Shown here in pieces: positions 1-36,049 of a stretch of DNA of 36,049 nucleotides. The stretch is from Flavobacteriales bacterium (lineage in GTDB: Bacteria > Bacteroidota > Bacteroidia > Flavobacteriales_D > Parvicellaceae). A program made the position numbers and the translations under genes. A model generated the notes under the pieces. That model had not been told where the DNA came from. It saw only the letters and a program-made list of their open reading frames with translations, and ran no database searches. The stretch is taken from the NCBI GenBank assembly GCA_029243855.1, contig JAQWRG010000070.1, positions 1-36,049 of the forward strand. Direction: 5' to 3'. Each line of letters starts with the position of its first letter. The stretch's first letter is position 1.

Positions 1-1385
1 GTGCTGAAGATTACATAATCAAATCGCTAGAATGGTCTGGATTAACCATTGATGAAGGCCCTGGAATTGGAGGTGAATTTGGACCATACAGACAATCAGA
101 AAGAAAAAAAAATTACAAAGAGTTTGCGGATCAGTTAATTAAATCTGATCATGCTTATTATGCATTTGATACTGCTGAAGATTTGGTTAATATGAGAGAG
201 ATGGCCAAAAAAGCAAAAATGCCCAACTGGCAATACAACTCCATAACAAGGTCTTCCATGAAAAACTCTTTGACACTTTCATCAGAAGAAGTTGAAAAAA
301 AATTAGCTAATGGTGATCCTTATACCATAAGAATTAAGATGCCACGTAATGAAGATGTAAGGTTTTATGATGAAATAAGAGGGTGGGTCATTGTAAACAC
401 CAACAACATGGACGATAAAGTGATTTTTAAAGGTGATGGTATGCCTACTTATCACTTGGCAAATGTAGTAGACGATTATAAAATGGAAATTTCACATGTG
501 ATTCGTGGAGAAGAGTGGTTACCATCTGCTCCTCTGCATGTTTTACTATACAAATATTTAAATTGGGAAGCGTCTATGCCTAAATTTGCTCATCTTCCAT
601 TAATTCTTAAACCTGATGGAAATGGCAAATTAAGTAAAAGAGATGGGGACAGGCTTGGGTTTCCTGTTTTTCCGTTAGAATGGAAAGATCCCAACAGTGG
701 TGAAATATCGTCTGGATACAGAGAAAATGGATATTTTAATGATGCCTTTATAAATATGTTGGCTTTTTTAGGCTGGAACCCTGGAAATGCTAAAGAACTT
801 TATTCAATTGAAGAATTAATCCATGATTTCACATTAGAAAGAGTTGGTAAAAGCGGTGCTAAATTTGACCCTGAAAAAACCAAGTGGTTCAACCAACAAC
901 ATTTAAGAAACAAAACCAACAACGAGTTAGCCTTATTGATGAAGGAAAACACGGCTCATAAAGTAGATGTATCATACTTAGAAGGTGTTGCAGAGTTAAT
1001 GAAAGAAAGAGCGGTTTTTGTACATGAATTATTGGAAGACGATTATTTTTTCTGTGCGCCAGATAATTTCGATGAAAAAACTTTTCGTAAAAAATGGAAA
1101 GAAAACACATCAAACACAATGACTGATTTACAAACAGTTCTAGAAAACGACAACGAGTTTAGTGTAAGTTCTATTGAAGCTAATTTTAAAAGTTTTTTAG
1201 AAAAAAATGCTTTAGGTATGGGAGCTGTTTTACCTTGTTTAAGATTGATTTTAACTGGTAAGGGTATGGGGCCATCTGCTTTTGCCATTGCTTCTCTTTT
1301 AGGTAAAAAAGAAGTTTTAAATAGATTCAACACTAAAATACCTTTTTTCAACAACTTATTTAAAGAGAAAAACACAGCTCAATGA
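1..1385 (+). CDS. gltX: Glutamyl-tRNA synthetase, 3' part (5' end outside window)
   Basis: Frame is open from position 3 (AEDYIIKSLEWSGLTIDEGP...GPYRQSERKKNY) through the listed ORF. Class I GluRS signatures GPYRQSER, HVIRGEEWLPSAP and KLSKRDGD (KMSKS-like). Confidence 0.96.
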   Translation, partial: AEDYIIKSLEWSGLTIDEGPGIGGEFGPYRQSERKKNYKEFADQLIKSDHAYYAFDTAEDLVNMREMAKKAKMPNWQYNSITRSSMKNSLTLSSEEVEKKLANGDPYTIRIKMPRNEDVRFYDEIRGWVIVNTNNMDDKVIFKGDGMPTYHLANVVDDYKMEISHVIRGEEWLPSAPLHVLLYKYLNWEASMPKFAHLPLILKPDGNGKLSKRDGDRLGFPVFPLEWKDPNSGEISSGYRENGYFNDAFINMLAFLGWNPGNAKELYSIEELIHDFTLERVGKSGAKFDPEKTKWFNQQHLRNKTNNELALLMKENTAHKVDVSYLEGVAELMKERAVFVHELLEDDYFFCAPDNFDEKTFRKKWKENTSNTMTDLQTVLENDNEFSVSSIEANFKSFLEKNALGMGAVLPCLRLILTGKGMGPSAFAIASLLGKKEVLNRFNTKIPFFNNLFKEKNTAQ

Positions 1386-1732
1386 ACCTTATTCAAGTAC
1401 ACGGTATAAGAGCATACGCTTATCATGGCTGTTTGAAAGAGGAGACCAATATTGGCGGAAATTATATCGTAGATATTGACATCAATTATAATTTTAAAGT
1501 GTCGTCAATTGAAGATGATCTTACTCAAACAATAGATTATGTTGGAATTAAAGAAATTGTAATTTCTGAAATGAATATTGCTTCAAAACTAATTGAAACT
1601 GTCGCCTATAGAATAATTAATTCCATTTACAAAAAACATCCGTCTATTGAAAAATGTAAGGTGGTTGTGAGAAAAATCAATCCTCCTATTGATGGCGATG
1701 TAGATTATGTGTCAGTTATCGTTGAAGAATAA
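1382..1732 (+). CDS. folB: Dihydroneopterin aldolase
   Basis: 116 aa with GIRAYAYHGCLKEE, YVGIKEIV, LIETVAYRI and VRKINPPI motifs typical of FolB; ATGA overlap with gltX. Confidence 0.9.
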   Translation: MNLIQVHGIRAYAYHGCLKEETNIGGNYIVDIDINYNFKVSSIEDDLTQTIDYVGIKEIVISEMNIASKLIETVAYRIINSIYKKHPSIEKCKVVVRKINPPIDGDVDYVSVIVEE

Positions 1733-1780
1733 GTTGTTTTATTAAAGGGAAATTGTAATTTTACCCCTTCATGTAATTAA

Positions 1781-1851
1781 GGTCTCGTGGCCGAGTGGCT
1801 AGGCAGTGGTCTGCAAAACCATCTACATCGGTTCGAATCCGATCGAGACCT
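1781..1851 (+). tRNA. tRNA-Cys (GCA)
   Basis: Acceptor GGTCTCG/CGAGACC, anticodon loop CTGCAAA (GCA), T-loop GTTCGAATC; 71 nt cloverleaf. Confidence 0.95.
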
Positions 1852-1895
1852 CTAATTTCTCTTTTTTTCTATTTTAAATTTTGTAAATTACGGAT

Positions 1896-3491
1896 GTGCG
1901 AGCTTTACTCATATCTATTTTTTCCGTTTTAATTGTATTTTATTCTTTTAATATTAAAACAAATGAAGAAGACTTTTCTCCTGTTTTAACTACGAATTAC
2001 AGTCAGCAAATTGCTCCTATCTTATATTCCAATTGTACTGGTTGTCATCACAGTGGTGGTGTTGGCCCAATGTCATTAATGACTTATCAGGAAGCCTTTG
2101 ATAATAGATTTATAATTCAAGGTGAAGTACTAAACGGTCAAATGCCTCCGTGGCCACCTGACACCACCTATTCAAGATTTAGACACGAAAGAATTTTATC
2201 AGCACAAGAAATTAATTTAATTGACGATTGGGTAAACTCCGGTGCTAATGAAGGTGACCCTACTTTAGCCCCAACACCCCCAAACTACAATCAAAACGGC
2301 CCTCAGTTGGGCACCCCAGACTTATCCCTTTCTGCACCAACTTATTCAAGCAATGCTTTTTCAAGTGACGACTACGTATGCTTTACTATTCCAAGTCAGC
2401 TCTTAGTAGATAAAAAAATTAAAGCAGTAGAAGTAGTGCCAGGAAATCTAGAAATTGTTCACCATTGTTTGGTTTATATTGACCCAACTGGCAGTTCTTC
2501 TCCTGGTATACAAAACGATTGCATGGGGCCTAATAATGGTGTTCTTGTAGGTGAATTTGCTCCTGGCTCGTTGCCCATTTCCTATCCTGGAGATGACAAT
2601 ATGGCTTTTGGAATGGAGTTTCCTGCAAATAGCAATGTGATTTTAGCTATGCATTACCCCATGGGGTCTTTGAATATGGTAGACAGTACTAAAGTTCATT
2701 TTTATTTTTATCCGGATCAAATAAACTCCTTTAGAGAAATTCAAATAGAGCCTTCTATAATTGACTTTAATTTTTGTATTCCAGCAAATCAAACTAAAGC
2801 CGTTGCTGGTTCTTATCAAATTCCAGCCAACTCCCCTGCTATATCCATGTATGGCGTATTCCCTCACATGCATCTTCTTGGAAAAAACATTTCTACTTAT
2901 GCTGTAAATAACATCGGTGATACAACTAATCTAATTAACATTCCTAACTGGGATTTTGAATGGCAAGGCGCATATAGTTTTGGGGAAATGAAGAAATTGA
3001 TGCCTCAAACAACCGTTTATGCAAATGCATTTTACGACAACACCTCTGCTAATCCTCATAACCCAAACACCCCGCCTCAAACTGTTTGTGCTGGTTTTAA
3101 CACAACCGATGAAATGTTTATCATATACTATTTATATACAGAATATATGCCTGGAGATGAACACCTAGATCTTGATTCGTTGATGAACAATGGGATGGTT
3201 TCTGCCCCCTCAAACGTTAATCAACCTCAAAATATGGCACGCATATTTCCTAATCCAACGCGAGATAAATTTACCATTTCATTAAACGAAAATTGTAATG
3301 CAGCAAAACTTGAAATCTATACAGTTGACGGAAAATTAATTCATTTGAAAGAAAATATTGCATCTTCAAATAGCAACTTTTCTCATGATTTCAATATAAA
3401 TGAGATGCCTAATATCAAAAAAGGAAACATCTACTTATGTAGACTTCATGCAAATAAAAATGTACATTACTTGAAACTTATAGTTCAATAA
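1896..3491 (+). CDS. Secreted copper type II ascorbate-dependent (PHM-like) monooxygenase with N-terminal c-type heme motif and T9SS type A sorting domain
   Basis: Signal peptide; CTGCH heme motif; copper-ligand-like VHHCLVY, AMHYPMG, PHMHLLG and TTDEMF; C-terminal ARIFPNPTRDKFTISL. GTG start. Confidence 0.85.
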   Translation: MRALLISIFSVLIVFYSFNIKTNEEDFSPVLTTNYSQQIAPILYSNCTGCHHSGGVGPMSLMTYQEAFDNRFIIQGEVLNGQMPPWPPDTTYSRFRHERILSAQEINLIDDWVNSGANEGDPTLAPTPPNYNQNGPQLGTPDLSLSAPTYSSNAFSSDDYVCFTIPSQLLVDKKIKAVEVVPGNLEIVHHCLVYIDPTGSSSPGIQNDCMGPNNGVLVGEFAPGSLPISYPGDDNMAFGMEFPANSNVILAMHYPMGSLNMVDSTKVHFYFYPDQINSFREIQIEPSIIDFNFCIPANQTKAVAGSYQIPANSPAISMYGVFPHMHLLGKNISTYAVNNIGDTTNLINIPNWDFEWQGAYSFGEMKKLMPQTTVYANAFYDNTSANPHNPNTPPQTVCAGFNTTDEMFIIYYLYTEYMPGDEHLDLDSLMNNGMVSAPSNVNQPQNMARIFPNPTRDKFTISLNENCNAAKLEIYTVDGKLIHLKENIASSNSNFSHDFNINEMPNIKKGNIYLCRLHANKNVHYLKLIVQ

Positions 3492-4369
3492 TGTTAAAAC
3501 ATATTCTGTTTTTATTTCTATTAGTTATTCATTTTCAATGTTTTTCTAATTCTGAAAAACTTTCATTAAAAAAAGACACCCTTAAAATTCTATCTTGGAA
3601 CATTCAGATGCTACCAGATTTGTATATCCCATTTACCAAACTGGTTAGAAAAAAACAAAAAGTTAGGTTACCAGAAATCATAAAATATCTAGAAAAATCT
3701 AATTACGATTTAATTGTGCTCCAAGAAGTTTTTGATGTTCAAATGAAAAATAAATTGAAAAAAAACTTAACAAATGCCTATCCATACATGCAATTGCCAA
3801 TTAAAAAAGGTTGGGGAATTAAACTAAGCAATGGAGTTATGTTTTTAAGCAAGTATCCTGTTAAATTGATTGACAAAGTGATATTTAATGTTTCAAAAAA
3901 ATCTGATAGAATGGCACAAAAAGGATGTGCTTTAATTGAATTTGATTTTCATGGACAAAACATATTAGTCGCTGGAACCCATTTAGATTCCAAAGGTCAA
4001 GAAGTAAGAGACAAACAATATCAAATAATTAAAGACGAAATCATTGATCCATATAAAACTCTTGGAAAAAACTTTTTGTTAGCTGGTGATTTAAATACGG
4101 AAGTAAAGAGTAAAGCATTCAAACGCATGATTCAAATTTTTGATTTAAAAAATTCAACTTTAAAAGAAGCGCAACCTTACACTTATGATGGAAACAACAG
4201 TTGGATTAATTACGACAATAAAGGTTGGATTGATTTTATTCTTCACCAATTAACTCCAAACAATAAAGTAATAAATCAATACATTATAAGACCTAAAATG
4301 TCACACAAAAACAGCACTATGGACTTGGCCGACCATTACGGAATTGTTCTTGAAATTATGATGGATTAA
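3491..4369 (+). CDS. Endonuclease/exonuclease/phosphatase family protein, neutral sphingomyelinase-like
   Basis: LKILSWNIQMLPD, DLIVLQEVFD, DRMAQKGCALIEF, GTHLDS, AGDLNTE and GWIDFIL; TAATG junction with the upstream gene. Confidence 0.8.
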   Translation: MLKHILFLFLLVIHFQCFSNSEKLSLKKDTLKILSWNIQMLPDLYIPFTKLVRKKQKVRLPEIIKYLEKSNYDLIVLQEVFDVQMKNKLKKNLTNAYPYMQLPIKKGWGIKLSNGVMFLSKYPVKLIDKVIFNVSKKSDRMAQKGCALIEFDFHGQNILVAGTHLDSKGQEVRDKQYQIIKDEIIDPYKTLGKNFLLAGDLNTEVKSKAFKRMIQIFDLKNSTLKEAQPYTYDGNNSWINYDNKGWIDFILHQLTPNNKVINQYIIRPKMSHKNSTMDLADHYGIVLEIMMD

Positions 4370-5591
4370 GCCTATCTAACCTTTTTAATAAGGGTGGGTG
4401 TGAATAATGAAAAAACACATAAAGTGGGTGTGGGTATAAATTTGACAAACTGTCTACCGAAAGTTTTTTTAAAGCTAAAATCAAATCCTCTGGATTGGCT
4501 GTACCTTTTGCATATGCATCAGCTTCAAATTCATTTTTTCTACTTAAAATATTCATAAATAAACTTAGAACCGTTCCAATTGGAGAATACAAAACTCCAA
4601 ACGCTACTATTCCTAAATGAAAAACCATTTCATCAGCACCTAAGGCTTGTGAAATTTCATTTTGTTTAAGACATAACTCAATAAGCCATGTCATTAATCC
4701 TAATTGCAGAATAGTTAGTATTAAAGAGGTTATTACGTGCTTTTTTTTGAAGTGTCCAACCTCATGCGCTAAAACAGCCACCAATTCTTCATCAGTATGT
4801 TTTTCAACGAGAGTATCGTAAAGCGCTATTGTTTTTCTTGGACCCAATCCACTAAAAAAAGCATTGGCTTTTGTAGATCTTTTAGAGCCATCAATAATGA
4901 AAATATTTTTTAGTTCGTATCCTACTTTTTTTGAATATTCCTCAATTTTAGTCCTTAAATCTCCATTTTCTAGTGGAGTTAATTTATTAAATATTGGAAC
5001 TATTATATCAGCATAAAACATGTTGATTAAAATCATTAGTGTAGCCAAAGCCAACCACAGCCAAAACCAGAACCCATGAGCTAGAGAAGCAACAATATAC
5101 ATTATGCCAAAAAGAATTCCTCCACCTACAATAATGGTAAGCAAATAACCTTTGATTTTGTCAAATATGAATGTTTTATAAGTGGTTTTATTAAATCCAT
5201 ATTTTTCTTCAATAATAAAAGTATTATACCAACTAAAAGGGAGGGAAATAAGGTCACTTGCTAAAAATAAAACCAAAAAGAAAAGCCCTGTTTGAACATA
5301 TATAGACTCTGAATAACTAGTTACGAAATCATTTAAAATACCAAATCCATTATAGGATAACATAAGCAACATCAACACCAAACTAATGGTAGAGCCAATA
5401 AAAGACATTCTTTCTTTTTCTTTCCCATAATCTCTTGCTTTTTGATATTTCTTTTCATCATAAAAGTCCTTCATATTTGATGGAATATCTGATTTCCAAT
5501 TTCTAGCATTTATAAAATTTAAAACTGTAGAAAATAAATAATTAAAGATTACCAAAGTAAAAATGATAACAAACCAAGTATTAGATGCCAT
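4356..5591 (-). CDS. M48 family metallopeptidase (CAAX prenyl protease 1/Ste24-like)
   Basis: AHEVGHFKKKH zinc motif, NEFEADAYA, multiple TM segments, KRSTKANAFFSGLGPRKTIALYDTL. Confidence 0.93.
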   Translation of the reverse strand: MASNTWFVIIFTLVIFNYLFSTVLNFINARNWKSDIPSNMKDFYDEKKYQKARDYGKEKERMSFIGSTISLVLMLLMLSYNGFGILNDFVTSYSESIYVQTGLFFLVLFLASDLISLPFSWYNTFIIEEKYGFNKTTYKTFIFDKIKGYLLTIIVGGGILFGIMYIVASLAHGFWFWLWLALATLMILINMFYADIIVPIFNKLTPLENGDLRTKIEEYSKKVGYELKNIFIIDGSKRSTKANAFFSGLGPRKTIALYDTLVEKHTDEELVAVLAHEVGHFKKKHVITSLILTILQLGLMTWLIELCLKQNEISQALGADEMVFHLGIVAFGVLYSPIGTVLSLFMNILSRKNEFEADAYAKGTANPEDLILALKKLSVDSLSNLYPHPLYVFFHYSHPPLLKRLDRLNPS

Positions 5592-5709
5592 TTTGAATTT
5601 TTTTACAATTATAAGACATAAAACAATACCCTAATGCAAAGATTTTTATAGAAATTTGAACCCAATAAATTTGAAAAACTGAACTGCTTTCACTACATTT
5701 AATAACAAA

Positions 5710-6240
5710 ATGATTTCGTTTATGAGGTTAATTTTACCTTTTGTATTTATTTTAACTCTATCTGTTGGTTCTTTTTATTGTCAGGACAAAGATGCGGATG
5801 CACTACAGTTATATACCAATGGTTTAGAGCAATATAACGGTCAAAATTATGAAGATGCAATAGATCTTTACACCAAAGCGATTATCATAAACCCTAGTTT
5901 TGCTGAGGCTTATTTTCAAAGGGGGTGTGCTAAACATTATTCTGATAATTATGAAGGCGCTATAGAAGATTTTAACACTAGCATTAGTCTTCAACCAAGA
6001 AATGAACTTTTCTACAAACAAAGGGCTTCTTCTAAAACAATGTTGAAAGACTACGATGGTGCTATTTCTGATTGTGATCAAGCCATATCGCTAAAAGAAG
6101 ATTACGACAAAGCATATGCCTTGAGAGGAATACTAAAAATTGAAATGGGCGAAAAAGGCGGATGTAATGATTTAGAAAAAGCTGGTGAATACGGCTATCG
6201 CAACGCACCTATCTTTCTTAAAAAATATTGCGTAAAATAA
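5710..6240 (+). CDS. Exported tetratricopeptide repeat protein
   Basis: Signal peptide followed by TPR units (NYEDAIDLYTKAIIINPSFAEAYFQRG; NYEGAIEDFNTSISLQP; DYDGAISDCDQAI). Confidence 0.85.
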   Translation: MISFMRLILPFVFILTLSVGSFYCQDKDADALQLYTNGLEQYNGQNYEDAIDLYTKAIIINPSFAEAYFQRGCAKHYSDNYEGAIEDFNTSISLQPRNELFYKQRASSKTMLKDYDGAISDCDQAISLKEDYDKAYALRGILKIEMGEKGGCNDLEKAGEYGYRNAPIFLKKYCVK

Positions 6241-6242
6241 TC

Positions 6243-7160
6243 TTAAAAAGAAGTCATTTCTTTAAATTGATTGATTCTGTCGTCAATTTCCTCTTTATTT
6301 AAACCTTTTATTCTTTCAATACCAAATTTCTCAACTGTAAATGAAGCCATGGCTGAACCAACAATAATAGCTTTTTTCATAGATTCCCAAGTTATCTCTT
6401 CTTGACTTGAAAGGTAACCCATGAATCCTCCAGCAAATGTGTCACCAGCTCCTGTTGGATCAAACACTTCTTCTAGAAGCAACGCTGGTGCTGAGAAAAC
6501 ATTGTTGTTTTTATCAAACAGCAATGCCCCATGCTCTCCTTTTTTAATAATTAAATAAGAAGGCCCCATAGTAAGGATTTTATTTGCGGCTTTTTTAAGT
6601 GAAAATTCACCTGAAAGCAACCTAGCTTCTTCGTCATTTATGGTAAGCACATCAATTTCTTTGATTACAGCAAGCAAATCATCCAAAGCAATTTGCATCC
6701 AAAAATCCATCGTATCTAAAGCTATGAGTTTAGGACGATTTGGGAGTTGTTTTATTACGTTTAACTGAACAGCTGGAGTTAAGTTTCCTAACATTAATAG
6801 GTCACAATCAAAGTAAGATTCTGGGACAATAGGATCAAACGTTTCAAGAACGTTAAGTTGAGTATCAATTGTATCTCTAGAATTCATGTCTTGATGATAC
6901 TTTCCAGACCAAAAGAAAGTTTTTTCACCTTCTTTAATTTGTAATCCTTCTGTATCAATATTTTTTGAATGAAATAAGTCAATGGTTTCTTTCGGAAAAT
7001 CATCTCCAACAACAGATATTAACTTAGGGTTATCGTTAAAATAAGATGCCGATAAACTTATGTATGTACAAGCCCCACCTACTATTTTATCTGTTTTACC
7101 AAAAGGTGTTTCTATGGCATCAAATGCTACTGTTCCTACGCTGACTAATTTCATTTTCAA
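6243..7160 (-). CDS. PfkB family carbohydrate/nucleoside kinase
   Basis: C-terminal PfkB signature DPTGAGDTFAGGFMGYL; N-terminal GGACTYISLSASYF. Confidence 0.9.
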   Translation of the reverse strand: MKMKLVSVGTVAFDAIETPFGKTDKIVGGACTYISLSASYFNDNPKLISVVGDDFPKETIDLFHSKNIDTEGLQIKEGEKTFFWSGKYHQDMNSRDTIDTQLNVLETFDPIVPESYFDCDLLMLGNLTPAVQLNVIKQLPNRPKLIALDTMDFWMQIALDDLLAVIKEIDVLTINDEEARLLSGEFSLKKAANKILTMGPSYLIIKKGEHGALLFDKNNNVFSAPALLLEEVFDPTGAGDTFAGGFMGYLSSQEEITWESMKKAIIVGSAMASFTVEKFGIERIKGLNKEEIDDRINQFKEMTSF

Positions 7161-7170
7161 AATTTTTCAG

Positions 7171-7178
7171 CAAATATA
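7171..7178 (-). promoter_or_regulatory. Candidate Bacteroidota -7 box (TATATTTG) for the PfkB gene
   Basis: Minus-strand TATATTTG matches TAnnTTTG just upstream of the start codon at 7160; -33 element not clear. Confidence 0.45.
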
Positions 7179-7293
7179 GTATTTGCACTATCATGAAAGC
7201 ATTGTGTAGGGTATTTTTTTAGTTTGACAAAAAATTAAAAGCTATTGCATAAATTCAAACTTTAGTGTAATATTGCACCCTCAACTGAAAAAC

Positions 7294-7367
7294 GCTTCTT
7301 TAGCTCAGTTGGTTAGAGCATCTGACTGTTAATCAGAGGGTCCTTGGTTCGAGCCCAAGAAGAAGCG
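7294..7367 (+). tRNA. tRNA-Asn (GTT)
   Basis: Acceptor GCTTCTT/AAGAAGC, anticodon arm CTGACTGTTAATCAG (GTT), T arm CTTGGTTCGAGCCCAAG; 74 nt. Confidence 0.95.
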
Positions 7368-7370
7368 CTG

Positions 7371-7400
7371 AAAGCCTCCACAATAGTGGGGGCTTTTTTT
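7371..7400 (+). terminator. Rho-independent terminator after tRNA-Asn
   Basis: AAAGCCTCCA...TGGGGGCTTTTTTT hairpin plus T-run. Confidence 0.8.
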
Positions 7401-7518
7401 ATTTCTGATAATTAGACCAAATAAATATATGAAAAGCACTATTTACTGGCAGTTTTGAGGCAGTAGATTACTTTAATTTAAAGTATTTACAAACGCAAGC
7501 AATATCTCATTAGAAAAA

Positions 7519-9575
7519 TTAATGTAGCACAATATGTTTTACTTCAACCACATTAAAATTAGCGTTAAGTATTTGTAAGAAATACAATCCATTGGCCCCA
7601 AACTGACTAATGTCTATTGTAAACACAACTTGATTAATAGGAGAATTAAAAACTAGTTGACCAGTACTATTTAAAATATTTAGGTAATATCCACCCATGA
7701 TGCTGTAATTTCCATTGTCAATTATAACTTGATCTGCTGTAGGGTTGGGATATACTTTTAGTGTATTAGTAATGGGTGGTGTGCCAGAAATATTTACATC
7801 TATATATAATGTATCGGTAACACCTAAATAAATAGTGTCATAGGTAATTAAAGTATCATAAACTTGGGTTATAAGTGTATCATAAGTAGTTAGAGTATCA
7901 TAGACTTGGGTTATAAGTGTGTCATAGGTAATTAAAGTATCATAGACTTGGGTTATAAGAGTATCCAAAATTGAACAAGTATCCCCCATGTTAAAAACCT
8001 GAACACATAAGGAGGTATCTACACATCCATTACCATATGTTATTTCTACAGCATAATGTCCATTTTGAGTTGCATTATATTCATAATTAACTTCACCTAA
8101 CAAAGTAGAATAGTTGTTTTCACAATCTAACCATTGATAAGTCGCATTATTTAAATTTATTGCAGTAAGCAATGGTGAATTATTAGTTATATATGAGTTT
8201 ATTGCACATCCATTGTTCTGACTATAAGAATATATTCTAACATGGCCAGAATTATTACCACTTACTCCATCATTATGTGCTGCACCAATAGCTACACGAT
8301 CACCTGTAGCATTCATTGAAAGTGACTCTCCTGACCAATCCCCCGAATCTTCTCCATCAATATCTTGACCTTGTTGTGTCCAGCTATTTCCATCCCAATC
8401 GTATATCCTTACATGGCCAGAATAATTACCATTTACTCCATCATTATCTGGTGCACCAATAGCTACTCGATCACCTGTAGCATTCATAGAAACTGAAGTT
8501 CCAAACCGATCTCCAATAGATTCTCCATCAATCGTCAAACCTAATTGAGACCAATTGGTTCCATTCCATTCATAAACTTTTACTTTTCCCGGATAATAAT
8601 CTGCTACATTCCATGGATATTCACCATAGGGGATACCAACTGCAAGTCTGTCTCCAGTTGAATTTAATGATACTGATCTGCCTAACCAGTTTCCAAGTGT
8701 ATCTCCATGAATATCTGAGCCCATTTGAATCCAATACATGTTATTTGGATTAGTATTCCAACCATTTTGAGTACCAACAATAATAGGTGGATCACCAACA
8801 TTTTGATAAAAATTATTTGAGTTCAATGTAAGGTATTCACTATAAGGTATATATCTATATTCATATACTCTTACAAGACCATAATCAGTATTATGACCCC
8901 AACTTGTATCACTTCCTGGATTCCCTATAGCAATACGGTTTCCATTTTCATTCAATGAGATTGAAGTCTCATCAAAATCACCATTGTCATATTCTCCATA
9001 AATTTCAGCACTGTTAACCCAATCAGTACCATCAAAATCATATATTTTAACTAGATTTACAGTATCACACCAAGAACAAGCTTGATAATTTGGATCATTG
9101 GTTACAACTCTATTTCCAATACCATCTATTGAAATATTATAACTATGCCCACTAAAACCTGAACCAACTTGATTCCAAGAAGTTCCATTCCATTCCATTA
9201 CATCAGCTGGGGAATTAGGTGATCCAATTGCAATTTTATTTCCAGCACTATTCATAGATACTGAGTGACCTGATTGATGGTTCCACCCCCCCCAACAATT
9301 GCAGCACCTAATTGAAACCAAGTCGTACCGTCCCATTGAAAAACCCTAGCTTGTCCGACACTTGGGAGGTTAGACATACCTCCTAGTTCAAAATATGGGG
9401 AACCAATAACTACACGATCACCAGCTGTATTTATATCAACAGAACGTCCTGAATAATTAGAAGTACCTGCCCCATCAATGTCTAAACCCTCAGGAATCCA
9501 AAACTGACCATACGTAATACCAAAGATAAATACTGCTATAAATGTAAAAGATTGTTTCATGAATTTCATTTCCAA
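7519..9575 (-). pseudogene. Secreted FG-GAP-like repeat protein with T9SS type A sorting domain, split by a frameshift at a G8 tract (ORFs 9252-9575 and 7519-9336)
   Basis: The 107-aa ORF has the signal peptide and repeat units (GRSVDINTAGDRVVIGSP) and ends after GGGG. The other ORF resumes the same repeat (WNHQSGHSVSMNSAGNKIAIGSP) in another frame, directly after the G tract at 9286-9293. C-term LKVYPNPTADQVIID. Could be sequencing error, phase variation or a true pseudogene. Confidence 0.8.
7833..7958 (-). repeat. Three tandem 42-bp repeats encoding (DTLITQVYDTLxTY)n
   Basis: Units 7833-7874, 7875-7916 and 7917-7958 read directly; protein DTLITQVYDTLITYDTLITQVYDTLTTYDTLITQVYDTLITY. Confidence 0.85.
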
Positions 9576-9621
9576 TTACTTATGTGTTGTATAAGTACTA
9601 ATATAGGTAATTAAAGCTATT

Positions 9622-10161
9622 TTATTTCAAACAATACTTTTTTGCATATTTAAACCCACTTCGATCTCTTAAATCTCCCATTTTTTGAAAATAAACGCAA
9701 GCTTCTTGTTCGTTTTTTAAGCGGATATAACATAAGCCTATCCTATAATTAATTTTTGCTTTGGCATAAGGGTCACTATAATGATTTAAAGCTTTTTTAT
9801 AAGCCTCAATTGCACTTTTATAATCTAATAAATAAGTATAGGTTTCGCCTTGAATCCAGTAAGCAAAATTAAGAAGCTGTGAGTTTTTTATAAGTACGTC
9901 TGTGTCGTCAATGGTCGCCTTTAAATCGTTTAGTATTTGATTTGATTTTGACCTTATGTAATAAGCCTGCCAGTCTTGGGGGTTTTCTTCAATTCTTTTA
10001 TTGCAATCCTTAATAGCTTCTCTGGCTGAAACCTTTGGAAGTTTCATTGCATCGCTATATACAACAACGGCTTGCTGAGTAACGGGATCTATTAATTCAT
10101 AGGATTGACCAAAACTAATGGAACTGAAAAATAAAAAAACGATCAAGTACCTCATCCACAT
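9622..10161 (-). CDS. Exported TPR protein
   Basis: Signal peptide and TPR-like segments (YWIQGETYTYLLDYKSAIEAYKKALNHY; YRIGLCYIRLKNEQEACVYFQK). Confidence 0.75.
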   Translation of the reverse strand: MWMRYLIVFLFFSSISFGQSYELIDPVTQQAVVVYSDAMKLPKVSAREAIKDCNKRIEENPQDWQAYYIRSKSNQILNDLKATIDDTDVLIKNSQLLNFAYWIQGETYTYLLDYKSAIEAYKKALNHYSDPYAKAKINYRIGLCYIRLKNEQEACVYFQKMGDLRDRSGFKYAKKYCLK

Positions 10162-10177
10162 AAATTTACAAAAACTA

Positions 10178-12847
10178 TTAAAGCCTTATTAACTTGGTAG
10201 ATACTGTTTCAGAAACAGTTGAGGCTTTAATGAAATAAATCCCTTCAGAAAAACTTTTCAAGTCATTTAACGAATAGGTTATTGCTCTTTGTTCGTTAAC
10301 AAAATGAATCTCAGACTTTAGGATTTGACCAATGGAATTATAAAACTCAATAGTAATGTTATTCTCCCCAGGACACTTGATGGTTAAATTAATATTTTCT
10401 GTATTTACAATCCATGGGTTTGGTGAAAGAATAAGTTCAAAACTAGTGCTGGGCTCAATTTCATTGATCTTAATCCAAATTGGATTGGTGAAAGAGTGAA
10501 AAAAGCCATAATCTGTTCTGTATAAATCAGACAATAAAGAGTAGTCCTTAAAGGTTTGCAATTCTGCCCTTAGATAAAAGTACTCGTCATACAATACGTT
10601 ATCAATGCCAATTGCTTCTTCAATTACATCATTAAGTGAATAAGAAATGTTTTGATTGCCATTAATTGAATCCAACAATAATCTATAAGATGTCTCTCCA
10701 GATTCAGTGCCAAGAATGAGTTTTAAATAAACAACATCTCCAAACTCATTGGTGGAAGTATAATTTAAATTTAGAAAATAGCTGTTCTGATTTAATGAGT
10801 TTAGTTCTACATCTGCACCTAAAATAACTTCATTGGAATTGTTGTTTCCATCTGTACTCAACCCCATAGTTAATATTGGCCCATCAGAAATGGTGCTGTT
10901 TCCGTTTTGCAAAGCTTTTAGTAAATTAGTTCCATTCTCCCCTTGTCCATTAGGACAATATACTAGAGTGCTTATCTTTCCGAGAGCATTGTCGTCTACC
11001 CCTCCAAAACCAGCAAAGTTTCCAGTATTTGAAAAATTAAACGACCCATGAGCGTCTGAGCCGCCAGCATAATACATTTTCCAATTTTGATAAGAACTGT
11101 CCTGATTCTTTTTTGATAAACCCATTTGATTGATGTAATTCACCAATTCTTGGCCTTGCCTGAATTTTTTTATGTGATACCCATAGCTTGCTGTATCTAC
11201 CTGACTAAATGGCGATGAACCGTTTAACACATCCCAGCCGTCTGACTCATTTCCATTAATACCCGAAACGTTAAGGTTGGATCTGCAATTCCATATCTGG
11301 CCACCAACCAAAGCTTCTTTTAACAACATTCCTTCTTGTGAACTTAAAACGTCAGATGAAAGTGAAAGATTGTTAGCTATAATGCTTCCCCCTGTTTTGG
11401 GAAAATTGTCTCCATTTAAAGGGAATCCAGACTCTCCAAGATTCCAAATGCCGCCATCAACTGGTATAACTGGCAATTTATCTTCTGTTGCAAAAGGGTG
11501 TGCAGCATATGCAAATCCATTTGCGTTCGCTAAGTTTTCTAACGCCATATCAATAGACACATTGGTACTTGAAACGTCTCCATCTCCATCCCCCAAAAAA
11601 GGTAAGCTCATAGGAGCGTTAAAATCGGGGTAAGCCAACATATGAACTAAATTATCGTTGCTATTATTGACGGCCACTTCTTGTCCGGGAATATAAATCA
11701 TGGTGGAGTCTTGCGAATTCCAAAACTGTGCCTCTGTTTGAATTTTATTCCAGTTGTTTTGTACATTTTCATCACCATAATTATCGTAATCTGACGTATG
11801 ATCGGTACAGGTTATCCAATCTATTCCTATTAGTTTTGCTGCCTCTTTTGTAGAGCACAATGGCAACCCAAATTCAGCGCTATTTTCTGTATACATGGTG
11901 TGAAGATGAGTATCTCCTCTATACCACTTTGGCTGTTTTGGAATATCCTCATCAGATCTAAAAACACGAAGCCCAAATTCTTCGTCTGAAAAGATGGTAT
12001 TGTTGTAAACCAATAAAACTCTGATGTCAATTGTATTTTCAAACCCTTGCAGAATATATTCTGGAATATTTAAAGTGAAATAATAGTAAGCAGCATCTAC
12101 TGTAACATAATCCCCGCCAAAAAACCCTGACTCTGCATCAAAATCTATGGTATGTGAAGAATTCGCTGTAAAACTTGTTAAATCAAACTCCTGAACACTT
12201 AAATCTGAATCAGTATTGGAAAAACAACCAAACAAAGAATGATATTCTGATTCAGAAATTGTGTCAAAAACCAGCACATTATTCCAATTTGTTGACGATG
12301 CATTTTTAAGCTGAACATCAATATGATCCAACTCAATTGAGGTACCAACAACAAGGTCAGCATCATGCAAGAAAAAATTCAAAGGTATTGGTTGAATATT
12401 TCCATTATTATCTTTCTTTTTCATTCTCCAAGGAGCATCAACAAAAAATTCAGAAAATAAGGTGTTTACTTGCTTGGGGTTATTCTTAGAATCCCACTTT
12501 GCCCAGTCTCCTCTTTTGCCTGAAATTTCAGAAATTTCGATTTGAATGTGGTCTTCTTCAAGTTGTAAAATAGATTTAGGTATTTTGAAATGACCTTTGG
12601 TGAACTTTTCGTTGGATTTTATATCACAATAATAATTATGAATGATTTTTTTTCCATTAAGTATAAATTCAACTTTAACATCATGTAAGCCAATGTTATG
12701 CATGTTAATCAACTCATAATGATAGAACCAATCTTTTTCAGTTTGAGTTATTTTAATTTCGTGAATAATAAGAACATCTCCTTTATGAGCGTAAGAGGAA
12801 AATGCAAACACAAAACACAAAAAAAACACAAAAAAAATCCTTATCAT
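10178..12847 (-). CDS. Secreted PHP-domain-like metallohydrolase with T9SS type A sorting domain
   Basis: YRGDTHLHTMYTENSAEFG, IGIDWITCTDHTSDYDNYG, IPGQEVAV and AGGSDAHGSF resemble PHP metal-binding motifs; signal peptide; C-term ELILSPNPWIVN...GIYFIKASTVSETVSTKLIRL. Confidence 0.8.
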   Translation of the reverse strand: MIRIFFVFFLCFVFAFSSYAHKGDVLIIHEIKITQTEKDWFYHYELINMHNIGLHDVKVEFILNGKKIIHNYYCDIKSNEKFTKGHFKIPKSILQLEEDHIQIEISEISGKRGDWAKWDSKNNPKQVNTLFSEFFVDAPWRMKKKDNNGNIQPIPLNFFLHDADLVVGTSIELDHIDVQLKNASSTNWNNVLVFDTISESEYHSLFGCFSNTDSDLSVQEFDLTSFTANSSHTIDFDAESGFFGGDYVTVDAAYYYFTLNIPEYILQGFENTIDIRVLLVYNNTIFSDEEFGLRVFRSDEDIPKQPKWYRGDTHLHTMYTENSAEFGLPLCSTKEAAKLIGIDWITCTDHTSDYDNYGDENVQNNWNKIQTEAQFWNSQDSTMIYIPGQEVAVNNSNDNLVHMLAYPDFNAPMSLPFLGDGDGDVSSTNVSIDMALENLANANGFAYAAHPFATEDKLPVIPVDGGIWNLGESGFPLNGDNFPKTGGSIIANNLSLSSDVLSSQEGMLLKEALVGGQIWNCRSNLNVSGINGNESDGWDVLNGSSPFSQVDTASYGYHIKKFRQGQELVNYINQMGLSKKNQDSSYQNWKMYYAGGSDAHGSFNFSNTGNFAGFGGVDDNALGKISTLVYCPNGQGENGTNLLKALQNGNSTISDGPILTMGLSTDGNNNSNEVILGADVELNSLNQNSYFLNLNYTSTNEFGDVVYLKLILGTESGETSYRLLLDSINGNQNISYSLNDVIEEAIGIDNVLYDEYFYLRAELQTFKDYSLLSDLYRTDYGFFHSFTNPIWIKINEIEPSTSFELILSPNPWIVNTENINLTIKCPGENNITIEFYNSIGQILKSEIHFVNEQRAITYSLNDLKSFSEGIYFIKASTVSETVSTKLIRL

Positions 12848-12902
12848 AAAACGCTATTAAAGCATCAATTTAACAATAATTTAGGTAACATTAGTAAAGG
12901 TC

Positions 12903-12925
12903 AAGAAGCACTGAAAGCCTCCACA
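12903..12925 (+). repeat. Near-identical copy of the tRNA-Asn 3' end and downstream sequence (7360-7382)
   Basis: AAGAAGCACTGAAAGCCTCCACA versus AAGAAGCGCTGAAAGCCTCCACA: 22 of 23 positions identical. Confidence 0.8.
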
Positions 12926-12946
12926 TAAATTAGAGGCTTTTTTATT
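12914..12946 (+). terminator. Rho-independent terminator-like hairpin on + strand without an upstream + strand gene
   Basis: AAAGCCTC-cacataaatta-GAGGCTTTTTTATTTTT. Confidence 0.65.
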
Positions 12947-13025
12947 TTTAAAATCAAAGATTGGATTAAGGTTAATTTTAAAGAAATACTTCTTTTTTAT
13001 TTAAAATAATTTCTGACACTAAGAA

Positions 13026-16000
13026 TCAGTCTTTGTACTGATTTTCTTTCAACCTAACTTTTATAGCCTGTAAATGCTCTTCTTTTTTAGCTGCTCTCAT
13101 TTTAATGGCCGATTTTGTAAAATACTTATGCTGCGTTAAAAACTTAACTTGTATTTCATCCCAAAGTCGATCGCTATTTATTTTACCATGATCTCTTAAT
13201 TCTCTTCTTAAAGAATCTGAAATTTCATAAAAATCATCTCTTCCTAAATAGTCTAAATCTGCATCACAAATTATTTTTTCTAATTTGTTTTTGGGTTGAT
13301 GAGGAATTATCGTAGCATATATCAATTGCTTAACCTGCTCTATTTGCTCAGGTGTATAACCGTATTTTGGTAGAATATCTTCGGCCATTTTTGCACCTAT
13401 AGGTTCGTTTTTATCGTATTCTTCAACAAAACCTGCATCGTGATAGGTTGCTGCAGATTTAAGAACAAAAATATCTTCGTCTAAAACGCCTTCCATAATA
13501 GCAATTCTCTCAACTGCTTGCACTACATCATAGGTGTGTTTAATGGAGTGATAATGTAAGTTTGGAGGAAGTTTTTCTTTAAGAATTTTCATTATATGTC
13601 TTTCAGCCTTTTTATAATTAATGCTACTGTATAGGTGAAGGTCTATATACTCTCTAAACTTTTTATTTGGTGTTATTCCTTTTCCTCTTTCGGAAAGATG
13701 AGGTTTAATTCCATCAATGAAAAACATAGCTATTTCACCAGTATTTTTTGTGGGGATTTTACCTCTATTTGTAAACTTAAAAAACGGGGCAATGTGTTCA
13801 TAAGTTGATTCAGAAACGTTTACTTTCCATGTTTCACCACTTGTCTCCATTCGTTGAGCAATATTTACCGTACTTCCCCAAATGTCGTAGGCTATTCTTT
13901 TAGACCCAATAACACCAGCAATTACGTCACCTGTATGAATTCCAATTCTTAATTCCCAAAACCCTTCTCCTCTTTTAATAGATTGCTCTTTAAGGTCGGC
14001 CATATAGCGTTGAATTTCCAATGCAGCTAAAACGCAATTAATTGGATTCTCTTTGTCTCTCAATGGAAGCCCTCCAACAGCCATATAGGCATCACCCATT
14101 GTTTTGATTTTTTCTATTTGGTGTTTTTCAATAATCTTATCGAATTCCCTAAATAAAGAATCTAAACTTTTTACCAACAAGGAAGGAGTCATGGTTTCAG
14201 CCACTTTGCTAAAGTCTTTAATGTCAGTAAACATCACTGTTGCCTTTCTATATTGCCGAGTAGTTGCAACACCCTTATTTTTCAGTTCATCTGCTGTTTC
14301 AGATGGTAAAATATTGAGCAATAGCTTATCCGCTTTTTCTTTCTCTTTTTCAATGTTTTTATTTTGAAGTTCTATTTGATCTTTTTGCTTTGTAATTGTT
14401 TTTGTTCGTCTTTCTACTAGAAATGCCAACCTTCTTTGTTGTCTTTTTATAGTTCTTACTCTTAGGATATAAATCCCCCATACAATTAAAAACGCAGCTA
14501 CTGAACTTGAAACAATAAATTCCCATGTTTTCCAATAAGGGGATGAGATATAAATTTTTACTTCTTTTGGCTCTGACCAAACACCATCGTTATTTGAAGC
14601 CCATATTTTAAATGTATAATTTCCAGATGGGATATTGGAATAATTGATGGGTTGTAATTTTTTTATCTCGAATGGTTCATCGTACAATCCTTCTAAATGG
14701 ATTTTATACTTATTACTTAATGGATCAGTAAAGTGAAGTCCAATAAAATTGATTGATAAATTATTCTGCCTACTTTTCAACGATACTGAGTCAATTGAAT
14801 AAGGATTGTCCTGTTTAATTAAGTTTTGAAAGGTGTTTGATTTTAAAACTTTAAACTCAGTTAATACAATTCTTGGTGGGGTTTTGTTTATTTCTATATT
14901 ATCAGGATTAAATACATTAAACCCATTTATTCCTCCAAAATATATTTTTCCAGCATTGCTTTTGCAATAAGCATTATTATTGAACTCATTACTCTGAAGT
15001 CCGTTTGCTTCATTAAAGTTTTTGAACTTTTCAATGGTTGGGTCAAATCGTGATATCCCAACGTTTGTACTCATCCATATCATGCCTTGATTATCAATTA
15101 CAATACCATAAATGGTATTGTTAGACAACCCATCTTCTTCGGTATAAAATTTAAATTCTTTAGTTGATGGACTAAATGTATTTAAACCGCCCCCCATTGT
15201 CCCTAACCATAAATTATTTTGATCGTCCTCACTTATAGTCAAAACTGTATTGTTGCTAATCGTTGAGGTTTCTTCTGGGTTGTAAGTATAAGTAATGGTT
15301 TTATATTTAAATTCATTTGTGCTTTCAGTCAAGTTTAATTCACACAACCCTCCCCCGTCAAAGCCTAACCAATATTTTCCTTTGGATGAAACAAAGATTC
15401 TTCGACAATCGGCATCGGGGATTGAAAATGAATTGTTTTCATCATGTGTTATTAATTGATAGGAGAAGTCTGATAGGTTAATTACCCCTACACCCTCCTT
15501 AAAAGCCGCCCATAAGCGATTTTTTGAATCAACAACAAGATCATAAGTAGGTTGATTTAATTCTGGAATATTTGGATATAACTTTTTAAATACTCCTGAT
15601 TTAAAGTCTTTATCTACTATCAATTGGTAAATACCTGAGTTTGTCGCTGTCCAAATTCGGTTTTTATCGTCTATTATAATGTCCCAAACGTCATTACTTC
15701 CTTCTTTAAGAAGGTTATCAGATATAAAAGAGTAATTTGATATTGTATTTGTAGAAAAGTCTATTCTAGACACCCCATTTCTTGTTCCAACCCATGTTTG
15801 CTGAGGGGATTGCTCAAATATTGCCCAAATGTTGTTGTCGGACATTTCTGTTTTCCCATCTAAACTATTAGAGACTAACGAGAAATTCTGTTTCAATGGG
15901 TCAAAATAAGAAATACCATATTGAGTTCCAATCCATATATTCCCAGAAAAATCTTTAACAATTTGATTGATAATATTACTAGAAATAGAGCTTAAGTCGT

Positions 16001-16856
16001 AATCGCTATTCTGATAATTTTTTACTAAAAAGTTTCCATTTATATTAGAAAGTGAGTACAACCCATCCCCTTTGGTCCCTACCCAAATTTGATTTTTTGA
16101 TTCACAAAAAACAGATGATATTACTCTGTTTTCAATACTAGAACTCAAATTAATCACATGTGATTCACTTACTACATTTACCCCCTTATTTGAGGCTATA
16201 TATAAAAGTGAATCTTCATAAAGAAAAAGATCATTAATCGATTTATTAAGAATGTAATTGTTATAAGCGGGAGTTTTTATTTTTAGTTTATCAATTACAA
16301 TTGTATTTATTCCAGCATCTGCTGTCCCAATAATAAGTAATGAATCTTTCTGAATAAGTAAATCAGTAATTCTATTGGATACTAAGCCATCATCTTTAGT
16401 GAAATGTACTAATGAATTATCTTTGTGTCTATATCTTATAACTCCGCTCTCCTCTGTTCCAAACCATAAAAAACCATCTTTATCCTCAATAATTTTTTTT
16501 ATTCTAACTCCCTCATTCAGTAGTGTATTTTCTGGTCTTTGAAATTTATCTGTAAGAGGAAGTTTGAAATTTAATCCGCCATTTTGAGTCGTTACCCAAA
16601 GTATTCCTTTAGAATCCTCATATGCGTCTAAAACATAAGAGCTGGAAAGTGTATTTTCTTTCTTAATTTGATGTTTAAAATGTACAACTTCAGCACCATC
16701 GTATCTATTCAGTCCATCCTGGGTTCCAAACCACATAAATCCAAACTGGTCTTGTGTTATGGTGTTTATTGTACTCTGGCTTAACCCCTCTTTAATAGTA
16801 AGTTTTTTAAATCTAACATTAGGATTTTGAGAAGTAATCGCTACACTTATCAACAA
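13026..16856 (-). CDS. Propeller-type sensor (Reg_prop repeats + Y_Y_Y) with TM helix, class III adenylyl cyclase and C-terminal HD phosphohydrolase domain
   Basis: Repeats of MWFGTQDGLNRYDG/LWVTTQNGGL/IWIGTQYGISYFDP; Y_Y_Y-like IPSGNYTFKIWASNNDGVWSEP; TM VSSSVAAFLIVWGIYIL; cyclase VMFTDIKDFSK, KIKTMGDAYMAVGGLP, YDIWGSTVNIAQRMETSG; HD motifs HYHSIKHTYDVV, YHDAGF, IIPHQ, CDADLDYLG. Start is TTG and uncertain. Confidence 0.9.
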   Translation of the reverse strand: MLISVAITSQNPNVRFKKLTIKEGLSQSTINTITQDQFGFMWFGTQDGLNRYDGAEVVHFKHQIKKENTLSSSYVLDAYEDSKGILWVTTQNGGLNFKLPLTDKFQRPENTLLNEGVRIKKIIEDKDGFLWFGTEESGVIRYRHKDNSLVHFTKDDGLVSNRITDLLIQKDSLLIIGTADAGINTIVIDKLKIKTPAYNNYILNKSINDLFLYEDSLLYIASNKGVNVVSESHVINLSSSIENRVISSVFCESKNQIWVGTKGDGLYSLSNINGNFLVKNYQNSDYDLSSISSNIINQIVKDFSGNIWIGTQYGISYFDPLKQNFSLVSNSLDGKTEMSDNNIWAIFEQSPQQTWVGTRNGVSRIDFSTNTISNYSFISDNLLKEGSNDVWDIIIDDKNRIWTATNSGIYQLIVDKDFKSGVFKKLYPNIPELNQPTYDLVVDSKNRLWAAFKEGVGVINLSDFSYQLITHDENNSFSIPDADCRRIFVSSKGKYWLGFDGGGLCELNLTESTNEFKYKTITYTYNPEETSTISNNTVLTISEDDQNNLWLGTMGGGLNTFSPSTKEFKFYTEEDGLSNNTIYGIVIDNQGMIWMSTNVGISRFDPTIEKFKNFNEANGLQSNEFNNNAYCKSNAGKIYFGGINGFNVFNPDNIEINKTPPRIVLTEFKVLKSNTFQNLIKQDNPYSIDSVSLKSRQNNLSINFIGLHFTDPLSNKYKIHLEGLYDEPFEIKKLQPINYSNIPSGNYTFKIWASNNDGVWSEPKEVKIYISSPYWKTWEFIVSSSVAAFLIVWGIYILRVRTIKRQQRRLAFLVERRTKTITKQKDQIELQNKNIEKEKEKADKLLLNILPSETADELKNKGVATTRQYRKATVMFTDIKDFSKVAETMTPSLLVKSLDSLFREFDKIIEKHQIEKIKTMGDAYMAVGGLPLRDKENPINCVLAALEIQRYMADLKEQSIKRGEGFWELRIGIHTGDVIAGVIGSKRIAYDIWGSTVNIAQRMETSGETWKVNVSESTYEHIAPFFKFTNRGKIPTKNTGEIAMFFIDGIKPHLSERGKGITPNKKFREYIDLHLYSSINYKKAERHIMKILKEKLPPNLHYHSIKHTYDVVQAVERIAIMEGVLDEDIFVLKSAATYHDAGFVEEYDKNEPIGAKMAEDILPKYGYTPEQIEQVKQLIYATIIPHQPKNKLEKIICDADLDYLGRDDFYEISDSLRRELRDHGKINSDRLWDEIQVKFLTQHKYFTKSAIKMRAAKKEEHLQAIKVRLKENQYKD

Positions 16857-16909
16857 AAATGAGCAACAAAATATTTTTTTTAATGTTTCGATAGGAAATG
16901 ATTTAAGTG

Positions 16910-18736
16910 TTAAACTTTAACTCCCATCACTAAAATATCATCAATTTGATCAAGTGATCCTCTCCATGCTTCTATTTTTTGATCAAGAAGAACTTTTTGA
17001 GTTTCCATAGGCTCATGACTTATAGCTAAAAGAGTTTCCTTAAATTGTCTGTACATGAATTTTTTACCTTTTAACCCTCCAAATTGATCGGCATAACCAT
17101 CAGAAAAAAGATAAATTACATCTCCTTTTTTTACGTCTAACGTAAATGTTTGATAATTTTTTGTTCCTGGATCAAAAGAACCAATGGCAAATTTATCAGT
17201 TTTAAAAATTTGAAGCTCGTTATCTCTAATAAGGTAAAGTGGGTTATAGGCACCTGAAAATTGAATTTTATTCTTCTTTCTATTCAGTGAACATATAGAT
17301 ATATCCATTCCGTCTCTAATGGCATTTTCATCTCCTGTTTTGTTAAGTGATTCACTTGCATATTTATTTAAGTCATCTAAAATGGGGCCCGTCTGAGCTA
17401 AACTATGTTCTGTTACTGCAGACTTCAATCCGTTAGCCCCAACCAAACTCATAAATGCTCCAGGGACTCCATGTCCAGTGCAATCAACAGAAGCAAAAAT
17501 CATTTCATCTTTAATGTTATGCACCCAATAAAAATCACCTGATACAATGTCTTTTGGCTTAAATAAAACGAAAGATGATGGGAATAATTTCTTTATATAT
17601 CTATCTGGTGGCAGAATAGAATCTTGTAATCTTTTTGCATATCTAATGCTATCGGTTACATCTGTATACAATTCTTCTAATTTTGATTTTTGATTATCAA
17701 TTTCATCTTTTTGCCTAACAACTTCTTCTGTTCTTTCTTTCACTTTTTGTTCAAGAATTCTTTCCGTTTCGGCTAGTTCGTCCTTCATTTTTAGAAGAGC
17801 ATGCCCCAAAACATCGTCATCACTTAAAGGTTGATAAGGATATTTAAAATTACTTTGCCCAACTTCATGAGCAAACTGAGTAGTTTCTTTAAGTCCTTTA
17901 ACCAATGTGTTCATTGCTACAGACATTTCCCCAATTTCATCATTACTTGGCTCAATCTCATGAGAGGGGAAAACACCACTTCCAAGATTTATTAAAATTC
18001 TTTTTAATCGCTGAACTGGTTTTGTAATACTTAAAGTGGTGAAAAAGGCAATGATAAAGGTACCTATAAGCAATATAATTCCTACAAAGAAAATAGCCTT
18101 TGAAAGTCTTGAAAACTTATAATTTGTTGATTTAAATGACTGGTTACTGTCTTTTTGCTGTTTCTTTGCAATGTTTGATCTAATTTCAATTAAATCATCA
18201 ATTTGACTAGATACATCTTGAAGAAGGGGCATGACTTCTAGCTCTAATGCAGACTTAGATATGAAAGTTGCTGTTGGATCATCGTAACTTTCAAAATCAA
18301 CCAATTGTTCTCGAATTGAAAAATTATACATATCAATCAAGTCAAAAATACTGTTACTAATAAGGTCGTAGGTTGTTTTTCCAATTTGGGTAGACGACCA
18401 TTTATCTGAAAGCGTATCTAATATGCGTAAATCATTTATTAGCGTTTCATCTAATAAAACACTTGCCTTTATTTTATACTGCTCATCAGATCTTGATTGA
18501 TCGTTGCACCATTTTTGCATGTAATTGTGCGTTTCAGATAAGTTGTCTTTTAGGTGATTAATTTCAAAAAGAGAAGGTTGGTCAACAGTCAAAAACTTAT
18601 CATTAGACTCTATACTTCTTTCTAACGTTTGCTTAGCATTTGAAACCACGGAATAGGTTACGCTAAATACAATAAGAAGCAATAGGACAACTATACCAAA
18701 ACCAAAACCTATTTTTGTTCCAACGTTAAATCTCAA
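16910..18736 (-). CDS. Membrane sensor protein with HAMP domain and PP2C-type SpoIIE/RsbU serine phosphatase output
   Basis: N-term TM, helical periplasmic region, second TM, HAMP (TKPVQRLKRILINLGSG...DEIGEMSVAMNTLV), coiled coil, SpoIIE (IRYAKRLQDSILPP, KPKDIVSGDFYWV, ASVDCTGHGVPGAFMSLVG, DGYADQFGG). Confidence 0.92.
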   Translation of the reverse strand: MRFNVGTKIGFGFGIVVLLLLIVFSVTYSVVSNAKQTLERSIESNDKFLTVDQPSLFEINHLKDNLSETHNYMQKWCNDQSRSDEQYKIKASVLLDETLINDLRILDTLSDKWSSTQIGKTTYDLISNSIFDLIDMYNFSIREQLVDFESYDDPTATFISKSALELEVMPLLQDVSSQIDDLIEIRSNIAKKQQKDSNQSFKSTNYKFSRLSKAIFFVGIILLIGTFIIAFFTTLSITKPVQRLKRILINLGSGVFPSHEIEPSNDEIGEMSVAMNTLVKGLKETTQFAHEVGQSNFKYPYQPLSDDDVLGHALLKMKDELAETERILEQKVKERTEEVVRQKDEIDNQKSKLEELYTDVTDSIRYAKRLQDSILPPDRYIKKLFPSSFVLFKPKDIVSGDFYWVHNIKDEMIFASVDCTGHGVPGAFMSLVGANGLKSAVTEHSLAQTGPILDDLNKYASESLNKTGDENAIRDGMDISICSLNRKKNKIQFSGAYNPLYLIRDNELQIFKTDKFAIGSFDPGTKNYQTFTLDVKKGDVIYLFSDGYADQFGGLKGKKFMYRQFKETLLAISHEPMETQKVLLDQKIEAWRGSLDQIDDILVMGVKV

Positions 18737-18742
18737 TGTTGT

Positions 18743-19663
18743 TTAATTTTTTTGAATTTGTGTTTCAGCATTTAATTTCTTTAAAATGTTGGCATACTTA
18801 ACATAGTTTTCCATTTCATTTAAACTGTAATATACCGCAACTATACCTTGAATTATTGACTTGTCATTAGGCTTAACTTTATAAGCTCTTTTAAGAAATG
18901 GTAAAGAAGTTGAAAAATACTCAATGGCTAGTTCTTCCATCATGATAACTTTTTCTAGTTCAGCATCGTCAGCAAGTTCTTCTAAAATCAAATCAACTCC
19001 AAGATTGTGATAAATTATACCCGTATTATAATTTGCACTATAATTTACTGAATCAATAACTAAGGTGTTTTTGTAACATGCTAGGGCCTTATCTAAATAT
19101 TCTTTTCTATGGTCTTTTTTATTGCTGTACTTCATTCTGTAAATTGAAGCCATGGCGTTGTTAAAATCAATGTCTTTTTTATCGAAATTATAATTGGGGT
19201 GAATAAACCTTTTTAATGACTTATACATGTTGAAGTATATTTCAGATTCTTTGTAGTGTATGGTATCTACATACAAAACAGCATCGTTATAATAGCTATT
19301 TGAAAGATAATCAAGAACTTTAATGTTATTATCAATGTATTGTTCTTTTTCATCTAGTGCTAAAGATTTTTTAAACGACTCTATTGAAATAGTCCTTGCT
19401 TTCGATATTGGAGACCTATTGTCAACATACTTAAAAATATCAAAGTGAATGAACCCACTTAAGTACCAATAATATGGGTTTTCTTTTTGATTTGGACATG
19501 CTGATAAAACACTATCCAACATAACTTTAGCCTTGTTATAATCTTTTTCTTTATAATACTTATTCAACAGTACTTTTTCAGGACAATTTTCAAATTGTCC
19601 ATGAACACTATTGAATAGTGAACAAATGAATGCTAAAAGTGCTATTTTAAGTATTCTTATCAT
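18743..19663 (-). CDS. Exported TPR-like protein
   Basis: Signal peptide; TPR-like helices (SANYNTGIIYHNLGVDLI; LPFLKRAYKVKPNDKSIIQGIVAVYYSL); coupled by ATGA overlap to the upstream YfiR-like gene. Confidence 0.7.
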   Translation of the reverse strand: MIRILKIALLAFICSLFNSVHGQFENCPEKVLLNKYYKEKDYNKAKVMLDSVLSACPNQKENPYYWYLSGFIHFDIFKYVDNRSPISKARTISIESFKKSLALDEKEQYIDNNIKVLDYLSNSYYNDAVLYVDTIHYKESEIYFNMYKSLKRFIHPNYNFDKKDIDFNNAMASIYRMKYSNKKDHRKEYLDKALACYKNTLVIDSVNYSANYNTGIIYHNLGVDLILEELADDAELEKVIMMEELAIEYFSTSLPFLKRAYKVKPNDKSIIQGIVAVYYSLNEMENYVKYANILKKLNAETQIQKN

Positions 19664-20187
19664 ATAATTTTGTATGCCAATTTTGTTAAATTTTGACCTA
19701 CTTTAAGGTGGTGTTGTTCTGCTTTAGTTTTATTCAATTCATACTTTAATTTACTGTCTTTAAAGATAAAGTTAATAATTGCTCCTGATGAAGCCAAATT
19801 TGAGCTTTCGGAAACCATTAAAGTTTGCTCGTCAACGTTCTTATTTATTTGATTAATGGCCCCATTTTTTGATGCGCTAATAAATAAAATATGGCAATTT
19901 TTTAACTCAGACAAATTAGAACAATACTTAACCTTAATGGTTTGACTTCCAATTAATTTATTGGTGTAAGAATTACTAAACTGTTTATAAACGTTTTCAT
20001 CTCCATAAACGCCTATAATTAAATCTCCCTTTGAAAATTCTTCCGGCCATACTACGCCTCTTGCAAATTGATACATGTAAATTCCTTTAAGTTTTATCTT
20101 AGCAGCAGAGGCGTCTCCCATTTGTCCAAATCCGGAAAATGTAAAAGCAGTTATAAAAACTAATGCTATAATAAATTTACTTTTCAA
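19660..20187 (-). CDS. YfiR family (DUF4154) periplasmic protein
   Basis: Signal peptide; KGIYMYQFARGVVWPEE, LIIGVYGD, CHILFISASK, SGAIINFIFKDSKLKYELN and LKVGQNLTKLAYKI match the YfiR pattern. Confidence 0.87.
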   Translation of the reverse strand: MKSKFIIALVFITAFTFSGFGQMGDASAAKIKLKGIYMYQFARGVVWPEEFSKGDLIIGVYGDENVYKQFSNSYTNKLIGSQTIKVKYCSNLSELKNCHILFISASKNGAINQINKNVDEQTLMVSESSNLASSGAIINFIFKDSKLKYELNKTKAEQHHLKVGQNLTKLAYKII

Positions 20188-20252
20188 TTTTACTTTTAAT
20201 ATAGTTGAATAGTTACGAAAATAGCAAACTAATTACAATAACCGTGCCTATG

Positions 20253-20678
20253 TTAACCATATTTATATTGAAACTTAAAATGTTTCTCCCTGCTTTTTTG
20301 AGCCATTTTCTTAACCTTTGCTTTATCGTACTTATCTCTTATCGCTCTTTTTCGTTGTGAATAACTGAAAGAATCTTTATCAACTCCTGTAGGTCTATAA
20401 CTAGATTTATTTCCAGAAATAAAAGGGTCTTCGCCTAGCCCAACTGTTCCTTTGGGAAACCTCAAAGAATCAAATGGATTTTTATGCTTAATCACATAAT
20501 TATTTGTTTTGTTTCCAATGGAAAACAAACCCTTATTGTTGTTTTTTTTTACCCTGTGCGATCTTTTTTTTGATGTAAAAGGGTCTCTATATTGTCCGTG
20601 AACGGCTGAATAACTAAATAGCATTAGAAATAAAACCGTCAAAACATTAAAAATGTATTTGACTTTTATAGATTTCAT
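20253..20678 (-). CDS. Hypothetical small basic exported protein
   Basis: 141 aa with clear signal peptide; Lys/Arg-rich; repeated DPF/NPF motifs (RDPFTSK, KNPFDS, EDPFIS). No family recognised. Confidence 0.65.
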   Translation of the reverse strand: MKSIKVKYIFNVLTVLFLMLFSYSAVHGQYRDPFTSKKRSHRVKKNNNKGLFSIGNKTNNYVIKHKNPFDSLRFPKGTVGLGEDPFISGNKSSYRPTGVDKDSFSYSQRKRAIRDKYDKAKVKKMAQKSREKHFKFQYKYG

Positions 20679-20686
20679 AAAATATA

Positions 20687-21190
20687 TTACCCCCCTGTGG
20701 AAGCAGAAATATCTTTTAAATCTCTATCAAAAAGATACAACCCTCCCTTATCTTCACCTATCATGTTTAATTTATCAATAGTTGTTCGAGCTAGAGCTTC
20801 CTCTTCCAATTGCTCAGCCACATACCATTGCATGAAATTATGAGTTGTAAAGTCTTTTTCATCTAAACAAAGGCCAACAATATTATTAATACTTTCTGTA
20901 ACATTTATTTCATGTTCTAAAAGACATTCAAAAACATGAGTAATAGAATCAAATGTAGTTGGTGGTTTTATTAACGCTGGGATTACTGCTGTACCACCTC
21001 TTTCGTTGATGAATTTAATCAATTTAAGCATGTGCATTCTTTCTTCATCACTATGTTGATATAAAAAAGATGATGTTCCATTGAGACCTTGCGATTCAGT
21101 CCAAGAAGCCATTGATAAATAGAACTGAGAAGACGAGGCTTCTAATTCAATTTGCTTGTTAAGCGCTTTTTCAATAATTGATTTTAACAT
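20687..21190 (-). CDS. Ferritin
   Basis: IEKALNKQIELEASSSQFYLSMASW, HSDEERMHMLKLIKFINERGG and MQWYVAEQLEEEALA. ATG at 21190 (MLKSIIEKAL) preferred over the ORF-track TTG at 21205, which lies inside a candidate -7 box. Confidence 0.92.
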   Translation of the reverse strand: MLKSIIEKALNKQIELEASSSQFYLSMASWTESQGLNGTSSFLYQHSDEERMHMLKLIKFINERGGTAVIPALIKPPTTFDSITHVFECLLEHEINVTESINNIVGLCLDEKDFTTHNFMQWYVAEQLEEEALARTTIDKLNMIGEDKGGLYLFDRDLKDISASTGG

Positions 21191-21202
21191 TGGTTTTTTT
21201 TT

Positions 21203-21210
21203 CAAATGTA
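21203..21210 (-). promoter_or_regulatory. Candidate Bacteroidota -7 box (TACATTTG) upstream of ferritin
   Basis: Minus-strand TACATTTG matches TAnnTTTG, 13 nt upstream of the ATG at 21190; -33 element not clear. Confidence 0.45.
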
Positions 21211-21263
21211 ATTGTTTTCTGTAAGTTTATGAAAAATGTACATCAATTTAAAAGGTTAAAATC

Positions 21264-23096
21264 TTGAGTGAAAACATACTAGAAATAAAAAATCTTAAGA
21301 TTCAGCATAAAGATCATTCGAGTCCAATAGTGAAAAAACTGTCTCTTACTGTGGCTAGAGGGGAAATAATTGGCCTAGTTGGAGAATCAGGTGCAGGAAA
21401 ATCTGTTTCTGTATTGTCAATATTGAATCTACTTAATAAAAGCAGTGACTTTATAAAAAAAGGCGAGATTAATTTATTGGCTAATTCTGCTCATATAAAC
21501 TTATTAAAGGCAGAAAAACAAATCATTCAGAAGATAAGGGCAGAAAAAATCGGAATGATTTTTCAAGAACCCATGTCTGCTCTAAACCCAATTGTAACCT
21601 GCGGAGAGCAGGTTTTAGAATCTATAATAAATCAAAAAATAAACAACTACAACAAAATTAAATCCTATGTGTTTGTTCAATTCTGTAACTGCTTTTTAAG
21701 ATTTTTAAAAACAATCTCTTTTTCAATTTTAAAAATTCCATACATAAAAACAACCATTCATCAAGAAGCAAAAAATGAAACACTTTATTGGTTTGATAAA
21801 CTCAAAATCAAAAATCAAAAAAAAATTTACAATAGCTATCCTCATGAAATTTCTGGCGGTCAAAAACAACGTGTTTTAATTGCAATGGCTCTTTCAAAAG
21901 AGCCAGAATTACTATTGGCAGATGAACCAACAACAGCACTTGACACCTTTACTCAAAATGCTATTATCCAAGATTTAAAAGACTTACAGAAAGAAAATAA
22001 CCTTGGTATTTTATTTGTTTCTCATGACTTAGAACTGATGTCGAAATTTACAGACAAAGTTTATGTAATGCAAAACGGAAGTATTGTAGAACAAGGCTTA
22101 ACTCATAATGTTTTCAACCACCCAAAGCACCCGTACACTAGAGACTTGGTTGCTAGCAAACCTCCAATAGGTTGTAAATTAAGAGAGTTACCTACCAGAA
22201 AACATTTTATGGGAATTGATGAAGAAGGTTATTTAGGTGATGTTAATCTATCTGTTGATGAAATATCAAAAAAACTATTAGTGCCTTCAAAAGAGGCCAT
22301 TGAAAAATCCAATGCCTTAATTAATCAATCTCCCATTCTTAAAATCAAACAAGTTTCTAAGGTTTATAAAAGCAAAGGTGATGCCCAAAACTTTTCAGCA
22401 TTAAAAAACGTGAGCTTTAATGTTTTTCCAAATGAAACCTTAGGAATAATTGGCGAATCTGGAAGCGGAAAAACTACTATTGGTAAATTGGTTTTAAACC
22501 TAATCCCAATTTCAAGTGGTGAAATAAAGTATAAAAATCAAGATATTTTCAGTTTAAAAAGTAAAGATTTAAAACACATAAGAAAAGACATACAAATTGT
22601 GTTCCAAGACCCTTACAGCTCATTGAATCCCAAACAAAAAATTTTTGCTGCGCTATTGGAGCCTTTAAAAGTTCATGGCACTTTAAGTGATTGGGAACAA
22701 AGACAAAAGATTTTATACTTAATTAAACAAGTGGGGTTAAGGGCAACAATCCTTGAGAAATACCCTAGTGAACTTTCTGGAGGTCAAAGACAAAGAATTT
22801 GCATTGCTAGAGCATTGGCCGTTGATCCTAAAATTATTGTTTTTGATGAATCTGTTTCCGCATTAGATGTATCTATTCAGGCCGATGTGCTAAATCTGTT
22901 AAACAAAATTAAAAAAGAAAATAAACTCACATACATATTTATATCACATGATTTATCTGTGATTAGATTCATGAGCGACAGAGTACTAGTAATGAAATCT
23001 GGAGAAATTGTAGAAATTGGACCCTCTGAAGAAATATTCAACCACCCCAAGTCTGACTATACAAATGAATTGTTCTCTCTTGTATTAGATTCATAA
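21264..23096 (+). CDS. Oligopeptide/dipeptide-type ABC transporter ATPase with two fused NBDs
   Basis: Walker A GESGAGKS and GESGSGKT; signatures ISGGQKQRV and LSGGQRQRI; Walker B LLLADEP and IIVFDES; HPKHPYTRDL and HPKSDYTNEL tails. TTG start. Confidence 0.93.
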   Translation: MSENILEIKNLKIQHKDHSSPIVKKLSLTVARGEIIGLVGESGAGKSVSVLSILNLLNKSSDFIKKGEINLLANSAHINLLKAEKQIIQKIRAEKIGMIFQEPMSALNPIVTCGEQVLESIINQKINNYNKIKSYVFVQFCNCFLRFLKTISFSILKIPYIKTTIHQEAKNETLYWFDKLKIKNQKKIYNSYPHEISGGQKQRVLIAMALSKEPELLLADEPTTALDTFTQNAIIQDLKDLQKENNLGILFVSHDLELMSKFTDKVYVMQNGSIVEQGLTHNVFNHPKHPYTRDLVASKPPIGCKLRELPTRKHFMGIDEEGYLGDVNLSVDEISKKLLVPSKEAIEKSNALINQSPILKIKQVSKVYKSKGDAQNFSALKNVSFNVFPNETLGIIGESGSGKTTIGKLVLNLIPISSGEIKYKNQDIFSLKSKDLKHIRKDIQIVFQDPYSSLNPKQKIFAALLEPLKVHGTLSDWEQRQKILYLIKQVGLRATILEKYPSELSGGQRQRICIARALAVDPKIIVFDESVSALDVSIQADVLNLLNKIKKENKLTYIFISHDLSVIRFMSDRVLVMKSGEIVEIGPSEEIFNHPKSDYTNELFSLVLDS

Positions 23097-23116
23097 AAAA
23101 ATGATATTTTAGAGTC

Positions 23117-25975
23117 ATGGCGAGAAATTATTTTAAAAAGTCTCTAAATTTTTTAATGACTAAAACAAGTTTATTATTCCTTGTTGTTTTTTGTTTTTTA
23201 ACCTCCCATGCTCAAGTAAACATTAAAGGTTCTATTACTGATAATTCTTCTGGTGAAGAACTAATAGGGGCCACCATTAAAATTATTGGCACAAAATACG
23301 GATGTGTTACTGATTTTAACGGGGCATTTACAATCTCCACAAATACCGAATTACCATTTAATATTGAGGTTTCTTATGTGGGTTATCAAACCATTGAAAT
23401 AGCAGTAAAAGATGAGAAAAATCTAAAAATAAGGTTAAAAAATGATGACATGCAGTTAGAGGCTGTAGAAGTTATTGGTGGAATAAGCGAAAAACTTAAA
23501 GAATCTCCTCTAAGTATTGAATCAATGAATATTAATGGGATAAAAGAAACTTCTGCTACTAACTTTTATGAAGGCTTAAGCCACATGAAAGGCGTTGATC
23601 TTACCTCAGCAAGTTTAGGATTTAAGGTAATCAATACTAGAGGTTTTAACAGCACATCCCCGGTAAGGTCACTACAAATTATTGATGGGGTAGACAATGC
23701 ATCTCCAGGTTTAAATTTTGCTCTAGGTAATTTTTTAGGCGCCTCTGAATTAGACTTAATGAAAGTTGAAATTGTTTCTGGTGCAAGTTCTGCCTTTTTT
23801 GGACCAAATGCATTTAATGGAGTAATCAGCATGCACACCAAAAGCCCTTTCCTATTTCCGGGGTTCTCTGCTAGTGTTAAGCAAGGTGAAAGAAATTTAA
23901 ATGAGTACGCTATAAGATATGCTCAAGTATTTAAAAACAAAGATGGGGAAGATAAGTTTGGCTATAAACTCAACTTGTATTACATGAGTGCTGACGATTG
24001 GGTAGCAAATAATAGTAAAACTGTAGAAGGCTTGGATACTGACGAGTCAAATTTAGGAGGGTATGATGCTGTTAACAAATATGGAGATGAAAACTTAAGT
24101 CCATACATCAACAATGCAATATATGGGTTAAATGGAGTGCCTGATGTGGCTTTAATTTCTCAATACCCAGGATTAGGAAGATACCATAGAACAGGTTATT
24201 GGGAACAAGATATAGTAGATTACGATACCGAAAACTTTAAAGCTGCATTGGGCTTCCATTACATGATAAATAAAGACATTGAACTTATTACCTCATCCAA
24301 CTTTGGAACAGGAACCACTGTTTACCAAGGCGATAATAGGTTTAGCCTGAAGGATATCCTATTTTTTCAAAATAAGATAGAAATAAAAAAAGAAAACAAC
24401 TTCTTTTTAAGAGCTTATGCTACTCATGAAGATGCTGGGAATAGTTATGATGCCGTTTTAACAGCATTTCAAATGCAAAATGCTGCAACTTCAGATGTTG
24501 ATTTTGACCAACTTTATGAACAGTATTGGTTCACCAATATAACTCCTAAAGTTCGTGCTTTGGACCCTAATGTTCAATGGACTCCTTGGTTTGACAACAC
24601 AACCCAAACACCATATCCTGCGGATACTGTAGGAATTAACTCTGTTATAAATCATCCCGATAATTTAGATTCTTTATTAAGCTGGCACAGCCAAGCTGAA
24701 AATTTTGCAAATAGTGCATACACACCTCACGGTTCCGTAGATTTTTACGAGCCAGGAACTGCTCGATTTGATTCCATGATGAACATTATTACCTCAACAG
24801 CTTCAGTATTAGATGGTGGTTCTAAAATTGTGGATAAATCTGCCTTGTATCACATTCATGGTGAAAAAATATGGGATACTGATTTTGCAAAATTAACTTT
24901 AGGAGTTAACTCTAGAATTTACACCCCAAGGTCTGAAGGATCTCTTTTTAGTGACACAGGAAATGTAACCATAATCAACAAAGAGATAGGTGGGTATGTT
25001 GGTTTTGAAAAAAAGATTTTAAGTGATCAGCTCATCATAAAATCATCACTCCGTTTAGATAAAAATCAAAATTTTAATCTTCTTCCATCCCCTGCGGCAT
25101 CTTTAATTTATAACCTTAACGAAAATCACAACATTAGAGGAACTTTTACTTCAGCAATTAGAAATCCAACACTTCTTAATCAGTATATGTATTACAATGT
25201 TGGTAGAGCAAAATTAGTAGGCAACATTAGTGGTTATGACTCACTTGTGACCATAGAGTCTTTGCGGTCTTATTATTTCAGTAATTACAATCCTGATTCA
25301 TTGGTTTATTTCAATGTTGATCCCATTAGACCCGAAAGAGTTAAATCTGTTGAGCTAGGCTATAGAGGAACATTTGGAGGGAAATTTTATGTAGATGCTG
25401 GATACTACTTCAATTGGTATAGAGATTTTATTGGTTATTTGAATGGGTTAGATATTTTCATCACTGATCTAACAGGAGAAGCTTTTATTAGAAACGTTTA
25501 TAGAATAGCTGTTAACTCTGAAGAAAAAATTACCACTCAAGGGTTTGCTGTTGGATGTAATTATTATTTTGATGAAAAACTTATGATAAATGGGAATTAT
25601 TCTTGGAACAAATTAAACAAATTAGCAAATGACCCAATCATCCCTTCATACAATACCCCTGAACACAAATTTAATATTGGCATAACAGGTAGAGAAATAA
25701 CTATTGACGCATTAAATCTTAATCAAATTGGTTTCAATGTTAATTTTAAATGGATTGAAGGTTTTATATTTGAGGGTTCTCCACAGTTTACTGGGAACGT
25801 CCCAACATATGGGCTATTAGATTTTCAAATAACCAAAGCATTTTCCAAGCAAAATTTATCAGCAAAATTTGGTGCCTCTAATGTGCTAAACAATAAAGTT
25901 TTGCAAGTATATGGCGGACCGTATGTTGGAAGAATGATATACCTTTCTGTACTATTCGATTGGAAAGATAAATAG
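23117..25975 (+). CDS. TonB-dependent receptor with N-terminal carboxypeptidase-regulatory-like domain
   Basis: VNIKGSITDNSSGEELIGATIKIIGTKYGCVTDFNGAFTI; plug domain GFNSTSPVRSLQIIDGVDNASPGLNF; C-term beta-barrel NVLNNKVLQVYGGPYVGRMIYLSVLFDW. Confidence 0.93.
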   Translation: MARNYFKKSLNFLMTKTSLLFLVVFCFLTSHAQVNIKGSITDNSSGEELIGATIKIIGTKYGCVTDFNGAFTISTNTELPFNIEVSYVGYQTIEIAVKDEKNLKIRLKNDDMQLEAVEVIGGISEKLKESPLSIESMNINGIKETSATNFYEGLSHMKGVDLTSASLGFKVINTRGFNSTSPVRSLQIIDGVDNASPGLNFALGNFLGASELDLMKVEIVSGASSAFFGPNAFNGVISMHTKSPFLFPGFSASVKQGERNLNEYAIRYAQVFKNKDGEDKFGYKLNLYYMSADDWVANNSKTVEGLDTDESNLGGYDAVNKYGDENLSPYINNAIYGLNGVPDVALISQYPGLGRYHRTGYWEQDIVDYDTENFKAALGFHYMINKDIELITSSNFGTGTTVYQGDNRFSLKDILFFQNKIEIKKENNFFLRAYATHEDAGNSYDAVLTAFQMQNAATSDVDFDQLYEQYWFTNITPKVRALDPNVQWTPWFDNTTQTPYPADTVGINSVINHPDNLDSLLSWHSQAENFANSAYTPHGSVDFYEPGTARFDSMMNIITSTASVLDGGSKIVDKSALYHIHGEKIWDTDFAKLTLGVNSRIYTPRSEGSLFSDTGNVTIINKEIGGYVGFEKKILSDQLIIKSSLRLDKNQNFNLLPSPAASLIYNLNENHNIRGTFTSAIRNPTLLNQYMYYNVGRAKLVGNISGYDSLVTIESLRSYYFSNYNPDSLVYFNVDPIRPERVKSVELGYRGTFGGKFYVDAGYYFNWYRDFIGYLNGLDIFITDLTGEAFIRNVYRIAVNSEEKITTQGFAVGCNYYFDEKLMINGNYSWNKLNKLANDPIIPSYNTPEHKFNIGITGREITIDALNLNQIGFNVNFKWIEGFIFEGSPQFTGNVPTYGLLDFQITKAFSKQNLSAKFGASNVLNNKVLQVYGGPYVGRMIYLSVLFDWKDK

Positions 25976-26044
25976 GTCCAATTATCAATTGTCATAATAT
26001 TTGTTTAAATTAGATTCTCTAATTATTCAACTAAATTAATTCAT

Positions 26045-27616
26045 ATGAAAAAAAATATTACAAGTTTTATTTTAGGAATTGCCGTTTTAACTAGTGGCTT
26101 CTCCCAAACAAGATACGTTGATGAAGTCTTCGGTTCTGTTGATGTAACAACAGATGTTGTCTACGGTCAAAATTTTTCTGTTTTAGCAGGAACTCCCATT
26201 CCTACAGGAATGGCTGGAACACCTATACCTGCTCTTGCATTTGATCTATACGAACCAACTGGTGATACAGAAACTAGTCGTCCGTTAATTATTCATTTAC
26301 ATACGGGAACTTTTGCTCCTATTGTTCACAATGGTAACCCAACTGGTATGCGTCAAGATTTTGCAACAGATGCTTTTTGTAAAGGTTATGCTAAAAGAGG
26401 ATATGTTGTTGCCAATCTAGAATATAGATTAGGTTGGAATCCTAACCTTCCAACTGAACCAGAAAGAGCTGCTGAATTAATGAAAGCGGTGTATAGAGCA
26501 ATTCAAGATACTAAAGCTGCAGTTCGTTTTTTCATAAAAGATTTTGAAACTAACGGAAACACTTATGGTATTGATACATCAAGAATAATCCTCTCTGGGC
26601 AAGGTTCTGGAGGTTGGGTTGCTTTAGGTTATGCTACTGTTGATAAATTAGCTGAAATTCAATTGCCTAAATTCCTTGACGGAAGTGGTGTTCCTTTAAT
26701 TGACACTGCTGTTTTAGGAGACTGGAATGGTGTTGGAGGAAGCGCAACTTTAAATATGCCAAACAGTCCTGGATACTCTAACGATGTACACATGGTTTGT
26801 AGCATGGGTGGAGGTCTTGGAGATTTGAGCTGGTTAGAAGCTGGCGATGTTCCTATGGCAGCTGTTCATGGTCCACTTGATGCTGTGGCTATCTACACAA
26901 CAGGGAATGTTTCTGCAGGTGGAGTTAATGTAACAACCGATATTAGTGGAGCTCATGATGTAGTTAAAAAAGCAAACATGCTTGGAAACAACGATGCCAT
27001 TTTAGATCATTACGACCCATATACGGTGGCTGCAAAAACAGCATCAAACGCACTAGTTGCTGCAAATGCAACAGATTGGGGTGGTACTGCCATTACAGAA
27101 ACCGTTAACAATGTCTTTCCATATATTACAGGCAATCCTGGAGAAGGTTCACCTTGGGATTATTGGGATTCAACATTTCTTGTAACTCAAGTTGCACCAG
27201 CTGTTGGATTAACTGCTGCTGAAGGCCAAGCAGCTCATGCAAGTGGTTTAATGACCAATCCAAACATGAGTTATGGCAAAGCTTTGGCATACATTGATTC
27301 TACTTTGAATTATTTTTGTCCAAGAATTGTTAATGCAACTATGTTACCAGGAAATACTATGGATCTAACTGATATTAACTCCTCAGTTAAGGTTTCTGTT
27401 TTCCCAAATCCATCTAATGGCAATTTGGTTTTTAGTTCAAATTCTGGGAATATTGAATCAATTAAATTTCATAATGCAGTAGGACAACTTACAAAAGCTT
27501 TCAATCCTAATGCAACAGTGTTTAACATTGAAGATGTTAGCTTACCTACAGGGATTTATTTAGTTGAAATAATTTGTGAAGGTAAATCGAGTGTGCAAAA
27601 GATTATTATTGAATAA
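26045..27616 (+). CDS. Secreted alpha/beta-hydrolase-fold (carboxylesterase-like) protein with T9SS type A sorting domain
   Basis: LIIHLHTGTF, GYVVANLEYRLGW, IDTSRIILSGQGSGGWVAL; C-term VSVFPNPSNGNLVFSS...GIYLVEIICEGKSSVQKIIIE. Confidence 0.8.
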   Translation: MKKNITSFILGIAVLTSGFSQTRYVDEVFGSVDVTTDVVYGQNFSVLAGTPIPTGMAGTPIPALAFDLYEPTGDTETSRPLIIHLHTGTFAPIVHNGNPTGMRQDFATDAFCKGYAKRGYVVANLEYRLGWNPNLPTEPERAAELMKAVYRAIQDTKAAVRFFIKDFETNGNTYGIDTSRIILSGQGSGGWVALGYATVDKLAEIQLPKFLDGSGVPLIDTAVLGDWNGVGGSATLNMPNSPGYSNDVHMVCSMGGGLGDLSWLEAGDVPMAAVHGPLDAVAIYTTGNVSAGGVNVTTDISGAHDVVKKANMLGNNDAILDHYDPYTVAAKTASNALVAANATDWGGTAITETVNNVFPYITGNPGEGSPWDYWDSTFLVTQVAPAVGLTAAEGQAAHASGLMTNPNMSYGKALAYIDSTLNYFCPRIVNATMLPGNTMDLTDINSSVKVSVFPNPSNGNLVFSSNSGNIESIKFHNAVGQLTKAFNPNATVFNIEDVSLPTGIYLVEIICEGKSSVQKIIIE

Positions 27617-27638
27617 TCTAAGTTTCGTTTTTAATTAT

Positions 27639-27666
27639 AAAAGGCCTCATTAGAGGCCTTTTTTTA
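27639..27666 (+). terminator. Rho-independent terminator
   Basis: AAAGGCCTC-att-AGAGGCCTTTTTTT hairpin with T-run after the hydrolase gene. Confidence 0.9.
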
Positions 27667-27710
27667 TGCATGATTAACATATCATAACATCTTTATTTCA
27701 GATATTAGGC

Positions 27711-27718
27711 TATATTTG
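27711..27718 (+). promoter_or_regulatory. Candidate Bacteroidota -7 box for rseP
   Basis: TATATTTG matches TAnnTTTG, 17 nt before the ATG at 27736; -33 element not clear. Confidence 0.55.
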
Positions 27719-27735
27719 CCGCTTATAAAAATTTT

Positions 27736-29064
27736 ATGGAAATTTTAACGCAAGCTGCACAATTCGTATTAAGTCTTTCCATCCTAATTGTTTTACACGA
27801 AATGGGGCACATGCTTCCTGCAAAATGGTTTAAAACTAGGGTAGAAAAATTTTATCTGTTTTTTGACGCTGGTTTTTCACTTTTTAAATTTAAAAAAGGT
27901 GAAACAGAATACGGTATTGGATGGATTCCTCTTGGTGGATATGTAAAGATTTCTGGAATGATTGATGAAAGCATGGATAAAGAACAAATGAAAGAACCTG
28001 CAAAGCCATGGGAGTTTCGTTCTAAGCCAGCTTGGCAACGTTTAATCATTATGACTGGAGGAGTCACAGTCAACTTAATACTTGGTTATCTTATTTACAT
28101 TATGATGCTTTTTGTTTGGGGATCTGATTATCTTCCAAATCAAAATGTGAAATATGGGGCTCACTTAAGTCACGAAATTTTTGAGGAATATGGATTTCAA
28201 GAAGGAGACTTAATCACATCTATTGATGGTGAAAGAATTGAAGAATTTGGAGATGCATCCAAAAAAATAATAATTGATGGTGGAAGAAAAGTAATCCTAT
28301 TGAGAAATGGAAACACCACTACAATAGATCTTCCGGAAACCATTGTACAAGACATGCTTCGATTAAAAGTGAAAGGTGTTTTTTCAGAATGGCGAACCCC
28401 CAATATAATTGCACAAATAGAACCTGGTAAATTTGCTGAAACTGCTGGATTATTAAAAGGAGATAGTATTGTAGGTATTAACGATGTTTCTACTCCATTC
28501 TATGTTGATTTCAAAAAAGAAATACAAAATCACAAATCAGATACTATAAATATTAAATTCTACAGAAACTCTTTAATAAACAACTTAGATGTAGCGGTGA
28601 ATGAAGAGGGGGTAATTGGGTATATTTCCAAACATACAACTGAACTTTTAGATTTTACTCATAAGGATTACGGTTTTATTGAGTCTATCCCTGCTGGAAT
28701 TGTTGAAGGTACAGCTACACTAACCAACTATGTTAAATCTATTGGTTTAATTTTCAGTAAAGAAGGAGCCAAACAGATAGGTGGTTTTGGGACAATAGGA
28801 AGCCTTTATGGAAAAGTGTGGGATTGGCAAAGATTTTGGGGGATGACAGCCTTATTGTCTATAATTTTAGCTTTTATGAATATGTTACCTATTCCAGCAT
28901 TAGATGGTGGTCATGTAATGTTCCTTATTTATGAAATCATTTCTGGGAAACCGCCAAGCGACAAGTTTTTAACCAAAGCTCAAGTTGTTGGTATGGTAAT
29001 CTTACTTAGCCTACTGGTTTATGCCAATGGAATGGATATTTTCAGATGGATTAGCGGAAGCTAA
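27736..29064 (+). CDS. rseP: RIP metalloprotease RseP (site-2 protease, M50)
   Basis: VLHEMGHMLPAKWF, IGWIPLGGYVKISGM, PDZ-like segments, NMLPIPALDGGHVMFLIYE. Confidence 0.95.
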   Translation: MEILTQAAQFVLSLSILIVLHEMGHMLPAKWFKTRVEKFYLFFDAGFSLFKFKKGETEYGIGWIPLGGYVKISGMIDESMDKEQMKEPAKPWEFRSKPAWQRLIIMTGGVTVNLILGYLIYIMMLFVWGSDYLPNQNVKYGAHLSHEIFEEYGFQEGDLITSIDGERIEEFGDASKKIIIDGGRKVILLRNGNTTTIDLPETIVQDMLRLKVKGVFSEWRTPNIIAQIEPGKFAETAGLLKGDSIVGINDVSTPFYVDFKKEIQNHKSDTINIKFYRNSLINNLDVAVNEEGVIGYISKHTTELLDFTHKDYGFIESIPAGIVEGTATLTNYVKSIGLIFSKEGAKQIGGFGTIGSLYGKVWDWQRFWGMTALLSIILAFMNMLPIPALDGGHVMFLIYEIISGKPPSDKFLTKAQVVGMVILLSLLVYANGMDIFRWISGS

Positions 29065-29159
29065 ACCAACACTTTTAAACAACCGAGTGAGAATAATTGT
29101 GTGATGGTTATCTCAAAGAATAAGTATCGAGTTGTACTTTTAGGCATTATACTATTTAC

Positions 29160-30086
29160 ATGTCTCATCATATTCTAACATATATATTTCTACTAAGTTT
29201 CTTTAGTTCCGTTTTTGCTCAGGAAACTGAAGTAAATCCTTTTGAAATTTATACTCAAGATAAAAACCATAAAGTACTAATTGTTCCTTTTGAAAGTAAA
29301 ATGTATGCTTCCAGTTTAGATGCTGAAATAGCAGCAAAAACTGGGATGAATTATTTTGAAATTAGAGAAAAATTAAGAATTGGACTTTCTAATCAAATTC
29401 TTTTAGCCATTGATAAAAAAATCCCTGCGGTTTCTATGATTCATCACGATGACTCATTAGTTAGCGACTTAGATTATGTTTACAACAGCATTGGATACAA
29501 ATACACCTTAGTGCCAAAAGAAGAAGAAGAAGTTGAAACTCCAGAAAACTTAAGTACGCAAGTAAAATCAAAAATCACTGCATTAATCAATAAGAGCTCG
29601 AATTCTAGCACTCCAAAGGAAAAAAAAGAATATGAAGGTGGTAAAATTTATAATGGAGAAGTATATACTACTAATCATTATGCAGAAAGGTTTATGAATA
29701 CCAGCATTCATAATGCTAGTTTATTAGATGTCTTGAATAAAAAGTATAGAAGTGATTTATATATTTTTATCAATGAATTGGATATTGGAAAACCAGTATC
29801 CAATTTAGAAAATACAGGAGTATATTTCAGAAGAATTAAAGTTCATTATACTGTGTTTAATCAAAAAGGGAAAGAAATGGAAGCAGGTGCATCTACTATT
29901 CAAATGCCTCATTATATTAACGACATCGATAAAGTAATACGTAATTATTTCTCTATTTTATCTCGTAATTTGTGTAGTTTTATGCCAGAGCCTGATTTAG
30001 ATAAAATCACAATAAACAAAGAGAATGAAGACAGTAAAAAAGCAAAAGATCAGCGTAAAATTATTCATGGATTAATGGTTGAATAA
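29160..30086 (+). CDS. Hypothetical exported protein
   Basis: 308-aa ORF with signal peptide (ILTYIFLLSFFSSVFAQ); no family recognised. Confidence 0.65.
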   Translation: MSHHILTYIFLLSFFSSVFAQETEVNPFEIYTQDKNHKVLIVPFESKMYASSLDAEIAAKTGMNYFEIREKLRIGLSNQILLAIDKKIPAVSMIHHDDSLVSDLDYVYNSIGYKYTLVPKEEEEVETPENLSTQVKSKITALINKSSNSSTPKEKKEYEGGKIYNGEVYTTNHYAERFMNTSIHNASLLDVLNKKYRSDLYIFINELDIGKPVSNLENTGVYFRRIKVHYTVFNQKGKEMEAGASTIQMPHYINDIDKVIRNYFSILSRNLCSFMPEPDLDKITINKENEDSKKAKDQRKIIHGLMVE

Positions 30087-30087
30087 A

Positions 30088-32598
30088 TCACAAATCAACC
30101 ACCACAAATTTCTTGGTAATAATTTGTTGATTGATCTCCACTGAAAGGTAGTAGACTCCTTGACTAAACCCAAATACATTAATAGGAACGCTTTCTGCTT
30201 GAGTGACAAAAGTTTGTTCTGTTAAAACTTGACCCAATTGATTTAAAATCATCCAACTGCCTTCAGATCCTTTGGGAACTCTGAATGTGAAATTTCCATA
30301 ATTTGGATTAGGAAATAAACTAATGTCATCTAATGACTCAATTCCCTTACAATCATCCAAAGTGATTTTAATTTCTTCTCGTTGACTTTCGCATATATCG
30401 TCACATACTTTCCAATTAAAAAAATAGTAATATTTCAACGTTGTAGAAATTGTTGCTGTCTCTTTTGATTTATTAATACTTAGCACATCATCAATAACAT
30501 ATGGGAAATTAACATTTGAACTTGTTCTATAAAGATTAATATCAGAACCTGGAGAAAGACCAATTTTATAACTATTTCCAGGATACAATGAGGCATTTAA
30601 TTCCAATGTCACCACACCATCGTTGTCAAATGCAAATGTCTTTTGAAAAACAATGTTTTCGTTGCTGTCTAAAATTATTATCTCTCTATCTTCTGTTCCA
30701 ACCGCTTTTACATCGACTGATTGAAGAATTAGCTTTTTATAAACGTCAAATACTAAAAAAGAATAGGTATTGGTATTAAACCCATTGCTTGGAAAGTTTC
30801 TGGGGCCTAATTGTAAACAGGACGTATCACTAAAGTAAGTTACATATATGGATGTATCTGCACTTATAGGTCCAATAGAATAAGAATTACCGTTATGAAA
30901 TCCTTCTAATTCATTTTGACCAGAATACCATTGTAAATTGGTTTCATTAACAGATTCTAATAATATTGAATCTCCCTCACATAGGTAAACATCTTCAAAA
31001 TTTGGTGGAGAAGTAAGTTGGATAGTAAATGCATTATTAAGAGTCTTGGAATCTGACCCAAAATCATTGGAAACCAATAGAGAAGTATTATAAACACCCG
31101 ATTGATTAAAGATGATTTCTCCTTGTTGTATTGAGTCGTCTATAGTACCATCTCCGTTATAATCCCACTGCCAAGTGGTTGGAAAATTAGATGACCTATC
31201 GTAAAAATATACCCTCCCATTACAGCTATCAGACGACAAAATATCAAAGTCAGCAATTGGAGGTGACAAACATATTAATGCATTATATGCGTTAATTCTT
31301 CCTGCGCCAAGTAGTCCAGCATAATTAGGGTTTATAGCATATATATTATCAGCTGAGTTTTTTAAACAGCTTATAAGCTGATCATTTGTTGCTGAAGGAG
31401 CATGAGATTTCATTAAACCTAAAAGACCTGCAACCATTGGAGCAGACATAGAAGTTCCTGTTTTTGTATCGTAGCCATTATATGGAATAGTGCTTAGAAT
31501 TGAACTTCCAGGTGCTGAAATATCTATCCTTGTTCCATAATTAGAGGAGTTTACTTTTGTGTCAGAACTATTAGTATTAGCTACACATATAACACCATCA
31601 TAACAAGCTGGGTATTTTGGACTGGTTGATAAGTTGGCATTATTATTTCCAGATGCAGCAACGATAATTGAACCGTTATTAATCCCAAATTGAATAATGT
31701 TAAAGTTTGTTTGAGAAAAAGACCCACTAGACCATGAACAGCTTATGACATCAGCTCCTGAAACTATTGAGTAATAAACCCCATCCCATGTTTGATTAAC
31801 TAAACCATTATCATCTGCTGTTTTAACAGCCATTAGCGAAACACCAAATCCAATTGCAGCAATACCAATACCATTATCTGTAGCAGCGCCCGCAATACCA
31901 GCACAATGAGTTCCGTGTGCCCACGCACTTGTATTGTCGTGTGGACTTGGGTTGTTATCATTTGTGTAAGTATCCCAACCATTTATATCATCAATATATC
32001 CATTGTTATCATCATCAATTCCATTGTTTGGTATTTCGTTTGGATTGACCCAAATTACCTCTTGAAGGTCTGGGTGATTAATGGTAATAGCATCATCAAC
32101 TATGGAAACTACTATATCGCTATTACCAACATTAATGTCCCAAGCTAAATGTGCTTGAATTTTGTCCAAGTGCCAACAGTTGTTATAACTTGGATCGTTA
32201 GGAATTAAATCTTCTTCGTCTATGTAAACAGGTTCAGCATAGTCTATCTCAGGTAATTCATTTAAGTTTTTAATGATGCTTTCAAGTTCTTGATTTGTTA
32301 CATCCAATTGAAATAAAAAGGTATTGTAAAGATCAATTGCCTTTTTTTTAAGCCCAAATGGTTGCTCTATTTTTTTGATGGAAATATTATTGAAAAAACT
32401 AGAAAAAGGAAAAACACTTACTGATATTTCTGTAGGGTTATTTTCAATTTCACTCCATGCTGATTCAGACAGCAAATCGTAACTGTTTAATTTTAAATAA
32501 AGTTCTCCTTGGAAATAGGTTGAGATTTCTTGGGAAAGAAAAACAGAGTTAACAGAAAAAAGTAATGCGCTAACAACAAGTCTTAAAAAAAACCTCAT
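30088..32598 (-). CDS. Subtilisin-like (S8) serine protease with PKD-like domain and T9SS type A sorting domain
   Basis: Triad motifs VSIVDDAI, HGTHCAGIAG and GTSMSAPMVAGLLGL; ADFDILSSDSCNGRVYFYDRSSNFPTTWQWDYNGDG; C-term SLFPNPNYGNFTF. Confidence 0.95.
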   Translation of the reverse strand: MRFFLRLVVSALLFSVNSVFLSQEISTYFQGELYLKLNSYDLLSESAWSEIENNPTEISVSVFPFSSFFNNISIKKIEQPFGLKKKAIDLYNTFLFQLDVTNQELESIIKNLNELPEIDYAEPVYIDEEDLIPNDPSYNNCWHLDKIQAHLAWDINVGNSDIVVSIVDDAITINHPDLQEVIWVNPNEIPNNGIDDDNNGYIDDINGWDTYTNDNNPSPHDNTSAWAHGTHCAGIAGAATDNGIGIAAIGFGVSLMAVKTADDNGLVNQTWDGVYYSIVSGADVISCSWSSGSFSQTNFNIIQFGINNGSIIVAASGNNNANLSTSPKYPACYDGVICVANTNSSDTKVNSSNYGTRIDISAPGSSILSTIPYNGYDTKTGTSMSAPMVAGLLGLMKSHAPSATNDQLISCLKNSADNIYAINPNYAGLLGAGRINAYNALICLSPPIADFDILSSDSCNGRVYFYDRSSNFPTTWQWDYNGDGTIDDSIQQGEIIFNQSGVYNTSLLVSNDFGSDSKTLNNAFTIQLTSPPNFEDVYLCEGDSILLESVNETNLQWYSGQNELEGFHNGNSYSIGPISADTSIYVTYFSDTSCLQLGPRNFPSNGFNTNTYSFLVFDVYKKLILQSVDVKAVGTEDREIIILDSNENIVFQKTFAFDNDGVVTLELNASLYPGNSYKIGLSPGSDINLYRTSSNVNFPYVIDDVLSINKSKETATISTTLKYYYFFNWKVCDDICESQREEIKITLDDCKGIESLDDISLFPNPNYGNFTFRVPKGSEGSWMILNQLGQVLTEQTFVTQAESVPINVFGFSQGVYYLSVEINQQIITKKFVVVDL

Positions 32599-32660
32599 TT
32601 CCTAAAATTAGGAAAAAGTAAGTTATAAGTTGGTTTGATTAACTTTTATTTGATGAAGAA

Positions 32661-33692
32661 TTATTTAGGGTTGTATCCTTTGTATAAAAACTGATTGTTG
32701 CTCTGCATTCTGAAGGTAATCTCTACAGCTCCCATTGTATTGGTTGCTGGAAGCAATTTAGAAGCAGTTAAATCGTAAGTTATTCCGATAGCATAATCTT
32801 TTATCTCAAATAAAACACCAGGGCAAAGAGCATCTCCATATCTCCAATAACCCCCTAAAGCTATGGCTGATTCTTTATTATAACCAGTTATTTTAGAGGC
32901 TTCTTTAATTCTTATTCTGTAAAAAGCTCCAGCCATTATTTCTAAATTAGGTCCTTGTTTTTGAACCAATAAAGAGCCTACTATTCCGGTTCTTGAATGT
33001 GGAATCCCAATAAAACCTTTTCCAAACAAGCAAAATCTACTATACAAACTGTCAACCAAAAAGCCATTAAACATATTAGGCGTATTTAAATTATATCCAG
33101 AAATTCCTATTTGTAAATGAGTTTGGTCGTACAGTGCCATATATCCTTCACTTTTTCCATAAGTAAACACAATTCCAGAAGCAAAATTAAAATATGAAAA
33201 CTGTGTTGGATTAAAATTCTCACCAGAAGGAGCATTTGGGTTGTGGTATTCTCCATTGTATTGGTTTCCCCAAAGGATATTTGATGGGTCTATTTTAGAC
33301 TGATTATAAGTACTAAGAATCCCCATAGACATTGATAAATGTTCGCTCAATAAAATCAGTCCTGAAACGCCCAAATTAATGGTATTGTTTGAAAGAAAAT
33401 TATTTCCGGATTTATCAGAATTGGCTGCAATTCCAATTCCTAAATTTCCTTTATCCCATTTATTAACCCCCAACTTATAATCCGTAGAAAAACTATACGT
33501 TTGATAAGCATTATTAATAGACGACCATTGACTTCTGGTTGAAAATTGAACTCTTGAATTTCCATGATAATTACCTACTAATCCTGGATTATATAAATAG
33601 TCATGCTCATTAAGTTGAGTAGTATGAATGTCTTGGGCATAACATACGTATGTGCTGATCGTTAATACTAATATTAAAAGTCTTTTTATCAT
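32661..33692 (-). CDS. PorP/SprF family type IX secretion system membrane protein
   Basis: AQDIHTTQLNEHDYLYNPGLVGNYHGNSRVQFSTRSQWSSINNAYQTYSFSTDYKL is a typical PorP/SprF N-terminus; coupled to an upstream CHU_C protein. Confidence 0.93.
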   Translation of the reverse strand: MIKRLLILVLTISTYVCYAQDIHTTQLNEHDYLYNPGLVGNYHGNSRVQFSTRSQWSSINNAYQTYSFSTDYKLGVNKWDKGNLGIGIAANSDKSGNNFLSNNTINLGVSGLILLSEHLSMSMGILSTYNQSKIDPSNILWGNQYNGEYHNPNAPSGENFNPTQFSYFNFASGIVFTYGKSEGYMALYDQTHLQIGISGYNLNTPNMFNGFLVDSLYSRFCLFGKGFIGIPHSRTGIVGSLLVQKQGPNLEIMAGAFYRIRIKEASKITGYNKESAIALGGYWRYGDALCPGVLFEIKDYAIGITYDLTASKLLPATNTMGAVEITFRMQSNNQFLYKGYNPK

Positions 33693-36049
33693 TTAATTAA
33701 CGATATTAATCCTTTTTCTTTGAAGGGTATTCCATTAAGATATGTTCCCTTTAGATAATAGACATAGGTTCCATTATTCATCAATTGACCTCTAAAATTA
33801 CCGTCCCAAGAACAAGTTTGTGAACAACAACAATCGGTTTCATAAACCACCTCTCCCCATCGATTAAAGATGTAAAAGTTCATCTCTTGAATTCCTCCAC
33901 CCATAACTCCTATAAAATCGTTAATTCCATCATTGTTTGGAGAAAATCCAGTAGGAACAAAATGATCGTTTTCATAGATCATTGACACAAAAATATCTAA
34001 AACAGAAGAATCGCAACCGTTAGATCCTACAGATGTTATTAACCCCTCAAAATCTGAGTTTATTAAAAGTTCGTCACCTTGAATATCAATTGATAACGAT
34101 TGTCCTACATATAAAACCGTATCAATAAATATCGTATCAGGGATCTGTTCAGTAAGGTTTACCGTGACTATACTGTCACAACCACTTGCTGTTACATAAG
34201 GAATGTCTGCAGTTGGATTTAATGCGTTAAGTTCAATACCGTTGTAAGTGACTGTTTCCCCAAAACAAACAACAGTATCAATTGTACTTGTTAATGTATT
34301 CTGTATAGTTAATTGTATAGAAACAGTACTATCACAGCCAGTTGAAGATGTCAATACATGAACTCCTGAAGTATTTGACGTGTCGTAGGTAACTCCATTG
34401 AAAATATAATTTCCATTAGTGCAAATTATTGGGTTCAGAGAACTTGTAAGCTCTGCTAATTCCGTAACAGTTACATTTACAATACTATCACATCCACTTC
34501 CTAGTGTGAAAGTTTCTTGTCCTGTAGGGTTTGATCCATCGTATGTTGTACCGTTAACAATGATAGAATTACCAAAACACAAGGTTGTATCAAGTGAAGT
34601 TGTAATTACTGATTGAATATTTAACGTAAGGGTAACTGTACTGTCGCAACCACTTGCGGATGTAAAAACATGAATTCCTGATGTGTTGGAAGCGTTATAG
34701 GTTGTACCGTCATATACGTAGGTTCCATTAGAACAGATTGTCGGGTTAATAGTATTAGTTATAACAGGTAATTCCGTTAATGTAATCGTAACAATACTAT
34801 CGCATCCATTGATTGAAAGTAAAGAATCTAATCCTGTTGTATTGGATCCATTGTAGGTTATTCCATTTATTAAAACGGATCCCCCATTACAAACAGTGGT
34901 ATCTATACTTGTGTTTATTGTTGTACAACCAGGTATGCCATAATAATCTAAGCAACCGTAGTCGTAATCACAATCGGTTCCAATCACAGTAGTCAAAATA
35001 AGCGTGTAGCTTGAACTTGGGGTTAGCCCATTCCACTCAGGGTTAAAACCACTCCCTACTCCATTTGCATTAGCAACATTTGGCATAATATCTGGTCCTG
35101 TACAGGAATTAGATGCATCTCTTAATACAGCCGATCTTGAAATACCGCTGCATAAAATTTGATTGAAATTTAATTGTTGAACAACACCAACATTACCAAA
35201 AGCATCCGTAGTTACTGTATGATAAGTAGTGTAGGTCATATCATTCAAGTCAGCACAGGGATCGTCACAAAATAAATAGGTTCTGTCTGCAAATTCATTG
35301 ACTCCTCCAGCAGCACATGTTGGATTGGAGCAATCTCCACAAGTTGGAGGTAAATAATCTATATAGATCAAATCACCTAAATCGTAACAACCGTCTCCAT
35401 CAGCATCAATGGCATCTGAAACATCACTTGTATGCGGAAGAATCCAGAGTTCTGAGTAACCTCCAGGTATAGTTCCAGAAACCCCACCAGCATCTGTATC
35501 TGTTGTTGAAAGCCCATAATCAGTCCCTATATAACAAGGATGAGTAGTTAAATCTGCTAATTGAGCTGGTGTGAGAGGAAGGTTAGGATTGCAGCTAAAA
35601 ACTGCCCATCCATAAGTAAGAGCCCCGGAGTTTAAGTCTGTACTTGAGGCTGTCATAGTGATTGTTTGACAATTGGACAACTCATAGTTGTTAGAGCTTG
35701 TAGAAGTTCCTCCAGTAACTGTCACATTACCTGCATCAGCAGTACAAGGCAATGAACATGAAATCCCTGTGTTGTAAATAAAAGAGCAGTCTGGTGCAGC
35801 AAGCGCTGTACCTAAACTCCTGTAATCACCATCTAGTGTGATTTGTTCAACGCAGTCTTGAACAGTTACTACAATTGTTCTAGTATAATCTGTAGAGCCA
35901 AAACCAAACCAAGAATCGTCAGATTCGTAGGTTAAAACATCCGTTCTATTTGCATATCTACTTGAAAAATAAGTAACTGCTGTTCCTGTTCCAATGTTAG
36001 CCCCTGTATAACCAACAAGAGGGTCGTATCCTGGTCTAGTTAAGGAAGC
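33689..36049 (-). CDS. Large secreted repeat protein with T9SS type B sorting (gliding motility-associated C-terminal) domain; 5' end outside window
   Basis: C-term FVPTGFSPNNDGINDFIGV...FYIFNRWGEVVYET...NGTYVYYLKGTYLNG. Frame stays open from the TTG at 35752 to the window edge (ASLTRPGYDPLVGY...NTGISCSLPCTADAG), so it is truncated here. Confidence 0.93.
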   Translation of the reverse strand, partial: ASLTRPGYDPLVGYTGANIGTGTAVTYFSSRYANRTDVLTYESDDSWFGFGSTDYTRTIVVTVQDCVEQITLDGDYRSLGTALAAPDCSFIYNTGISCSLPCTADAGNVTVTGGTSTSSNNYELSNCQTITMTASSTDLNSGALTYGWAVFSCNPNLPLTPAQLADLTTHPCYIGTDYGLSTTDTDAGGVSGTIPGGYSELWILPHTSDVSDAIDADGDGCYDLGDLIYIDYLPPTCGDCSNPTCAAGGVNEFADRTYLFCDDPCADLNDMTYTTYHTVTTDAFGNVGVVQQLNFNQILCSGISRSAVLRDASNSCTGPDIMPNVANANGVGSGFNPEWNGLTPSSSYTLILTTVIGTDCDYDYGCLDYYGIPGCTTINTSIDTTVCNGGSVLINGITYNGSNTTGLDSLLSINGCDSIVTITLTELPVITNTINPTICSNGTYVYDGTTYNASNTSGIHVFTSASGCDSTVTLTLNIQSVITTSLDTTLCFGNSIIVNGTTYDGSNPTGQETFTLGSGCDSIVNVTVTELAELTSSLNPIICTNGNYIFNGVTYDTSNTSGVHVLTSSTGCDSTVSIQLTIQNTLTSTIDTVVCFGETVTYNGIELNALNPTADIPYVTASGCDSIVTVNLTEQIPDTIFIDTVLYVGQSLSIDIQGDELLINSDFEGLITSVGSNGCDSSVLDIFVSMIYENDHFVPTGFSPNNDGINDFIGVMGGGIQEMNFYIFNRWGEVVYETDCCCSQTCSWDGNFRGQLMNNGTYVYYLKGTYLNGIPFKEKGLISLIK
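34140..34920 (-). repeat. Array of about five degenerate protein repeats (~50 aa) with GCDSIVTVxLTE / CxxGxxxxNGxTYxxSNTTG
   Basis: Protein shows NGCDSIVTITLTELP, SGCDSTVTLTLNIQ, SGCDSIVNVTVTELA, TGCDSTVSIQLTIQ, SGCDSIVTVNLTEQ. Confidence 0.85.

Follow-up and report, generated by a model that had tools for sequence, protein, structure and literature searches.

A predicted receptor adenylyl cyclase joined to a phosphodiesterase-like HD module in a Flavobacteriales genome

Sensors built from Reg_prop and Y_Y_Y domains are best known from hybrid two-component systems, in which the output is a histidine kinase. In the window analysed here (the whole 36,049-nt stretch of DNA), one gene joins such a sensor to a class III nucleotide cyclase and an HD-domain module, which raises the question of what this chain produces and what its HD module acts upon. 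With moderate confidence, and on the basis of sequence and structural models, the product is read as a transmembrane receptor adenylyl cyclase with its own phosphodiesterase-like off-switch, the HD module of which would hydrolyse, or be tuned by, a cyclic nucleotide. The gene and its parts are:

13026..16856, minus strand: whole gene, encoding propeller, Y_Y_Y, transmembrane helix, coiled coil, class III cyclase and HD (open reading frame and Pfam)
14787..16832 (approximate limits), minus strand: Reg_prop beta-propeller sensor (Pfam PF07494, E 3e-36)
14547..14732, minus strand: Y_Y_Y domain, residues 709-770 (Pfam PF07495, E 4.5e-9)
14463..14519, minus strand: transmembrane helix, residues 780-798 (hydropathy maximum)
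14271..14459, minus strand: putative coiled-coil or signalling helix, residues 800-862 (from sequence composition)
13713..14258, minus strand: class III nucleotide cyclase domain, residues 867-1048 (PF00211, E 5e-49)
13029..13697, minus strand: HD-domain module, residues 1054-1276, Pfam core 1105-1200 (PF01966, E 3e-6; invariant residues; AF2 model)

Sensor and cyclase

The product is 1276 aa long when counted from the called TTG start, and all of its Pfam domains scored above the gathering cut-offs. A preliminary description of the sequence had proposed the domain order listed above, which was borne out by Pfam and hydropathy; it had also named HMM detection of both the cyclase and the HD domain beforehand as a test, and both were detected (PF00211 and PF01966). 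The E-values, together with conservation in hundreds of genomes, rule out chance or mis-called domains, and a recent accidental fusion in a single genome is ruled out by occurrence throughout the order.

One clear transmembrane helix is followed by a charged, heptad-like stretch. The sensor half, the single transmembrane helix and the dimerising helix are common to this protein and the hybrid two-component systems of Bacteroidota, but the output of the latter is a histidine kinase and regulator, whereas here it is a cyclase and an HD module; Pfam returned no HisKA or HATPase match anywhere in the chain, and the histidine kinase output is thus absent. The label "one-piece" given to the protein earlier is fair as a contrast to two-component systems, but propeller cyclases without an HD module also occur in other Bacteroidota (L190, L191 and L192), where they have the same sensor and cyclase in ~980-1000 aa. 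Cyclase output of Reg_prop sensors is therefore broader than the HD fusion.

The six canonical cyclase residues are all present and are conserved in 36-37 of the 37 aligned cyclase-bearing relatives. We take D878 and D922 to be the metal-binding aspartates, K918 and D991 the adenine-specifying pair, and N998 and R1002 the transition-state residues. Alignment to the C2 domain of mammalian AC9 revealed the common motifs IEKIKT(I/M)G and YDIWGxTVNIAxRM with the adenylyl-type K/D in register, so that the ATP-type motifs noted at the outset held up. The AF2 model of the domain (pLDDT 91.9) matched the bacterial adenylyl cyclase 5o5l in Foldseek (E 1.6e-20); PF00211, the class III fold and the full residue set together place the domain in class III. 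In cyclases of this class, Lys and Asp at the adenine positions specify ATP, and from established class III knowledge the domain is presumably an ATP-specific homodimer, its activity being a prediction. Because all six residues are present, cAMP is the expected product, and cyclase activity is strongly suggested. This is the single PF00211 match in the host genome.

Residues and fold of the HD module

An alignment of 126 HD copies from nine architectures was invariant at H1103, H1107, H1139, D1140, E1151, T1182, D1198, D1200, E1219 and T1247. The pattern is H...HD...D with an H-x3-H start, which together with PF01966 places the module in the HD phosphohydrolase superfamily. Of the HD motif described previously, H1107, H1139-D1140 and D1198/D1200 proved invariant, but the histidine of "IIPHQ" (H1186) was not conserved (H in 75 and Q in 38 of the 126 copies) and is therefore unlikely to be a universal ligand. 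Degenerate catalytic sites are ruled out by residue conservation for the cyclase and the HD module alike. HD-GYP and other polynuclear HD enzymes have extra histidines (PMC8177086); these are not conserved here and the HD of this protein has no HD_5 match, which excludes an HD-GYP c-di-GMP phosphodiesterase.

The AF2 model of the module (pLDDT 94.6) was closest in Foldseek to 2pq7 and B. subtilis YpgQ. Human PDE5 and PDE4 ranked behind these (E 0.004-0.04, TM ~0.5-0.65), and the other top matches after the YpgQ-type structures were nearly all class I cyclic-nucleotide phosphodiesterases. Searched against solved structures, the HD sequence of this protein alone gave no match and profiles were required; single-sequence HD queries returned YpgQ-type matches first. 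A 50-member HD profile likewise placed YedJ/YpgQ-type proteins first (E 6e-11 to 5e-5), followed by PDE5/8/9/7/10/PDEB1 at E 0.003-0.2, matches that are weak, drawn from a PDB in which PDE structures are over-represented, and interspersed with HD-GYP proteins and one Cas10. When the same 50 HDs were compared individually with Pfam, 17 matched PDEase_I (PF00233) at E<=0.1 (best 2.4e-4) and one each matched YfbR-like and HD_5; PF00233 gave no match for the HD of this protein.

By modelled fold and profile matches, the module is intermediate between pyrophosphatases of the YpgQ type and the class I phosphodiesterases of cyclic nucleotides. It resembles the class I enzymes (PDE1-11, PDEB1) in its modelled fold, though less closely than YpgQ-type structures, and has in common with them the H...HD...D metal motif and, in many members, a Y-H-N/S-x2-H start, but their domain is ~320 aa against ~220 aa and sequence similarity is weak. 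As YpgQ-type structures came first, PDEs were weaker and the HD itself had no PDEase_I match, the appropriate label is PDE-like rather than PDE.

The nearest single fold matches being of YpgQ type, hydrolysis of NTPs or dNTPs stays a candidate. Under this explanation, the HD module would be a nucleotide pyrophosphatase (acting on ATP, dNTPs or other nucleotides) that limits the substrate of the cyclase or makes a separate signal. The motif H-x3-H...HD...DAD and the fold are those of YpgQ/YedJ, which stand alone and for which we know of no link to cyclases. YpgQ itself is a (d)NTP diphosphatase (PMC8177086). A general NTP housekeeper would not be expected to be repeatedly fused to, or encoded beside, cyclases and the cNMP effector domain PycTM, and PDE5/4/9-type enzymes are the second-best matches of both fold and profile, all of which makes the pyrophosphatase explanation rather unlikely, if the most serious of the alternatives.

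Distribution of the HD module and of the gene

The distribution of the HD domain is that of a mobile module in its own right. Bacteroidota carry it on cyclases of five architectures, that of the present protein among them, and in several other contexts:

REC-cyclase-HD: L130, L131, L134
N-terminally coiled, degenerate cyclase-HD, with the first metal Asp lost: L128, L132
Kinase-AAA-GAF-cyclase-HD: L169
TIR-TPR-HD: L170, L171
HD-YitT: L147, L148, L159, L173
HD-PycTM: for example L125, L136, L154
HD alone (solo): for example L091

On the HD tree the cyclase label required at least 4 changes, and a single clade of cyclase-fused HDs was rejected (p-AU 1.4e-4; 0.03 when the two most distant HD types were left out). 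Where the two are separate genes, they may still be neighbours: at L186 cyclase, cyclase, HD and YitT follow one another on the same strand, separated by 9, 40 and 7 nt, and at L171, L187, L188 and L194 a cyclase gene adjoins the HD gene or lies within ~1.1 kb. In a genome sample hand-picked by HD status, all 10 genomes with an HD of a type other than HD-PycTM had PF00211, whereas 5 of the 20 HD-negative genomes did (Fisher p 2e-4); among genomes with HD-PycTM the figure was only 9/20, not distinguishable from the HD-negative ones (p 0.32). The genomic link to class III cyclases therefore appears strong for solo and cyclase-fused HDs and is not established for HD-PycTM. Since the HD also occurs on PycTM (with PF00211 absent in 11/20 such genomes) and on TIR-TPR, in some settings the module may act on something other than a class III product. 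Carriage as mobile or phage cargo was rejected: 50,697 phage records gave one weak match, to the cyclase only.

The retention of the HD in relatives with a degenerate cyclase (L128, L132) is what might be expected if the module were allosteric or structural, a binder of a nucleotide (perhaps the product) that regulates the cyclase and has little catalytic activity of its own; Rel and similar bifunctional HD enzymes, in which opposing domains are coupled allosterically, offer a precedent. The putative metal and catalytic residues are invariant in all 126 copies, which would be needless in a purely structural role, and we consider this explanation improbable.

Within the order, the HD query was matched in 210/299 genomes. 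Among the 150 best matches listed, 119 lay in frames of at least 1245 aa, as long as the full architecture requires, and the remaining frames were mostly ~530 aa. This short form (L059, L140) is TM-cyclase-HD without the propeller and in places lies directly downstream of ferritin; by this arrangement its sensor was lost and did not become a separate gene. Of the 39 genomes in the source genome's family, 33 had a PF00211 cyclase, and nearly all of these had exactly one, the homologue of the present protein or its shorter form.

The gene is the last of a same-strand run, the other members of which are:

20687..21205, minus strand: non-haem ferritin, first gene of the run (Pfam, E 2.5e-39)
20253..20678, minus strand: 141-aa protein without a Pfam match (synteny)
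19660..20187, minus strand: YfiR/HmsC-like periplasmic protein, DUF4154 (Pfam; synteny)
18743..19663, minus strand: exported TPR protein (Pfam; synteny)
16910..18736, minus strand: HAMP-SpoIIE (PP2C-type) membrane phosphatase (Pfam; conserved synteny)

This run is kept in the close relatives L032 and L034-L037, and also in L045-L047, where the 141-aa gene was not detected. At L091 a solo HD occupies the final position, after ferritin, YfiR, TPR and SpoIIE. Among the 48 loci with enough sequence, 25 had ferritin upstream in the same orientation, in many cases at a distance of 18-60 nt, and 10 had the SpoIIE gene upstream in this way. A promoter and terminator scan of the operon performed no better than shuffles.

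Membership in an anti-phage Pycsar-like system instead of service as an environmental receptor was rejected as very improbable. In its favour, the cyclase is matched by the PycC models of PADLOC (E 1.2e-18), and other proteins carry the HD module on PycTM. Against it, conservation is vertical and order-wide, the sensor is of a secreted type, the operon is stable, the adenylyl K/D residues are canonical, PycTM was absent from 39/39 genomes of the family including the host, and neither a Pycsar effector beside the gene in the window nor PycTM or PycTIR among the Pfam-scanned flanking genes was found.

Proposed function and comparison with known systems

The reading of a receptor cyclase with its own off-switch suggests the following sequence of events. 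A periplasmic ligand or partner would act on the propeller/Y_Y_Y sensor of a single-pass inner-membrane protein, and the transmembrane helix and coiled coil would in turn adjust how the class III cyclase domains are arranged in a homodimer that converts ATP to cAMP. The same chain's C-terminal HD would hydrolyse this nucleotide, cAMP to 5'-AMP being the likeliest reaction, or be tuned by it, and the outcome would therefore be a local, self-limited pulse or threshold. In this scheme cAMP as product, the HD substrate, the direction of regulation and the ligand are all presumptive; for a cyclic nucleotide as HD substrate we infer from genomic context and fold. The interpretation first advanced thus stood in its architecture and ATP-type cyclase motifs, and cyclic-nucleotide hydrolysis by the HD domain received indirect support from the cyclase association, the PDE likeness and the invariant residues.

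More tentatively, the ~200-aa HD may define a family of class I-like cNMP phosphodiesterases not so far recognised in bacteria, serving as the standard off-switch of Bacteroidota class III cyclases and joined elsewhere to PycTM; the genus would then read cAMP by a receptor of unrecognised type. PF00027 cNMP-binding proteins were found in 137/146 good genomes of the order, and none scored above the cut-off in the host genome (73.8% complete) or in a 95%-complete congener (G050). The effector in the genus is either of an unrecognised type or encoded in missing parts of the assemblies.

The closest known counterpart is CAPE (COMBINED AC with PDE) of Marchantia polymorpha and other streptophytes, for which both activities were shown on recombinant domains (PMC5159850, PMC8115329). 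The Marchantia protein is thus a precedent for active AC and PDE combined in one chain (PMC5159850). Both CAPE and the present protein join a class III adenylyl cyclase to an HD-superfamily domain in a single chain; in CAPE this domain is a cNMP phosphodiesterase, and here it is a putative analogue, both activities being predicted. The order differs, with PDE N-terminal and AC C-terminal in CAPE and the reverse here. CAPE has a true class I PDE and no propeller or Y_Y_Y, whereas the present HD belongs to a distinct bacterial, only PDE-like subfamily. In HD-PycTM proteins (PF18967) the same HD module precedes an effector domain with two TM helices, and the chain lacks a cyclase. No description of a bacterial sensor-cyclase-HD architecture was found in the open-access papers searched.

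Little work has been done on cAMP signalling in Bacteroidota, and an early census recorded no adenylyl cyclases in its four Bacteroidota genomes (PMC1183210). A conserved one-chain receptor with cyclase and putative phosphodiesterase offers a single gene for probing the role of cAMP in the family; as the genus has no known cNMP receptor, the effector too becomes a question open to direct study. The recurrence of HD relatives beside cyclases across the phylum suggests an unrecognised bacterial family of cyclic-nucleotide off-switches. If the HD is a cNMP phosphodiesterase, a widespread enzyme family that lacks annotation would gain a name, the HD-PycTM proteins linked to anti-phage signalling would gain a function, and plant CAPE would have a bacterial counterpart.

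The host is a marine member of the Bacteroidota; its genome comprises 1.57 Mb in 131 contigs (completeness 73.8%), and its nearest named relatives are Crocinitomicaceae MAGs. The called TTG start of the gene probably cuts into the signal peptide, which from this codon is without its basic part. The reading frame upstream of TTG stays open through ...KKIFCCSFLLISV, which aligns with the N-terminal start MLKKILFCILLISS of the L032 homologue (94% identity); on this alignment, the real start probably lies ~10 codons upstream of TTG, at a non-standard codon, or else there is a base error.

Gene neighbourhood of the cyclase-HD gene

The cyclase-HD gene is preceded by a conserved same-strand run of genes in the order ferritin, 141-aa protein, YfiR-like, TPR and HAMP/SpoIIE. 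Ferritin was located upstream in 25 of 48 relatives' loci, often at a distance of 18–60 nt from the cyclase-HD gene in those bearing it. The 141-aa protein is conserved and gave no match in a Pfam scan.

16910-21205, same strand as the cyclase gene: conserved upstream run
20253-20678, minus strand: 141-aa protein, between the ferritin and YfiR-like genes

In locus L091, the operon slot of the propeller-cyclase-HD protein is taken by a solo HD protein (5935-6525), situated behind ferritin-YfiR-TPR-SpoIIE.

Start codon

The called start of the cyclase-HD gene is unusual (region 16856-16920). The signal peptide is probably cut by the TTG start at 16856, and an upstream ACA codon aligns with the Met of the 94%-identical homologue. 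This probably reflects either a non-standard start codon or an assembly base error.

Other contexts of the HD module and the propeller cyclase

The same HD module as in the cyclase-HD protein was identified in fusions with the Pycsar effector domain PycTM, and an intact HD domain was found with degenerate cyclases lacking the first metal Asp. The latter proteins are possibly pure hydrolases or nucleotide sensors.

L125 892-2103, minus strand: HD-PycTM fusion
L136 1486-2655, plus strand: HD-PycTM fusion
L154 1477-2718, plus strand: HD-PycTM fusion
L128 1489-2871, minus strand: degenerate cyclase with intact HD
L132 748-2145, plus strand: degenerate cyclase with intact HD

HD genes adjoining or fused to YitT-family membrane protein genes (L186 4347-5810; L147; L159; L173) are situated near cyclases. 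Reg_prop-Y_Y_Y-cyclase proteins devoid of HD were observed in other Bacteroidota families (L190, L191, L192). Phylum-wide, a large share of HD matches are ~400-aa frames, which correspond to the HD-PycTM type in size, and such frames are also present in genomes without a PF00211 cyclase.
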